NCBI GenBank assembly: GCA_026982705.1
Contig: JALSGP010000046.1
Coordinates: 1 to 64,000 of the forward strand
Length of the DNA: 64,000 nt
From: Alphaproteobacteria bacterium
Lineage (GTDB): Bacteria > Pseudomonadota > Alphaproteobacteria > Geminicoccales > Geminicoccaceae
Direction of reading: 5' to 3'
Below are positions 1 to 64,000 of the stretch, piece by piece; position 1 is the stretch's first letter; each line of letters starts with the position of its first letter. The notes beneath the pieces were generated by a model. That model ran no database searches and had not been told where the DNA came from. It worked only from the letters and a program-made list of their open reading frames with translations. Both the position numbers and the translations under genes were made by a program.

Positions 1-251
1 AGGAGGAAATGGAGCCAGAGGGGCGGAGCGTAGCGCATCTCCACCACCAGCGCCGCCCCCACCACCACGAAGCCCACCAGCAGCACCACGAAGGCGACGG
101 GACCGTCGCCGGCATCGTGGCGCCCCAATTCGAGGCCGCAGGCCTCGCAGCGATCCGCGAGGCGGAGGAAGCCCGCGAAGAGCCGGCCGCGTCCGCAGCG
201 CGGACAGCGGCCGGCCATCGCGGCCCGGACGGGCGAGACGCACGCGCTCAC
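1..251 (-). CDS. DUF983 membrane protein (3' end beyond window)
   Basis: The visible N-terminus carries two CxxC-like pairs (CPRCGRGRLF and, 16 residues on, CEACG), then a hydrophobic stretch (VAFVVLLVGFVVVGAALVVE). This is the DUF983 pattern: a short zinc-ribbon-like head and two membrane helices. DUF983 genes commonly follow coxC in alphaproteobacterial cytochrome oxidase clusters; a role in oxidase assembly is assumed, not proven. I chose GTG at 251 because it lies just past the coxC stop and gives the extra N-terminal residues usual in the family; ATG at 218 is the alternative. The gene runs off the left edge, so its end and any surf1 behind it cannot be seen. Confidence 0.8.
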   Translation of the reverse strand, partial: MSACVSPVRAAMAGRCPRCGRGRLFAGFLRLADRCEACGLELGRHDAGDGPVAFVVLLVGFVVVGAALVVEMRYAPPLWLHFL

Positions 252-252
252 C

Positions 253-1095
253 TCAGGGCACCGCGGGCACGGTGAATTCGAGGCTGCCGCCCCACCAGTA
301 GACGAAGGTGAAGAGGAACAGCCATACCACGTCCACGAAATGCCAGTACCAGGCCGCCGCCTCGAGGCCGACGTGCTGTTCGGGGGTGAAGTCGTTCTTC
401 CAGGCCCGATAGGCACAGACCATGAGGAAGACGGTGCCGATCTGCACGTGGAGGCCGTGGAAGCCGGTGGCCACGTAGAAGGCCGAGCCGAAGATCCCGT
501 CGGTGAAGTCGAAGCCCTCGTGGACGATGGCCTGATAGTACTCGTAGCCCTGGAAGAAGGTGAAGATCAGGCCGAGCAGCACGGTGAGCAGGAGGGCCTT
601 GAAGCCGGTGCGGTTGTCCCCGTGGCGGATGGCGTGGTGGGCCCAGGTGACGGTGGCGCCCGAGGTGAGGAGGATCAGAGTGTTGAGGAAGGGAATCTCC
701 CAGGTGGGCACCGGCTCGACGCCCTCGGGGGGCCAGGAGACGGGCTGCGGCGGTGCGTTCGGCGGCACCAGGGCGCCCCAGAAGAAGGCCCAGAAGAAGG
801 CCGCGAAGAACAGGACCTCCGAAGTGATGAAGAGCGCCATGCCGAGGCGCAGGCCGTGGGAGACCACCGGCGTGTGGTGGCCTGCCCGCGACTCCTTCAG
901 CACGTCGCTCCACCAGCCCACCATGGTGACGGCGATGAGGGCGATGCCGGCCCAGAAGAGCCAGGGGCCCGCGGCCATCTCGTGCATCCACAGCGCCGCC
1001 CCCATGGTGAAGAGGACGCCGGCCACCGAGCCCACGAGGGGCCACGGGCTCGGCTCCACCAGATGGAAGGGATGTTTCGCGGTTTCCGTTGCCAT
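253..1095 (-). CDS. coxC: Cytochrome c oxidase subunit III
   Basis: Integral membrane subunit of the aa3-type oxidase; it holds no redox metals and stabilises subunit I. The 280 residues match the family. The N-terminus (KHPFHLVEPSPWPLVGS) is typical, as are SHGLRLGMALFITSEVLFF, WAFFWGAL, LTSGATVTWAHHA and GFHGLHVQIGT, with the last helices ending in WHFVDVVWLFLF and YWWGGS. The ATG at 1095 has an AGGGAG-rich ribosome site. It is the fifth gene of the minus-strand run coxB-coxA-ctaB-small ORF-coxC-DUF983, and its stop lies 1 bp before the DUF983 GTG. Confidence 0.97.
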   Translation of the reverse strand: MATETAKHPFHLVEPSPWPLVGSVAGVLFTMGAALWMHEMAAGPWLFWAGIALIAVTMVGWWSDVLKESRAGHHTPVVSHGLRLGMALFITSEVLFFAAFFWAFFWGALVPPNAPPQPVSWPPEGVEPVPTWEIPFLNTLILLTSGATVTWAHHAIRHGDNRTGFKALLLTVLLGLIFTFFQGYEYYQAIVHEGFDFTDGIFGSAFYVATGFHGLHVQIGTVFLMVCAYRAWKNDFTPEQHVGLEAAAWYWHFVDVVWLFLFTFVYWWGGSLEFTVPAVP

Positions 1096-1122
1096 CGACC
1101 TGCTCCCTCTACCCTCCTGTCC

Positions 1123-1272
1123 TCAGCCGCCGCGGGCGCCCATGCGCAGGATGGTGATGACGTAGAACAGGATCACCAGCGCGAAGAGCAGCACCGCCAG
1201 CGCGATGTTGCGGCTGCGCCGCCGCCGTTCGAACGCGTCCCGGTCGGACGGCCCGTTGGGATCACCCGGCAC
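1123..1272 (-). CDS. CoxF-like small single-helix protein between ctaB and coxC
   Basis: A 49-residue ORF starting with GTG at 1272 that overlaps the ctaB stop. It has a polar, arginine-rich head (FERRRRRSRN) and one helix (IALAVLLFALVILFYVITIL), then MGARGG. Alphaproteobacterial cox loci often carry a short one-helix protein here (CoxF-like), usually just before ctaG. Here the next gene is coxC, 27 bp on. It is too short for strong family evidence; position, helix and tight coupling are the support. Function unknown, possibly oxidase assembly. Confidence 0.65.
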   Translation of the reverse strand: MPGDPNGPSDRDAFERRRRSRNIALAVLLFALVILFYVITILRMGARGG

Positions 1273-2188
1273 CGACGGTCACTCCCACGGCCCGGTCCAC
1301 CACCAGCGCCAGGAACAGCCCGAAGAGATGGACGATGGAGACGCGGAACAGCCGCCGCGCCTCGCGATCGGCCCCGGTCCGGGCGAGGCGTTCGGCCGCC
1401 GCCACGAAGGTCCCGCCCAGCAGCAGAGCCGCCACCCCGTAGAGGAGGCCGGCCATGCCCACGACCCAGGGCAGGAGACCGATGCCGGCCACCAGCCAGG
1501 TGTAGGCACGGATCTGGCGGATCGTGGCCGTCCGTCCCGCCACCACCGGCAGCATGGGCACGCCGGCACGGGCGTAGTCCTCACTGCGGCACAGGGCCAG
1601 CGCCCAGAAATGGGGTGGTGTCCAGAGGAAGATCAGGGCGAACAGCAGCCAGGCCTCGAGGGACACCTCGCCACTCGCCGCCGCCCAGCCCACCACCGGC
1701 GGCAGGGCCCCGGCGGCCCCGCCGATCACGATGTTCTGGGGTGTCCGGCGCTTGAGGAACACCGTGTAGATCAGGGCGTAGTAGACGATGGTGAGGGCCA
1801 GGAGGCCCGCCGCCAGCCAGTTGGTGGCGAGTCCCAGCACCGCCACCGCCACCAGCCCCAGCACCACGCCGGCACCCCACGCCTCCGCCGGATCGATGCG
1901 ACCGGCGGCGGTGGGGCGGTGGCGGGTGCGGGCCATGAGACGGTCGATGTCCGCGTCGTGGGCGTTGTTGAGGGCGGCGGCCGCGCCGGCACCGGCGGCG
2001 ATGGCGAGGACGGCGATCGCCGCCAGCACCGGATGCGGCTCGCCCGGGGCGAGGTAGAGCCCCACGGCCGCGGTGAACACCGCGAGCTGCATGACGTTGG
2101 GCTTGAACAGCCGCCACCAGTCGCGGAGGGAGGCCGCCGCGGGGGCGGCGTCCTCCACCAGGATCCGTTCACGCGGTCGTGACGTCAC
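1262..2188 (-). CDS. ctaB: Protoheme IX farnesyltransferase (heme O synthase)
   Basis: UbiA-family membrane prenyltransferase that adds a farnesyl group to protoheme IX to make heme O, the precursor of heme A for coxA. The first aspartate-rich motif is NNAHDADIDRLMARTRHRP (about residues 78-96). LFALIFLWTPPHFWALAL and the following YARAGVPMLPVVAG are signature segments of CyoE/CtaB. Length 308 with about eight predicted helices fits. The start is GTG at 2188 with a GAGGAGAGGGG ribosome site, 18 bp after the coxA stop, so translation is probably coupled. Confidence 0.96.
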   Translation of the reverse strand: MTSRPRERILVEDAAPAAASLRDWWRLFKPNVMQLAVFTAAVGLYLAPGEPHPVLAAIAVLAIAAGAGAAAALNNAHDADIDRLMARTRHRPTAAGRIDPAEAWGAGVVLGLVAVAVLGLATNWLAAGLLALTIVYYALIYTVFLKRRTPQNIVIGGAAGALPPVVGWAAASGEVSLEAWLLFALIFLWTPPHFWALALCRSEDYARAGVPMLPVVAGRTATIRQIRAYTWLVAGIGLLPWVVGMAGLLYGVAALLLGGTFVAAAERLARTGADREARRLFRVSIVHLFGLFLALVVDRAVGVTVGAG

Positions 2189-2206
2189 CTCGCCCCTCTC
2201 CTCGGC

Positions 2207-3814
<1,608 letters not shown>

Positions 3815-3837
3815 TTACCCTGGAAGTTCCCCCGCGC

Positions 3838-4659
3838 TCAGTTGGCGGCGAGCCGGACCGGCGCCTCGTCGGCCCGGGCGAACTCTTCCTGCGCCTTCTT
3901 CACCCAGGCGTCGAACTCCTCGCGGGTCACCACCTTGACGGCGATGGGCATGAAGCCGTGGCCGTAGCCGCACAGCTCCGAGCACTGACCGTAGAAGGTC
4001 CCCGTCTCCCTGGCCTCGATCCACACCTCGTTGAGCCGTCCGGGAACGGCGTCGATCTTGACCCCGAAGGCGGGCACCGCCCAGGAGTGGAGCACGTCGC
4101 CGGCGGTGACCTGGAGGGTGATCTTGGTGTTCACGGGAATGACGACGTAGTTGTCGGTCGCGAGCAGACGCGGCTCACCGGGCTCCAGCTCGTCGTCCTG
4201 CTTCATGATGGCATCGAAGGTGAAATTGCCGTGATCCGGATAGACATAGGACCAGTACCACTGATGGCCGATGGCCTTGATGCGGAACTCGGTCTCGGGA
4301 ACCGTGTCCATGTAATAGAGCAGCTTGAAGGACGGAATGGCGATGATCACCAGGATCAGCACCGGAATCGCCGTCCAGAGCACCTCGAGGGTGGTGTTGT
4401 GGCTGCGCTTGGACGGGACCGGATTCTTGTCCTCGCGGAAGCGCACCACCACATAGCCGATCAACCCGAAGACGACGAGGCAGATGAGGGTGATGATCAC
4501 CAGCAGCAGGTTGTGGAACTCGGTGAGCTTCTCCATCACCGGCGTCACCGCCCGCTGCAGGTTCATCTGCCAGGGATGCGGCAGTACGCTCTCGGCGAGC
4601 GCCGGCCCCGACACGGCCGCGGCCATCGCCGCGAGCGCCAGCGATCTGCGCCACTTCAT
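3838..4659 (-). CDS. coxB: Cytochrome c oxidase subunit II
   Basis: Periplasmic CuA subunit that accepts electrons from cytochrome c. The 273-residue product has a signal peptide (LALAAMAAAVSGPALA), two transmembrane helices (around LLLVIITLICLVVFGLIGYVVV and VLWTAIPVLILVIIAIPS) and a cupredoxin domain. IGHQWYWSYVYPD is the aromatic electron-entry region; DVLHSWAVPAFGVK and CSELCGYGHGFM supply the CuA ligands, all present. There is no fused cytochrome c domain. ATG at 4659 with a GAGAGGGGG ribosome site. It is the first gene of the cox run, 74 bp from a FixK/FNR-type palindrome. Confidence 0.98.
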   Translation of the reverse strand: MKWRRSLALAAMAAAVSGPALAESVLPHPWQMNLQRAVTPVMEKLTEFHNLLLVIITLICLVVFGLIGYVVVRFREDKNPVPSKRSHNTTLEVLWTAIPVLILVIIAIPSFKLLYYMDTVPETEFRIKAIGHQWYWSYVYPDHGNFTFDAIMKQDDELEPGEPRLLATDNYVVIPVNTKITLQVTAGDVLHSWAVPAFGVKIDAVPGRLNEVWIEARETGTFYGQCSELCGYGHGFMPIAVKVVTREEFDAWVKKAQEEFARADEAPVRLAAN

Positions 4660-4733
4660 CGCCTGCGACCCCCTCTCTCGGATGGCTCGAGGTCCGGACT
4701 TCGCGGCCCGGAACGTCCGCGACGCCCCTGTCC

Positions 4734-4747
4734 TTGACGCGCGTCAA
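4734..4747. promoter_or_regulatory. FixK/FnrL-type palindrome upstream of coxB
   Basis: TTGACGCGCGTCAA is a perfect 14-bp palindrome fitting TTGA(T/C)-N4-(A/G)TCAA, the site bound by FNR/FixK-family regulators in alphaproteobacteria. It lies 74 bp before the coxB ATG and 126 bp before the small plus-strand ORF at 4874, so it could serve either. For an aerobic-type oxidase, oxygen-linked control is plausible, but binding is inferred from sequence alone. Confidence 0.5.
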
Positions 4748-4873
4748 ACCTATCCGGGCACCTCCCGCCTGTCGCCGGCGACACGTTGTCGCAAGAACGG
4801 ACAGGATTCCTCGGGAGATCTTCACGATCTCTTAACCCGCGGGTGGCAGGGTGCGGGGCGGTCCCGCGGAGCG

Positions 4874-5032
4874 ATGGCCATGACGACCACGCCTCTCCCG
4901 GCATCCGCCCGGACTCGCGCCGCCCCGGTCTCCGAGCGCCTGCCGCCGGCCCTGGCCCTCTCCTTCATCCTCGTGAGTTCGACGCTGCTGTGGGCGCTGA
5001 TCGGCTGGGGCGTGAGGGCACTGCTGCGCTGA
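4874..5032 (+). CDS. Putative small single-helix membrane protein
   Basis: A 52-residue ORF, divergent from coxB, with a polar head rich in Thr, Ala and Arg and one clean hydrophobic helix (LALSFILVSSTLLWALIGW) ending in VRALLR and a stop. GGAG lies just before ATG 4874; a second ATG at 4880 would also serve. I recognise no family. The helix and ribosome site favour a real gene, but in DNA this GC-rich short ORFs arise easily by chance. Confidence 0.45.
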   Translation: MAMTTTPLPASARTRAAPVSERLPPALALSFILVSSTLLWALIGWGVRALLR

Positions 5033-5374
5033 GACACGGCGTCGGCGGCCCGCCGCCACCGATACGTCCGACCCGCCCGGGCGGCCGGCATCCGCGTCCG
5101 GAGCCACGCGTCGCCACGACGGTGTGGCGGTCTCACCCGGGTGGACCGGAATCCGCCGCGGAGTCCGTCGCGCCACCGGCGGCCTCCTCCCCGGTCGCGG
5201 GCGGAACATCTCCGGGTACACCCCGGGGAGCCCGGCGCCCTCGCCCGCCCCGACCGCGGGCGGAACACCCCGCGGCGGGGATCCGCCCCGGCCCGTCGGG
5301 GTCGCCGGAGCGGACGCGGCCGTTCCCCGACACCCGTCCGGTCCCGACGGAGGCGACGGACCCTGCCGGGCGGC
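5033..5374. other. Non-coding gap of about 340 bp
   Basis: Sequence between the small ORF and the start of the decayed ADP-ribosylglycohydrolase gene. Long open frames on both strands here are arginine/proline/glycine-rich and resemble no protein; they follow from the scarcity of stop codons at this GC content. No RNA gene, repeat or promoter was seen. Confidence 0.6.
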
Positions 5375-6137
5375 ATGGTCGGCCATCCGGTGGCGCGCGC
5401 TCCGAGAGCCGGCGGCGACGCATCCGGTCGAAGGACCTCGACTCCTCCCATCCCCGCTTCCATCCCCGCGGCCGCTTCCCCGGCGACACCGTCCGGCCCC
5501 GTTGCGGTGGCGGAATGGCTGATGGAGGGCGGCGATCGCGCCCCTCGCCTGGGGAGCCGGATGGCGCGCCATCCCCGCCGCGGCCACGGCGGGCCGTTCC
5601 GCCGCCGGGCGGCCGATCCCGGGCCGGTCCCCACGGGCGCCGGGGCAATGGCGCGCCCGTGCAGGGAGGACCGGTGGGCCGGGTGACCCGCAACGCGGCG
5701 GAGGTGCCGATGCTCGCCGCGCGTTCGGCGGTGGTCACCCACGAGCGTCCGGAGGCGGTCCGGGCGCCGCGGCCCCCGACGCGCGCCGTCTCCCGCACCC
5801 GCCACGGGGCGGCGGCCGCCCACATCCGCCGCGAGACACCGCCCGCTTCGGCTAGGATCGCGCGGCCCACGTGGACGGGATCCGTCGCGTCCACCGGCTT
5901 CGACGTCTCCGCCCGCGGCGGGACGCCGCCGGCGCTCGTCCTCCTGCCGGAGGCGCGGGACTTCGAGGGCGCCGTCCGCGACGCCGTCTCCCTCGCCGGC
6001 GACGGCGACACCCTCGCCTGCATGGCCGGCGTGGTGGCGGAGGCCCGCTTCGCCATTCCGAGGTGGATCGAGACGGGCGTCCGCCCCCTCCTCACCGCCC
6101 ACGTCCCAGCCCCGGTGGCCCGCTTCCGCGCCCGCCA
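5375..6137 (+). pseudogene. Decayed ADP-ribosylglycohydrolase (DraG/ARH-like) gene
   Basis: Pieces of one ADP-ribosylglycohydrolase lie in order but in two reading frames. Frame A (about 5411-5494) gives RSKDLDSSHPRFHPRGRFP then GDTV, where the family has FHP..RFTDDTV. Frame B (about 5501-5637) gives VAVAEWLMEGGD and HPRRGHGGPFRRR, matching family VAEWLLEGGD and YP.AGYGGRFRRW. Frame A resumes near 5641 with GNGAP (family GNGSAMR), SAVVTHERPEA (family SA.VTHNHPEG), GFDVSARGGTPPALV (family FDV.CQGTVP.AL) and DFEGAVRDAVSLAGDGDT (family GGDSDT), ending in LACMAGVVAEARFAIPRWI. Two frameshifts plus loss of metal-ligand residues indicate a dead gene. No intact start is clear; ATG 5375 and the end are approximate. 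Confidence 0.75.
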
Positions 6138-6179
6138 CGTGGCGGCCCCGTCCGGCGGGGAGGGGCGCCGCCGGGACGA

Positions 6180-7352
6180 TCAGTCACGGGCGAGGCCGAA
6201 GAGGGGGCGCAGACGTACGCCCACGGCGTTGCCGGCCAGCGCCGCCGCCAGCCACGCCCAGCCGTGGAGGCTGCCCGAGACGACCCCCGAGAAGAAGGCG
6301 CCGATGTTGCAGCCGAAGGCGAGCCGGGCCCCGTAGCCCAGCAGCAGCCCGCCCACCACCGCCGCCACCAGTTCGCGCGGGGCGAGGCGCCCGCCGAACC
6401 GCAGGCGGCCGGCCAGCGCCGCGGCGAGCGCCGCGCCGAGGACGATGGCGATGTTCATCACGCTGGTGACGTCCGCCAGCACCGGCAGGTCGAGGGCGGC
6501 CTCGGCGCCCCGCCAGTAGGGCCAGTCCCGGACCGCCACGCCCGCCGTCTCGGCGATCTTCGCCCCCCACAGGGCGAAGGCGCCCGTGATCCCCCACGGC
6601 CGACCGGCCAGCAGCAGGGTGGCATAGTTGAGCAGGGCCAGCGCCACCGCGCCCGCCAAGAGCGGCCAGGGCCCCGCGAGGAGACGCCAGCCGCGGGGAT
6701 CGGATCCCGGGCCGGCGGTCCCGCGCCGACGCTCCACGGCGAGGCTGGCGAGGGCGAGGGCGGCGAGGAGGGTGAGCTGGATCGTCACCGCGCGCCAGGG
6801 AGCCTCCTCGAGACCGGGCAGGGTGACGATGCCCAGCGACGGCAGCCCCCACCACCAGGGCGCGTGGGCGGCCCCCAGCAGCGAGCCCGCCACGAAGAAC
6901 ACCAGCACCACCGCCATGCGCGGGCTGCCACCGCCGAGGGCGAAGAGGCAGCCGGAGGCGCAGCCGTTCGCGAGCTGCATGCCGATGCCGAAGAGGAAGG
7001 CGCCCACCGCGACGCTCACGCCGACCGGCGCGTAGGCGCCGTAGAGGGGGATGGGCTCGAGGGCGCTCGCGGCGATGGCGGGGACGAAGAGGACGGTGCC
7101 CACCGCCAGCATCGCCAGCTGGGCGCGGAGGCCACGACCGTCGCCGTGCACCAGCAGCCGCCGCCAGGCCGAGGTGAAGCCGAAGTCGGCGTGGCGGAGG
7201 ACGATGCCGAGGGCGAGGCCCACCAGCGCCAGGGCCACATGGCGCGGTCCCGCCACCGCCTGGACGGCGGCGAGATAGGCCGCGGTGGCCAGCAGGATCC
7301 CGAGGGGGGCCATCCGCGGGAAGGGACGGACGAGATCGAGGCGGCCGGCCAT
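6180..7352 (-). CDS. YeeE/YedE-family sulfur (thiosulfate) permease
   Basis: A 390-residue polytopic membrane protein of the YeeE/YedE family; characterised members (TsuA) take up thiosulfate. The two half-repeats are visible through their cysteine motifs: FGIGMQLANGCASGCLFALG (about residues 121-140) and RLAFGCNIGAFFSGVVSGSLHGW near the C-terminus. About ten to twelve helices are evident. No TusA-like (TsuB) gene is adjacent, although a cysE/desulfurase sulfur operon lies 15 kb away. ATG 7352 is assigned because LDLVRPFPRM leads straight into the first helix; its ribosome site is weak. Confidence 0.88.
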   Translation of the reverse strand: MAGRLDLVRPFPRMAPLGILLATAAYLAAVQAVAGPRHVALALVGLALGIVLRHADFGFTSAWRRLLVHGDGRGLRAQLAMLAVGTVLFVPAIAASALEPIPLYGAYAPVGVSVAVGAFLFGIGMQLANGCASGCLFALGGGSPRMAVVLVFFVAGSLLGAAHAPWWWGLPSLGIVTLPGLEEAPWRAVTIQLTLLAALALASLAVERRRGTAGPGSDPRGWRLLAGPWPLLAGAVALALLNYATLLLAGRPWGITGAFALWGAKIAETAGVAVRDWPYWRGAEAALDLPVLADVTSVMNIAIVLGAALAAALAGRLRFGGRLAPRELVAAVVGGLLLGYGARLAFGCNIGAFFSGVVSGSLHGWAWLAAALAGNAVGVRLRPLFGLARD

Positions 7353-7654
7353 TTCTGCACCATTCTCACGTTGTTTTTTCTGTTTTACGATTCTGGATAG
7401 GTGTTCATGGCCCTGTCAAGCGCGCCCGCTCGATGCTCCATTCTGCCGGGGCGGACATCTCGCCGCACCCCACGGCTGCGTGAGCCCGCCGGGGCGCCGT
7501 CACGATCCCGTGGGTGGGGACCGGGGCGCCGGCCGGGGAAGATGTTGACCTCCCGCGCGTCCACCCTCAGGGTGGGGACCGCCGGAGCCCGCGGCCTCCG
7601 TCACGGATCCTCGGATGCCCGCCACGACCGGGGCAGCGAGTGAGGCGCACGACC
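7353..7654. other. Divergent intergenic region
   Basis: About 300 bp between the divergent permease and peptidase genes. The first 60 bp are T-rich on the plus strand (7371-7390), unusual for this window, and hold the candidate promoter described separately. The remaining 230 bp are GC-rich with no convincing ORF, repeat or RNA gene. Confidence 0.6.
7390..7419 (-). promoter_or_regulatory. Candidate sigma-70 promoter for the YeeE/YedE gene
   Basis: On the minus strand TTGACA (7419-7414), an 18-bp spacer and CAGAAT (7395-7390, 4 of 6 to TATAAT) precede the permease ATG by 37 bp. The surrounding AT-rich patch supports a promoter, but the -10 match is modest. Confidence 0.35.
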
Positions 7655-9022
7655 ATGCTGGGGAGTCTCCATGCCGTCCGGGCCGGGCGGCCGCGCGTGA
7701 TCCTTCTTGCCGTGGCCGCGGCACTGACCGCGGCCGGTATCGCCGGTGTCCTGCTCCTCGCCGGATCGCGACCACCCGGTGAGGCCCGGGCCGCCCTCCG
7801 CGCCGGGGGCGGGGATCGGTGGCCCGCCGAGCGCGGTTTCGAGACCCCGGCGCGGCTGCCGGATCTCGGTCCGGCCTGGGCGCCGCCGCTGGAGGCCGCC
7901 GGCCGGCCCATCGCCCGCCGTCTCGAGGTGGGGCGCGGCGACACCCTCATGGCCATGCTGGTGGGCGCCGGCATTCCCCGGGCCGAGGCCCACGAGGCGA
8001 TCCAGCGCCTGCGCGGCCGCTTCGACCCGCGCGATCTCAGGCCGGGGCAGGCGCTGCTGGTGGAGCTGGCGCCGCGGGCCGAGGGCGGAGTGCGCCTCGC
8101 CTCCCTCGCCCTCGACGTGGACTTCGCCCGCCGCCTGCGCCTCGAACGCACCGCCGACGGTTTCGCCGTCCGCGACATGGTGCTGCCGGTGGTGCGGCGT
8201 CCCCGGCTGGTGACGGGGGTGGTAGAGGACAGCCTCTACGTCGCCGGCCGCGCCCGCGGGGTCCCCGACCGCGTCCTCATGGAGCTGGTGCGGCTCCTGA
8301 GCTGGGACGTGGACTTCCAGCGCGACCTCCAGCCGGGTGACCGCTTCGAGATCCTCTGGGAGGAGCTCGAGCGGACCGACGGCGGGGCCCGTCGCGTGGG
8401 CGAGGTGCTCTACGGGCGCCTCCAGGTGGCCGGGCGCGAGATCGCCTTCTATCGTTTCGAGCGCGCCGACGGTCGGGTGCGGTACTACGGGCCCGACGGC
8501 CGCTCCCTGCGCAAGGCGCTCTTGCGCACGCCGGTGGACGGCGCCCGCATCAGCTCGCGCTTCGGCAAGCGCCGCCATCCCATCCTCGGCTACACCCGCA
8601 TGCACAAGGGCGTGGACTTCGCGGCCCCGCGCGGCACCCCCGTCTATGCCGCCGGCGACGGGGTGGTGACCTACGCTGGCCGCAAGGGCGGCTACGGCAT
8701 CTACGCCCGGATCCGCCACAACGGCCGCTACGCCACCACCTACGCCCACATGTCCCGCCTCGCCCGCGGCATCCGCCGCGGCGTCCGGGTGCGTCAGGGG
8801 CAGGTGATCGGCTATGTGGGCAGTACCGGACGCTCCACCGGCCCCCATCTCCACTTCGAGGTGCTGGTCGACGGCCGGCAGGTGAATCCGCTCCGGATCC
8901 GTCAGCCCTCCAGCGAGCGCCTCGCCGGTCGCGAGCTCGAACGCTTCCGCCGCACCGTCGCCGCCATCGACGCGCTCCGTGCCCGTCTCGCCCGCACCGA
9001 CCTCCTCGCCAGCCGCGAGTGA
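7655..9022 (+). CDS. M23-family peptidoglycan endopeptidase
   Basis: Envelope zinc metallopeptidase of the LytM/M23 family, expected to cut peptide cross-links in peptidoglycan. The 455-residue protein has an N-terminal membrane anchor (VILLAVAAALTAAGIAGVLLLA), a LysM/OapA-like segment (RRLEVGRGDTLMAMLVGAGI), a middle domain of MepM type (DRVLMELVRLLSWDVDFQRDLQPGDRF), and the catalytic domain with zinc motifs HKGVD (near residue 317) and HLHFE (near 399). Active-site residues are intact. ATG 7655 follows GTGAGG; an in-frame GTG lies 15 bp upstream. Confidence 0.93.
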   Translation: MLGSLHAVRAGRPRVILLAVAAALTAAGIAGVLLLAGSRPPGEARAALRAGGGDRWPAERGFETPARLPDLGPAWAPPLEAAGRPIARRLEVGRGDTLMAMLVGAGIPRAEAHEAIQRLRGRFDPRDLRPGQALLVELAPRAEGGVRLASLALDVDFARRLRLERTADGFAVRDMVLPVVRRPRLVTGVVEDSLYVAGRARGVPDRVLMELVRLLSWDVDFQRDLQPGDRFEILWEELERTDGGARRVGEVLYGRLQVAGREIAFYRFERADGRVRYYGPDGRSLRKALLRTPVDGARISSRFGKRRHPILGYTRMHKGVDFAAPRGTPVYAAGDGVVTYAGRKGGYGIYARIRHNGRYATTYAHMSRLARGIRRGVRVRQGQVIGYVGSTGRSTGPHLHFEVLVDGRQVNPLRIRQPSSERLAGRELERFRRTVAAIDALRARLARTDLLASRE

Positions 9023-9107
9023 GGGACGCCGCCCGCCGATCCGTCCCCGCCGCCGGCCCGGAGCGAGGGAGATCGCGGAGTCCGGTTGTCCGGATCGTGT
9101 GCGTCCC

Positions 9108-10193
9108 ATGTCCCGCCTCCGCCTCCTTCTCCCGCTGCTGTCGATGCTGCTCGCGGCCTGCAGCGGACCGATGCTCCCCTTCGCCACCGACGTGACGCCG
9201 CGGGTGACCGTCCCCCTCGCCAAGGCCGGTATTACCGACGCACGCGGTCGCTTCCGCGAGATCCTCTGCGCCGTCCTCGCCCGCACCGGCGACCGCCTGC
9301 CGGATGCGCGACCCTGCACCCGCGCCCTCTGGCGGGTGGGTGCGGAGCCCGCGGGAACGGAGGCGCCGGTGCCGGCGGGCCCCGTCCGCCCACCGCTGCG
9401 CCTCGTGCTGGTGACGGGTTACGGGGCCCAGTGCTTCGCCGGGCTGGTGCGGCTCTTCGAGGAGGCGGCGCGCCACGTGCGGCGGCTGGACGTGGCGGTG
9501 GTGCGCGCCCCCGTCTCCGCCTTCGGCAGCGTCGCCCACAACGCCGCCATCGTCGCCCGCACCCTGGAGGCCGTCCCCGCCGACGGCCGGCGTCTGGTGC
9601 TGCTCGGCTATTCCAAGGGAGCGGCGGATGCCATGGCGGCGCTCGTACGGTATCCACGGGCGGCGCGGCGGGTGGACGCGTTCGTGACCCTGGCCGGGGC
9701 CGTGGGCGGCTCGCCCCTGGCCGAGGTGGTGCCGGGCTGGATCGAGACGCTGATCGATCTGTTCCCGGGCACCCGCTGCGATCCCGGCGACGACGGGGCG
9801 CTCGCCGACCTGCGGCCGCGGGCGCGCCAGGCCGCCCTCGCCCGCTGGCCGGATCCGCCGCCGGTGCCCCTGGTGTTCTCCCTCGCCGCCTTCGTGCCGC
9901 GGGCCGAGACGTCGCGGCTGCTGCGCCCCTTCCACGCCCGCCTCGCCGCCGCCGATCCGCGCAACGACGGTCAGCTGCTGTGGACCGACCAGCTGGTCCC
10001 GGGCGGCACGCTGCTCGCCTATCTGCGCGGCGACCATCTGGCGGTGGCGGTGCCGGTGGCGCGCCGGCTGCCCTGGCTGCGGGTGCAGGTGGATCGCAAC
10101 GCCTATCCGCGGGCGGCGCTCCTGGAGGCGATCCTGCGCTTCACGGCGGAACGGCTGCGGGCGCGGGACGGGACGCGGGGCGGCCCACGGTGA
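9108..10193 (+). CDS. Alpha/beta-hydrolase lipoprotein
   Basis: A 361-residue protein with a lipoprotein signal (LLLPLLSMLLAAC; the cysteine near residue 19 would be acylated). The body resembles an alpha/beta-hydrolase: LRLVLVTGYGAQCF as the oxyanion strand, LVLLGYSKGAADAMAAL with nucleophile motif GYSKG, and a C-terminal GDHLAVAVP that could hold the catalytic histidine. The substrate cannot be told; lipase or esterase is likely. ATG 9108 opens exactly at the signal peptide. Its 3' end overlaps the convergent TIGR03032 gene by 53 bp. Confidence 0.75.
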   Translation: MSRLRLLLPLLSMLLAACSGPMLPFATDVTPRVTVPLAKAGITDARGRFREILCAVLARTGDRLPDARPCTRALWRVGAEPAGTEAPVPAGPVRPPLRLVLVTGYGAQCFAGLVRLFEEAARHVRRLDVAVVRAPVSAFGSVAHNAAIVARTLEAVPADGRRLVLLGYSKGAADAMAALVRYPRAARRVDAFVTLAGAVGGSPLAEVVPGWIETLIDLFPGTRCDPGDDGALADLRPRARQAALARWPDPPPVPLVFSLAAFVPRAETSRLLRPFHARLAAADPRNDGQLLWTDQLVPGGTLLAYLRGDHLAVAVPVARRLPWLRVQVDRNAYPRAALLEAILRFTAERLRARDGTRGGPR

Positions 10194-11217
10194 TCACCCG
10201 CCCGATCTCCTCGCCCCGCAGCCCCACCGCCCGCGGTCGCCGGGTGTCCGGCAGCACCGCCACGTCGTAGAGTTCCGTCACGATGCCGTGGAAGGTGAGC
10301 CAGTGCACCACCGCGTTGCGGACCAGGTCCACCACCAGCACGCCGCAGCGCGGCCGCGCCCCGCGCCGCGCCAGCTCCGTCTCGAGGGGCAGGTCGGCGA
10401 AGGCGCGATCGCCCCGCGGCAGCGACAGGCCCACGAAGGCGTGGCCGGCGTGGAAGGCGAGGCCGCGCGCATAGCCCGGCAGGAACACCCGCCGCTCCAC
10501 GGTGCCGCGCGCCGGATCCAGCCGCACCAGCCAGCCCGCGCCCGATTCCAGCAGCCACAGGGCCCCCTCGTACCAGCGCGGCGAATGGGGCATGGCGAGC
10601 CCCTCGGCCACCACCGAATCGTCGCGCAGATCCAGCACCACGCCGCCGTCGCGGCGAAAGTCGCGCCAGCCCTCCACCACGTCCGTGCGGGCCACCGCCG
10701 TGGCGTAACGGGCGACCCCGTCGCGGAGGGCGAGGCCGTTGAGATGACAGCGGTCCTCCGGCACCAGAGCGGAGACGAAGCGCGGCTTCCACACCGGCAC
10801 GAAGCTCGCCTCCTCGGACATGGTGGCCACCAGGTTCATGCGGGTGGCGACGAAGAGGAGACGGCCGTCGCGCTCCCGCACCATGTCGTGGATGTCGAGT
10901 TCGCCCACCGTCCAGGCCACGCGCGGCACGAACAGCCGGTCCACGTCCGGCTCCGGCGGCGGACCGCCGGCGAGGGCGTCCACCAGCCGCCAGATCTGGA
11001 AGCGGGTGGCGAGATGGAGGCTGCGGCCGTCCTCGGCCACCCAGAGCCCCATGGCGCGGTCGAAGCTGCGCTCGTGGACGGCGAGGCGGCCGTCGGCACG
11101 GTGGCCGATCAGGAACAGCTTGCCGGTGCGGTAGGCGGTGACGGCGAGGGCGATGCGCCGGGCGGCCAGGAAGGCGGGCAGCCCCCGCGAACACTCGATG
11201 CGCAGGATCGGCGCCAT
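10141..11217 (-). CDS. TIGR03032 family conserved protein
   Basis: A 358-residue protein matching TIGR03032 throughout: a start near RIECSRGLPAFLAARRIALA, TYRTGKLFLIG, RSFDRAMGLW, TRFQIWRL, DIDIHD-like ELDIHDMVRERDG, EDRCHLNGLALRDG, LAMPHSPRWYEGALWLLESG, LPGYARGLAFH and AFVGLSLPR. The repeated strand pattern suggests a beta-propeller-like sheet protein; no enzyme activity is established. I prefer ATG 11217. An in-frame ATG at 11265 would add 16 weak residues and share its start with the divergent gene. Confidence 0.87.
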   Translation of the reverse strand: MAPILRIECSRGLPAFLAARRIALAVTAYRTGKLFLIGHRADGRLAVHERSFDRAMGLWVAEDGRSLHLATRFQIWRLVDALAGGPPPEPDVDRLFVPRVAWTVGELDIHDMVRERDGRLLFVATRMNLVATMSEEASFVPVWKPRFVSALVPEDRCHLNGLALRDGVARYATAVARTDVVEGWRDFRRDGGVVLDLRDDSVVAEGLAMPHSPRWYEGALWLLESGAGWLVRLDPARGTVERRVFLPGYARGLAFHAGHAFVGLSLPRGDRAFADLPLETELARRGARPRCGVLVVDLVRNAVVHWLTFHGIVTELYDVAVLPDTRRPRAVGLRGEEIGRVITVGRPASRPAPAAVPP

Positions 11218-11263
11218 GCCGGTCTCCGTCACCCCGCCGTCCCCGACTCCGGATAGCGCTACC

Positions 11264-12166
11264 ATGATACACGGGCAACCTTCGAGCGAGAACCGCCGCC
11301 TCCTCGCCCTCGACGTCTCGGTGCGGGACGACGGTCTCGCCCTCGCCGTCCGCGAGCCCCACGGGCGGATCCGGTGGGCGACGGGACGGGCCGCGTGGGA
11401 GGAGGTCCACCGTGCGCTGGCGTCGGGCGGGCCGGCGGTGGTGGGCCTCGACGCCCCGCTGGGCGTCCCCCGAGCCTGGGCCCGGCGCCTCGGCATCGCC
11501 GGCTTCCGCGAGCTCCTCTGCCGGCCTTCGCCGCACCTGCGGAGAGCCTTCTTCACGCCCGCCCGCACCCTGGCGGAGGTGCGGCCCGAGCGCCCCTTCC
11601 TGATGGCGGGACGCGGCGTGCGACGGACGGTCTGGCACGCCCGTCTCGGCCTCGCCGGCCCGGCGGCGGTGTCGCGCCGCTGCGACCGGCGGGCGCGGGC
11701 CCATCCCCTCTTCTGGTGCGTGGGACCGCGGCAGGTGGGGCGGGCGGCGTTGCGGGTGTGGACGGAGCTGCTGCGACCCTTCTGGTGTCCGCGCCGGATC
11801 CCGATCTGGCCCTTCGACGGTTCGCTCGCGGCGCTGCTGGCGGGCGGGCGGCCGGTGGTGGCGGAGATCTACCCCAGCCTGATGCGCCGGACCTTCGCCC
11901 GCGGTGGGCAGGTCCGGGCCGCGCGGCTCCTGGGCGAGGCGTGGGCGGCGCGGCTCGCCGCCGTGGCCGCGGGCGCGCGCGCACGCACCCATCTCGACGA
12001 CGCCGCCTTCGGCCTGCTGGTCCTCGCCGCGGCGGTGGCGGCACCGCGGCGGGTGCGGCTGCCGGCGGATCCGGCCGTACACCGGCTGGAGGGCTGGATC
12101 CTGGGCCTGCCGCCGGCCGGCCATGGTCCCGTCGGCGACGGCGGAACCGGGACGGATGGGGGGTGA
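11264..12166 (+). CDS. DUF429-like protein (RNase H-fold, predicted nuclease)
   Basis: A 300-residue protein opening with a beta-strand and acidic residue (LLALDVSVRDDGLALAV), then VVGLDAPLGVPRAW, IPIWPFDGSLAALL, VVAEIYPSLMRR and LDDAAFGLLVLAAAV. Spaced aspartates (LDV, LDAPLG, DDAAF) and VAEIYPS are typical of DUF429, predicted to adopt an RNase H-like fold; its biochemical role is unproven. ATG 11264 is the nearest good start before the first strand. It is convergent with algH. Confidence 0.7.
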   Translation: MIHGQPSSENRRLLALDVSVRDDGLALAVREPHGRIRWATGRAAWEEVHRALASGGPAVVGLDAPLGVPRAWARRLGIAGFRELLCRPSPHLRRAFFTPARTLAEVRPERPFLMAGRGVRRTVWHARLGLAGPAAVSRRCDRRARAHPLFWCVGPRQVGRAALRVWTELLRPFWCPRRIPIWPFDGSLAALLAGGRPVVAEIYPSLMRRTFARGGQVRAARLLGEAWAARLAAVAAGARARTHLDDAAFGLLVLAAAVAAPRRVRLPADPAVHRLEGWILGLPPAGHGPVGDGGTGTDGG

Positions 12167-12266
12167 CGGCCGGGGCCGCCCACGGACACGCATCCCACGG
12201 CGCGGGAGAGGCGCCCCGTACGACCCGCCGGGCTCCCGTCGCCACGACGCGCCGCGGGATATGGCC

Positions 12267-12833
12267 TCACGCCCGGCCCATGTGGGTGGAGAGCAGGCGC
12301 GGGTCGATGCCCAGCCGGGCCAGCGCCGCGTCCCACTTGCGTTCGTCCGGCAGATCGAAGACCAGCTCGTAGTCGGCCGGCGCCACCAGCCAGCCGTTGG
12401 CCTGGATCTCGGCGTCCAGCTGACCCGGTGCCCAGCCGGCATAGCCCAGCGCCAGGATCCGCCGCTCCGGTCCCCCGCCGCGGGCGATGGCCTTGAGGAT
12501 GTCCACGGTGGCGGTGAGGGCGAAGCGCTCGTCGATCACCAGCGTGGCCGCGTCCACCGAATCGGTGGAATGGAGCACGAAGCCGCGGCCCGTCTCCACC
12601 GGCCCGCCGAAGTGGACCGGCAGCTCCACCTCCGGCACGATGTCGAGCTGACGCGCGATGTCGGTGAAGGCCACCTCGTCGAGCCTCTTGTTGACGATGA
12701 GCCCCATCGCCCCCTCGGGCGAGTGGCTGCAGAGATAGACCACCGAGCGCCGGAAGCGCGGATCCTCCATGTGGGGCATGGCCACCAGCAGCTGCCCGGT
12801 GAGATGGGCCCCCTTGTCCGCGTCCTCCGCCAT
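12267..12833 (-). CDS. algH: AlgH/YqgE (UPF0301) family protein
   Basis: The 188 residues match UPF0301/Alg[75 protein letters not shown] and a terminal [15 protein letters not shown]. It is probably cytosolic and its function is poorly known; AlgH was named from Pseudomonas alginate regulation. The start is ATG 12833 behind GGAGAGGGA, 20 bp after the hemB stop, so both are probably co-transcribed. Confidence 0.93.
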
Positions 12834-12853
12834 GCGCGCCGATCCCTCTCCGC

Positions 12854-13882
12854 TCACGCGCCGCGCTCCTCCGCGAGCCGGGCGGCGACCTCCATGGCCG
12901 CATAGGTCAAGATGGCATCGGCACCCGCCCGTTTGAAGGCGAGGAGACACTCCCGCAGGCAGGCCTCGGCGTCCAGCCAGCCCAGCCGCCCCGCCGCCTT
13001 CACCATCGCGTACTCGCCGGAGACGTGATAGACGAGGGTGGGCAGGCCGAAGTGTTCCTTCACCGCCCGCACCACGTCGAGATAGGGAAGGCCGGGCTTG
13101 ACCATCACCATGTCCGCCGCCTCGGCCACGTCCAGCGCCACCTCCCGCAGCGCCTCCTGCACGTTGGCCGGCGACATCTGGTAGGTCTTCTTGTCGGCCG
13201 TCCCCAGCGCCGCCCTGGAGCCCACGGCGTCGCGGAAGGGCCCGTAGAAGGCCGAGGCGTATTTGGCGGCGTAGGAGAGCACCACCGTCTCGGCGAACCC
13301 CTCGCGGTCCAGCGCCTCCCGCACCGCCCGGATGCGCCCGTCCATCATGTCCGAGGGGGCGACGATGTCGCAGCCGGCGGCCGCCAGCGTCACCGCCTGC
13401 CGCTGCAGGGCCACCAGCGTCTCGTCGTTGAGGACCACTCCGTCGCGCACCAGCCCGTCCTGGCCGTGGGTGGTGTAGGGATCGAGGGCCACGTCGCCGA
13501 TGATCCCCACCTCCGGCACGTGGCGCTTGATCTCGCGGATGGCGCGACAGACCAGATTGTCCGGGTTCCACGCCTCCTCTGCCCCCTCGCTCTTGCGCTC
13601 GGGCGGCGTGGCCGGGAACAGGGCCACCGCCGGGATGCCCAGCTCGGCGCAGCGCTCCACGGCCGCCGGCAGCAGGTCCACCGACAGCCGCTCGATGCCG
13701 GGCAGCGAGGGAACCGGTTCGCGATGGCGCCGTCCCTCGCAGACGAAGAGCGGCTGGATCAGATCGGCGGCATCCAGCCGGTGCTCCGCCACCAGCCGGC
13801 GCAGCCACTCGGTGCGCCTGAGCCGACGCAGGCGCAGTGCGGGGAAGGACGCGAGGGAGACACCCATGGCCTTGGCCGACAT
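12854..13882 (-). CDS. hemB: Porphobilinogen synthase (delta-aminolevulinate dehydratase)
   Basis: Condenses two 5-aminolevulinates to porphobilinogen in tetrapyrrole synthesis. The 342-residue sequence shows [59 protein letters not shown] with the first Schiff-base lysine region, and [10 protein letters not shown] with the second. [14 protein letters not shown] has aspartates in place of the cysteine triad of zinc enzymes, pointing to the Mg-dependent type common in alphaproteobacteria. It lies 93 bp after the giant coiled-coil gene on the same strand. Confidence 0.96.
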
Positions 13883-13974
13883 GGCAGCGCCGCTCCCGCC
13901 GGGGCTCCGCCCGCCAAACTATGCGCCCGCCGCCGGTGGACAATCGCGGGCGCCGCTGCGACCTCCGGTCGCGA

Positions 13975-16900
13975 TCATCCCGCCGTCAGCACGATCTCGA
14001 TACGGCGGTTGCGGGCGCGGGACGCGTCGTCGCGATTGGGCACCAGCGGGCGGGTGTCGGCCCAGCCGGCCACCAGCATGCGCTCGCGGGGAATGCCCAT
14101 CTCGGCGAGGAAACGCGCCACCGCCGCCGCCCGCGCCGCCGACAGTTCCCAGTTGTCGCGATAGCGCCCGCGCACCACCGGCAGGTCGTCGGTGTGGCCG
14201 TCGATGCGCAGCACCCACGGCAGATCCTCGGGCAGGGCCGCCAGCGCGTTGCGCAGCTCGAGGGCGAGGGCCGTCAGACGCTGGCGGGCCTCCGGCGTGA
14301 GTTCGGTGCGTCCCTGGGGGAAGAGGATGTCGCTGGAGAGCACCAGCCGCCCCGGCTCGACGTGCAGGAGGTCCTCGTCGCCCGGAAGATGGGCCGCGAG
14401 GGCCGCGGTCCCCTCGATCTGGGCGCGGCGGATCTCCTCGAGACCGGCGGCGAGCCGATCCGGCAGCGTGCGCGAGCCCCGCAGCTGCCGGCGCAGCTCC
14501 GCCACCACCGGCGCGAACCTCGCCCGCTCCAGCTCCTCCTCGAGGGCGCGGATGCGAGCCTCCCGCGCCGTCAGCTCCGCCCGCAGCCGCTCGAGCTCCG
14601 CCTCGAGCCCGGCCACCCGTGCCGTCAGCCGCGCGCTCTCCTCGCGGGCCTCCGCGAGGGCCTTCTCCGTCTCGGTGCGCGCCGTCTCGGCGGCGCCGGC
14701 CCGTCGCTCGAGCTCGGCCAGCCGCTCCCGGACCGCGGCGGCCGCCCGCGCCAGTTCGCGTACGCGCGCCTCGGCCGCCGCCTGGGCCTGCCGCGCCGTC
14801 TCGAGTTCGTCGGCGATCCGGGCCCGCGCCGCGCGCAGCTCCGCCGCCTCCTTCCGCGCCGCGGCGAGATCCCGCTCCAGCGCCTCGATCCGCCCCGTCG
14901 CCGCCCGCAGCCGCTCGCGCAGTTTCGAAGCCGTCCGTTCGAGCGCCCGGGCGGTCATCCGCGTCTCGTTCCACGCCCCGCGCAGGTCGGCGAGCTCGCC
15001 CTCGAGGTCCACCGCCCGCGCCTCGGCCTCCTCGCGGGCCTTCCGCTCGGCGGCGAGGGCGCGCTCCAGTTCGGCCAGCCGGCCGCGTGCGGCGGAGAGC
15101 TCCCCGCGGGCGGCGGCCAGCGCCTTTTCGCGTTCCGCGAGGCGTGCACGCGCCTCGTCGAGCCCGGAGCGGGCCTCGGCGAGCGCCCGTGCCAGCTCGC
15201 TCCGCGCTTCTTCGCCGGCGGCGAGACGCTCGCGCAGGGTCTCCAGCTCCGCGGCCAGCGTCTCGCGTTCCCGCGTCGCCGCGGCGAGGCGGGTGCGCAG
15301 ATCGGCCAGCACACCCTCCAGCTCCCGCACCCGGGCCTCCGCCCGTGCCCGCGCCTCCCGGATCCCGGCGAGGTCGCGCGTCAGCGCGGCGAGACGCTCC
15401 CGCGTCGCCTCTCCCTGCCGGCGCATCCCGGCCAGCTCCGCCTCCAGCCTACGGACCCGCCGCTCGGCATCCCCACGCGCCCGCGCGGCCGCCGCCAGCT
15501 CCGTCTCCAGCCGTTCGCGCTCGCGCGCCAGGGAGTCGCGCTCGCCGCGCACCCTCTCCAGTTCGGAAGCGAGACGATCGCGCTCGGCCCGCAGTCCGGC
15601 GAGGCGGGCCCGCGTCTTCTCGAGAGCCCCTTCCAGCTCCCGGTTGCGGGCCGCCAGCGCCCGTGCCGCCTCCAGTTCCCGTGTCCGCTCGGCGAGCTGC
15701 GTCCGCAGACGCCCGAGATCGCCCTCGAGTTCGGCGATGCGCGCCTGCGCCCGCGCGCGCTCCCGTTCCAGCCGGGCGAGCCGGGCCTGGAGACGCGCCC
15801 GCTCGGCGCGCAGGTCCGAAAGCTCCTTCTCCAGCCGGGCGAGATCGGCCTCGCGGGTCCGACGGGCGTCGCGGGCCGCGGCGTCGTCGGGACGGGCCGC
15901 CGCCTCGGCCCGCAGCCGTTCCACCTCGGCAGCGAGGCGGGTGCGCTCCGCCTCCAGCGCGGTGAGCCGCGTCTCCGCCTCCCGCAGCCGCGTCCGCAAC
16001 GCCTCCTGCTCACGCCGGAGTTCGGCGGCGCGGCGGCGGACCGTCGCCAGTTCCCCCTCCAGTTCCCGGATGCGGGCGGCGAGGCGCGTGCGCTCGGCAT
16101 CCAGCTCCCGCAGCCGGGTCCGCACCGCGGCATCCGCCTCGTCCCGGCGCCGCAGCTCCGCTTCCAGCGTCGCGACGCGCGCCCGCAGGCGGCCCACTTC
16201 CTCCTCCCGCGCGGCCAGCGCGGCCTCCAGCTCGCGCACCCGGGCCTCCGCCTTCTCGGCCCGCCCCGACACCTCGGCCAGCCGCCGTTCCAGTTCGGCG
16301 CTGCGGGCGGCCGTCTCCGCGGCGGCCTCGCGCGCCCCGGCGAGGGCCGCCTCCAGTTCGTCGATCCGACCACGCCCGGCCTCGGCCTGTGCGCGGGCCT
16401 CCGCCAGCATCCGCTCCAGCTCGGCCACACGGGCGCCCGCTTCCTCGCGGGCCGTCCGGGCCTCGGCCAGGGCCGCCTCCAGTTCGCCCGCCCGGGCGCT
16501 CGCCGCCCGCGCCCGCTTCCGCAGCGCCCGCAGCTCCGCCTCCAGCTCCGCCATCCGCCGGCGCGCCAGATCCGCCGCCTCCGCCGTCTCCGCGAGCCGG
16601 CGTTCCAGTTCCGCCACCCGCGCCGCGGCCCGCTCCGCCTCCTCACGGGCGGCGGTGAGCTCGCGTCGGCGCTCGTCGAGCCGGGCCACGGCCTCGTCAC
16701 GCCCCCGCTCGGCCGCCGCCAGTGCCCGTTCCAGTTCCGCCACCCGTGCCTTCGCGGACTCCGCCTCGCTCCGGGCCCGCGTCACCGCCTCCTCCAGCTC
16801 GGCGAGGCGGCGGCGGGCGTCGGTCAGCTCCTCGCTCGCCCGCCGCAGCTCGGCGATCCGGGCCCGCACCGTCTCGCGGTCGGCCCCGGCCTCGAGGCCC

Positions 16901-17076
16901 AGCGCGGTCCCCGTCTCGTCCAGCCGCGCGCGCAGCTCGGCGATGCGGGTGGAGGCATACCAGGCGAGGCCGGCCGCCACCGCCAGCGGGATCGCCACCG
17001 CCACCACCAGCCGGCGGCGGTTGCGCCGCTCCCAGACCCGCAGATCCCGTTCCAGTTCCTCGATGCGGTCGGTCAT
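13975..17076 (-). CDS. Giant coiled-coil envelope protein with C-terminal OmpA domain
   Basis: A 1033-residue protein with a short cytoplasmic head, one transmembrane helix (about residues 23-41), then some 820 residues of almost unbroken Glu/Arg/Ala/Leu heptads (roughly 45-870) and an OmpA/MotB peptidoglycan-binding domain at about 900-1033 ([34 protein letters not shown]). A rod this long could span the periplasm, but its true architecture is unknown. The helix lacks the membrane aspartate of MotB, so it should not conduct protons. Its OmpA domain resembles that of the MotB-like protein at 17511 far more than generic OmpA, suggesting duplication. ATG 17076 overlaps the two-helix gene by 4 bp. 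Function unknown. Confidence 0.85.
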
Positions 17077-17426
17077 CGCCCCGTCCCTTCCTCACCACCG
17101 GTGCCGTAGGCGTGCCGCAGCAGGGCCACCACCCGCGCCGCCGCATCCGGCCGCCCCTCGGCGATGGCCTCCCATTCCTCGGCCAGTGTGCGCAGTCCCG
17201 CCTCGCGCTCGCCGTGTTCCAGCCAGACATGCCAGGGCAGCAGGGCCAGGGCGAGCGCCATCGCCCCGGTGGCGACGGCGGCGAAGGCCCGATCACCCCC
17301 CATCCCCATGCCGAGGGCCATCAGCAGCAGGCCGGCGATCGCCAGCAGGAGGGCGAGGGCGGCGCTCCCGCGCCGCGCCGCCCGATGGATGTCGGCGAGA
17401 CGGTTCCAGACGGCCTCGGGCCGCAT
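17073..17426 (-). CDS. Two-helix membrane protein of the envelope cluster
   Basis: A 117-residue protein with a basic amphipathic head (VWNRLADIHRAARRG), two adjacent transmembrane helices (ALALLLAIAGLLLMALGMG and AFAAVATGAMALALALLPW), then a charged cytoplasmic-type tail (EREAGLRTLAEEWEAIAEG). I do not recognise a family. It lies 84 bp after the MotB-like gene, and its stop overlaps the start of the giant coiled-coil gene (ATGA), so both are probably translated together. ATG 17426 is chosen behind GGGAGGG, though the spacing is long (about 13 bp); an in-frame GTG lies 12 bp upstream. Confidence 0.7.
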   Translation of the reverse strand: MRPEAVWNRLADIHRAARRGSAALALLLAIAGLLLMALGMGMGGDRAFAAVATGAMALALALLPWHVWLEHGEREAGLRTLAEEWEAIAEGRPDAAARVVALLRHAYGTGGEEGTGR

Positions 17427-17510
17427 GCGGTCGCGCACGCCCTCCCTTCCCCGGCCGACCCGCCGCGAGCTTGCCGGAGCGGGCCGAAAAGGCAAGGGGC
17501 GCGACGGCGC

Positions 17511-18713
17511 TCAGCGGGTGGTGAGCTTGATCTCGATGCGGCGGTTGCGCCGGTAGGCCTCCTCGGTGTCCCGCGGATCCAGCGGCTGGTAGTGGGCGAA
17601 ACCGCGCGCCGCCACCCGCTCTGGCGGGATGCCGTGCTCGATCAGGAAGCGGGCCACGGCAATGGCGCGGGCGGTGGACAGTTCCCAGTTGGAAGGAAAG
17701 CGCGGCGTGCGGATGGGCCGCTTGTCGGTGTGTCCGTCCACCTGGAGCACCCAGGGCAGATCCTCGGGGATGCGCGGCATGATCTCGCGGAACACCCGCA
17801 CGAAGGTCTCGAGCTGCCGCCGTCCCTCCGGGTTGAGCTCGGCGCTGCCGGTGTCGAAGAGGATCTCCGACTGGAAGACGAAGCGATCGCCCACCACCCG
17901 CACGTCCGGCCGATCCCCCAGCACCTCGCGCAGGCGGCCGAAGAAGTCGGAGCGGTATCTGGACAGCTCCTCCACCTTGCGCGCGAGGGCCAGGTTGAGG
18001 CGGGCGCCGAGATCGCGGATCACCTCCGCCTGGCGGGCGATCTCCTCCTCGCGGACGTCGAGGGCGGCGGCGAGCTGGCGGAGCTGGCGCCCCAGTTCCC
18101 GGATCTGCCGCGAGAGGGTGGCCACCTGCACCAGGGCCTGCTGCCGCTCCCGTTCGATGCGGGCGCGCTCCGCCTCGAGTTCGCGGATGCGCGCCTCCAG
18201 CCCCGCCTCGCGTTCGGCGCCGGCCCGCCGCGTGGCCTCCAGGGTCCGCCGGGTCTCGGCCAGCGCCGTCTCCAGCCGCGCCGCCCGCGCCTCCACCTCG
18301 CGCCGGGCCGCCTCCGCCGCCCCCAGCCGCGCCTCCATCTCCCGCAGGGAGCCGGTGAGCCGGGCCACCCGCCGCTCCAGCACCTCGCGATCGGCGGCGG
18401 CGGCGGCGAGCCTGGCCTCCGCCTCCTCGCGCCCGGCCAGCAGGCTGTCGAGGTCGCTGGAAAGCCGGGCGATCTCCCGGCGCAGCCGGCCGGTGACCGC
18501 CCGCTCCTCGGCAAGCCGCCGCTCCAGCTCCGCCACCTGGGCGCGGAGCCGCTCGACGGTGACGTCGCTCCGCTGCAGCAGCCGTCCCAGGAAGAACTGG
18601 GCCAGGACGAAGATGGCCAGCAGGAAGATGACCACCATGAGCAGCGTCGACAGGGCGTCGACGAAGCCCGGCCAGATGTCGACGCGCTCGCGGACGGCGC
18701 GGGGCCGCGGCAC
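17511..18713 (-). CDS. MotB-like stator protein with long coiled coil and OmpA domain
   Basis: A 400-residue inner-membrane protein. The N-terminus VDIWPGFVDALSTLL leads into a helix (MVVIFLLAIFVLAQFFLG); Asp19 at the helix entry sits where MotB and ExbD-like proteins hold the proton-carrying aspartate. Residues about 50-250 are coiled coil; about 260-400 form an OmpA-type peptidoglycan-binding domain (EILFDTGSAELNPEG, VDGHTDKRP, FPSNWELSTARAIAVARFL, RNRRIEIKL). It lies 6 bp after the MotA/ExbB-like gene, its likely channel partner. Flagellar MotB and TolR are unlikely, given no flagellar or tol genes nearby and the extra coiled coil. Confidence 0.88.
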   Translation of the reverse strand: MPRPRAVRERVDIWPGFVDALSTLLMVVIFLLAIFVLAQFFLGRLLQRSDVTVERLRAQVAELERRLAEERAVTGRLRREIARLSSDLDSLLAGREEAEARLAAAAADREVLERRVARLTGSLREMEARLGAAEAARREVEARAARLETALAETRRTLEATRRAGAEREAGLEARIRELEAERARIERERQQALVQVATLSRQIRELGRQLRQLAAALDVREEEIARQAEVIRDLGARLNLALARKVEELSRYRSDFFGRLREVLGDRPDVRVVGDRFVFQSEILFDTGSAELNPEGRRQLETFVRVFREIMPRIPEDLPWVLQVDGHTDKRPIRTPRFPSNWELSTARAIAVARFLIEHGIPPERVAARGFAHYQPLDPRDTEEAYRRNRRIEIKLTTR

Positions 18714-18719
18714 GGCGGC

Positions 18720-19901
18720 TCACTCCCCCGGCAGCGCCTGGGGTTCGCCGGCGGCGATGGCGACGGTGCGGGTGAGCACCCGGATCTCGTCCCGCAGCTC
18801 GCGGGTGGAGATCTCGCGCCCGCGCACCGTCTCCTCCAGGAGCTGGCCGAGGCGGGCGTCGATGCTGCGCAGATGGCGGCGCAGCTCGTCGTCGACGGCG
18901 ACGATGCCCCGTTCCAGACGCTCGCCGACGGCCTTCTGGGTCTCCACCAGCCGGCTCAGGATCTGCTGATCGCGGCGCAACCGGTCGTCGAGGGCGGCCA
19001 GCGCCTCGGTGAGGGCGCCGAGCTGCCGCACCAGCTCGCCACGCGCCGCCTCGCTGCGCCGCTGGGCGTGCTCCAGCCGCTCCAGGTTCTCGGCCGTCTG
19101 CTCGAGGAGCGCCTGCACGTAGGTGGGAACGGGCTCGCCCTGGGCCGGCACCGCCGCCCGCCGCCGCTCCTCCCGCACCGCCACCGCCCCCGTCCCGGCG
19201 GCGGGGGCGGTGTCGTGACGCACCAGCCCCGACAGCCACTCCTCCACCTCGTTGTAGAAGGCGTTCTGGGCCTGGGTGGCCTGGAGGTCGACGAATCCCA
19301 GCACCAGCGAGCCGGCGAGGCCGAAGAGGGAGGAGCTGAAGGCGGTGCCCATGCCGGAGAGGGGCGAGGCGAGACCGGCCTTGAGGTCCTCGAAGACGGC
19401 GGCGAGATCGGCCGTGCCCAGCTCCAGGTCGGCGATCACCCCCGCCACCGCCTCGATGGTCCGCAGCAGTCCCCAGAAGGTGCCGAGCAGCCCGAGGAAG
19501 ATGAGCAGTCCCGTCTGATAGCGGGTGATGTCGCGGCTCTCGTCGAGGCGGGCGGCGATGCCGTCCAGGAAGTAGCGGACGGAGAGGGGCGAGAGGGCAC
19601 GGGTCCCGTTGCCCGATTCGGCGAGCAGCGCGGCGAGGGGCCCCAGCAGCCGCGGTCCCTCGCGGCCGGCCGTGATCCGCCCCTGCTCGAAGGCGGCGAT
19701 CCAGCGGATCTCCCGCCCGAGCACCAGGATGCGGCGGACGGTGTAGGCGATGCCCACCGCCAGCACGCCGAGGATCAGCCCGTTGAGGGCGGGATTGTGC
19801 AGGAAGGCGCCGAGGAGGATGTCGTGGACCGCCGCCGCCACCAAGAGCGCCGCCGCCAGGAACAGCCACACGCGGTTGAGGAAACGCCTGGGATCGGTCA
19901 T
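18720..19901 (-). CDS. MotA/TolQ/ExbB-like proton channel protein with coiled-coil tail
   Basis: A 393-residue protein with two N-terminal helices (VWLFLAAALLVAAAVHDILL and LNGLILGVLAVGIAYTV), a cytoplasmic stretch, then the conserved channel pair: LLIFLGLLGTFWGLLRTI and SGMGTAFSSSLFGLAGSLVLGFVDL, the signature of the MotA/TolQ/ExbB family. From about residue 255 to the end it is a charged cytoplasmic coiled coil (ENLERLEHAQRRSEAARG and so on), much longer than in ExbB or TolQ; ZorA also has a long tail. It begins the four-gene minus-strand cluster, 106 bp after tyrS. Likely an ion-driven envelope motor subunit; its load is unknown. Confidence 0.88.
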   Translation of the reverse strand: MTDPRRFLNRVWLFLAAALLVAAAVHDILLGAFLHNPALNGLILGVLAVGIAYTVRRILVLGREIRWIAAFEQGRITAGREGPRLLGPLAALLAESGNGTRALSPLSVRYFLDGIAARLDESRDITRYQTGLLIFLGLLGTFWGLLRTIEAVAGVIADLELGTADLAAVFEDLKAGLASPLSGMGTAFSSSLFGLAGSLVLGFVDLQATQAQNAFYNEVEEWLSGLVRHDTAPAAGTGAVAVREERRRAAVPAQGEPVPTYVQALLEQTAENLERLEHAQRRSEAARGELVRQLGALTEALAALDDRLRRDQQILSRLVETQKAVGERLERGIVAVDDELRRHLRSIDARLGQLLEETVRGREISTRELRDEIRVLTRTVAIAAGEPQALPGE

Positions 19902-20007
19902 GCCGGCCTGCCGTCCGCGGGATGTCGCGACGCGAGAATAGGGTCGCGGGGACAGGCGCGCCAGAGTGTGCGCCGCGGGAGCACCCGGGATGACGCGGGG
20001 CGCCGGC

Positions 20008-21264
20008 TCACCCCTCCACGACCCGCACCCGGGCGTGCCGCTTGCGGCCGGCGGAGAGCTGGATCTCCGATCGGCCGTCGAAGTGCTCCGGCCGCAACAG
20101 CAGCCGCTCGTCCCCGATGCGCAGCCCGTCGAGCCGCGCGCCGCCGCCGCGGATCAGCCGCCGCGCCTCGCCGTTGGAGCGGGTGAGACCGGCACGGGTG
20201 AAGAGTTCCACCACCGGGATCCCCCGCACCAGCTCCGAGCGCGACACCTCCAGCACGGGCACCGCCGCCACGTCGCCGCCCCCGCCCTCGAACAGCGCCC
20301 GCGCCGCCTCCGCCGCCCGCCGTGCCGCCGCCTCGCCGTGGGCGAGACGGGTCGCCTCGAAGGCCAGCACCTTCTTGGCCTCGTTGATCTCGGCCCCCTC
20401 GAGCCGCTCCAGCCGCGCGATCTCCGCGAGCGGCAGTTCCGTGAACAGCCGCAGGAAGCGGCCCACGTCGGCGTCCTCGGTGTTGCGCCAGAACTGCCAG
20501 TATTCGAAGGGGGAGAGCTTCTGCGGATCCAGCCACACCGCCCCCTTCACGGTCTTGCCCATCTTGGCGCCGGAGGCGGTGGTGAGCAGCGGACAGGTGA
20601 GCCCGAAGAGCCGGATCCGGTCCTTCTTGTGGGCGAGTTCGATGCCGCAGACGATGTTGCCCCACTGGTCGGAACCGCCCATCTGCAGCCGGCAGCCGTG
20701 GCGACGGGCCAGTTCCAGGAAGTCGTAGGCCTGCATGACCATGTAGTTGAACTCGAGGAAGGTGAGCGGCTGCTCGCGCTCCAGCCGCTGCCGCACGCTC
20801 TCGAAGCCGAGCATGCGGTTGACGGTGAGATGGCGTCCGTATTCGCGCAGGAAGGGGATGTAGCGCAGCTCGTCCAGCCAGGTGGCGTTGTCGACGAGGA
20901 GGGCGCCACCCTCGGAGAAGTCGAGGAAACGCGAGAGGGATTCGAGGATGCCGCGCTTGTTGCGCTCGATCTCCTCCTCCGAGAGCAGCCGCCGGGTCTC
21001 GTCCTTGCCCGACGGATCGCCCACCTTGGTGGTGCCGCCGCCCACCAGCGCGACGGGCCGGTGGCCCGTGCGCTGCAGCCACCGCAGCATCATGATGGTG
21101 AGCAGATGGCCCACGTGCAGGCTGTCGGCGGTGCAGTCGTAGCCCACATAGGCGGTCACCCGCTCCCGGAGGAAGAGCTCGTCCAGTCCCTCCGGGTCGG
21201 TGCACTGGTAGATGAAGCCGCGCTCGTCGAGGATCCGCAGGAATTCGGAACGGAAACGCGCCAT
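20008..21264 (-). CDS. tyrS: Tyrosyl-tRNA synthetase
   Basis: Class I aminoacyl-tRNA synthetase charging tRNA-Tyr. The 418 residues carry [16 protein letters not shown] (HIGH motif HVGH), [47 protein letters not shown] and the KMSKS-type loop GAKMGKT. An S4 domain closes the protein ([23 protein letters not shown]). ATG 21264. Upstream, 10 bp away, is the alpha/beta hydrolase gene on the same strand; downstream begins the channel cluster. Confidence 0.97.
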
Positions 21265-21274
21265 CGACCGACCC

Positions 21275-21940
21275 TCACCGCTCGATGGCCACGGTCTCGG
21301 TGGGGGCGAGGCGACGGTCGAGATAGGCCTCGCAGATGGCCTCCAGCCGGTCGAAGGCGTTGCGGAAGAAGTGGTCGGTGCCCTCGATGGTCTGGAACTC
21401 CACGGTGGTGCCGCGCTGCTGGGCGAGGCGGCTCAGGAAACGTTCCACCGCCTCCGGCGGGGTCACCATGTCCCGCTCGCCGTGCACCAGCAGACCCGAG
21501 GCCGGACACGGGGCGAGGAAACCGAAGTCGTAGAGATTGGCCGGCAGCGCGCAGCAGATGAAGCCCTCCACCTCCGGCCGGCGCATCAGGAGCTGCATGG
21601 CGATCCAGGCGCCGAAGCCGAAGCCGGCCACCCAGACGGTGGTGCTGTCGGGATTGAGGGACTGCATCCAGTCGAGGGCGATGGCGGCATCCCGGAGTTC
21701 GCCCTGGCCGTGGTCGAACACGCCCTGCGAGCGCCCCACGCCGCGGGAGTTGTAGCGCAGCACCGAGAAGCCGCGCCGGGCGAAGACGTGGAAGAGGGTG
21801 TAGACCACCCGGTTGTTCATGGTGCCGCCGTGCAGCGGGTGGGGATGGAAGACGATCGCGAGCGGCGGGTTCTCGCCCTTGCCGTGGACGTAGCGCCCCT
21901 CGAGTCGGCCGTCGGCGCCCTGGAAGATGACTTCCGGCAT
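21275..21940 (-). CDS. Alpha/beta-hydrolase fold protein lacking the nucleophile serine
   Basis: A 221-residue protein of the COG2945-type alpha/beta-hydrolase family: [47 protein letters not shown] and a late GTDHFF, covering the oxyanion region, the acid and the histidine. The elbow that should read GxSxG is [18 protein letters not shown]: glycine replaces serine. Either it is not a hydrolase or it uses another residue. ATG 21940 is the first good start. It is divergent from cysE and ends 10 bp before tyrS. Confidence 0.85.
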
Positions 21941-22023
21941 GTTCGCGTGCCCTCCGCTGGATCGCGCTCGCGGAACCGTGACGGGCCGGACATAGTCCCG
22001 GGCGGCGGGGCGGCGAGATCCGA

Positions 22024-22051
22024 TTGAATCGACCCGCCGGACACCTATACT
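22024..22051 (+). promoter_or_regulatory. Candidate sigma-70 promoter of the cysE operon
   Basis: TTGAAT (22024-22029), a 16-bp spacer and TATACT (22046-22051, 5 of 6 to consensus) lie about 94 bp before the cysE ATG in the divergent intergenic region. Good hexamers in a sequence this GC-rich are uncommon, which supports function. No IscR-type or CysB-type box was recognised. Confidence 0.45.
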
Positions 22052-22144
22052 CCGCGCCGCGGTGCGGCCGGTCGCGGAACGCGGACGGGCCCGGCCGGAG
22101 TGCGCCGCCGACACGCCGCGCGACATCTGGCCCGGGGGGCGGCC

Positions 22145-22879
22145 ATGTTCAAGACGATCCGGGAGGACATCGAATCGGTGCTGGCCCGCGATCCGGCCGC
22201 GCGTTCGCGGCTGGAGGTCCTGCTGTGCTATCCGGGCCTGCACGCGGTCCTGTTCCACCGCCTCGCCCACGCCCTCTGGTGTCGCGGCTGGCGCCTCACC
22301 GCCCGGCTGATCTCCCAGTTCGCCCGCTTCCTCACCGGCATCGAGATCCATCCGGGTGCCCGCATCGGCCGCCGCTTCTTCGTGGACCACGGGATGGGAG
22401 TGGTGATCGGCGAGACCGCCGAGGTGGGCGACGACGTCACCCTCTATCAGGGCGTGACGCTGGGCGGCGTCAGCCTCGATCCCGGCAAGCGCCATCCCAC
22501 CCTCGAGGACGGCGTGGTGGTGGGGGCCGGTGCCGCCGTGCTGGGGCCCATCCGCATCGGCCGCGGCGCGCGCATCGGCTCCAACGCCGTGGTGCTCAAG
22601 GACGTGCCGCCGGGTGCCACGGTGGTGGGCGTGCCGGCGCGACCGGTGGGCCCGCGGCCCGCCGAGGAGACGGTGCGCGAGCGGGAGGTCTTCCCCGCCT
22701 ACGGCACCGCTCCCGGTGCCGACGTGGATCCGGTGCTGCGTCAGGTGGCGAGGCTGGAGCGCCGCATCGCCGAGCTGGAGGCGCGCCTGCACGAGCTCGC
22801 CGGCCGCGGCGGGCCGCGCGGGGAGATGCCGGCCGCCGGCGACGGTGACGGACCGCGGCGGGTCTCCGGCTGCGGCTGA
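22145..22879 (+). CDS. cysE: Serine O-acetyltransferase
   Basis: Makes O-acetylserine from serine and acetyl-CoA, the committed step of cysteine synthesis. The 244-residue protein has a helical head ([38 protein letters not shown]) and a left-handed beta-helix: [73 protein letters not shown]. The catalytic histidine region [11 protein letters not shown] is intact. A charged tail ([15 protein letters not shown]) is unlike the E. coli enzyme and could bind a partner. It heads a plus-strand run with a cysteine desulfurase 9 bp on, placing cysteine supply before sulfur mobilisation. Confidence 0.94.
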
Positions 22880-22888
22880 TCCCGCAAG

Positions 22889-24025
22889 GTGGGACCCGTC
22901 TATCTCGACCACAACGCCACCTCGCCCCTGCGCCCCGTGGCCCGGCGGGCCCTGCTCGCCGCCCTCGACGAGGTGGGCAATCCCTCCTCCGTCCACGCCT
23001 TCGGCCGCCGTGCGCGGCGGCGGCTGGAGGAAGCCCGCGAGACGCTGGCCGCCCGGCTCGGCGTCGATGCCGAACGCATCGTCTTCACCGCGGGTGGCAC
23101 CGAGGCCAACCACCTCGTCCTCGCCCAGGCCACGGGCCCGGTGCTGGTCTCGGCGGTGGAGCATCCCTCGGTGCTGGAGAACGCCCCGGATGCCGGGCGC
23201 ATCCCGGTGGACCACGGCGGCCGGGTGGACCTCGCCGCCCTCGAACGGCGCCTCGCCGGAGGCGGGGTGGCGCTGGTGTCGGTGATGTGGGCCAACAACG
23301 AGACCGGCGTGATCCAGCCGGTGGCGGAGATCGCCGCCCTGTGCCGGCGCCACGGCGTGCGCTTCCACACCGACGCCGCCCAGGCGGTGGGGCGGCTTCC
23401 CCTCGATCTCGGCGCCCTCGGTGCCGACTGGGTCACCCTCTCCGCCCACAAGTTCGGCGGTCCCGTGGGCATCGGCGCCCTGGTGGCGGGACCGGAGGCG
23501 GAGGTCCGTCCGGTGCTGCGGGGCGGCGGCCAGGAGCGCGGGCGGCGGGCCGGCACCGAGAACGTGCCGGCGGCCGCGGGCTTCGCCGCCGCGCTGGCGG
23601 CGGTCGAGGCCGAGGAATGGCGGCGCATGGCGGCGCTGCGCGACCGTTTCGAGGCGGCGCTCGGGGCGGCGGTGCCGGAAGCGGTGGTGATCGCCGCCGA
23701 CGTGCCGCGTCTTCCCAACACCTCCGCCGTGGCCCTGCCGGGGGTGCCGGCGGAGCTGCTGGTGATCCGTCTCGACCTCGAGGGCGTGATGGTGAGCGCC
23801 GGCAGCGCCTGTTCGTCGGGACGGGTGCGCCGCTCCCACGTGCTGGAGGCGATGGGCCTGCCGCCGGATCTCGCGGGCTCGACGGTCCGCGTCTCCCTCG
23901 GCCCCGCCACCTCCGAGGAGGAGCTGGCGCGGGCGGTGGACGCCTTCGCCCGCGTCGCCCGCGATCCCCTTGTCCGCCGCGCCCTGCGCACGACATGGGA
24001 GGAGGAGCCGTCGAGAGCGCCGTGA
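22889..24025 (+). CDS. Cysteine desulfurase (NifS/IscS family)
   Basis: PLP enzyme taking sulfur from cysteine for Fe-S and thio-tRNA synthesis. The 378 residues show YLDHNATSPLRP, GNPSSVHAFGRRAR, FTAGGTEANHL, VMWANNETG, HTDAAQAVGR, the PLP lysine in LSAHKFGGPVGIGALV, and the mobile loop SAGSACSSGRVRRSHVL with the catalytic cysteine, followed by RVSLGPATSEEEL. It is of the IscS/NifS group rather than SufS. The start is GTG 22889. No iscU follows; an IscA gene is 13 bp on. Confidence 0.94.
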   Translation: MGPVYLDHNATSPLRPVARRALLAALDEVGNPSSVHAFGRRARRRLEEARETLAARLGVDAERIVFTAGGTEANHLVLAQATGPVLVSAVEHPSVLENAPDAGRIPVDHGGRVDLAALERRLAGGGVALVSVMWANNETGVIQPVAEIAALCRRHGVRFHTDAAQAVGRLPLDLGALGADWVTLSAHKFGGPVGIGALVAGPEAEVRPVLRGGGQERGRRAGTENVPAAAGFAAALAAVEAEEWRRMAALRDRFEAALGAAVPEAVVIAADVPRLPNTSAVALPGVPAELLVIRLDLEGVMVSAGSACSSGRVRRSHVLEAMGLPPDLAGSTVRVSLGPATSEEELARAVDAFARVARDPLVRRALRTTWEEEPSRAP

Positions 24026-24038
24026 GCGGAGCCGCACC

Positions 24039-24386
24039 ATGTCCACAGCGAACGAGTCGGTGGTGGTCCGTCTGAGCCCGCGCGCGGTGGCGCGGGTGCG
24101 TCATCTGCTGGAGACCCGGGGCGAGGGCGCGCTGGGTCTCAGGCTCGGTGTGAAGCCGACGGGCTGCTCCGGCTATTCCTACCTGCTGGACTTCGCCCGC
24201 GACATCGGCCCCGGCGACGTGGTGGTGGAGCAGGACGGCGTCCGGGTGGTGGTGGACGGCACGGTGGTGGACATGCTGCGCGGCACCGAGATCGACTGGG
24301 TGGAGGACCGGCTCGGTGCCCAGTTCGTCTTCCGCAATCCCAACGAGAAGGCCCGCTGCGGCTGCGGCGAGAGCTTCACCGTCTGA
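24039..24386 (+). CDS. IscA/HesB-type Fe-S carrier
   Basis: A-type carrier of 115 residues for Fe-S cluster delivery. The core SPRAVARVRHLLETRG, LRLGVKPTGCSGYSYLLDF and the C-terminal EKARCGCGESF supply the three conserved cysteines (C, then C-G-C). DWVEDRLGAQFVFRNPNE is also typical. It lies between the desulfurase and the ferredoxin, the classical ISC neighbours. ATG 24039 follows GCGGAGCC. Confidence 0.93.
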   Translation: MSTANESVVVRLSPRAVARVRHLLETRGEGALGLRLGVKPTGCSGYSYLLDFARDIGPGDVVVEQDGVRVVVDGTVVDMLRGTEIDWVEDRLGAQFVFRNPNEKARCGCGESFTV

Positions 24387-24394
24387 GGGCGGCG

Positions 24395-24718
24395 GTGCCA
24401 CGGGTGATCTTCCGCCTGCCGGACGGGCGCGTGCGCGAGACGACGGTGGCGGTGGGCACCACCCTGCTGGAGGCGGCGCGGGCGGCCGAGGTGGCCATCG
24501 AGGGGGCCTGCGGCGGCTGCATGGCCTGTGCCACCTGTCACGTGTGGGTGGACGAGGCCTGGTTTCCGCGGGTGGGCCCGCCGGGCGAGGAAGAGGACGA
24601 GCTCCTGGACCTCGCTCCGGACGTGGGCGCCACCTCCCGCCTCGCCTGCCAGATCCGCCTCGATGCGGCGCTGGACGGGCTCACCGTCACCGTCCCCGCC
24701 TCCACCCTCCTGGAATGA
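24395..24718 (+). CDS. fdx: 2Fe-2S ferredoxin (ISC type)
   Basis: A 107-residue plant/adrenodoxin-type ferredoxin with cluster ligands in ACGGCMACATCHVWV and a distant LACQI, the C-X5-C-X2-C...C pattern of ISC ferredoxins (adrenodoxin group). It provides electrons for cluster assembly with the desulfurase. The start is GTG 24395, 8 bp after the IscA stop; mnmA begins 4 bp after its own stop. Confidence 0.93.
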   Translation: MPRVIFRLPDGRVRETTVAVGTTLLEAARAAEVAIEGACGGCMACATCHVWVDEAWFPRVGPPGEEEDELLDLAPDVGATSRLACQIRLDAALDGLTVTVPASTLLE

Positions 24719-24722
24719 GACC

Positions 24723-25895
24723 GTGAGCGCGATCCCCACCCTGCACCTGCCCGGCGTGCCTCCCGGCGCCCGCGTGGTGGTGGCCATGTCCGGCGGCGTC
24801 GACAGTTCGCTGGCGGCGGCGCTGGTGGTCCGCGCCGGCTACGAGGCGGTGGGCGTGACCCTTCAGCTCTACGACCACGGCGCCGCCACCGGTCGCCCCG
24901 GCACCTGCTGCGCCGGCCGCGACATCCGCGATGCCCGCCGCGTCGCCGACCACCTCGCCATCCCCCACTATGTGCTGGACTTCGAGGCGCGCTTCCGCCG
25001 CGCGGTGATCGACGACTTCGTGGACACCTATCTCGCGGGCCGCACCCCGGTGCCCTGCGTGCGGTGCAACCAGCGCATCAAGTTCCGCGACCTGCTGGAG
25101 GTGGCGCGGGGACTCGGAGCGGCGGCGCTGGTGACCGGCCACTACGTGCGCCGCGTCGAGGGCCCGGAGGGGCCCGAACTCCACGTGGCCGCCGATCCCC
25201 GCAAGGACCAGAGCTGGTTCCTCTTCGCCACCACCCGCGAGCAGCTCGCCTTCTGCCACTTCCCGCTGGGCGGGCTCACCAAGGACGAGACCCGCCGCAT
25301 CGCCGCCGTGCTGGGGCTGCCCACCGCCCGCAAGGCGGAGAGCCAGGACATCTGCTTCGTCCCCGACGGCGATCACGTTCGTCTGGTGGAGCGCCTGCGG
25401 CCCGACGCCGCCACCCCCGGCGAGATCGTCCATGTGGAGGAGGGGCGCGTCTTGGGCCGCCATGGCGGCATCCATCGCTACACCGTGGGTCAGCGACGCG
25501 GGCTCGGGGTGGCCACCGGCGAGCGGCTCTACGTGGTGGCCATCGACGCCCGCCGCCACCGCGTCCTGGTGGGACCGCGCCGCGCCACCCTCACCCGCGC
25601 GCTGATCATGGAGGCGGTCAACTGGCTGGCCGGACCACCGCCGCCCGAGCGACGGATCGAGGCGCGCCACCGCCACAACGAGCCGGCGGTGCCGGCGCGG
25701 GTGGAGCCGGCGGACGACGGCCGCGTGCGGGTGGTGTTCGAGGCCCCGGAGTCCGGCGTGGCACCGGGACAGGCCTGCGTGCTCTACGAGGGCACGCGGG
25801 TGCTGGGCGGCGGCTGGATCGCCGCCGTCGAGCCGGCGGGCGGGAAGGCCGGCAGCGCGCCCACCGGCGGCACGCCGGCCGTCGCTCAGCCGTAG
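24723..25895 (+). CDS. mnmA: tRNA-specific 2-thiouridylase
   Basis: Thiolates U34 of tRNAs for Lys, Glu and Gln using ATP and relayed sulfur. The 390 residues begin with the PP-loop VVVAMSGGVDSSLAAAL; PGTCCAGRDIRDARRVA holds a catalytic cysteine pair, and CVRCNQRIKF, VTGHYVR, KDQSWFLF, KAESQDICFVP and HRYTVGQRRGLG are signature segments. Both active-site cysteines (CC near residue 62 and QDIC) are present. GTG 24723. Being last in cysE-desulfurase-IscA-fdx suggests its sulfur comes from the same operon. Confidence 0.96.
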   Translation: MSAIPTLHLPGVPPGARVVVAMSGGVDSSLAAALVVRAGYEAVGVTLQLYDHGAATGRPGTCCAGRDIRDARRVADHLAIPHYVLDFEARFRRAVIDDFVDTYLAGRTPVPCVRCNQRIKFRDLLEVARGLGAAALVTGHYVRRVEGPEGPELHVAADPRKDQSWFLFATTREQLAFCHFPLGGLTKDETRRIAAVLGLPTARKAESQDICFVPDGDHVRLVERLRPDAATPGEIVHVEEGRVLGRHGGIHRYTVGQRRGLGVATGERLYVVAIDARRHRVLVGPRRATLTRALIMEAVNWLAGPPPPERRIEARHRHNEPAVPARVEPADDGRVRVVFEAPESGVAPGQACVLYEGTRVLGGGWIAAVEPAGGKAGSAPTGGTPAVAQP

Positions 25896-26617
25896 CGGAA
25901 GCGGAGGATGCGGTCGAAGCTGATGAGCTCGCGCAGGATGTTGATGAAGCGCAGCTTCTGACCGCCGTCCACGGCCTCCGGGATCAGCCCCAGCGAGCGG
26001 ATCGCCCCTTGGAACAGCCGCTCGAATTCCTCGCCGCGCAGCGCCCGCGGTGCCGTCCGATAGCAGCGCTCGTAGAGATAGCGGGTGATCGCCGCCTCGG
26101 CCTTGATGGCGTTGGCCATGGCCCGGTCGGCCAGGTCCAGGTCCTCGCGCCGGCGCCAGCGCCACAGCCGCGCCATGGCCGCGTTCATCTCCTCGATGCA
26201 GTCGGGATAGAGGACGATGTGGGAGGCCCGCCGCGCCGTGCGATAGCGTTGGATCGCCTCCTCCACCGCCGCCCGCGCCTCCGCCGTGGCGCCCTCCCCC
26301 AGCCGGGCCCGTGCCTCGGCGAGTCGCCGCGCCACCTCATCCAGCACCGCCGGGAAGGCGGGATTGCCGTCGAAGGCATCGGGCAGACGCGTCCCGAAGC
26401 GTTCGCGCAGCGCCTCCCAGGCCCGTTCCGCCCGCACCAGGGCGAGCACCGCCGGCCCCGGATTCTCCGTGCGCAGATAGTGGCTCGCCGCCACCGCCGC
26501 CCGCATGGCCCGCCCCGCCGTCTCCAGGAAGGCGGCGAGCTCGCCGGCCGCGGCCGGCGCGGCCATCGGCCAGACCAGGGCGAGGACGACCAGGGCGCAC
26601 CGCCACCGACGCCGCAT
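25886..26617 (-). CDS. Secreted helical protein of unknown function
   Basis: A 243-residue protein with a signal peptide (RRRWRCALVVLALVWPMAAPAAAG) and a mostly helical mature part: ELAAFLETAGRAMRAA, NPGPAVLALVRAERAWEALRE, ATAEARAAVEEAIQRYR, EEMNAAMARLWRWRRRED, ITRYLYERCY. Two cysteines (PDCIEE and ERCYRT) could pair. I recognise no domain. ATG 26617 is chosen because GGGAGGA lies 7 bp upstream and opens directly at the signal peptide; an in-frame start 21 bp earlier exists. Its 3' end overlaps mnmA by 10 bp, convergently. Confidence 0.7.
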   Translation of the reverse strand: MRRRWRCALVVLALVWPMAAPAAAGELAAFLETAGRAMRAAVAASHYLRTENPGPAVLALVRAERAWEALRERFGTRLPDAFDGNPAFPAVLDEVARRLAEARARLGEGATAEARAAVEEAIQRYRTARRASHIVLYPDCIEEMNAAMARLWRWRRREDLDLADRAMANAIKAEAAITRYLYERCYRTAPRALRGEEFERLFQGAIRSLGLIPEAVDGGQKLRFINILRELISFDRILRFRYG

Positions 26618-26742
26618 CGCATTCCTCCCGCTGCCCACCGGAAGCCTAACCGTATTCCGTCACATGCGGAAGGACCCGGCGGCCTCTGGCGGCGGCGGCG
26701 GGCGACGCCCATCTCGGAACGGGACCTCCCTCGGGCACGGCC

Positions 26743-27450
26743 ATGGCGCGTCGATCGCGGATCCCTCGCCTCCTGCCCGCGCTCCTCGCCCTGCTCGCGG
26801 GCCCGTTCCCCGTCTCCCCGGCCGGCGCCGGCGAGATCCATCCGCCGCCGGTGATCGGTGCACCCGCGGACCTCGCGGGCCGCGGGCCCGTGGTGACGGT
26901 CCTGCCGCTGGTCTGGGCGGAGGATCCGCCCTGGGCCGCCGTCCATGTGGAGGGGATGCTCCCGGATCCCTGTCACCTGCCGGTGGCGCGGACGGAGCTG
27001 GACCGCGGTGCCCGTCGGGCGCGGGTGCGCATCGAGGCGGTGCCCGCCGCCCCGGAGCCCTGCCCGCGCGAGGCCACGCCCTACGCCCTGCTGCTCCCCC
27101 TCACCTTCCTCGAGGGGGACGCGCCCTGGACCGTCGAGGTGGACGGGTGGACGGTCCGTATCCCGCCACCGCGCGGGCGCCGTCCCGTCGAACCGCGGGC
27201 CGTGCTCGGCGCCGGCCTCCTGGGTCCCTTCCTGCGCCTCGAGGGGTCGCGCCCCACCCCCTGTCACGTCCCGTGGCTCCGGCGGGAAGTGGTGGAAGAG
27301 AACCGGACGGTCCGCATCACCGTCGCCCTGGTGGCACCGACGGAGCCCTGCGTGCAACGCCTCGCCCCCTTCCGGCTGCTGCTGCCGGCGGGGCTCGGCG
27401 CGCTTCCCGGCTGGCGGGTGGAGGTGAACGGCCGGCCCGTGGATCCCTGA
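26743..27450 (+). CDS. Exported protein with two tandem homologous domains
   Basis: A 235-residue protein with a signal peptide (LLPALLALLAGPFPVSPAGAG). The mature part is two similar units: residues about 62-145 (VEGMLPDPCHLPVARTELDR, RIEAVPAAPEPC, PYALLLPLTFLEG, WTVEVDGWTV) and about 165-232 (LEGSRPTPCHVPWLRREVVE, ITVALVAPTEPC, FRLLLPAGLG, WRVEVNGRPV). Each repeats PCH-x-P...EPC, so each unit may carry one disulfide in a beta-sandwich. I know no named family. Its gene is divergent from the helical secreted protein. Confidence 0.75.
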   Translation: MARRSRIPRLLPALLALLAGPFPVSPAGAGEIHPPPVIGAPADLAGRGPVVTVLPLVWAEDPPWAAVHVEGMLPDPCHLPVARTELDRGARRARVRIEAVPAAPEPCPREATPYALLLPLTFLEGDAPWTVEVDGWTVRIPPPRGRRPVEPRAVLGAGLLGPFLRLEGSRPTPCHVPWLRREVVEENRTVRITVALVAPTEPCVQRLAPFRLLLPAGLGALPGWRVEVNGRPVDP

Positions 27451-27502
27451 TCCGCCGGCGGCGGCCGTGCGTAGGCGGGAATGGAGGACGGGGGACACGG
27501 CG

Positions 27503-28648
27503 ATGCATGGATCCGAGCTCGGCGCCGGGACCCGCGAGGCCCGCTTCTGGCGACGGCTCGCCGACGGACGCATCCGCTGCGAGCTGTGCCCGCGCTTCTG
27601 CCGGCTGCGCGAGGGGCAGCGCGGTCTCTGCTTCGTGCGGGCGCGGCGGGGCGACCGGCTGGTGCTGGAGACCTGGGGCCGCGCCTCGGGCTTCTGCATC
27701 GACCCCGTCGAGAAGAAGCCGCTGTTCCACTTCCTGCCGGGCACACCGGTGCTGTCCTTCGGCACCGCCGGCTGCAACCTCGCCTGCCGTTTCTGCCAGA
27801 ACTGGGACATCTCCAAGGCCCGCGATCTCGACCGTCTGCAGGAGGCGGCGACGCCGGAGGAGATCGCGGAGGCGGCGGCGGCCACCGGCTGTCGCGCGGT
27901 GGCGTACACCTACAACGATCCGGTGATCTTCCTCGAATATGCGCTGGAGGTGGCGGCGAGCTGCCGTGCGCGGGGGATCCGCAACGTGGCGGTGACGGCG
28001 GGCTACGTCCGCGCGGAGCCGCGGGCCGAGTTCTTCGCCGCCATGGACGCCGCCAACATCGACCTGAAGGCGTTCACCGAAGCGTTCTACCGCCGGATCT
28101 GCGGCGGGCACCTGGAGCCGGTGCTGGAGACCATCGCCCATGTGGCCCGGGAGACCGACTGCTGGCTCGAGCTCACCACCCTGCTGATCCCCGGCCACAA
28201 CGACTCGGACGCGGAGATCGAACGGCTGTGCGCCTGGGTGCTGGAGCATGCGGGCGCGGACGTGCCGCTGCACTTCACCGCCTTTCACCCGGACTGGAAG
28301 ATGCGCGACGTGCCGCCGACACCGCCCGCGACCCTGCGCCGGGCCCGCGAGATCGCGCGCCGGGTAGGACTGCGCTTCGTCTATGTCGGCAACGTCCGCG
28401 ACGAGGAGGCCGAGAGCACCTTCTGCCCGGGCTGCGGCGCGCGGGTGATCGGCCGCGACCGCTACCGGCTCACCCACTGGGCGCTCGAGGCCGAAGGCCG
28501 GTGCCGTGCCTGCGGCACCCGCATCCCCGGGGTGTTCGAGCCGCGACCCGGCACCTGGGGCCCGCGGCGGGCGGTGGTGGACATGGCCGCCTTCCGCGGC
28601 ATCCCGCCCGAACCCGCGGCAGCCGGGCTCTCCACCGGCGATCCCTGA
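27503..28648 (+). CDS. AmmeMemoRadiSam-type radical SAM protein
   Basis: A 381-residue radical SAM protein of the AmrS group. An N-terminal zinc/cysteine region (CELCPRFCRLREGQRGLCFVR) precedes GFCIDPVEKKPLFHFLPGT and the SAM cluster CNLACRFCQNWD (CxxxCxxC). NIDLKAFTEAFYRR, LTTLLIPGHNDSD and HFTAFHPDWKM follow; the C-terminus adds a second cysteine pair zone (FCPGCGARVI, RCRACGTRIPG). The group is named for co-occurrence with AMMECR1 and Memo proteins; neither is in this window, so the substrate is open. ATG 27503. Confidence 0.88.
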   Translation: MHGSELGAGTREARFWRRLADGRIRCELCPRFCRLREGQRGLCFVRARRGDRLVLETWGRASGFCIDPVEKKPLFHFLPGTPVLSFGTAGCNLACRFCQNWDISKARDLDRLQEAATPEEIAEAAAATGCRAVAYTYNDPVIFLEYALEVAASCRARGIRNVAVTAGYVRAEPRAEFFAAMDAANIDLKAFTEAFYRRICGGHLEPVLETIAHVARETDCWLELTTLLIPGHNDSDAEIERLCAWVLEHAGADVPLHFTAFHPDWKMRDVPPTPPATLRRAREIARRVGLRFVYVGNVRDEEAESTFCPGCGARVIGRDRYRLTHWALEAEGRCRACGTRIPGVFEPRPGTWGPRRAVVDMAAFRGIPPEPAAAGLSTGDP

Positions 28649-28697
28649 GACGGTGCCCTTTTCTCCCCGAAGTCCAGGGCCATCCCGGAATGCGACG

Positions 28698-28718
28698 GGG
28701 GTGGGGAACCCCCACCCC
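28698..28718. terminator. Hairpin between convergent genes
   Basis: A 9-bp stem GGGGTGGGG/CCCCACCCC with a 3-nt loop (28707-28709) lies in the 91-bp gap between the AmrS-like gene and the convergent gene at 28740. There is no T-tract, so termination would be weak or aided by Rho. It could serve both strands. Confidence 0.5.
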
Positions 28719-28739
28719 GCCCGAACCAGCCCGCCCGGA

Positions 28740-29093
28740 TCAGGCCGCGCGGCGCGGCTCTTCCTGCGCCCGCCCGGCGACGGCTTCGGACCGATCGCCG
28801 GCGTCGTCCGCCGTGACCTGGCGCTCCTCCGTCATGTCCTCGTCTTCGTCATCCACGAGACGGGAAAGTGTTTCCATGCATTCGAACATGTCGAGATCGA
28901 CATCCCGGTCGGTGGAGGACCGGTTCCGCTTCGCGAAGAAGTGATCGTGGGTGAAGCGGACCTTGCGCTCGACGCTGCGCGCGATCTCGTCGGCGAGCCG
29001 CTCGAGCTGCGGCCAGGGCATGTGAACGCCCGTACGGAGCGCGAATTCCTCCACCACCAGCAGTGCCACGTTCTGAAGCGGACAGATGAGCAT
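28740..29093 (-). CDS. Acidic small protein of unknown function
   Basis: A 117-residue protein with a folded-looking N-terminal half (LICPLQNVALLVVEEFALRTGVHMPWPQLERLADEIARSVERKVRF) and an acidic, probably disordered C-terminal half (DVDLDMFECMETL, DDEDEDMTEE, RAQEEPRRAA). I recognise no domain. ATG 29093 has GGGAGG 7 bp before it, better than a start 42 bp upstream. Unlike its neighbours it is expressed from a distinctly AT-rich promoter with inverted repeats, hinting at specific regulation or acquisition by transfer. Confidence 0.7.
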   Translation of the reverse strand: MLICPLQNVALLVVEEFALRTGVHMPWPQLERLADEIARSVERKVRFTHDHFFAKRNRSSTDRDVDLDMFECMETLSRLVDDEDEDMTEERQVTADDAGDRSEAVAGRAQEEPRRAA

Positions 29094-29122
29094 CGTGTGA
29101 CCTCCCTTTGCTGGAAAGCGAC

Positions 29123-29152
29123 AGCATAATACCACAATCTGACGAATGTCAA
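29123..29152 (-). promoter_or_regulatory. Strong sigma-70 promoter of the acidic-protein gene
   Basis: On the minus strand a perfect TTGACA (29152-29147) is followed by TATTAT (29131-29126, spacer 15) or TATGCT (29128-29123, spacer 18). The -10 lies about 30 bp before the ATG at 29093. This is the best consensus promoter in the window. Confidence 0.65.
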
Positions 29153-29185
29153 GCAGGAATGTGTTCCTACTTTGTCTTCGTCAGA
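29138..29185. promoter_or_regulatory. Nested inverted repeats over the promoter (putative operator)
   Basis: TCTGACGAA (29138-29146) and TTCGTCAGA (29177-29185) are perfect 9-bp inverted arms 30 bp apart. Nearly centred between them is AGGAA-TGTG-TTCCT (29155-29168). The left arm sits in the spacer next to the -35 hexamer; the right arm is upstream. This is the geometry of a repressor or activator site. The regulator is unknown, and no regulator gene is adjacent. Confidence 0.55.
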
Positions 29186-29295
29186 CTTATGGTCGATTCA
29201 TCGGGATTTCCCGCACGATGGACTCGCCCGGGCATGATACGTCGAGACGACGTCATGCCCACTCACGGCAAGCTTGCCGAAACGCGTGCACGGAA

Positions 29296-29321
29296 ACGCC
29301 CCCGGCGATCGCCGGGGGCGT
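29296..29321 (-). terminator. Perfect 26-bp palindrome downstream of the YbaK-like gene
   Basis: ACGCCCCCGGCGA followed at once by its exact reverse complement. On the minus strand it lies 34 bp after the ybaK-like stop and is followed by TTTCC, so it is probably a terminator for the GST-YbaK pair. It cannot form a hairpin without a few loop bases opening. Confidence 0.55.
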
Positions 29322-29354
29322 GGTGGGTCGGGGCCGGGATCCGGGCGCGCCGGC

Positions 29355-29846
29355 TCAGGCCTCCGCCACCTCCGGCACCGGACGGCCGCCGGTGAGATGG
29401 AGCAGGTCGTCATAGGTCAGCTCCATCAGCACCCGCGGGTGGCCGGTATGGACGAAGATCCGGGGAAAGCGGCCGAGGGAGGGGTCCACCGCCACCGCCA
29501 TCGGCCGCTCGCCGCCCACCGGCGCCACCCCGTCCGGCGGAAAGCCCGTGAGCTCCTCCACGCGCGCCGGGTCCGCCCGCCGGACCTCGCCGTCGAGACC
29601 GAAGACGGCGGCGAGATTCGCCTCCGCCACCCGGCGGTCGCCGGCGGTGATCACCATCACCGGCACGAGGCCGATCTCGTAGACGTGGACGCGGGCCACG
29701 GCGGCGGGCTCGACGCCGTGGACGCGGGCCGCGGCCTCCGGGCGCACCGCCTCCGGCGGCACCTCGTGGAGCACCTCCCGCACCTTCTTCGTGGCGAGCG
29801 CCCGGCGCACGCGGCGCACGGGCAGGCTGTCCAGGATCGCGCTCAT
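29355..29846 (-). CDS. YbaK/EbsC-type aminoacyl-tRNA deacylase domain protein
   Basis: A 163-residue single-domain protein. VMVITAGDRRVAEANLAAVFG, VEELTGFPPDGVAPVG and VHTGHPRVLMELTYDDLLHLTGG match the YbaK/ProXp editing fold, whose members hydrolyse mischarged tRNAs such as Cys-tRNA(Pro) or Ala-tRNA(Pro). Which mischarged tRNA it corrects cannot be told. ATG 29846 overlaps the GST stop by 4 bp (ATGA), indicating a two-gene operon. Confidence 0.88.
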   Translation of the reverse strand: MSAILDSLPVRRVRRALATKKVREVLHEVPPEAVRPEAAARVHGVEPAAVARVHVYEIGLVPVMVITAGDRRVAEANLAAVFGLDGEVRRADPARVEELTGFPPDGVAPVGGERPMAVAVDPSLGRFPRIFVHTGHPRVLMELTYDDLLHLTGGRPVPEVAEA

Positions 29847-30478
29847 GACGGCACCGGTATCGTCTCACCCCTCGCGGGCACGTCGTAGCCGCGACGGACG
29901 GCGGGTCGTTCGGCGATCTCCAGGTACCATCGCCGCACGTGCGGCCACGCGCGCAGGTCCACTTTGTGGAAGGAGAAGCGCGCCACCCACGGCCAGGTGG
30001 CGATGTCGGCGATGGTGTACTCGTCGCAGGCGAGATAGCGGCTCTCGCCGAGACGGCGGTCCATCACGCCGTAGAGCCGTTCCACCTCCTTGCGGTAACG
30101 CTCCTCGGCATAGGGGCACTTGCCCGGATTGAAGTGGAGGAAGTGATGGGCCTGGCCGAACATGGGGCCGACCCCGCCCATCTGGAACATCAGCCACTCC
30201 AGGGTCTGCAGGCGCCGCTTCGGGTCGGCGGGCAGGAAGCGGCCGGTCTTCTCGGCGAGATAGATCAGGATCGCCCCCGACTCGAACACGTTCCAGCCGT
30301 TGTCGCGGTCGACGATGGCGGGGATCTTGTTGTTGGGGCTGATGCGGAGGAAGGCGGGATCGAACTGCTCGCCGCGGGTGATGTCCACCGGCCGGACCTC
30401 GTAGTCGAGCCCGCACTCCTCCAGCATGATGGAGATCTTGCGCCCGTTGGGCGTCGACCAGGTCCACAGCTCGATCAC
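29843..30478 (-). CDS. Glutathione S-transferase (YfcG/Ure2p-like)
   Basis: A 211-residue GST. The start LWTWSTPNGRKISIMLEE is the TPNG-K motif of the YfcG/YghU/Ure2p-like (Nu) group, where a threonine or asparagine replaces the classical tyrosine; SPNNKIPAIVD and FESGAILIYLAEK form the glutathione site, and EYTIADIATWPWV belongs to the helical domain. Group members act as disulfide-bond reductases. The start is GTG 30478, divergent from dctP, with 153 bp between. Confidence 0.92.
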   Translation of the reverse strand: MIELWTWSTPNGRKISIMLEECGLDYEVRPVDITRGEQFDPAFLRISPNNKIPAIVDRDNGWNVFESGAILIYLAEKTGRFLPADPKRRLQTLEWLMFQMGGVGPMFGQAHHFLHFNPGKCPYAEERYRKEVERLYGVMDRRLGESRYLACDEYTIADIATWPWVARFSFHKVDLRAWPHVRRWYLEIAERPAVRRGYDVPARGETIPVPS

Positions 30479-30631
30479 GGTCCGTCTCCCGCGGCTCCCC
30501 CTCCTAGGTGGGCACGGCCGCCGGCCGGCGGAAGGGGTGGTGCCGGACGGACGCGGCGGGCGCCCCTTGCGCGGCCTTCGCGCGCTCCATAGTCTGGCCG
30601 CGAACCGAACCCGCACGGGGAGGCACGGGTC

Positions 30632-31666
30632 ATGCGTCGACGCCGCTTTCTCGCCGCCACGGCCGCCGCCGGCGGCGCGGCCGCGCTGGGTTTCCCCTGG
30701 CCCCGGCGCGCGCGGGCGGCGGTGGAGCTCAAGCTGAGTCACTTCCTCCCGCCCACCCACGGCATGCACGTGGACTTCATGGAACCCTGGGCACGGGAGC
30801 TGGAGCGCCGCACCGAGGGGGCGGTGCGCGTCACCATCTTCCCCGGAGGCACGCCCCTCGGCAATGTGGCCAGGCAGTACGACCAGTGCGTGGCGGGGGT
30901 GGTGGACGTCGCCCACGGCCTGCGCGGCATCCCCGGCGGCCGCTTCCCCCGCACCTCGATCATCGAGCTGCCTTTCCTGGTGCAGACGGCGGACGCCGCC
31001 ACCCGCACCCTCTGGGCACTGTTCCCGAAGTACCTCGAGGCGGAACATCCGGGCGTGAAGGTACTGGCCCTGCACGCCCACAACGCCGGCCTCATCCACA
31101 CCCGGGATCGGCCGGTGCGCACCATGGACGATCTGCGCGGTCTGCGCCTGCGGGTGCCCAGCACCGCCACCAAGATGATGCTCGAATATCTCGGCGCCAT
31201 CCCGGTGGGTCTCCCCCCGTCCCAGATCTACGAGAATCTCCAGAAGGGAGTCATCGACGGTCTCATCATGCCGTGGGACCCCATCAAGAGCTTCCGTCTC
31301 GCGGAACTGATCCGCTATCACCTGGATGCCCGCACCTACACCGTGTCCTTCTACTTCGTCATGAACCGTCGCCGCTACGAGAGCCTGCCGGACGACATCC
31401 GTGCGGCCGTCGACGCCATCTCCGGCGACGCCCTGATCCCGAAGTTCGGCCCCTGGTGGGATGCCTGGGATCGGCCGGGCTACGAGGAGGCGGTGGCCCG
31501 CGGCAACACCATCACCCGTCTCGACGAGGCCGAGCGCGACCGCTGGCGCGAGGCCCTCGCCCCCATGATCGAGGCCTATCTCGACGGTCTCGAGAAGGAG
31601 GGCGTCGGCGAGGCGCGGGAGATCCACCGCGCCATGCAGGCGCAGGTGGCGGCCCTCGAGGGCTGA
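30632..31666 (+). CDS. TRAP transporter substrate-binding protein (DctP family), system 1
   Basis: Periplasmic solute receptor of 344 residues. It begins RRRRFLAATAAAGGAAALGF, a Tat-like twin-arginine signal, followed by a mature start at about AAVELKLSHF. DctP-family features: FMEPWARELERRT, VRVTIFPGG, DVAHGLRG, LHTRDRPVRTMDDLRGLRLRVPS with the ligand-binding arginine, and GVIDGLIMPWDP. The substrate is probably a carboxylic acid, as in most DctP proteins, but no specificity is visible. Its Q and M partners follow immediately. ATG 30632 has GGGAGG. Confidence 0.93.
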   Translation: MRRRRFLAATAAAGGAAALGFPWPRRARAAVELKLSHFLPPTHGMHVDFMEPWARELERRTEGAVRVTIFPGGTPLGNVARQYDQCVAGVVDVAHGLRGIPGGRFPRTSIIELPFLVQTADAATRTLWALFPKYLEAEHPGVKVLALHAHNAGLIHTRDRPVRTMDDLRGLRLRVPSTATKMMLEYLGAIPVGLPPSQIYENLQKGVIDGLIMPWDPIKSFRLAELIRYHLDARTYTVSFYFVMNRRRYESLPDDIRAAVDAISGDALIPKFGPWWDAWDRPGYEEAVARGNTITRLDEAERDRWREALAPMIEAYLDGLEKEGVGEAREIHRAMQAQVAALEG

Positions 31667-31684
31667 GGCGCGGAGTCCCGGGCG

Positions 31685-32191
31685 ATGGATGGCCGGCCAC
31701 GGCTGCTGCTGGCCTGGCTGGCGGTGCTGCCGCTCGCCTTCGCCGCCCTCGTCACCCTCGCCGACATCCTCCTGCGGGCCGCCGCCCGCCTCGCCGGCAC
31801 CCTGCTGGCGACGCCGCCCGGCTGGGGCCTCGTCGGCGCCGTCGACCTGGTCCAGCTCGGGGTGGTGACCTGCGCCGCCTTCGCCATCCCCTACGCCTTC
31901 CTGGTGCGGGGACACGTGGCCGTGGACCTGCTCCACGCCCGCCTCGGTCCCGGCGCACGTCGTCTCCTCGACGGCCTCGCCGCCCTCGCGAGCGCCCTCT
32001 TCCTCGGCCTCGTGCTCCGCCACGGCCTCGACCAGCTCGTCCTGGTGCGGACCATGGGGGACCGCTCCGTCACCCTCCAGATCCCCATGAGCGCCTACTG
32101 GCTGCCCTTCCTCGCGGGCTTCGCCCTGGCACTGGCGGCGGTGGTGGCGGAACGCGTGGCGGGAGGATGGCGGCGGAGGCGCCGGCCTTGA
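31685..32191 (+). CDS. TRAP transporter small membrane subunit (DctQ), system 1
   Basis: A 168-residue protein with four predicted helices (LLLAWLAVLPLAFAALVTLADILL, LGVVTCAAFAIPYAFLVRGHV, LDGLAALASALFLGLVLR and LPFLAGFALALAAVVA). VRGHVAVDLLHARL is the conserved DctQ loop. It stands between dctP (18 bp gap) and dctM, which it overlaps by 25 bp. Subunit pairing with this dctM is inferred from position. Confidence 0.9.
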   Translation: MDGRPRLLLAWLAVLPLAFAALVTLADILLRAAARLAGTLLATPPGWGLVGAVDLVQLGVVTCAAFAIPYAFLVRGHVAVDLLHARLGPGARRLLDGLAALASALFLGLVLRHGLDQLVLVRTMGDRSVTLQIPMSAYWLPFLAGFALALAAVVAERVAGGWRRRRRP

Positions 32192-33489
32192 GCGGACCCT
32201 GGCTTGGCGTCGCCGGCTTCGCCGCCGCCCTGCTGCTGGTGTCGCTCAGGGTGCCGGTGGCGGTGGCCATGGGGCTGGTGGGGGCCGCCGGCCTCTACCT
32301 CACCGGCGGGACCGCCACCGTCGCTTTCGTCCTGGGCGCCGCCCCCTTCGAGGCGGTCTTCCCCTATTCCCTGTCGGTGGTGCCGCTGTTCGTGGCCATG
32401 GGCGTCTTCGCCGCCCGCGCCGGCCTCTCCGCCGCCCTGTTCCGGGCGGTGGACGCCTTCGTCGGCCGCTTCCGCGGCGGGCTGGCGCTGGCCACCGTCG
32501 GCGCCTGCGCCGCCTTCGGCGCCATCTGCGGCTCCTCCCTCGCCACCGCCGCCACCATGGCCCGGGTGGCCTATCCCGAGATGGCCCGGCGCGGCTACGC
32601 CCCCTCCCTCGCCGCCGCCGCCATCGCCGCCGGCGGCACCCTCGGCGTCCTGATCCCGCCCTCCATCCTGCTGGTGATCTACGGCCTGCTCACCGAGCAG
32701 AGCATCGGCGAGCTGTTCGCCGCCGCCCTGCTGCCGGGGCTGCTGGCCACCGGCCTCCACATGGCGGCGGTGGCGGCGACGCTGCGGCTCCGGCCGCAGC
32801 TCGCGCCGCCGGGCGAGCCCCGCGATCCCGCGCTGCGACGGCGGGTGCTGCGCGAGGTGTGGCCGGTGGCGGTGCTGTTCCTGCTGGTGATCGGCGGCAT
32901 CTACGTGGGCCTCTTCTCGCCCACCGAGGCGGCGGCGGTGGGCGCCGTCGGCGCGGTGGGCCTGGCATGGCTGCGCGGCACCCTCACCGCCGCCACCCTC
33001 GCCGATGCCGTCGGCGAGACCGCCCGCATCTCCGGCATGATCTTCCTGGTGCTGGTGGGTGCCGCCGTCTTCAACTATTTCGTCGAGACCACCGGCCTCC
33101 CCCACGGCCTCGCCGCCTGGGTGCGGGCGGCCGACTGGCCGCCCCTCGCCGTCCTCCTCGCCGTCCTCCTCTTCTACGTGCTGCTGGGCTGCTTCATGGA
33201 CAGCCTCAGCATGATCCTCCTCACCATCCCCTTCGTCTTCCCGGTGGTGCTGGAGCTGGGGCACGATCCGGTGTGGTTCGGCATCCTGGTGGTGACGGTG
33301 GCGGAACTCGGTCTCATCACGCCGCCGGTGGGCATGAACCTGTTCGTCATCCAGGGCACCGTCCCGGGCCTCGCCCTCGCCACCGTCGTCCGGGGTCTGC
33401 CCCCCTTCGTCCTCGCCGATCTGCTGCGCCTCGCGCTGCTGGTGGCCTTCCCCCAGCTGGCGCTGCTGCCGGCCGGGCGCCTGCCGTGA
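32167..33489 (+). CDS. TRAP transporter large membrane subunit (DctM), system 1
   Basis: A 440-residue transporter with about twelve helices. VAVAMGLVGAAGLYLTGG, FAAICGSSLATAATMARVAYPEMARRGY, GGTLGVLIPPSILLVIYGLLT, LGCFMDSLSMILLTIPFVFPV and ITPPVGMNLFVIQG are the DctM hallmarks. ATG 32167 overlaps dctQ. It ends 73 bp before the acyl-CoA dehydrogenase gene, whose own ribosome site is clear, so a promoter or readthrough could link transport to valine catabolism. Confidence 0.94.
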   Translation: MAAEAPALSGPWLGVAGFAAALLLVSLRVPVAVAMGLVGAAGLYLTGGTATVAFVLGAAPFEAVFPYSLSVVPLFVAMGVFAARAGLSAALFRAVDAFVGRFRGGLALATVGACAAFGAICGSSLATAATMARVAYPEMARRGYAPSLAAAAIAAGGTLGVLIPPSILLVIYGLLTEQSIGELFAAALLPGLLATGLHMAAVAATLRLRPQLAPPGEPRDPALRRRVLREVWPVAVLFLLVIGGIYVGLFSPTEAAAVGAVGAVGLAWLRGTLTAATLADAVGETARISGMIFLVLVGAAVFNYFVETTGLPHGLAAWVRAADWPPLAVLLAVLLFYVLLGCFMDSLSMILLTIPFVFPVVLELGHDPVWFGILVVTVAELGLITPPVGMNLFVIQGTVPGLALATVVRGLPPFVLADLLRLALLVAFPQLALLPAGRLP

Positions 33490-33562
33490 GCGCCCGTCGC
33501 AGCCGCGTTGACGGCGCCCGCCGGGAGGGTTAGGCGCCGTTGCGGCATCGGGGAGACGGGCC

Positions 33563-34705
33563 GTGTTCGAGCTGGACGAGGATCGCCGCGCCCTCCGCGA
33601 GGCGGCACGCACCTTCGCCGAGGAACGGATCGCCCCCTTCGCCGCCCGCTGGGACGCCGAGGAGATCTTCCCGGTGGAGACCCTGCGGGAGGCGGCGGCG
33701 CTGGGCTTCGGCGGCCTCTTCGTGCGCGAGGACGTGGGCGGTACCGGCCTCGGGCGTCTCGACGGCGTGATCCTCTTCGAGGAGCTGGCCGCCGCCTGCC
33801 CCTCCACCGCCGCCTACATCTCCATCCACAACATGGTGGCGTGGATGATCGACCGCTTCGGCCGCGAGGAGCAGCGCCGGCGCTGGCTCCCCGACCTCTG
33901 CTCGATGGCGAGATTCGCCTCCTACTGCCTCACCGAACCCGGCGCCGGCTCCGACGCCGCGAGCCTGCGCACCACCGCCCGCCGCGAGGGCGACCACTAC
34001 GTGCTGGAGGGCCAGAAGGTCTTCATCTCCGGCGCCGGCACCAGCGACCTCTACGTGGTCATGTGCCGCACCGGCGGCGAGGGCGCACGCGGCATCTCCG
34101 CCGTCGTGGTGGAGAAGGGGACGCCCGGCCTCTCCTTCGGCCGGCCCGAGGAGAAGATGGGCTGGCACTCCCAGCCCACCGCCCAGGTGATCCTCGACAG
34201 CTGCCGCGTGCCCGTCGCCAACCGCCTCGGCGCGGAGGGCGAGGGCTTCCGCATCGCCATGCAGGCCCTCGACGGCGGTCGCGTCAACATCGCCGCCTGT
34301 TCGCTGGGCGGCGCCCGCGCCTGTCTTGAGAAGGCCCTCGCCTATGTCCGCGAGCGGCGCCAGTTCGGCCGCCCCCTCGCCGACTTCCAGGCCACCCGCT
34401 TCAAGCTCGCCGACATGCACACGGAGCTGGAGGCGGCGCGGCTGCTGGTCTGGCGGGCGGCGGCCAAACTGGACGCCGGCGCGCCCGACGCCACCGCGGC
34501 CGCGGCCATGGCCAAGCGCTTCGCCACCGACGTGGGCTTCCGGGTGGTGGACGAGGCCCTCCAGCTCCACGGCGGCTACGGCTACATCCGCGAATACGGC
34601 ATCGAGCGCTATCTGCGGGATCTGCGGGTCCACCGCATCCTCGAGGGCACCAACGAGATCATGCGCGTGATCGTGGCCCGCCGCCTGCTGGACGGGCGGG
34701 GCTGA
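33563..34705 (+). CDS. Acyl-CoA dehydrogenase, likely isobutyryl-CoA dehydrogenase
   Basis: FAD flavoprotein oxidising a short-chain acyl-CoA to its enoyl form. The 380 residues include YISIHNMVAWMIDRFG, SYCLTEPGAGSDAASL, QKVFISGAGTSDLY, GWHSQPTAQVILD, YVRERRQFGRPLADFQATRFKLAD and LQLHGGYGYIREYGIERYLRDLRVHRILEGTNEIMR with the catalytic glutamate region. YISIHNM resembles human ACAD8. The next two genes encode 3-hydroxyisobutyryl-CoA hydrolase and 3-hydroxyisobutyrate dehydrogenase, so the assignment to valine degradation is strong. GTG 33563. Confidence 0.92.
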   Translation: MFELDEDRRALREAARTFAEERIAPFAARWDAEEIFPVETLREAAALGFGGLFVREDVGGTGLGRLDGVILFEELAAACPSTAAYISIHNMVAWMIDRFGREEQRRRWLPDLCSMARFASYCLTEPGAGSDAASLRTTARREGDHYVLEGQKVFISGAGTSDLYVVMCRTGGEGARGISAVVVEKGTPGLSFGRPEEKMGWHSQPTAQVILDSCRVPVANRLGAEGEGFRIAMQALDGGRVNIAACSLGGARACLEKALAYVRERRQFGRPLADFQATRFKLADMHTELEAARLLVWRAAAKLDAGAPDATAAAAMAKRFATDVGFRVVDEALQLHGGYGYIREYGIERYLRDLRVHRILEGTNEIMRVIVARRLLDGRG

Positions 34706-34720
34706 AGGGAGGGGGGATCC

Positions 34721-35794
34721 ATGGAGGCGACGCCCCATCTGCGCTTCGAGCGGCGCGGTCATCTCGGCATCGTCGTCCTCGACCGCCAGGACGCCCTCAA
34801 CGCCCTCGACCACGCCATGGTGCGCGCCCTCTCGCGCACCCTCGCCCGCTGGCGGGAGGATCCGGAGATCGCCGGCGTCCTCGTCCGCCCGGCCCCCGGC
34901 CGCGCCTTCTGCGCCGGCGGCGACATCCGCGAGATCGTGACGGTGCGGGCGCGGGAGGGCGTGGACGCCGCCTGGCGCTTCTTCCGCGACGAGTATCGTC
35001 TCGACTGGCGGGTGAAACACTTTCCCAAACCCTACGTCGCCGTCCTCGACGGCATCACCATGGGCGGCGGCGTCGGCATCTCCGTCCACGGCCGCGTGCG
35101 CATCGCCACCGAACGCACCGTCTTCGCCATGCCGGAGGTGGGCATCGGCTTCTTCCCGGACGTGGGCGGCACCTTCTTCCTGCCGCGCCTGCCCCACCGC
35201 TTCGGCTGGTATCTCGCCCTCACCGGCGAGCGCGCCGGGCCCGGCGACTGCCTCGCCCTCGGCCTCGCCACCCACCATCTGCCGGCGGCCCGTATCGGCC
35301 TCCTGGAGGAAGCACTGGCGGCGGCGCCGCGCGAGGGCTTCGCGGAGGCGCTGAACCAGCTGCTGGCGGAGCTCGCCGACACCCCCGGCGATGCCCCCCT
35401 CCTCGGCCTCGCCGACCTGGTGGAGAGCTGTTTCGGCGCCGACGATCTCTTCGCCATCCGCGAACGCCTCGCCCGCGAGACCACCGGCTTCGGCGCCCGC
35501 ACCCTGGAGACCATGGCCGGAAAGTCGCCCTTCTCGCTGCGGGTGACCGCCGAACAGCTCCGTCGCGGTCGCGATCTCGCCTTCGACGACGCCCTGCAAC
35601 TGGAGTACCGCATGGTGCGACGCTTCCTCGAGGGGCGCGAGTTCGCCGAGGGGGTGCGGGCCATGGTGCTGGACAAGGATCGCCGCCCGCGCTGGACCTG
35701 GCCCGATCCCGGATCGGTGCCGGAGGTGGAGGTGACGCGGGTGTTCGACCCGCTGCCGGGCGGCGATCTCGCCTTCGACTGGGACGCGGTGTGA
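34721..35794 (+). CDS. 3-hydroxyisobutyryl-CoA hydrolase (enoyl-CoA hydratase family)
   Basis: Hydrolyses 3-hydroxyisobutyryl-CoA to 3-hydroxyisobutyrate, releasing valine carbon from CoA. The 357 residues show LDRQDALNALDHAM, GRAFCAGGDIREI with the oxyanion-hole glycines, ITMGGGVGISVHG, ATERTVFAMPEVGIGFFPDVGGTFFLPRLP and LGLATHHLP, all closer to HIBCH than to crotonases. Length and the C-terminal domain fit. ATG 34721 with GGAGGGG; 15 bp after the dehydrogenase gene. Confidence 0.92.
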   Translation: MEATPHLRFERRGHLGIVVLDRQDALNALDHAMVRALSRTLARWREDPEIAGVLVRPAPGRAFCAGGDIREIVTVRAREGVDAAWRFFRDEYRLDWRVKHFPKPYVAVLDGITMGGGVGISVHGRVRIATERTVFAMPEVGIGFFPDVGGTFFLPRLPHRFGWYLALTGERAGPGDCLALGLATHHLPAARIGLLEEALAAAPREGFAEALNQLLAELADTPGDAPLLGLADLVESCFGADDLFAIRERLARETTGFGARTLETMAGKSPFSLRVTAEQLRRGRDLAFDDALQLEYRMVRRFLEGREFAEGVRAMVLDKDRRPRWTWPDPGSVPEVEVTRVFDPLPGGDLAFDWDAV

Positions 35795-35816
35795 GCGCAG
35801 TGCGCGGGAGGGGAGG

Positions 35817-36713
35817 ATGACGCGGATCGCCTTCTTCGGCCTCGGCAACATGGGCCTGCCCATGGCCCGCAATCTGGCCGCCGCCGGCTTCGCGGTGGTG
35901 GGCTACGACCTGGCGGAGAGGGCCCGCCGGCGGGCGGCGGAGGCGGGTCTCGCGGTGGCCGACGAGCCGACGAGGGCGCTGGAAGGCGCCGAGGTGGCCA
36001 TCACCATGCTGCCGGCCGGCCCCCAGGTGCGGGAGGCCTATCTCGGCGACGGCGGCATCCTCGACAATGCCCGCGAGGGCGCCCTTCTCGCCGACTGCTC
36101 CACCATCGACGTGGACACCGCCCGGGAGGTGCACCGGGCGGCGGCGGCGGCGGGTTTCACCATGGTGGACGCACCGGTCTCCGGCGGCGTCGCCGGCGCC
36201 GAGGCCGCCACCCTCACCTTCATGGTGGGCGGCCACGACGAGGCCTTCGCCCGCGCGAAGCCGATCCTGGAGAGGATGGGACGGGCGGTGATCCACGCCG
36301 GCGGCCCCGGCACCGGTCAGGCGGCCAAGATCTGCAACAACATGATGCTCGGCATCCAGATGATCTCGGTGTGCGAGGCCTTCGCCCTCGCCGAGCGCCT
36401 CGGTCTCGCCCACGAGAAGCTCTTCGAGATCGCCTCGCGCGCCTCCGGCCAGTGCTGGTCCCTCACCAGCTACTGTCCGGTACCGGGTCCGGTGCCGCAG
36501 GCCCCCTCCAACCGCGACTACCGGCCGGGCTTCACCGCCGCCATGATGCTCAAGGACCTGCGCCTCGCCCAGGAGACGGCGGCACGGGTGCAGGCCGCCA
36601 CCCCCCTCGGCGCCGAGGCCGCCCAGCTCTACCAGCTCTTCGTCGCCGCCGGCAACGAGGGACTGGATTTTTCGGCCATAATCAAGATGATCAGGGGCGA
36701 CCGGGACCGGTAG
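35817..36713 (+). CDS. mmsB: 3-hydroxyisobutyrate dehydrogenase
   Basis: NAD-dependent oxidation of 3-hydroxyisobutyrate to methylmalonate semialdehyde. The 298 residues open with the nucleotide motif IAFFGLGNMGLPMARNL; TMVDAPVSGGVAGAEAATLTFMVGG carries the substrate-binding glycines, and GTGQAAKICNNMM holds the catalytic lysine. SNRDYRPGFTAAMMLKDLRLA is a common family end motif. It lies 22 bp after the hydrolase gene, with GGGGAGG before ATG 35817. A semialdehyde dehydrogenase (mmsA) is not in view. Confidence 0.95.
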   Translation: MTRIAFFGLGNMGLPMARNLAAAGFAVVGYDLAERARRRAAEAGLAVADEPTRALEGAEVAITMLPAGPQVREAYLGDGGILDNAREGALLADCSTIDVDTAREVHRAAAAAGFTMVDAPVSGGVAGAEAATLTFMVGGHDEAFARAKPILERMGRAVIHAGGPGTGQAAKICNNMMLGIQMISVCEAFALAERLGLAHEKLFEIASRASGQCWSLTSYCPVPGPVPQAPSNRDYRPGFTAAMMLKDLRLAQETAARVQAATPLGAEAAQLYQLFVAAGNEGLDFSAIIKMIRGDRDR

Positions 36714-36835
36714 TTGCGCGATTCGGTCGGGGCTCGTATCGCGGGTTGCGCGGGCACCGCCGGCGCGGGGCACCACCGGTCCGGCGGTGGCCGCGGGGCG
36801 GCCGGCAACCGGGTCCCAGCTCGTCGAGGGATGTC

Positions 36836-37288
36836 GTGAAAGAGGAATACATCACCACCTCACGGCTGATCGAGCGCCTGCACCGCCGCTTCCTCGACGT
36901 CGTCAAGGCCGAACTCGACCGCCTCGGCATCGAGGACATCAACAACGTCCAGGCGCTGATCCTCTTCAACATCGGCGACGAGACGCTGACCGTGGGAGAG
37001 CTCACCCTGCGTGGCTATTATCTCGGCTCCAACGTCTCCTACAACGTCCGCAAACTGGTGGAGAACGGCTATCTCATCCAGGAGCGGTCCACCCACGACC
37101 GCCGCATGATGCGGGTGCGCCTGTCCGACAAGGGCTTCGGCCTCGTGGAGAAGATCGACGCCCTCTACCGGCGGAGCGCCGACGAGCTCGCCGAGGTGGG
37201 TCTCACCGCCGAGGACCTCGCCCGCACCAACCAGGTGCTCAAGCGCCTCGAGCGCTTCTGGAGCGTCCAGCTCTCCTTCGTGCGCTGA
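36836..37288 (+). CDS. ldtR: LdtR-type MarR-family regulator
   Basis: A 150-residue winged-helix protein of the MarR superfamily. The sequence KEEYITTSRLIERLHRRF then LDVVKAELDRLGIEDINNVQAL, GELTLRGYYLGSNVSYNVRKL, VENGYLIQERSTHDRRMMRVRLSDKG is nearly identical in alphaproteobacteria to LdtR, which controls an L,D-transpeptidase and envelope stress in Liberibacter and Sinorhizobium. No ldtP gene is seen nearby. GTG 36836 follows GAGGG at 6 bp. The 120-bp gap before it may hold its own promoter. Confidence 0.88.
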   Translation: MKEEYITTSRLIERLHRRFLDVVKAELDRLGIEDINNVQALILFNIGDETLTVGELTLRGYYLGSNVSYNVRKLVENGYLIQERSTHDRRMMRVRLSDKGFGLVEKIDALYRRSADELAEVGLTAEDLARTNQVLKRLERFWSVQLSFVR

Positions 37289-37352
37289 AGCGCCCCTTGC
37301 CTCCCCCGTCACCGCCGCCACATGCCCCGGACGGGACGGAGGAGGGCGGCCC

Positions 37353-38444
37353 ATGAACGAGGTGGTGGCGATCGCGCGGGGGACGCCGGACGGTGCGGCG
37401 GTGCCGGGGCGCGAGCGGCTGGGCGTGTTGCTGGCCAATCTCGGCACGCCCGCGGGCACCGACTACCGGTCCATGCGCCGCTACCTCTCGGAGTTCCTCT
37501 CCGACCCGCGGGTGATCGACTACTCGCCGCTGTGGTGGCAACCGCTGCTCCAGCTGGTGATCCTGAGCCGGCGCCCCTTCACCTCCGGTGCCGCCTACCG
37601 GCGCATCTGGAATCGCGAGCGGGACGAGAGCCCGCTCATGACCGTGACCCGCGACCAGACGGAGAAGCTGCGCGCCCGCCTGCGCCGCCACGATCCCGAC
37701 ATCCTCGTGGACTTCGCCATGCGCTACGGCGAGCCGTCCATCCCGCGGGTGGCCCGGCGCATGGTGGCGGAGGGCTGCACCCGCCTGCTGTTCGTCCCCC
37801 TCTATCCCCAGTACGCCTCGCCCACCACCGCCACCGCCTGCGACGCCCTCTTCCGTGCCCTCGCCGACGTGCGCATGCGCCGCCAGCCGGCGCTGCGCAC
37901 GGTGCCGGCCTGGTACGACGATCCGGACTATGTGGCGGTCCTCGCCCGCAGCGTCCGCGAGGGGCTGGATGCCCTCGACTTCACGCCGGATCTCCTGATC
38001 TTCTCCTACCACGGCATGCCCACACGCTTCGTCGCCGAGGGCGATCCCTACGAACACCAGTGCCGCACCACCACACGGCTGGTGCGCCAGCGGCTGGGAC
38101 TCGCCGAGGACCGGGTGGCGGTGGCCTACCAGAGCCGCTTCGGCAGCGAGGAATGGCTCCAGCCCTATCTCGACGAGCTGCTGGCGGATCTGCCCCGCCG
38201 CGGCGTGCGGCGGGTGGCGGTGGTCTCGCCCGCCTTCGTCGCCGACTGTCTGGAGACGCTGGAGGAACTGGCCATCGCCAACCGCGAGCTGTTCCTGGAG
38301 GCGGGCGGGACCCACTACGCCTATCTCCCCTGCCTCAACGACCGCGAGGACCACATGGACTTTCTCGAGGGGCTGGTCCTGCGGGAGCTCGCCGGCTGGC
38401 TCCGACCGGCTCCGGCCGCCGCGGCGGCGGAGGCGTCGCGTTGA
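37353..38444 (+). CDS. hemH: Ferrochelatase
   Basis: Inserts Fe(II) into protoporphyrin IX, the last step of heme synthesis. The 363 residues show LGVLLANLGTPAG, YLSEFLSDPRVIDY, FAMRYGEPSIP, LLFVPLYPQYASPTTA, the catalytic histidine in IFSYHGMPTRF, YQSRFGSEEWLQPY and VVSPAFVADCLETLEEL. It feeds heme a biosynthesis used by the cox locus 33 kb away. ATG 37353 follows GGAGG. It is downstream of ldtR with 64 bp between, same strand. Confidence 0.97.
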   Translation: MNEVVAIARGTPDGAAVPGRERLGVLLANLGTPAGTDYRSMRRYLSEFLSDPRVIDYSPLWWQPLLQLVILSRRPFTSGAAYRRIWNRERDESPLMTVTRDQTEKLRARLRRHDPDILVDFAMRYGEPSIPRVARRMVAEGCTRLLFVPLYPQYASPTTATACDALFRALADVRMRRQPALRTVPAWYDDPDYVAVLARSVREGLDALDFTPDLLIFSYHGMPTRFVAEGDPYEHQCRTTTRLVRQRLGLAEDRVAVAYQSRFGSEEWLQPYLDELLADLPRRGVRRVAVVSPAFVADCLETLEELAIANRELFLEAGGTHYAYLPCLNDREDHMDFLEGLVLRELAGWLRPAPAAAAAEASR

Positions 38445-38542
38445 CGGCCCCGCCTCCCGCGCTACTCTCTTCGGAAGACCGGGCCTCTCCGGGTCCCGGC
38501 CTCGTACCGGGCGGCGGCCCGGCCCACCCGGAGGGCGTGATC

Positions 38543-39076
38543 GTGCGGATGCCCCACGAATTCTCCCGCCCCTTCGAGATCGCCGAGCTCACCTCGACGG
38601 AGCTGCCCTTCGCCATCGCCGCCAATGCCGCCGAATGCCGGGCCCTGGCGCGCCGGCTCGATCTCCTCGCCCTCGACCGGCTCGAGGCCGAGGGGCGGGT
38701 GTCGGCCGGCGCCGGCGGCGTGGTGCGGGTGCGCGGGGTGCTGAGGGCCCGTGCCACCCAGCGCTGCGTGGTGACGCTGGAGCCGGTGCCGGCGGAGCTG
38801 GAGGTCCCCTTCGAGCGCACCTTCGTGCGGGGCGGTGCGACCCAGCGCTTGCTCCATCTCGACGTGGAGCAGCTCGACCTGGAGCCGCTGGTGGGCGACC
38901 TGCTCGACCTCGGCGAGCTGGTGACGGAGGAGCTGGCCCTCGCCCTCGATCCCTATCCGCGCGCCGACGGTGCCGAGGCGGTGCTGGACGCGTTCGGCGT
39001 GCGCGGCGACGACGAGCCCCCGCCCGCCGACGGCCCCTTCGCCGTGCTGCGCGAGCGCTTCGGCCGCGAGGGTTGA
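38543..39076 (+). CDS. YceD/DUF177 family protein
   Basis: A 177-residue protein of the YceD (DUF177) family: FSRPFEIAELTSTELPFAI, RVRGVLRARATQRCVVTLEPVPAELEVPFERTFV with one central cysteine, and an acidic DLGELVTEELALALDPYPR. In many bacteria yceD precedes rpmF and plsX; here plsX follows at 67 bp and no rpmF is present. It is thought to act with 23S rRNA. I chose GTG 38543 for its spacing to GGAGG; ATG 38549 is also possible. Confidence 0.85.
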   Translation: MRMPHEFSRPFEIAELTSTELPFAIAANAAECRALARRLDLLALDRLEAEGRVSAGAGGVVRVRGVLRARATQRCVVTLEPVPAELEVPFERTFVRGGATQRLLHLDVEQLDLEPLVGDLLDLGELVTEELALALDPYPRADGAEAVLDAFGVRGDDEPPPADGPFAVLRERFGREG

Positions 39077-39143
39077 CGGCGGCGGACACGGAGGGTTCTC
39101 CTCGCCCCGTGGAGACGACCCCGAAGAGGGAGATCCGAGCTCG

Positions 39144-40190
39144 ATGGCCATCGTCATCGCCCTCGACGCCATGGGCGGCGACCACGCGCCCGGCGTGGTG
39201 ATCGACGGGGCGGCCCGCGCGCTGTGCGAACGGTCCGACCTGCGCTTCCTGCTCTTCGGCGACGCCGGGCGGGTGCGCCCGCTCCTGGAGCGCCATCCCG
39301 TCCTGGCGGCGGCGAGCGAACTGCGCCACACCGACGCCTTCGTCGCCGCCGAGACCCGTCCCTCCCTCGCCCTCCGACAGGGGCGCCGCTCCAGCATGCG
39401 CCTCGCCATCGACGCGGTGAAGGCGGGCGAGGCCCGGGCCGCCGTCTCCGCCGGCAACACCGGGGCGCTCATGGCCATGGGCAAGGTGGTGCTGCGCACC
39501 CTCGAGGGCATCGACCGGCCGGCCATCGCCACCGCCCTGCCCAGCCGCCGCGAGCCGGTGGTGATGCTCGATCTCGGCGCCAACGTGGACTGCTCGCCCC
39601 AGCACCTCTTCCAGTTCGCCGTCATGGGCGAGGTGTACGCCCGCACGGTGCTGGGCGTGGCACGACCGCGGGTGGCGCTGTTGAACATCGGCACCGAGGA
39701 GATCAAGGGCGAGAGCGGCGTGCGGGAGGCGGCGCGACTGCTGCGGAACTCGCCCCTCGACATCGACTTCCGCGGCTTCGTCGAGGGCGACGACATCCCC
39801 ACCGGCAAGGTGGACGTGGTGGTGACCGACGGCTTCACCGGCAATGTCGCCCTCAAGGTCGCCGAGGGCGCATCCCGCTTCTACGCCGGCACGCTGCGTG
39901 ACGCCTTCCGCTCCGGACTGCGGGCGAAGCTGGGCTATCTGCTGGCCCGGCCCGCCCTGGAGCGGGTGCGCCGGCGGTTGGATCCGCGTCGCTACAACGG
40001 CGCCATGCTGCTCGGTCTCTCCGGGGTGGTGGTCAAGAGCCACGGCGGCACCGACGCCTTCGGCTTCGCCCACGCCGTGCTGTCGGCCGCCCGCATCGTC
40101 GAGCAGGGCACCAACGAACGCATCATCGAGGAAATGCGACGGGTCGCGGCCTCCATCGCCGCCCCCCGGCTCAGGGTGGCGGCGTCGTGA
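39144..40190 (+). CDS. plsX: Phosphate acyltransferase PlsX
   Basis: Converts acyl-ACP to acyl-phosphate for phospholipid synthesis. The 348 residues carry [69 protein letters not shown] and [23 protein letters not shown] 39144 follows AGGGAGA; its GTGA stop overlaps fabH by 4 bp, so translation of both is coupled. The acyl-phosphate is used by PlsY, which is not in this window. Confidence 0.97.
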
Positions 40191-41167
40191 CTCCGCGACT
40201 GCGGGCGCGGGTGGCCGGCGTGGGGGCCTGCCTGCCGGCGCGGGTGGTCACCAACGACGAGCTGGCCGAGCGCATCGACACCTCGGACGCCTGGATCCGC
40301 GAGCGCACCGGCATCCGCGAACGCCGCATCGCCGCGCCCGGCGAGACCACCTCGGCGCTGGCGGTGGCGGCGGCCCGCCGTGCCCTCGCGCGGGCGGCGC
40401 TCTCCCCCGCCGCCATCGATCTCCTCCTCGTCGCCACCTCCACGCCCGACCACACCTTTCCCGCCACCGCCACCGCCGTCCAGCGCGAGCTGGGGATCCC
40501 GCCGTCGCCGGCCTTCGACCTGCAGGCGGTCTGCGCCGGTTTCGTCTACGCGCTGACGGTGGCCGATTCCCTGATTCGCACCGGTCACGCCCGCCGGGCG
40601 CTGGTGATCGGCGCCGAGACCTTCTCCCGCCTCCTCGACTGGGAGGACCGCGGGACCTGCGTGCTCTTCGGCGACGGCGCCGGGGCGCTGGTGCTGGTGG
40701 CGGAGGAACAGACGGGGACGGTGCTGGACCGCGGCATCCTCGCCGCCCGCATCCTCGCCGACGGCCGCCACTATCACCAGCTCTACGTGGACGGCGGCCC
40801 CTCCTCCACCGGCACGGTGGGCCGTCTGCGCATGAACGGGCGCGAGGTGTTCCGCCACGCCGTCACCGCCATGACCGAGAGCGCCCGGGAGGTGTGCCGG
40901 CGCATCGGCCTGCCGCCCTCGGAGATGGACTGGTTCGTGCCGCACCAGGCCAATGTGCGCATCATCGACGCCGTCGCGAAGCGGCTCGAGATCCCGGCCG
41001 AGCGGGTCGCCGTCACCGTCGACCGTCATGCCAACACCTCCGCCGCCTCCATTCCCCTCGCCCTCGACCGGCTGGTGACGGAGGGGCGGCTGGAGCCGGG
41101 CCAGCTGGTGCTGGTCTCCGGCATCGGCGGCGGCTTCGCCTGGGGCTCGCTGGTGCTGCGCTGGTGA
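40187..41167 (+). CDS. fabH: 3-oxoacyl-ACP synthase III
   Basis: Condenses acetyl-CoA with malonyl-ACP to start fatty-acid synthesis. The 326 residues hold the catalytic cysteine in [13 protein letters not shown], histidine and asparagine in [14 protein letters not shown] and [15 protein letters not shown], and the closing [14 protein letters not shown] and [16 protein letters not shown] 40187 overlaps the plsX stop. The usual alphaproteobacterial ihfA after fabH is absent; pyrB follows instead. Confidence 0.97.
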
Positions 41168-41232
41168 GGGCGCATCCGGGCCGCCGCGGGCGCCTTGCCG
41201 CGGGCAATGGGCGCGGGTATCCGGAGGCCGTC

Positions 41233-42186
41233 ATGTCGGACGGAGCGGCGCGTCCCTTCCCCCACCGCCACCTCCTCGGGATCGAACCGCTGTCCCGGGA
41301 GGACATCCTCTTCCTGCTGGACCTCGCCGACGGCTACGTGGAGCTCAACCGCCGCCCCGAGAAGAAGCTCGGCCTGCTGCGCGGTCTCACCCAGATCAAC
41401 CTGTTCTTCGAGAGCTCCACCCGCACCCGCACCAGTTTCGAGCTGGCCGGCAAGCGTCTCGGCGCCGACGTGGTCAACATGTCGGTGTCCACCTCCGCCA
41501 TCAAGAAGGGCGAGACCCTGCTGGACACCGCCATGACCCTGAACGCCATGCACCCGGACGTACTGGTGGTGCGGCACGCCGATTCGGGCGCGGTGGCGCT
41601 GCTGGCCCGCCACGTGGCCTGTGCGGTGATCAACGGCGGCGACGGCCGCCACGAACATCCCACCCAGGCGCTGCTGGACGCCCTCACCATCCGTCGGCGC
41701 AAGGGCCGCATCGAGGGGCTCATCGTCGCCATCTGCGGCGACATCGTCCACTCCCGCGTGGCCCGCTCCAACATCCTGCTCCTTACCCGCCTGGGCGCGC
41801 GGGTGCGGCTGGTGGGCCCGCCGACGCTGGTACCGCCGGCGCTCGCGGCCTACGGCGTCGAGGTCCACCACGACATGCGCCGCGGGCTCCGCGACGCCGA
41901 CATCGTCATGATGCTGCGCCTGCAGACCGAGCGCATGCGGGGGAGCTTCGTGCCCTCCACCCGCGAGTACTTCCGCCGCTACGGCCTCACCTGGGAGAAG
42001 CTGGAGGTGGCCCGCCCCGACGTGCTGGTGATGCACCCGGGGCCCATGAACCGCGGGGTGGAGATCGACGGGGTGGTGGCCGACGACATCCACCGCAGCG
42101 CCATCCTCGACCAGGTGGAGATGGGAGTGGCGGTCCGCATGGCCTGTCTCGACGCCCTCACCCGGCGGCTGCGGGAAGCGGCATGA
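41233..42186 (+). CDS. pyrB: Aspartate carbamoyltransferase catalytic subunit
   Basis: Forms carbamoyl-aspartate, the second step of pyrimidine synthesis. The 317 residues show the carbamoyl-phosphate motif [57 protein letters not shown] and [14 protein letters not shown]. No regulatory pyrI follows; instead a dihydroorotase-like gene overlaps by 4 bp, the arrangement of bacterial PyrB-PyrC complexes. ATG 41233 has GGAGG upstream. Confidence 0.97.
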
Positions 42187-43514
42187 GCGGACGTCCCCTC
42201 GCCATCCTCGGCGCCCGCCTGCTGGACCCGGCGAGCGGCCTCGACGTCCGCGGCGGGCTCCTGGTGGTGGACGGGCGCATCGCCGATCTCGGCCCGCATC
42301 TCGGCCGCGACGGGCTTCCCGAGGGGGCGGAGGTGCTGGAGGCGGCGGGTCTCTGTCTGGCGCCGGGGCTCGTGGACCTGCGGGTGATGGTGGGCGAACC
42401 CGGCGCCGAGCACAAGGAGCGCATGGACAGTGCGGTGGCGGCGGCGGCCGCCGGTGGGGTCACCGCCTTCGCCATGCGGCCGGACACCGATCCCGCCCTC
42501 GACGATCCCGCCATGCTGGAGTTCGTCGCCCGTCGCGCCCGCAAGCTGCGCTCCGTCAAGGTCCATCCCTGGGCGGCGCTGACCCGGGGCTGCCGCGGCG
42601 AGCGGCTGGCGGAGATGGGGCTGCTGCGGGAGGCGGGAGCGGTGGGCTTCACCGACGGCGCCCGGGCGGTGGCCGACGCCCGCCTCATGTACCGGGCCCT
42701 CGCCTACGCCACCGCCCTCGACGCCCCCGTCGTCCAGCATCCCGAGGAGCCGCGTCTCGCCGAGGGCGGGGTCATGAACGAGGGCTGGACGGCGCTGCGG
42801 CTGGGACTGCCGGGCATCCCCGCCTGCGCCGAGGTGGTGATGATCGAGCGCGACCTGCGCCTCGCCGAGGCCACCGGCGGCCGCATCCACTTCGCCGGCA
42901 TCTCCACCGCCGAATCGGTGGCGGTGATCCGTCGCGCCAAGGCGCGGGGCGTGCGCGTCACCTGCGACGTCACTCCCCACCATCTGCTGCTCACCGAACG
43001 CGAGGTGGAGGGCTACCGCACCTATGCCAAGGTGTCGCCGCCGCTCCGCGGCGAGGCGGACCGCGAGGCGCTGGTGGCGGGGCTCGCCGACGGTACCGTC
43101 GACGCGGTGACCAGCGACCACACCCCCCAGGACCAGGACAGCAAGCGCCTGCCCTTCGAGCAGGCCGCCTTCGGCGTGGTGGGGGTGGAGACGCTGCTGG
43201 CGGCCGGGCTCGAGCTGGTGCACGCGGGGCGCATCGGTCTGCTGCGGCTGCTGGAGGCGGTCAGCACCATGCCCGCGCGGCTGCTGGGCGTGGAGGGCGG
43301 CCGCCTCGCCCGCGGCGCCCCGGCCGATCTGGTCCTCTTCGATCCCGAGGTCCGCTGGACCGTCACCGAGGCCGGACTCCACTCCCTCGCCAAGAACACG
43401 CCCTTCGAGGGCCGCACCTTCCGCGGACGGGTGGTGCGTACGCTGGTGGACGGGCGCACCGTCTTCCGCCTCGCCACCACGGCGGAGGACGCGGCCACCG
43501 GGGCGGCGTTGTGA
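42183..43514 (+). CDS. Dihydroorotase-like protein with degenerate metal site
   Basis: A 443-residue protein aligned along its length with type-I dihydroorotases: [61 protein letters not shown] and [14 protein letters not shown]. The metal-binding HxH expected in family D-x-H-x-H-REPG reads [10 protein letters not shown], so both histidines are lost, as in PyrB-bound pseudo-dihydroorotases. TSDHTPQ retains its aspartate. The likely role is a PyrB scaffold; a working PyrC would have to lie elsewhere. Overlaps pyrB by 4 bp. Confidence 0.88.
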
Positions 43515-43537
43515 GGGCCGCGACGGCGCCCTATATT
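43509..43537 (+). promoter_or_regulatory. Candidate promoter of the purC operon
   Basis: TTGTGA (43509-43514), a 17-bp spacer and TATATT (43532-43537) span the pyrC-like stop codon. Hexamers match 4 of 6 and 5 of 6. It would give a leader of about 70 nt before purC, which contains the hairpin described next. Confidence 0.35.
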
Positions 43538-43561
43538 CGAGCGCGCGAAGACGTCCAGCCT

Positions 43562-43594
43562 GCGACGGCGGCCGCACGGCGCCGTCGCCCTTTT
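43562..43594 (+). terminator. Hairpin with T-tract before purC (terminator or attenuator)
   Basis: GCGACGGCG (43562-43570) pairs exactly with CGCCGTCGC (43580-43588) around a 9-nt loop; CC and TTTT follow (43591-43594). It is 19 bp before the purC ATG and after the candidate promoter, so it may end the pyrB-pyrC transcript or attenuate purC. Confidence 0.5.
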
Positions 43595-43613
43595 GCCGTG
43601 GAGCCGGAGGACC

Positions 43614-44381
43614 ATGGCCCGCCGCAGACGGGTTTACGAAGGCAAGGCGAAGATCCTCTACGAAGGCCCCGAACCCGGTACGCTGATCCAGTACTTCAAG
43701 GACGACGCCACGGCGTTCAACAACGCCAAGCACGCCATCGTCACCGGAAAGGGGGTGCTGAACAATCGGATTTCCGAGTTCCTCATGACCAGGCTCGGAG
43801 AGATCGGAATCCCGACGCATTTCATCAAGCGCCTCAACATGCGCGAGCAGCTGGTCCGCGAGGTGGAGATCATTCCCCTCGAGGTGGTGGTCCGCAACTA
43901 TGCCGCCGGCTCACTGGCCAAGCGTTTCGGTCTCGAGGAGGGCTCGCTGCTCCCGCGCTCCATCGTGGAGTATTACTACAAGTCCGACGAGCTGGGCGAT
44001 CCCCTCGTCACCGAGGAACACGTCACCGCCTTCGGCTGGGCGACCTATCAGGAACTGGACGAGATCCTCAATCTGGCGCTCAGGATCAACGACTTTCTCT
44101 CCGGCCTGTTCACCGGCGTCGGGCTCAAGCTGATCGACTTCAAGGTGGAGTTCGGCCGTCTGTGGGACGAGAACGACGAGATGCGCATCGTCCTGGCCGA
44201 CGAGCTGAGCCCCGACAACATGCGGCTGTGGGACATCGAGACCAACGAGCGCTACGACAAGGACCGCTTCCGCTTCGGTCTCGGCGATCTCAAGCAGGGC
44301 TACGCCGAGATCGCCCGCCGTCTCGGCATCCTGCCGGAAGCGGGGCCGGCCGACGTGCGCGGCACGGGGACGCTGCAGTGA
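43614..44381 (+). CDS. purC: SAICAR synthetase
   Basis: Joins aspartate to CAIR in purine synthesis. The 255 residues include [80 protein letters not shown] and [15 protein letters not shown]. The segment 43700-44250 is less GC-rich with more Lys, Asn and Tyr codons, normal for a conserved core. ATG 43614 sits behind GGAGG. purS overlaps its stop (GTGA). Confidence 0.97.
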
Positions 44382-44626
44382 GGGCCCGGGTCGAGATCCG
44401 GTTCCGCCCCGGCGTCCTCGATCCGGAAGCGGCGGCCATCGCCCGGGCCCTCGGTCATCTGGGCTTCGCCGGTGTGCGCGGGGTGCGGCGGGCGAAGGTG
44501 CTGGAGATCGACCTCGCCACCGAGGACGCCGACGCCGCGCGGGCCGAGGTGGAACGCATGTGCGAGGTGCTGCTGGCCAATCCCGTCATCGAGACCTACC
44601 GCATCGAGCTGCTCGACCGAGGCTGA
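44378..44626 (+). CDS. purS: FGAM synthase subunit PurS
   Basis: An 82-residue subunit of the three-part FGAM synthase (PurS-PurQ-PurL). [37 protein letters not shown] and [17 protein letters not shown] are characteristic. GTG 44378 overlaps purC by 4 bp. Its presence fits the shorter, alphaproteobacterial type of PurL beside it. Confidence 0.94.
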
Positions 44627-44630
44627 GCCC

Positions 44631-45304
44631 GTGCGCGCCGCCGTCGTCACCTTTCCCGGCTCCAATTGCGACCGGGATCTCGCCGTCGCCATGGAACGGG
44701 TGTTCGGACGGCCGGTCCGGCGTCTGTGGCACGGCGAGACGGAGCTGCCGGCGGATCTGGACCTGGTGGGCCTGCCCGGCGGCTTCACCTACGGCGACTA
44801 TCTGAGGCCCGGCGCCATCGCCGCCCGTTCCCCCATCGTGCGCGAGATCGTCCGCTTCGCCCGCCGCGGCGGGCTGGTGCTGGGCATCTGCAACGGCTTC
44901 CAGATCCTCACCGAGGCCGGGCTGCTGCCGGGGGCGCTGGTGCGCAACCGCCGGCTGCTCTTCGTCTGCCGGTCGGTACGGCTGCGGGTGGAGACCACGG
45001 ACAGCCCCTTCACCCGCGCCTTCCCGCAGGGTGCGGAGATCACGGTGCCGGTGGCCCATCACGACGGCAACTATCTGGCGGACGCCGGGACCCTCGCCCG
45101 CCTCGAGGACGAGGGCCGCATCGCCTTCCGCTATCTCGACAATCCCAACGGCTCCGCCCGCGACATCGCCGGCATCCTCGGCGAGGGCCGCAACGTCCTC
45201 GGGATGATGCCCCATCCCGAGCGGGTGTGCGATCCCCGCCTCGGCGGCACCGACGGCGTGCCGCTGTTCCGTTCCCTGCTGGAGGCGGTGGCCGGAGGAG
45301 GGTC

Positions 45305-45308
<4 letters not shown>
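44631..45308 (+). CDS. purQ: FGAM synthase glutaminase subunit PurQ
   Basis: Class I glutamine amidotransferase that gives ammonia to PurL. The 225 residues show [36 protein letters not shown], the nucleophile elbow [19 protein letters not shown], and MMPHPERV holding the catalytic His and Glu. GTG 44631 lies 4 bp after the purS stop; purL overlaps its own stop by 4 bp. Confidence 0.97.
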
Positions 45309-47500
<2,192 letters not shown>

Positions 47501-47520
47501 ACCGGGCCGGAGCCGAAGCC

Positions 47521-47781
47521 ATGCCCATGGCCGCCGCCGAACTGGAACGGCTGATCCGTGCGGCCTTTCCCGACGCGCGCATCGAGATCGAGGACCTCGC
47601 CGGCGACGGCGACCACTACCGGGTGGTGGTGGAGTCCGAGGCCTTCCGCGGCAGGAGCCGCATCCAGCAGCACCGCATGGTCTACGAGGCGCTGGGACCG
47701 CACATGGGCGACACCCTCCACGCCCTGGCGCTGGTCACCCGCGTGCCCGAGAACGCTCCAACCGACGAGGCCGGCCGATGA
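47521..47781 (+). CDS. BolA-family protein
   Basis: An 86-residue BolA domain: LERLIRAAFPDARIEIEDLAGDGDHYRVVVESEAF, RSRIQQHRMVYEALG and THALALVTRV. The conserved histidine in QQHRMVYEALG is the cluster ligand shared with monothiol glutaredoxins. It overlaps the grxD start (ATGA), the usual BolA-Grx pairing for 2Fe-2S trafficking and iron sensing. ATG 47521 is chosen; an in-frame GTG at 47497 is possible. Confidence 0.94.
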   Translation: MPMAAAELERLIRAAFPDARIEIEDLAGDGDHYRVVVESEAFRGRSRIQQHRMVYEALGPHMGDTLHALALVTRVPENAPTDEAGR

Positions 47782-48119
47782 GCGAGAAGGACATCTTCGC
47801 CCGCATCCGCGAGCAGATCACCAGCGACGACGTGGTCCTCTACATGAAGGGGACGCCGGTGTTCCCCCAGTGCGGCTTCTCCGCCGGGGTGGTGCAGGTG
47901 CTCTCGGCACTGGGCGTGAAATTCACCGCCTTCAACGTCCTCGAGGACATGGAGCTGCGCCAGGCCCTCAAGGAATTCTCCAACTGGCCCACCTTCCCGC
48001 AGCTCTACGTCAAGGGCGAACTGGTGGGCGGTTTCGACATCGTGCGGGAGATGTACGAGACCGGCGAGCTGCAGCAGCTCCTGCGCGAGAAGGGAATCGC
48101 CTTCTCCGAGGCCGCCTGA
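47778..48119 (+). CDS. grxD: Monothiol glutaredoxin (Grx4 type)
   Basis: A 113-residue glutaredoxin with active site CGFS (FPQCGFSAGVVQVL), WPTFPQLYVKGELVGGFDIVREMYETGEL and no second active cysteine. It binds a bridged 2Fe-2S cluster with glutathione and a BolA partner, encoded just before it. ATG 47778. Its last 110 bp are overlapped by the convergent DUF3108 gene. Confidence 0.97.
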   Translation: MSEKDIFARIREQITSDDVVLYMKGTPVFPQCGFSAGVVQVLSALGVKFTAFNVLEDMELRQALKEFSNWPTFPQLYVKGELVGGFDIVREMYETGELQQLLREKGIAFSEAA

Positions 48120-48876
48120 CGGCGCGCCGGCGCAGGATCGCCAGATCGTCCGCGTCCACCGGCCGCACGAACACCGGGGCGGGACAGGCGCCGTCGTCCA
48201 CCAGCACCTCCAGCCAGCGGGCCGGCGCGGCCGTGCCGCCGACGAAGCCGTAGCCGTCCTCGAAGCCGTGGAGGCCCTGCAGGCGCACCCGCAGACGGGC
48301 GTAGAGGGCGCGGCCGTCCAGACGGGTCTCCGCCAGATAGACCGCCTCGATGTCGAGGCGCTTGCGGCCGTCCCAGACCGGCACCTTCAGCCGCGCCCCG
48401 GCCGCCGGCCCGCGCTGCACCCAGCGCTGCAGGCGCAGGAAGGCGGTGAGCGGGTCCACCGCGTCCCGTCGCAGGTCCTCCGGCACCTCGCTCGGCCGCT
48501 CGCGACCGTTGTTGAGATAGCGGAAGGCGGTGAGGCGGCCGTGCGCGTCGAAGCGCATGGTGACGAGTCGCTCGCGATCCGGCTTGCGCTCGCGTCCCTC
48601 GTACAGCACCGGTACCGGATCCGCCGCGGTGCGCACCACGCCCCGCATCTCCACCCGCCGCCGGCCGAACAGGCGGGTGAACCCCACGTTCTCGATGCGC
48701 AGGACCACGCGCGTGCGGACGGGCGAGAGTCGCTCCTGCTCGAGCGTGATCCGCCCCACTTCGCTCCCCCGCGCGAGGAGGGCATATTCGAACCGGCACT
48801 GCGCCGCCGCCCGCGCGGGATCGGCGGGTGCGGCCACCGCCGCCAGCAGGGCGAACCAGCCGAGCCGGAGTCTCAT
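48010..48876 (-). CDS. DUF3108 periplasmic protein
   Basis: A 288-residue protein with a signal peptide (LRLGWFALLAAVAAPADPARAA) and a DUF3108-type beta-rich body: FEYALLARGSEVGRITLEQE, RTRVVLRIENVGFTRLFGRRRVEMRG, AFRYLNNGRE and DIEAVYLAETRLDGRALYARLRV. Function is unknown; DUF3108 proteins are exported. The C-terminal 35 residues are Arg/Pro-rich and run antisense through grxD, which may mean an unusual true end. ATG 48876 has GGGAGGA at 8 bp. Its start codon shares bases with the divergent lyase-like gene. Confidence 0.82.
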   Translation of the reverse strand: MRLRLGWFALLAAVAAPADPARAAAQCRFEYALLARGSEVGRITLEQERLSPVRTRVVLRIENVGFTRLFGRRRVEMRGVVRTAADPVPVLYEGRERKPDRERLVTMRFDAHGRLTAFRYLNNGRERPSEVPEDLRRDAVDPLTAFLRLQRWVQRGPAAGARLKVPVWDGRKRLDIEAVYLAETRLDGRALYARLRVRLQGLHGFEDGYGFVGGTAAPARWLEVLVDDGACPAPVFVRPVDADDLAILRRRAVRRPRRRRFPSRAGAAAARRSRTSPARCRNRPPVRP

Positions 48877-50122
48877 GCGTCGCTTCCTCCCGATCCTTGT
48901 CTTTACCATGATATGCGCGGGCGTCCCGGGGGCCAGCCTCGGCGACGCCGATGTGACCGCACCGCCACGGCTGGCCCGCCCGGGCGAGGTGCTGTTCGTG
49001 CGGGAGGTGCGGCGCCGGCAGCTCCTGGCCCTGCCCGCCGCCCGCCGGCAGGCCCTGTGCGGGGCGGCGGACGTGCGCTGGCGCAGCGTGCGGGCCCCCA
49101 CCACCGTCTCCCGGGGCCGCAAGGGACGGCTGGAAAGGTTCGGCTGGCAGGTGATGCGGGCGGCGGCGGCGGCCTTCGGTGCCGACGATCGGCGGGCGCG
49201 GCGTCACCTGCTGCGGCTCTTGGACCGCTGGGCGAAGGGACGCGCCCTCACCCGCTGGCGCGGCGATCCGGTGCGGGTGGCCTACGACGTGGACCGGCTG
49301 CTGCTCCCCACCATCGTCGGCTGGTGGCTGGTACGGGAGCATCCGGACGTCCCGGCCGAGGTGCGGGCGCGGGTGGATGGCTGGCTCGACGGCCTGGTGG
49401 CGCGGAGCGTCGCCTTCCGTGCGGGTCTTTCCCCGGATCGCCGCGTCGCCCGCAACAATCACGCGTTGCTGGGGGCGAGCGTGGCGGCGGCCTGGGGCGC
49501 GCTCACGGACGAGCCGGCCCTGCTGCGGCGGGCGCTCGCCGTCCATCGTGCCGCCCTCGCCACCATGCGCGCCGACGGCAGCCTGCCGCTGGAGACGGCG
49601 CGGGGCGCCCGGGCACTCTGGTACCAGCGCCACGCGCTGAGTTCGCTGGTGGTGATCGACACCATCGCGGCGGTCCAGGGGCTCGATGCCGGCGCCGGAC
49701 TGCCGCCGGACCGCGACCTGCATCGGGCGGTGCGCTTCCTGCTGGACGCGGTGGCCGATCCGCGGCGGGTCCTGAGTTATGCCCTCGCCAACGTCCGTCC
49801 CGGTCCCGCACGCAATCCCTATGTCCAGGACCTCTCCTTCCTGCGGCGACGCCCCACCGGACGCCATTACATGGCCTGGGCGGAGATCTATCTCGCGCGC
49901 TTTCCGACGCGGACGGAGAGCCGGCGCCTCGCCGCCACCCTCGCCGCCCACGGGCCGGAGGTCCGGCCCATGATCGACGAGTACGGTGGCGGCCACCTGA
50001 CCTGTTTCTTCGCCGATCCCGACCGGGATCCGTTCAGCGCGAGTAGTACTCGATCACGAGATTCGGTTCCATCTGGACCGGATAGGGAATCTCCGCGAAC
50101 TTCGGCACCCTCAGGAAAGTGA
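48875..50122 (+). CDS. Periplasmic PL5 alginate-lyase-like protein
   Basis: A 415-residue exported protein (signal [22 protein letters not shown]). The central region matches the (alpha/alpha) toroid of polysaccharide lyase family 5: [39 protein letters not shown] (family NNH), [28 protein letters not shown] and [17 protein letters not shown] and the following RGxRALxYxxxAL are the alginate-lyase hallmarks. It faces, across rpsD, a polysaccharide synthase pair, so a role in trimming or exporting that polymer is likely. Its 3' end overlaps rpsD by 89 bp. ATG 48875. Confidence 0.8.
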
Positions 50123-50648
50123 CCTTCATGTTCTTGATGTCGAGCGACAGGTAGTCCGGCACGTCACGTTCGGGATTCTGCAGGCTCTCCACCACGAGCG
50201 GATGGTTCCGCGACTTCTCGCGGATCTCGATCACGTCCCCTTCCCGGACCAGATAGCTGGGGATGTTGACCCGTCGACCGTTCACCAGCACATGGCCATG
50301 GTTGACCAGCTGGCGGGCGGCGAACATGGTGGGCACGAAGTTGGCCCGGTAGACCACGGTATCGAGCCGCCGTTCCAGCAGCCCCACCAGATTCTCCGCG
50401 GTGTCGCCGCGCATGCGCTCGGCTTCGCGGAAGAAGCGCCGGAACTGGCGCTCGGTCATGTTGGCGTAATAGCCCTTGAGCTTCTGCTTGGCGCGGAGCT
50501 GGAGGGCGTAGTCGGACAGCTTGCGGCGCTTGAAGCCGTGCTCGCCGGGGCCGTATTCGCGCCGCGCGAGCGGGTTCTTGGGACGGCCCCACAGATTGAC
50601 GCCCAGACGGCGGCAGATCTTGGTCTTCGCTCGGATTCGCTTGGTCAT
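50034..50648 (-). CDS. rpsD: 30S ribosomal protein S4
   Basis: The 204-residue primary binder of 16S r[94 protein letters not shown] and VIEYYSR at the end are characteristic. The lower-GC codon use is that of a highly expressed gene. It lies alone, outside a ribosomal operon, as often in alphaproteobacteria. ATG 50648. Confidence 0.98.
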
Positions 50649-50713
50649 CGTCCTCGTGCACCATCTCGAACGCACGAAGGCGACCGCCTGCGGTCGCCCC
50701 TGAGCCGGGCGGC

Positions 50714-53035
50714 TTATACCTCGCTTCCGGCCGTTGTCCAACCCCGTCGACGCCCGGCCCCGCGCCCGTCGAGGGCGAGCAGGCGCGCGAGCAGGCGACG
50801 ATAGACATAGCGCATCGGCACCGGCCGGCCAGTCTCGGTGGCGATTCCGCCGGCGTAGACCTTGACGATGAGCCGCTCGCGGGTCCCGGCGTCCGGCTCG
50901 AGGAAGGCCACGGCGATCTGTTCCGGTCCCGGATGCCGCACCACCCGACCGAGCAGGGTTCCGACCTCCGCGATCTCCAGCGCCACCGTCTCTCCCACCG
51001 GCGGCGGCGGTCCCGCCACGGTGAGACGGGCGCCCGTCACCGAGACGTCGATGCTGCGGGCCGGCCGGACGTCCTCGGCGACCCGGAGTCGCGCCGCGAG
51101 CTCGACCCGCGCACGCGGATGACGGCGCATCTGGTCGACGCGGCGTTCGGCGAGCTCGGGGAAGCGCGCGCGGAGGGTGCGGCGGACCGGTGGCGGAAGG
51201 ACCCTCAGCGTCACCAGCAGACCCTCGGGGCGGCGGGCGGCGAGATGGGCCAGAAGCGGTCCGATGCCGACGAGATCCAGCAGCAGCCAGCGCCCGGAAC
51301 GGACGGTGGCGAGGCCGCGTCCCTCCACCAGCGCCGCCCGTTCCGAGAGATCGCGCACCCGCACGGGCCGGGGCGGTCCGAAGCGCAGGAGCCGCCAGCG
51401 CTCCCGCAGCGGGAACCGTTCTTCCAGCCGCTTTCGCGGATGGTCGAAGCAGAGGGTCATCACCACCAGCAGCATGGCGGCACTGGCCAGCGCCCAGAGC
51501 GCCCCGATCTCGTAGACGCGTTGGACCCGCGGCCAGCCCAGCTCCGGCCAGGCGTTGAGCACCACGCCGCCCACGTTCAGCAGGAACAGCGCGAGGGCGG
51601 CGCGCAGCACCGGCAGGTCCACGCCGAAGCGGATGCGGCGTCCCTTGGGGGTGACGCGGAAACCTCCGGCGAAGGGGCGGACCAGGCTTCCCAGGATGGT
51701 GGGAAGCAGGCCCAGGCCCATGTAGAGGTGGGTGGCGGTGGTCACGATGGGCACGTAGCTGCCGGGCGCCAGCCAGGTCATCACCAGACTCATCACCGCC
51801 ACGGTGGTGAAGAGCTGGGCCACGAAGACCTCGAGCGAGGGCACGTGCATGGGCACGAGGCCGGTCCAGAGGAACACCGTCGGCACGATCAGCAGGAACA
51901 CCTTCACCGGCAGATGGACCAGCCAGTACCAGGGAAAGAACAGGAGGCGGTGCCACGGGCGCAGTCCCGGGGCGAAGACGCCGTCGCGCACGAACAGGAG
52001 CTGGATGTTGCCGCGGCACCAGCGGCGGCGCTGGACCATGAAGGCCTCGGTGCTCTCGGCCGCGAGGCCCAGGGCGAGGCGCTCGTCGAGATAGCGGGTC
52101 ACATAGCCGCGGCGCAACATGGCGAGGGTGAGGAGGATGTCCTCGGTCACGGACTCGGTGGGAACGCCCCCCACCGCCTCCAGCGCCGCCCGCCGCAGCA
52201 CCGCGCAGGAGCCGCAGAAGAAGGCGGCGTCGAAGCGATCGCGGCCGGGCATGATGGCGTCGAAGAAGAGACGCTGTTCCTCCGGCGCCACCCGGGTGAG
52301 GCCGAGATTGACCTGGACCGGATCGGGATTGAAGAAGCGCTGGGGGGCCTGCACCGCGCCGATGCGCGGATCGGCGAAGAAGCCCATGGTGCGGCGGAGG
52401 AAGTGGCGCTGGGGGACGAAATCGGCGTCGAAGACGGCGACGAACTCGCCGTCGGTGCGGGAGAGGGCGTGGTTGAGATTGCCGGCCTTGGCATGACGGT
52501 TGTCGGGACGGGTGATGTAGCCGACGCCGAGGCGGGTGCACATCTCCCGCAGCCACGGACGGCGGCCGTCGTCCAGGACCCAGACCCGCAGCCGTGATCG
52601 CGGCCAGTCCAGATGGCGGGCGCCGAGAATGGTGCGCTCGAGGATGGCCGGCTCCTCGTCGTAGGTGGGGATGAAGACGTCCACGGTGGGCAGCGTCTCC
52701 GGCGGTCGCGCGGCGAGCTCCCGCTCGAGACGATCGGCGAGGGGGCGGTTGTCGCGGCGGGCCACCAGCGTCGTGAGATTGACCAGGAAGTCGAGGATGC
52801 CGGCCACCTCCACCGCCAGCACCACGCCCGCCCAGATCCAGGCGACGGTGGGCACCGGCCCGAGATCCAGCCCGTCGCCCAGACGCCAGGAGAGATAGCG
52901 GGCGAGATAGGCGACGGCGATCGCCCCCACCAGCGCCCGCGCCCAGGTGCGCTCGCGGGGCAGCAGCGCCTCGGCCAGTCCGAGCAGGCCGAGGGCCAGC
53001 AGCAGGGGGGCGAAGGCCTCGAGCCCGAAGCTCAC
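50714..53035 (-). CDS. BcsA-like GT2 polysaccharide synthase with C-terminal PilZ domain
   Basis: A 773-residue inner-membrane processive glycosyltransferase. Helices flank a GT2 core: [44 protein letters not shown] and the QxxRW motif QRRRWCRG. Three or more helices follow ([24 protein letters not shown] and so on). The C-terminal PilZ domain has both c-di-GMP motifs, RRHPR and DVSVTGARL, so synthesis should be activated by c-di-GMP. No BcsB, BcsZ or BcsC is here; an overlapping membrane-fusion gene replaces them. GTG 53035 overlaps it. Polymer unknown. Confidence 0.9.
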
Positions 53036-55122
53036 CGCCCGCGCTCCATCACGGCGATCCCGGACCGCGCCCTCCGCGGTGGCGCGGGCGCCGGCCGGCC
53101 GGGACGCGCGCCGGGCCCGGTACGGGCCGGAGCTCTCATCGCGGCAGGCGCCTCGCGCCACGCCGCCATCTCCGGCCCGCTCCCGCCCGCGGCGGGCGCG
53201 ATGGCGGGCGCCCACGGGACCGGGGCCGCGAGCTGGCCCTCGGGATCCATCGCTTCACGCCATGGGCCTCCGCCCGGCCCGACGGCCAGCCACCCCGGAT
53301 CGAATCCTCGCCGGGGCGCCGCGGCGACGGGCCCATCCGCCCCCGCGACGGACAGCGGGGCCCCGACGGACGTCTCCCTCCGTGCGCGTTCGCCGGCACC
53401 TCGCCCCCCGCTCGCCGCCCCGTCGACCGGGGCGATGCCGTGCCCGACGCCGGCGGCCTCCGTCCCGCCGGCGCGGCGATCACCGTCGCGGACGGCGCGT
53501 GGCCCGCGCCGGCGCGGGGTGGAGACATCCGTATCCGGCGGCCGGAGGCCCCCTTTCGCGGCCGGACGGTGGTCGTCCGGGACCGGCGCCGGCCGCGGCG
53601 ATGCCGGCGCCGTCTCCCTCCCCGCCGGGACCCGGGACGCCGCCGCCACGGCCCGGGCCACCTCCCGGATCCCGGTCGCGGCGGATTCCGTGGTACCGGC
53701 GTCCGTCGCCACGCCGCCGGTCCCCCGTCTCCCGGACGGGGACACCGTCCCCTCCACCCGCTCACCGCCCCCCGAGGGCGGAAGGAGGGCAGCGGGGGCC
53801 GGCCGCGGGGGATCGGCGGCGGGCACCGCCGCGCGGGCTTCCGGCTCCGGTCGCGCCCCGCGCCACCAGCGGGCGAGGGCCCAGTCGCGTGCGAGGGCCA
53901 GCTCCACCGACCGGCCCACGTGACAGAAGCGGGCGGCATCGTGCTGGAGATCGGTGGGCTCCAGCGCCACCAGCACCACCGCCTCGTCCTCCTCCAGCGG
54001 CCGCAGCGGTACGGCGAAACCGTCCTCGGGCCCGAAGGACGCGGCCCGCACCGCCAGCACCCGCCCGGCGATCCAGCGGCGCCCGCCCAAGGGGCGCACG
54101 CGCGCCCGGGTGCCGGCCGCGAGATCGGCGAGATCCCGCTGGTGGACGATGGCGGTCACGAAGAGGCGCCGGCAGTCCAGCAGGGTGACCAGCGGCTGGT
54201 CGCGGGCCACGTGGCCGCCGGCGGCGACCTCCCGCCGCCAGATCACCGCATCCATCGGCGCCCGCACGGTCGCGCGTCCGGCCGCCGCCACCCGCGCCCG
54301 TTCCCGGGCCACCGCCCGCTCCAGGGCCGCGATCCGCGCCTCCAGCCGGGACCGGCGCGCCCGCCAGCGCGCCGCCTCCGCCCGCAGATCCTCGAGCCGC
54401 TGGCGGCTCCAGGGCGCGTCGGCGCCGCCGCGATCGAGATGGACGTCGCGGGCCAGCGCCCGCAGTTCGGTGCGCAGGCGCTGGTGACGCCAGCGCAGCA
54501 CCCGGAGGGCCGCCTCCGCCTCCACCAGCTCCCGCTCGGCCCTCTGCACCTCCTCTTCGGCGACGGCGCGATGGCGAAGCAGCCGGCGCATCCGCTCCAG
54601 ACGGGCGCGCCGTTCCGCCACCCTCGCCCGTGCCGCCACCATCCGTTCCTCGAGCGCCCGCCGCTCCGCGACCCGGGCGGCCAGGGCGGCGCGGGCGAAG
54701 CGTTCCGCCCGGGCCTCGAGGAGTCGCCGGCGTTCGTCGAGTTCCGCCAGGGCCCGTGCGACCACCGCCCGTTCGGCGCGGGCGGCGGCCAGTTCCGCCT
54801 CGAAGCGCGAGAGGGCCTCGCGGGAGACGCGGGGATCCTCCACCACCGCCAGCACCGCCCCCGCCTCCACCGGCGTGCCGGGCGCGGCCGGTGCCCGCAC
54901 CAGGCGACCGGCGAGGGGCGTGCGCACGGGTTCGAGACGGGCGTTGACGACCGCCTCGCGGGTGCGCTGTTCGGCCAGTCGCGGTGCGTAGACCGAGAGT
55001 GCCACCGCCAGCAGCGTGGCGGCGGCCGTCACCCTGAGGACGGTACCGAAGGCCGGCAGACGCAGGCGGAGAGGTGGGCGCACGACAGCCTTCCCGGGCC
55101 GCTTCCCCCGCCTTTCTCCCAC
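53032..55122 (-). CDS. HlyD-like membrane-fusion protein with long low-complexity tail
   Basis: A 696-residue protein. One helix near residues 31-48, then a typical fusion-protein layout: biotinyl-lipoyl half-motif ([22 protein letters not shown]), a 180-residue coiled-coil hairpin, the second lipoyl half ([30 protein letters not shown]), and a beta-barrel ([19 protein letters not shown]). From about residue 420 to the end it is Pro/Arg/Ala/Gly-rich and disordered, which is unusual. Its stop overlaps the synthase start, so both form one unit, as with Alg44-like partners of polysaccharide synthases. GTG 55122. Confidence 0.85.
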
Positions 55123-55212
55123 ATCTTCCTGAACGATCCGTTAACGCGCGCACCCCTTGCCGATCCGCCGACGTCCACCCACACCCGGAGGGGACAGGCG
55201 GGAGGAACGGTG

Positions 55213-55923
55213 GTGCGCGGATGGTGGTGGCCGCCCGTGTGGGTCCTCACCGGCGCCCTCGCCGTCGCCGCGCCGCTGCGGCCGGGGGATCCCGCCCGGG
55301 TGGACGTGGGACCCGGGACCCGGGTCCATGTGCGGGCGGGACCCGGCACCGGCACGGCGGTGGTGGCGCGCCTGCCGCACGGCACGCCCGTGCGGGTGGT
55401 GGAGGTGGTGCGACGGGGCCCACACGACTGGGCCCGGGTCACCGCCGACGACGGCCGACCGCTGGACTGGATCCGGGCGGATCTCCTCGTGGCCCCGTCC
55501 GTGGCGGAACCGGCTCCGGCGGAGGAGAGGACGGCGCCCGCTCCCCCACCGCCGCGGCAAGCGCCTTCCTGGTTCGGACCCCTGGTCCGGAACCTGGAGG
55601 CGGTGGACGTCTGTCTCGCCGCCACCACCAAGCGCCCGGCGGGGGTGGTGGACGTGTCGGAACTCCCCTTCGAGATGGTCTCGGTGGTGGTGCGGGACGG
55701 TTCCGGACGGCTGTGGGACTGCGTGGTGGAACGTGGCGGCGGCGCGCCGCTGCGCTACGACCCCTTGCCGCCGGCGGAGATCCTGTTCGGGCGGGAGCCC
55801 GATCCCGTCTTCTATCGCGGTGACGGTCCCTCCCTCGGGACCTGTGCCGTGGCGGAGCCGGCGCGCGATCCCGGGGACGGCCGGATCCTGGGGACGCTGG
55901 CCCGGCGGGCGGACTGCGAATGA
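55213..55923 (+). CDS. Exported SH3b-domain protein
   Basis: A 236-residue protein with a hydrophobic start (GWWWPPVWVLTGALAVAAP) as a likely signal peptide. Residues about 22-95 form a bacterial SH3 domain (RVHVRAGPGTGTAVVARLPHGTPVRVVEVVRRGPHDWARV). A proline linker follows and then an unrecognised domain (GPLVRNLEAVDVCLAATTKRP, MVSVVVRDGSGRLWDCVVERG) with four cysteines, possibly two disulfides. GTG 55213 has GGAGG at 7 bp. It is divergent from the membrane-fusion gene, so it may share its promoter region. Confidence 0.72.
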   Translation: MRGWWWPPVWVLTGALAVAAPLRPGDPARVDVGPGTRVHVRAGPGTGTAVVARLPHGTPVRVVEVVRRGPHDWARVTADDGRPLDWIRADLLVAPSVAEPAPAEERTAPAPPPPRQAPSWFGPLVRNLEAVDVCLAATTKRPAGVVDVSELPFEMVSVVVRDGSGRLWDCVVERGGGAPLRYDPLPPAEILFGREPDPVFYRGDGPSLGTCAVAEPARDPGDGRILGTLARRADCE

Positions 55924-55926
55924 CGG

Positions 55927-55950
55927 CGGGGGCCGGCGTTCCGGCCCCCG
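55927..55950. terminator. Bidirectional terminator hairpin
   Basis: CGGGGGCCGG pairs perfectly with CCGGCCCCCG around a CGTT loop, in the 60-bp gap between the SH3b gene and the convergent dctM. It starts 4 bp after the SH3b stop. No T-tract follows. Confidence 0.6.
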
Positions 55951-55983
55951 TCCCGTGGGCTCCGGCCCTTCGCCGGCAGCTCC

Positions 55984-57315
55984 TCACGGACCGTAGAGCT
56001 GGCGCGGTAGCCACATGGCGATGTCGGGGAAGATCATGATCAGCGCCAGGGCCAGCACCTGCAGGAACATGAACTCGAACATGCCGCGGTAGATGTCCAT
56101 CAGCGACCACTGCGGCACCACCTGCTTGAGATAGTAGGCCGACATGGCCACCGGCGGCGACAGGAAGGCGGTCTGCAGATTGACCGCGATGAGGGCCGCG
56201 AACCACACCATGTCGAGCCCCAGCGCCCGCACCGTCTCCACCGCCGCCGGATAGAAGATGGGCAGGAACACCAGGATCACCGCGGGCCATTCGAACGGCC
56301 ACCCCAGCAGGAAGACCAGCGCCATGATGAGGGCGATCATGCCCCAGGCGGGCAGTTCCAGCCCCAGCAGGAACTGGGTGATGAGATCGGCCGAGCCCAT
56401 GCGCGCGAACACGGCCCCGAAGATGTTGGAGGCCACCGCCAGGAACATGACGAGGCTGGTGGTGACCAGCGTGTTCAGCAGCGCATTGGTGAACATGGTC
56501 CAGTTGAGTTTGCGGTAGGCGGCGGCGAGGATCATGGCGCCGAGCGCCCCCATGGCGGCGGCCTCGGTGGGGGTGGCGAGGCCGGCGAGGATGGAGCCGA
56601 GAGCGGCGCCGATGAGGGCGGCCAGCGGCACCATGCCGACGATCACCTCGCGCACCACCTCGAGCCAGGAATCCGCCCGTTCCTCGGCCGGCATCGGGGG
56701 ACCGAGTTCGGGGCGCAGGAAGGAGCGGCCGAGGGTGTAGAGGATGTAGAGGCCGGCCAGCAGGAAGCCGGGTCCGAAGGCGGCGGCGTAGAGCTGCACC
56801 ACCGAGATCCCCATGACCGGACCCATCACGATCAGCATCACCGACGGCGGGATGAGGATGCCGAGGGTGCCGCCGGCGGCGATGGTGCCGGCCGACAGAC
56901 GCGGATCGTAGTTGGCCTTGATCATGATGGGCGCGGCCATGATCCCGAGCACCGTCACCGCCGCGCCGACGATGCCGGTGGCCATGGCGAAGACGGTGGC
57001 GGTCAGCAGCACCACCAGATAGAGGGCGCCGCGGACGGGTGCCAGCAGCAGGCGGAAGGCCTGGAACAGCCGCTCCATCAGCCCGGCCTGTTCGGTGATG
57101 AAGCCCATGAGGATGAAGAGCGGCACGGCGGCCAGCTCCTCCACCTTCATGAGGCCGATGGTCTGGAAATAGGCCAGGCTGAAGACCAGCTTGCCGAGGC
57201 TGAAATAGCCGAAGGCGAAGGCCAGGGCCAGGAGGGTGAAGGAGATCGGGAATCCGAGGAAGATGATCCCGATCAGCAGGGCGAGCATGATCAGGCCGAC
57301 GATTTCGGTGCCCAT
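55984..57315 (-). CDS. TRAP transporter large membrane subunit (DctM), system 2
   Basis: A 443-residue DctM protein with about twelve helices: IGIIFLGFPISFTLLALAFAFGYFSLG, MAAPIMIKANYDPRLSAGTIAAGGTLGILIPPSVMLI, LILAAAYRKLNWTMF, LLGWPFEWPAVILVFLPIFYPA and AVNLQTAFLSPPVAMSAYYLK. The last is close to DctM proteins of keto-acid (TakP-linked) TRAP systems. ATG 57315 overlaps the dctQ stop (TGATG). The proteins differ clearly from system 1. Confidence 0.95.
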   Translation of the reverse strand: MGTEIVGLIMLALLIGIIFLGFPISFTLLALAFAFGYFSLGKLVFSLAYFQTIGLMKVEELAAVPLFILMGFITEQAGLMERLFQAFRLLLAPVRGALYLVVLLTATVFAMATGIVGAAVTVLGIMAAPIMIKANYDPRLSAGTIAAGGTLGILIPPSVMLIVMGPVMGISVVQLYAAAFGPGFLLAGLYILYTLGRSFLRPELGPPMPAEERADSWLEVVREVIVGMVPLAALIGAALGSILAGLATPTEAAAMGALGAMILAAAYRKLNWTMFTNALLNTLVTTSLVMFLAVASNIFGAVFARMGSADLITQFLLGLELPAWGMIALIMALVFLLGWPFEWPAVILVFLPIFYPAAVETVRALGLDMVWFAALIAVNLQTAFLSPPVAMSAYYLKQVVPQWSLMDIYRGMFEFMFLQVLALALIMIFPDIAMWLPRQLYGP

Positions 57316-57863
57316 CAGATCTGCACCTCCTCGGCCGGCGTGAGCAGTTCACCGGTGCGGACGGCGTGATAGGCCTTGATCACTTCGGAAAGGCTCTGGA
57401 TCAGGAGCAGCGCCGCCGCCAGCGGCACCGAAGCCTTGAAGGGCCACATCAGGGGCCGCCAGGCGGTGGCCTCCGACCGCTCGCCGATCTCGTAGGCGTA
57501 GACGGTCTGCTCCCAGCCGATCCACAGCACCATGGCGACGCCGGGGACGACGAACAGCAGGTAGCCGACGAGATCGATGAGTCCCTTGGTGCGCGGCGTG
57601 AAGCGATGCCAGAAGAGATCGGTGCGGATGTGGGCGCCCTTGCGGAGGGCGTAGGCGGTGCCCAGCATGAACATGCTGCCGTAGAGCATGTAGCTGAGCT
57701 CGAAGGCCCAGGTGGTGGGCGCATCGAAGCCGTAGCGGGAGAAGACCTCGTAGGACATCACCCCCACCAGCGGCACCACCATCCAGGCGAACAGATAGCC
57801 GGTCACTTCGGTGAAGCGGTCGATCCGCGTGCAGATCGCCAACAGCCGCTCTTCGGACAGCAC
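57315..57863 (-). CDS. TRAP transporter small membrane subunit (DctQ), system 2
   Basis: A 182-residue protein with four helices (GYLFAWMVVPLVGVMSYEVFSRYGF; SYMLYGSMFMLGTAYALRKGAHI; LIDLVGYLLFVVPGVAMVLWIG; SVPLAAALLLIQSLSEVIKAYH). ALRKGAHIRTDLFWHRF is the DctQ loop, as in TakQ-like proteins. GTG 57863 is chosen with GGGAGG at 6 bp, 82 bp after the dctP stop. Confidence 0.93.
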   Translation of the reverse strand: MLSEERLLAICTRIDRFTEVTGYLFAWMVVPLVGVMSYEVFSRYGFDAPTTWAFELSYMLYGSMFMLGTAYALRKGAHIRTDLFWHRFTPRTKGLIDLVGYLLFVVPGVAMVLWIGWEQTVYAYEIGERSEATAWRPLMWPFKASVPLAAALLLIQSLSEVIKAYHAVRTGELLTPAEEVQI

Positions 57864-57905
57864 CTTAGCCCTCCCCGACGCCGTGCGCACATGATGCGGA
57901 CGGAA

Positions 57906-57937
57906 CGGGCCGCCACGGGATCGGCCGTGGCGGCCCG
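57906..57937 (-). terminator. Strong intra-operon hairpin between dctP and dctQ, system 2
   Basis: A 13-bp perfect stem CGGGCCGCCACGG/CCGTGGCGGCCCG with a 6-nt loop follows the dctP stop by 8 bp and precedes dctQ, with no T-tract. Such hairpins in solute-receptor operons partly end or stabilise the transcript so that the receptor outnumbers the membrane subunits. That role is inferred. Confidence 0.65.
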
Positions 57938-57945
57938 CGTGGGTC

Positions 57946-59043
57946 TCACTCCTCGCCGCGCGGCCAGTAGTAATCCGCGGCGAAGGCATAGGGTGGGAAA
58001 TAGAACCTCTTGGACGGAACCACCACGCTGGCGTAGGCCTTCTTGGATTCCAGAACCTTCTTGAAGAAGGGATTGTTCTTGGAGTGCTCGGCCGCGAGAT
58101 CGTCCCAAGCGGCAAGGAAGGCCTTGAGGATGTCTTCGGGAGTCTTCTTGATCACGACGCCGTACTTTTCACGAAGCTCCTTGAGGGCCTCGGCGTTCTG
58201 CTTCTGCCAGCGCACCCACCAGCGCATCCAGGTGGCGTCCGCCGCCGTCTGGATGGCCTCACGCTGCTGGTCGGTGAGGCTCTCCCAGATGTCGCCGTTG
58301 ACGATGACGTCGGAGATGGTGACGGTCTCGTGCATGCCGGGCGAGTAGTGGTACTTCCACACATTGTGGAAGCCGAGGCGCAGATCCTCGACGCCGCCCA
58401 CCCACTCGGCGCAGTCGATGACGCCGCGCTCGGCCGCCGGCAGGATCTCGCCTCCGGGCATGTTGACCACCGCGAAGCCCATGCGCGACCAGATCTCGTT
58501 GGCGATGCCGGTCTGGCGGCACTTCATGCCCTTCATGTCCTCGATGTTGGCGACGGGCTGCTTGAACCAGCCGAAGGCCTGCGGACCGGCGGGCAGGATG
58601 GGGATGGCCTTGATGTTGAGCTTGACTTCGTTCTTCCAGAATTCCTCGTAGAGTTCCTTGCCGCCGCCCTCGTAGAACCAGCCCATGTGGTCGAGCATGT
58701 CGAGCCCGAAGGGTCCGCCCGGGCCACCGGTGAAGAGGATGGCGGCGGGATGACGCCCCTGCAGATAGCCGGCCCAGATGTGACCGCCGTCGAGGACGCC
58801 ACTGTGGACCGCATCGAACACCTCGAAGGCCGGTACCACCTGCCCGGCCGGCATGGTCTTGATGGTGAGCTCGCCGCCGGTGAGGGCCTTCACCCGTTCG
58901 GCGAACATGGTGAAGTTCTCGTAGAGGGTGAGACCGGCCGGCCAGGCCGCCTGGAACTGGAGCGTCCGGGCGTCGGCCGGTGCGGTGACGGCGAGTGCCG
59001 CGAGCCCGGTGGCCGCGGCCAGTGACAGCATCGTTCTGCGCAT
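57946..59043 (-). CDS. TRAP transporter substrate-binding protein (TakP-like), system 2
   Basis: A 365-residue periplasmic receptor with a Sec signal (LSLAAATGLAALAVTAPADA). LQFQAAWPAGLTLYENF, GELTIKTMPAGQVVPAFEVFDAVHSGVLDGGH, KCRQTGIANEIWSRMGFAVVNMPGGEILPAAERGVIDCAEWVGGVEDLRLGFHNVWKYHY and PGMHETVTI resemble the alpha-keto-acid receptor TakP. The sequence is richer in Lys and lower in GC than its neighbours, suggesting high expression. ATG 59043 with GAAGGGAGGGAAG. Keto acids or lactate are plausible ligands; not proven. Confidence 0.93.
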   Translation of the reverse strand: MRRTMLSLAAATGLAALAVTAPADARTLQFQAAWPAGLTLYENFTMFAERVKALTGGELTIKTMPAGQVVPAFEVFDAVHSGVLDGGHIWAGYLQGRHPAAILFTGGPGGPFGLDMLDHMGWFYEGGGKELYEEFWKNEVKLNIKAIPILPAGPQAFGWFKQPVANIEDMKGMKCRQTGIANEIWSRMGFAVVNMPGGEILPAAERGVIDCAEWVGGVEDLRLGFHNVWKYHYSPGMHETVTISDVIVNGDIWESLTDQQREAIQTAADATWMRWWVRWQKQNAEALKELREKYGVVIKKTPEDILKAFLAAWDDLAAEHSKNNPFFKKVLESKKAYASVVVPSKRFYFPPYAFAADYYWPRGEE

Positions 59044-59140
59044 GTCTTCCCTCCCTTCTTCGGACTCGGCGGATCCGCTCCCCGTCGGACCCGCGAGGCA
59101 GGGCGCAACCTAGCAACGCCCCCGCGGACTGTGAACTCCA

Positions 59141-59166
59141 CCCGCGCGCATGAGCGTGCGCGCGGG
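59141..59166 (-). terminator. Terminator hairpin after the EamA gene
   Basis: CCCGCGCGCA pairs with TGCGCGCGGG around a 6-nt loop, 32 bp after the stop of the minus-strand EamA gene and 98 bp before dctP. It probably separates amidase-EamA from the TRAP operon. No T-tract is present. Confidence 0.5.
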
Positions 59167-59198
59167 ACGTGAAGGGCGACGGTCGTGGCGCGGGTGCC

Positions 59199-60080
59199 TC
59201 AGCGTCGGGCCTCCCGCCAGCTCGCCAGGAGGCCGGCGCCGACGATGAGCAGGCCGCCGAGCAGCGCCCAGCGATCCGGGACTTCGCCGAAGAAGACGAA
59301 GCCGAAGAGAGTGGCGAAGACGATGTGGAAGTAAAGAAACGGCTGCACCACCGGGGCCGGGGCGAGGGCGAGGGCCCGCACCAGCGCATAGTGACCGAGG
59401 CTGCCGATGAGAGCCACCGCCAGCAGCAGCAGCCACGCCTCCGGCTCCGGCGGTCGCCAGAACCAGGGCCCCACCAGGGTGGTGAGGGCGGCCGAGAGGA
59501 GGGCCTGGATGGCGAAGCTGGTCTCGGGCGGATCGATGCGACCGGCCATGCGGGTGGTGAGCTGGTAGGCGGCGTAGACGAGGATCCCGACGCAGGCCAC
59601 CAGCGCGCCCGGACGGAGGACGGCGACACCGGGGCGCAGCATCACCAGCAGCCCCGCGAAGCCCACCACCACCGCCACCACCCGCCACAGTCCGGCGGGC
59701 TCGCCCAGGAGGCGCGCGGAGACGGCCAGCACCAGGAGCGGCGTGGTGGCGAAGATGGTCTGCACCTCGCCGATGGGCAGGGTGCGGAAGGCGACGAAGG
59801 CGATGCCGATCTGGATCACCAGGAGGGCGGCCCGCAGGAGCTGCAGCCCCGGCCGGCCGGAGCGGAGCGCGGGCCAGTGGCCGAGCATGCCGCGGAACAG
59901 CAGGAAGACCACCGGCACCGCCAAGAGATGCCGCAGCCACACCACCAGCGGCACCGGCAGCGTCAGCACCAGCATTTTGCTGAGCCCGTCCATGAGACCG
60001 AACATGGCGGTGGCGAAGACGGTGAGGGCGATGCCGGCGAACTCGGGGCGCCGCACCGTCACGGGCGTGCGTCGGCTCAT
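59199..60080 (-). CDS. EamA/DMT-family transporter
   Basis: A 293-residue inner-membrane protein with ten helices in two EamA halves: FAGIALTVFATAMFGLMDGLSKML, FRGMLGHWP, FVAFRTLPIGEVQTIFATTPLLVLAVS and the second half LIGSLGHYALVRALALAPAPVVQPFLYFHIVFATLFGFVFFGEVPD. These resemble S-adenosylmethionine/uroporphyrin-type DMT transporters. The substrate is unknown. Its start overlaps the amidase stop (ATGA), suggesting that transporter and amidase act on linked metabolites. Confidence 0.9.
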   Translation of the reverse strand: MSRRTPVTVRRPEFAGIALTVFATAMFGLMDGLSKMLVLTLPVPLVVWLRHLLAVPVVFLLFRGMLGHWPALRSGRPGLQLLRAALLVIQIGIAFVAFRTLPIGEVQTIFATTPLLVLAVSARLLGEPAGLWRVVAVVVGFAGLLVMLRPGVAVLRPGALVACVGILVYAAYQLTTRMAGRIDPPETSFAIQALLSAALTTLVGPWFWRPPEPEAWLLLLAVALIGSLGHYALVRALALAPAPVVQPFLYFHIVFATLFGFVFFGEVPDRWALLGGLLIVGAGLLASWREARR

Positions 60081-61693
60081 GCCGCGCGGACCGCGGGCCC
60101 GCGGGGAAGCGGACCCCGCACCCCCTCGAAGGCCGCCGCCGCCCCCAGCACCGCCGCGTCGGCGAAGGGGGGACCCACCAGCTGGAGGCCCACGGGGAGA
60201 CGGCCCACCAGGCCCATGGGGACGGAGACGGCGGGAAGGCCCAGATAGTTGAAGGGGCCGACCAGCGCACCGATGCGGTTGCTGAGGCGCACGAAACGGG
60301 CATCGCCGTCGGTGTCGGTGGCGGCGATGGCCGGGGCCGGCACGGGGACCGTGGGCGTGGCGATCAGGTCGAAGCGGTCGAACACCGCCCGGCAGAAGCG
60401 ACGGAGCAGCACGCCCCGGGCCCGGAGGGCGGTCCCGAGGGTGGCGGCGCCGAAGGCGAGGCCGGGCCGGAGACGGGCCAGGGTGTGGGGGAGGAGCCGG
60501 TCGCCGCGGGTCCGCAGATGTGCCAGGTGGAGCGTCGCCGCCTCCGCCATCAGCACCACCCGCCGTGCGGTCTGGATGGTCTCGATCTCCGGCAGCTCGC
60601 CCCGCTCCACCACCGCGCCGGCCTCGGCGAGGGCGCCCAGGGCCTCGGCGAAGAGCCGCCGCACGCGGCCCTGCACCGCCGCCTCCGGCACGTCCTCCAC
60701 CGCCAGCACCCGCAGACCGCGCAGCGTCCCCGGCGCCGACCGTGGGATCGGGATCCCCTCACCGAGGCGGCTGCTCGGATCCCGCGCATCGGGACCGGCG
60801 AGGACGTGAAGGAGGAGGGTGCAGTCGCGGGCGCTGCGGGCCAGCGGTCCCACATGGTCGAGGGACCAGGAGAGGGGCATGGTTCCGCCGCGCGGGACCA
60901 GACCGAAGGTGGGCTTGAGGCCCACGAGGCCGCAGAAGGCGGCGGGGATGCGGACGGAACCGCCGGTATCGGAGCCGAGGGCGGCGGGGATGCAGCGGGC
61001 GGCGACGGCGGCGGCGGAGCCGCTGGAGGAGCCGCCGGTGAGGCGCGCGGGATCCCAGGGATTGCGGGGCGTGCCGGTGTGGGCGTTGTGGCCGGTGACG
61101 CCGAGGGCGATCTCCACCATGGCGAGTCGCCCCAGATCGACGGCGCCGGCCCGGTCCAGCCGTTCCAGTACCGTGGCGGTGACGGCGACACGGCGGCGGC
61201 GGAAGAGGACGGTGCCGCAGCCGGAAGGCTCGCCCGCGCGGTGGAACATGTCCTTGTGGGCCAGGGGGACGCCGTGGAGGGGACCGACGAGGCGACCGGC
61301 GCGGCGGCGGGCATCCAGATCCTCCGCCCGCCGCAGCGCCTCCTCGCGCCGCAGGCGCACCACCGCGCCGAGCTCGCGCCCCACCGTCTCGAGGGCGTCC
61401 AGGGCGGCCGCCGTCACCTCCACCGACCGCAACTCCCCATCCGCGAGGCGTCGGGCGAGTTCGACCAGATCGAGGGCGAGCGGCGGATCGCCGGCGGCGG
61501 GCGAAGGGACGGCGACGGGATCCCCGTTCGCCCCGCCAGCCGGGGGCCGGGCGGCCTCCCGCAGCGCCACCGCGAAATCCCCGGGGACCGCCTCGAAGGG
61601 CAGATCGTGCAGCAGCCGGTGCAGGCGCGCGGTCAGACGTTCCGCCGTCGCCACCGTGGCCGTGTCCAGCGCGGCGGGTCGACTCTCGGACAC
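60077..61693 (-). CDS. Amidase (amidase-signature family)
   Basis: A 538-residue Ser-cisSer-Lys hydrolase: the catalytic lysine in GVPLAHKDMF, TGGSSSGSAAAVAA and GSDTGGSVRIPAAFCGLVGLKP with the nucleophile serine, and GPLARSARDCTLLLHVLAG. About 90 residues with an acidic start precede the usual domain. Family members cleave diverse amides, so the substrate is open; no GatB or GatC is nearby and the sequence differs from GatA. GTG 61693 has GGGGAGGTGG. Confidence 0.9.
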   Translation of the reverse strand: MSESRPAALDTATVATAERLTARLHRLLHDLPFEAVPGDFAVALREAARPPAGGANGDPVAVPSPAAGDPPLALDLVELARRLADGELRSVEVTAAALDALETVGRELGAVVRLRREEALRRAEDLDARRRAGRLVGPLHGVPLAHKDMFHRAGEPSGCGTVLFRRRRVAVTATVLERLDRAGAVDLGRLAMVEIALGVTGHNAHTGTPRNPWDPARLTGGSSSGSAAAVAARCIPAALGSDTGGSVRIPAAFCGLVGLKPTFGLVPRGGTMPLSWSLDHVGPLARSARDCTLLLHVLAGPDARDPSSRLGEGIPIPRSAPGTLRGLRVLAVEDVPEAAVQGRVRRLFAEALGALAEAGAVVERGELPEIETIQTARRVVLMAEAATLHLAHLRTRGDRLLPHTLARLRPGLAFGAATLGTALRARGVLLRRFCRAVFDRFDLIATPTVPVPAPAIAATDTDGDARFVRLSNRIGALVGPFNYLGLPAVSVPMGLVGRLPVGLQLVGPPFADAAVLGAAAAFEGVRGPLPRGPAVRAA

Positions 61694-61812
61694 GCTCCAC
61701 CTCCCCCTCGGCCCCATCCGAGGGATGCCAGCGCCTCTCCCCGCTGGCAAGCGATCGCCTCGCGGCGCGCCGCGTGATACACACGGGTGCGGACATCCGT
61801 GGACCGCCCATC

Positions 61813-63297
61813 ATGGAGGACCCGCGGCTCGACCCCTTCCGTCGCCGGGGCGTGCGCGATCTCGCCCTCCATCGCGACCCGGCGGAGGCGGTGGCCCGCG
61901 TCGCCGAGCTCTACGCCCGGGCGGTGGCGGCGCTGCGCGCCGCCTTCGCCGCCTTCGTGGACCAGGGCCGCGAGCCCGACGGGCTCGATGCCTGCTATCC
62001 CTATCTGGGCGTGGTGATCCCGCCGGAGCGGCTCCATCTCGATGGCCGCCTCGCCTACGGCGTGCTGCACGATCCCGGCGTCTACGGGACCACCCTCACC
62101 CGGCCCGACCTCTTCCACGACTACTATCTCGGCCAGATCGAGCGGATCGTCGCCCACCACCGGGTGCCGGTGGTGACCGGGCGCAGCCCCCATCCCATTC
62201 CCCTCCCCTACGTGGTGGACGAGGGGGCGGTGCGGGTGCCGGCGGCGCGGCGGGAACGGCTCCGTCATCTCTTCCCCATGCCGGACCTGGCCCGTACCGA
62301 CGACGCCATCGCCAACGGCACCTGGCGGGGCGGGCCGGACGAACCGCGGCCGCTGGCTCTCTTCACCGCCGAACGGGTCGACTACAGCCTCCACCGGCTG
62401 GTCCACTACACCGGCACTTCGCCGGAGCACTTCCAGCGCTTCGTGCTGCTGACCAACTACCAGCGCTATGTGGAACACTTCCGCGAGGTGGCGGCGGAGC
62501 TGCTGGAGGAGGAGGGCGAGGGCCATGTGGCCTTCGTGACGCCGGGCGACGTGATCCAGCGCCCGCGGCGGCTCGGCGGGGGCCGCGAGGGGACGCCGCC
62601 CCGCCATCTGCCGCAGATGCCCGCCTACCACCTGGTGCGGCCGGACCGGCGCGGCATCACCCTGGTCAACATCGGCGTCGGCCCCAGCAACGCCCGCACC
62701 ATCACCGACCATCTGGCGGTGCTGCGTCCCCACTGCTGGCTCATGCTCGGTCACTGCGCGGGGCTGCGCCGCAGCCAGCGCCTCGGCGACTATGTGCTGG
62801 CCCACGGCTACGTGCGCGAGGACGCGGTGCTGGACCAGGAGGTGCCCCCGTTCGTGCCGGTGCCGCCCATCGCCGAGGTGCAGATCGCGCTGCAGGAGGC
62901 GACGGCCCGCGTCACCGGTCTCTCGGGGCTGGACCTCAAGACGCGCATGCGCACCGGCACCGTCGCCACCACCGCCAACCGCAACTGGGAGCTGCGCTAC
63001 GGCGAGCTCCGCACGCGCCTGAGCCAGTCGCGGGCCATCGCCGTGGACATGGAGAGCGCCACCATCGCCGCCAACGGCCTGCGCTTCCGCGTTCCCTATG
63101 GCACGCTGCTGTGCGTGTCCGACAAGCCGCTCCACGGCGAGCTCAAGCTGGGCGGGACCGCCGCCCGCTTCTACCGCGAGCGGATCCACCAGCATCTGCT
63201 CATCGGCCTCGAGACGGTGCGGATCCTGCGGGAGATGGGGCCGGAGCGGCTCCATTCGCGCAAGCTGCGCACCTTCGACGAACCCGCCTTCCGCTGA
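61813..63297 (+). CDS. amn: AMP nucleosidase
   Basis: Splits AMP to adenine and ribose 5-phosphate in nucleotide salvage. The 494 residues carry the N-terminal helical regulatory domain (VARVAELYARAVAALRAAF; YPYLGVVIPP) and the phosphorylase-like core: LFTAERVDYSLHRLVHYTGTSPEHFQRFVLLTNYQRYV, VNIGVGPSNARTITDHLAVLRPHCWLMLGHCAGL, GDYVLAHGYVREDAVLDQEVPPFVPVPPIAEVQ and AVDMESATIAANG. ATG 61813. Divergent from the amidase. Confidence 0.95.
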   Translation: MEDPRLDPFRRRGVRDLALHRDPAEAVARVAELYARAVAALRAAFAAFVDQGREPDGLDACYPYLGVVIPPERLHLDGRLAYGVLHDPGVYGTTLTRPDLFHDYYLGQIERIVAHHRVPVVTGRSPHPIPLPYVVDEGAVRVPAARRERLRHLFPMPDLARTDDAIANGTWRGGPDEPRPLALFTAERVDYSLHRLVHYTGTSPEHFQRFVLLTNYQRYVEHFREVAAELLEEEGEGHVAFVTPGDVIQRPRRLGGGREGTPPRHLPQMPAYHLVRPDRRGITLVNIGVGPSNARTITDHLAVLRPHCWLMLGHCAGLRRSQRLGDYVLAHGYVREDAVLDQEVPPFVPVPPIAEVQIALQEATARVTGLSGLDLKTRMRTGTVATTANRNWELRYGELRTRLSQSRAIAVDMESATIAANGLRFRVPYGTLLCVSDKPLHGELKLGGTAARFYRERIHQHLLIGLETVRILREMGPERLHSRKLRTFDEPAFR

Positions 63298-63306
63298 GGA
63301 GTCGCC

Positions 63307-63675
63307 ATGCGGAGGACGCCCCTCGCCACCGCCGCCGTCCTGCTGTCCGCCGCCGCCGGTCTCTTCGCGGTGGCCGCCGGTGCCCTCGCCGCCCACGGGC
63401 TCGACGGGATCCGGGCGGTGTGGATGGAGAAGGCCTCGCGCTATGCCATGTGGCACGCCCTGGCCCTGCTGGCGGCGGTGGCGCTGGAGCTGGCGGGACC
63501 GCTGGTGGTGGGCGCCTTCGCCGCGGGCGTGCTGCTGTTCTCGGGCTCGCTCGCCGCCCTCGCCCTGGGCGCGCCGCGTGGCCTCGCCGCCATCACGCCG
63601 GTGGGCGGACTGCTGCTGCTGGCCGGCTGGGCGATGCTGCTGGTCAGCGGCTGGCGGCGAGGACGCGGGCGGTGA
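63307..63675 (+). CDS. DUF423 membrane protein (YgdD-like)
   Basis: A 122-residue protein with four helices: LSAAAGLFAVAAGALAAHGL, YAMWHALALLAAVALELA, GAFAAGVLLFSGSLAALALG and ITPVGGLLLLAGWAMLLVSGW. AAHGL and YAMWHALAL are the DUF423 hallmark. Its function is unknown. ATG 63307 lies 9 bp after the AMP nucleosidase stop, so both are probably co-transcribed. The 3' end overlaps the convergent ORF by 32 bp. Confidence 0.9.
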   Translation: MRRTPLATAAVLLSAAAGLFAVAAGALAAHGLDGIRAVWMEKASRYAMWHALALLAAVALELAGPLVVGAFAAGVLLFSGSLAALALGAPRGLAAITPVGGLLLLAGWAMLLVSGWRRGRGR

Positions 63676-64000
63676 AGCGGCGCAAGTCACCGGCGTGGAT
63701 CAGGGGGGAACGATCCGGTCGCACGGCGCCCACCATCGCCAGCACGCCCTCGCCCACCACCACGGGCGCGCCGGCCCGCACGGCGACGTCGGCCCGCGGC
63801 AGCAGCAATGCCGGCGATCCCGTCCCCTCGCCGCGGGCCCAGGCCAGCGGTGGTCCCGGCCGCGGCACCCACAGCAGGGCGAGACCCAGCGCCTCGTCCC
63901 GCGCGTCCACGAGACCATAGAGGCGGCGGCCGTCGCCCGTCTCCACCGGCACGAGACTGCCGGCCGGCAGCGCCCGCGTCAGGGTCAGCACCCGATCCGA
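63644..64000 (-). CDS. Partial unknown protein at the window edge
   Basis: The ORF is open to the right edge, so only the C-terminal part (at most 118 residues) may be seen. It is beta-strand and glycine-rich (LTRALPAGSLVPVETGDGRRLYGLVDARDEAL, DVAVRAGAPVVVGEGVLAMVGAV). A GTG at 63991 could be a start. I recognise no family. Low stop frequency in this GC-rich DNA means it may not be real. Confidence 0.4.
   Translation of the reverse strand, partial: SDRVLTLTRALPAGSLVPVETGDGRRLYGLVDARDEALGLALLWVPRPGPPLAWARGEGTGSPALLLPRADVAVRAGAPVVVGEGVLAMVGAVRPDRSPLIHAGDLRRFTARVLAASR

Follow-up and report, generated by a model that had tools for sequence, protein, structure and literature searches.

Among described systems, the closest counterparts to the locus analysed here are the ZorA-ZorB pair of Zorya, the MotA-MotB and MotP-MotS stators, the TolQ-TolR-TolA-Pal and ExbB-ExbD-TonB systems, and the AglRQS-Glt machinery of Myxococcus, whose AglRQS motor touches GltG, a transmembrane protein, and powers a complex that spans the envelope (PMC3169522). 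The locus comprises four genes, A to D, in a 64,000-nucleotide stretch of alphaproteobacterial DNA (the window). It resembles Zorya in the fold of A, in its cytoplasmic coiled-coil tail and in a MotB-like B with an OmpA domain, but it differs in having no recognised effectors, in being a class-wide locus, in the long periplasmic coil of B and in the extra proteins C and D. With the MotA-MotB and MotP-MotS stators it shares an A-B pair, an Asp at the helix entry and an OmpA domain on B; however, it has no flagellar context, A lacks a large torque-generating loop, B carries a long coiled coil, and a separate motAB is present in the genome. The A fold and a single-pass periplasmic protein beside the motor recall the Tol and Ton systems, although B has an OmpA rather than a TolR/ExbD domain, and tolQ-pal and exbB are separate in this genome. 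AglRQS-Glt likewise joins a non-flagellar proton motor from this superfamily to a complex across the envelope (PMC3169522), but AglQ/S are of the ExbD/TolR type, and we recognised no Glt-type genes at the A-B loci themselves. A recent generalisation denies an OmpA-type anchor to the non-flagellar members of the superfamily (PMC12505986); as the non-flagellar A pairs with a B bearing a clear OmpA domain, the A-B pair contradicts it. In the open-access literature covered we found no experimental study of this pair.

The four open reading frames lie in the positions and order, and on the minus strand, that an earlier sequence-only reading had given them, with the 6-bp gap between A and B (18714–18719) and the ATGA overlap of the gene C stop and gene D start (17073–17076) that it had described (Table 1). 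Gene C probably encodes a product of ~121 aa and not the 140-aa ORF. When compared with a same-genus genome (G002), all four genes showed lower identity at codon position 3 than at positions 1 and 2, and we therefore regard all four frames as coding. The cluster is flanked by tyrS and hemB (identified with Pfam), and because the gene order is kept in other genomes it is not a chance arrangement.

Table 1. Coordinates of the four genes and their domains in the window
Feature	Position	Strand	Details
Gene A	18720-19901	minus	393 aa, ORF
A residues 1-231, channel domain	19209-19901	minus	alignments A1 and A4: invariant GTFWGL (T141) in TM3, GMGTAFSSSLFGLAGS in TM4
A residues 260-383, predicted cytoplasmic helices (coiled-coil tail)	18753-19124	minus	AF2 helices and heptad periodicity
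Gene B	17511-18713	minus	400 aa, ORF
B Asp19 codon	18657-18659	minus	entry of the single membrane helix; invariant in alignment A2
B residues 45-262, coiled coil	17928-18581	minus	heptad periodicity z 14
B OmpA-type domain, peptidoglycan-binding type	17541-17861	minus	Pfam PF00691, E 3e-17
Gene C	about 17073-17438	minus	probably ~121 aa; start GTG 17438 or ATG 17426
Gene D	13975-17076	minus	1033 aa, ORF
D N-terminal module (cytoplasmic ELExHLRxWE helix and membrane helix)	16891-17076	minus	alignment A3, family-specific
D residues 45-855, heptad coiled coil, one proline (P396)	14512-16944	minus	periodicity
D OmpA domain	14005-14325	minus	Pfam E 1e-16; GHTD (D963), NWELSxARA (R982)

Gene A had been described as a MotA/ExbB-like channel with a cytoplasmic coiled-coil tail, and its AF2 model, structural matches and heptad signal bear this out. 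The protein has four membrane helices followed by the tail, whose helices are placed at residues 260–331 and 338–383 by AF2 and whose heptad periodicity reaches a z of about 11; the model has a pLDDT of 83.7 with a confident channel domain, and its TM2-TM3 loop is short (about 65 residues). A Foldseek search with this model returned ZorA (8vvn, E 5e-4) as the best PDB match, followed by TolQ, ExbB and MotA, and among the 50 matches listed all were to ZorA, TolQ, ExbB, MotA or PomA (E 5e-4 to 6e-2). A has the MotA/TolQ/ExbB/ZorA fold. The PADLOC ZorA profile also matched A (2.6e-13), while the Pfam MotA_ExbB profile PF01618 fell below its gathering score (13.2 vs 22.9 bits, E 0.076), and a PF01618 scan of the genome did not recover A. 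The motif LGTFWG, conserved in 88 of 91 relatives, places a polar, pore-lining residue in TM3 (GT[FV]WG), a threonine that we take to be equivalent to that of ExbB and TolQ.

The proposal that B is a MotB-like partner with a proton-carrying Asp and an OmpA domain is likewise supported, by the PF00691 match and by membership of NCBIfam NF006543 (PRK09039, 'peptidoglycan -binding protein'; 434.6 bits, where the cut-off is 305), a family whose NCBI name gives a binding role and no cellular function. Asp19, whose lack of conservation would have counted against the earlier reading, is kept in 90 of 90 relatives, and we presume it to be the ion-binding residue; it offers a single-residue handle on the motor. 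The OmpA-domain residues D330 and R349 are also invariant (alignment A2). The closest solved structures to this domain are MotS and MotB, the PADLOC ZorB profile matches B, and Pfam and NCBIfam profiles gave no TolR/ExbD-type match.

The product of gene C has two membrane helices, as had been claimed, and belongs to a family conserved across D-bearing loci (motif ER.ER..GL..L..EW), from which it is missing at three (L026, L034 and L039). D is confirmed as a giant single-pass rod with one C-terminal OmpA domain of the peptidoglycan-binding type; its orthologues range from 623 to about 1700 aa. The 3.5-residue heptad periodicity of its coil stands 33 SD above shuffled sequence, and just one proline occurs between residues 31 and 855. 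As one straight helix the coil would measure about 120 nm, several times the typical periplasm. The AF2 model is all-helical at low confidence (pLDDT 69, pTM 0.30) and breaks near residues 203, 395, 577, 716 and 850, of which, within the coil, only 395 coincides with the proline; the coil may thus fold into hairpins or run as one straight rod. Identity between D and its G002 counterpart is 63% in the N-terminal module and 78% in the OmpA domain, as against 45–49% in the coil, and the OmpA motifs GHTD (D963) and NWELSxARA (R982) are invariant in 11 orthologues.

The suggestion that D arose by duplication of the MotB-like gene, with loss of the Asp, found no support. The conserved N-terminus and membrane helix of D (ELExHLRxWE...GWYAYDR) have no resemblance to those of B, the helix has no acidic residue and hence no MotB-like Asp, and D scores below the NF006543 cut-off (183.9 vs 305 bits). 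D formed one clade (100/79) in a second OmpA-domain tree, which neither supported nor rejected a constraint holding D with the B of its own family (AU p = 0.42).

A survey of other genomes revealed two layers: A-B is class-wide, and C-D is an add-on of one family. A was present in 245 of 385 sampled Alphaproteobacteria genomes, nearly always as a single-copy locus, with B directly following in 90 of 91 loci. As the motor is kept in about two thirds of these genomes, beside housekeeping genes, it should serve a basic envelope role. By contrast, no sampled genome outside the window's family, a Geminicoccaceae-like group, has D, which is carried by 24 of the 32 genomes inside it; its N-terminal module occurs in 4 of the 385 class genomes. 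The four genes had been read as one unit: their co-occurrence stands, D lying downstream of A-B in the same orientation in 22 of the 24 D-bearing family genomes (10 genera), whereas a single ancient unit does not, given the class-wide A-B, the single-family C-D and the separation of the two in G017, where C-D lies away from A-B. Conserved synteny was to be sought in Rhodospirillales; A-B is conserved beyond that order, and D is confined to one family. Seven family genomes have A without D, so D is dispensable for the motor. Elsewhere A is frequently preceded (53 of 91 loci) by U, a proline-rich OmpA-like protein that looks secreted, with no membrane anchor, and is probably disordered. Azospirillum brasilense (locus L084) is one carrier of U, A and B. 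At E ≤ 1e-15, U had matches in 103 of 190 class genomes, with values of 1e-20 to 1e-45 being typical, but in the window's family the matches were weak and of a generic OmpA kind, the best at 1e-14 and most of them short of 1e-10, and the family thus seems to have no U. Because A-B elsewhere is usually preceded by U, which is apparently absent here, D appears to have taken the place of U as the second periplasmic partner of the motor, and this exchange of U for C-D is a natural experiment on the role of that partner.

Based on these comparisons we consider it probable that A-B is a wall-anchored, non-flagellar, ion-driven motor in which C-D usually replaces U and D is a tether or output arm. 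A-B would be a general alphaproteobacterial envelope machine and a rotary motor of the 5:2 class, with five A subunits presumably surrounding two B helices and the OmpA domains of B predicted to hold it to peptidoglycan. Protons passing Asp19 would turn the A ring around the fixed B, so that the moving part would be A together with its cytoplasmic coiled-coil bundle. U would act as the secreted partner in most other Alphaproteobacteria surveyed; in the window's family C would form a hairpin in the membrane with its ends in the cytoplasm. D, an apparently non-motor single-pass rod with its peptidoglycan-binding-type domain at the far end, would most likely serve beside the motor as a second tether or output arm, one that is long and slack and couples the motor to the wall. 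C-D may touch A-B physically, and the purpose could be to regulate or sense how the inner membrane is connected to the cell wall. More tentatively, A-B may be a class-wide rotary motor with an exchangeable periplasmic partner: U in most lineages, and in one family the hairpin protein C together with D, a rod of 600 to 1700 residues, which the motor would pull, wind or brace against the wall.

A Tol/Ton/Agl-like energiser, in which D would be the force transducer to the wall, driven through its membrane helix by the A ring as TolA is by TolQ or GltG by AglR, and B an ion-carrying plug only, seems unlikely to us. The N-in, single-pass topology of D, its conserved N-terminus and membrane helix and its place adjoining the motor genes would suit such a role, as would the similarity of A to TolQ and ExbB and the contact of AglRQS with GltG in Myxococcus (PMC3169522); however, B itself has a MotB-like OmpA domain, which fits a fixed B, most A-B genomes have no D, and the partner present elsewhere, U, seems to be secreted and to have no membrane anchor. 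It is somewhat more doubtful still that C-D is an independent tether that merely lies beside A-B and does an unrelated job: same-strand linkage, seen in 22 of 24 genomes from 10 genera, and the compact run of the four genes in the window argue against it, although C-D is unlinked in G017, A-B without D is common, and G008 and G020 have secreted B-like and D-like pairs with no adjoining motor gene.

We regard a Zorya-type anti-phage system with unusual partners as very improbable despite ZorA being the best structural match to A and the PADLOC matches of A and B, since no zorC, zorD, zorE, zorF or zorG was recognised beside A-B (flanks by Pfam, family loci by eye), as the earlier reading had noted for the first three, the locus is nearly always single-copy and class-wide, lying here between tyrS and hemB, and another ZorAB-like pair is found elsewhere in the genome (contig C9). 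An auxiliary flagellar stator, to which the nearness of the B OmpA domain to MotS and MotB might point, is extremely improbable, the genome having its own motA-motB (contig C42) and A having a short TM2-TM3 loop and lying nearer to ZorA, TolQ and ExbB than to MotA. The sequence-only reading had also taken the surroundings to be free of flagellar, tol and exb genes. This is correct inside the window; tolQ and pal, however, are on the same contig (C46, 70.8–74.6 kb), about 51 kb past the cluster.

The sequence-only reading had described a run of four minus-strand genes, encoding a channel subunit (A), a MotB-like subunit (B), a two-helix protein (C) and a giant coiled-coil OmpA protein (D), and we confirmed their existence and layout, including the 6-bp spacing of A and B and the ATGA overlap of C and D. 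The cluster lies between tyrS (20008-21264) and hemB (12854-13882), and codon-position identities with the same-genus genome G002 (e.g., 0.92/0.94/0.70 for A and 0.71/0.66/0.47 for D) confirmed the four frames.

Coordinates of the cluster genes and of associated genes at compared loci (L numbers)
Feature	Coordinates	Strand	Length
Gene A	18720-19901	minus	393 aa
Gene B	17511-18713	minus	400 aa
Gene C	end 17073; start GTG 17438 or ATG 17426	minus	about 121 aa
Gene D	13975-17076	minus	1033 aa
Gene U, upstream of A	L043-L120; e.g. L059:8696-9910, L065:8861-9865		
Small conserved protein, divergent from A	e.g. L035:2415-2870, L037:12643-13200		

As A scored below the Pfam MotA_ExbB cut-off (13.2 bits against 22.9), its family assignment required a structural test. 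A Foldseek search of the PDB with an AlphaFold2 model built on 46 relatives (pLDDT 83.7) matched ZorA first (8vvn, E 5e-4), followed by TolQ, ExbB, MotA and PomA, with 50/50 of the listed matches belonging to the same superfamily. The A profile also aligned weakly with ZorA (E 0.004) across the GTFWG region. GTFWG is kept in 88/91 relatives, and two helices predicted to be cytoplasmic (260-331 and 338-383) follow the last membrane helix. B is a member of the curated family PRK09039/NF006543 ('peptidoglycan -binding protein'; 434.6 bits, cut-off 305), a membership that is functionally uninformative. Its Asp19, within the motif WPG[FYW]VDAL at the entry of the single membrane helix, was present in all 90 relatives examined (82 by pattern, the remaining 8 by eye); a heptad coiled coil (z 14) spans residues 45-262, and the OmpA domain, for which MotS and MotB are the nearest solved structures, retains D330 and R349.

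The cluster is conserved in two layers, A-B being class-wide and D confined to the window's family. We found A (E<=1e-30) in 245/385 Alphaproteobacteria genomes, nearly always as a single copy, with only 5 matches outside the class in a phylum-wide sample and at least 583 relatives in a GTDB contig scan; B adjoins it in 90/91 loci. The D N-terminal module was detected in four of the 385 class genomes, every one in the window's family, where it occurs in 24/32 genomes and 10/16 genera, A being present in 31/32. Of the 24 D-bearing genomes, 22 have D within about 3 kb downstream of A, with both genes on the same strand; A and D are on separate contigs in G011, and G017 has its C-D pair on another contig than A-B (C4; L181:5627-8692), directly 3' of an SMC-type protein gene. 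C, a hairpin of two membrane helices with a conserved, predicted cytoplasmic tail (ER.ER..GL..L..EW...LL..LY), matched no named family at cut-off; it was detected in the window, L022, L025, L027, L028, L031, L035-L038 and L181, and not found in L026, L034 and L039. Many family genomes (L025-L039) encode, upstream of A and in divergent orientation, a small conserved protein with the motif IDPDKVCxIIxxAR and the C-terminal end DRTAEYLLGMPLLADYLEEGLAAFG.

D has a conserved, family-specific N-terminus with an uncharged membrane helix, and hydrophobic residues in its coil recur with a 3.5-residue period that stands 33 SD above shuffled sequence; P396 is the only proline from residue 31 to residue 855. 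AlphaFold2 predicted the rod as all-helical with low confidence; as one straight helix the coil would measure ~120 nm, several times the usual periplasm, and since orthologs span 623 to about 1700 aa its length is no tight ruler. Compared with G002, conservation is 63% at the N-terminus, falls to 45-49% over the coil and reaches 78% in the OmpA part, where D963 and R982 do not vary. In G008 this domain is degenerate (L031:6423-9698; EGRTD..., NRRIEI lost), so wall binding may be weakened there. D matched family models only in its OmpA domain and to generic coiled-coil models. The proposal that D is a duplicated MotB-like gene is not borne out by the data at hand: the OmpA domain is all that D has in common with B, and trees give D no firm place.

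In other lineages the gene directly upstream of A (53/91 loci, none of these 53 D-bearing) encodes U, a secreted-looking, proline/alanine-rich protein whose degenerate C-terminal OmpA-like domain retains SLSRALAVR without the GHTD aspartate motif; the genes mostly run efp, an inositol-monophosphatase-like gene, U, A, B. As U was matched in 103/190 class genomes (E<=1e-15), whereas the 32 family genomes gave just weak generic OmpA matches, a coiled-coil partner seems to have taken the place of a proline-rich one in the motor of the window's family, with D presumably replacing U functionally.

The component parts are of known kinds. A Zorya identity for A-B was rejected, as no effector genes were recognized alongside, in agreement with the sequence-only reading, and the genome has another ZorAB-like pair. 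Flagellar, Tol and Ton identities fail because the genome has separate genes for each (motA-motB on contig C42, tolQ and pal at C46:70.8-74.6 kb and exbB on C19, named by sequence reading and Pfam). By homology, A-B should work as a 5:2 motor, in which A would turn around a peptidoglycan-fixed B. ZorAB has been described as such a 5:2 motor, with B fixed to peptidoglycan and A turning (PMC11890865), and Zorya depends on peptidoglycan binding as well as on ion flow and the ZorA tail. Myxococcus AglRQS is a non-flagellar motor of A's superfamily that can power a complex spanning the envelope (PMC3169522). As a single-pass protein that carries a wall-binding-type domain, D could be a passive tether or a driven arm, and we tentatively favor a tether or brace beside the motor. 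We found no study of the A-B pair, though class-wide and annotated, in the open-access literature searched. A 2025 survey described non-flagellar B subunits as lacking OmpA homology (PMC12505986); as B carries an OmpA domain, the pair is an exception worth adding to that conclusion.

The other ZorAB-like pair (G000:C9:56811-59045; L179 7812-8708 and 8715-10046) encodes a 298-aa MotB-like protein with an OmpA domain and a 443-aa ZorA-like protein. It is flanked by a Lon-type protease gene and a universal-stress-type gene, and no zorC/D/E could be recognized beside it. Secreted B paralogs, in which a signal peptide replaces the Asp helix, occur at L021:6534-7880 (G000:C33), L023, L029, L032 and L040. 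In the window's own genus the paralog adjoins an rmuC-like gene, and in G008 (L032) and G020 (L029) it has a secreted 770-790 aa coiled-coil OmpA neighbor, with no motor gene alongside.
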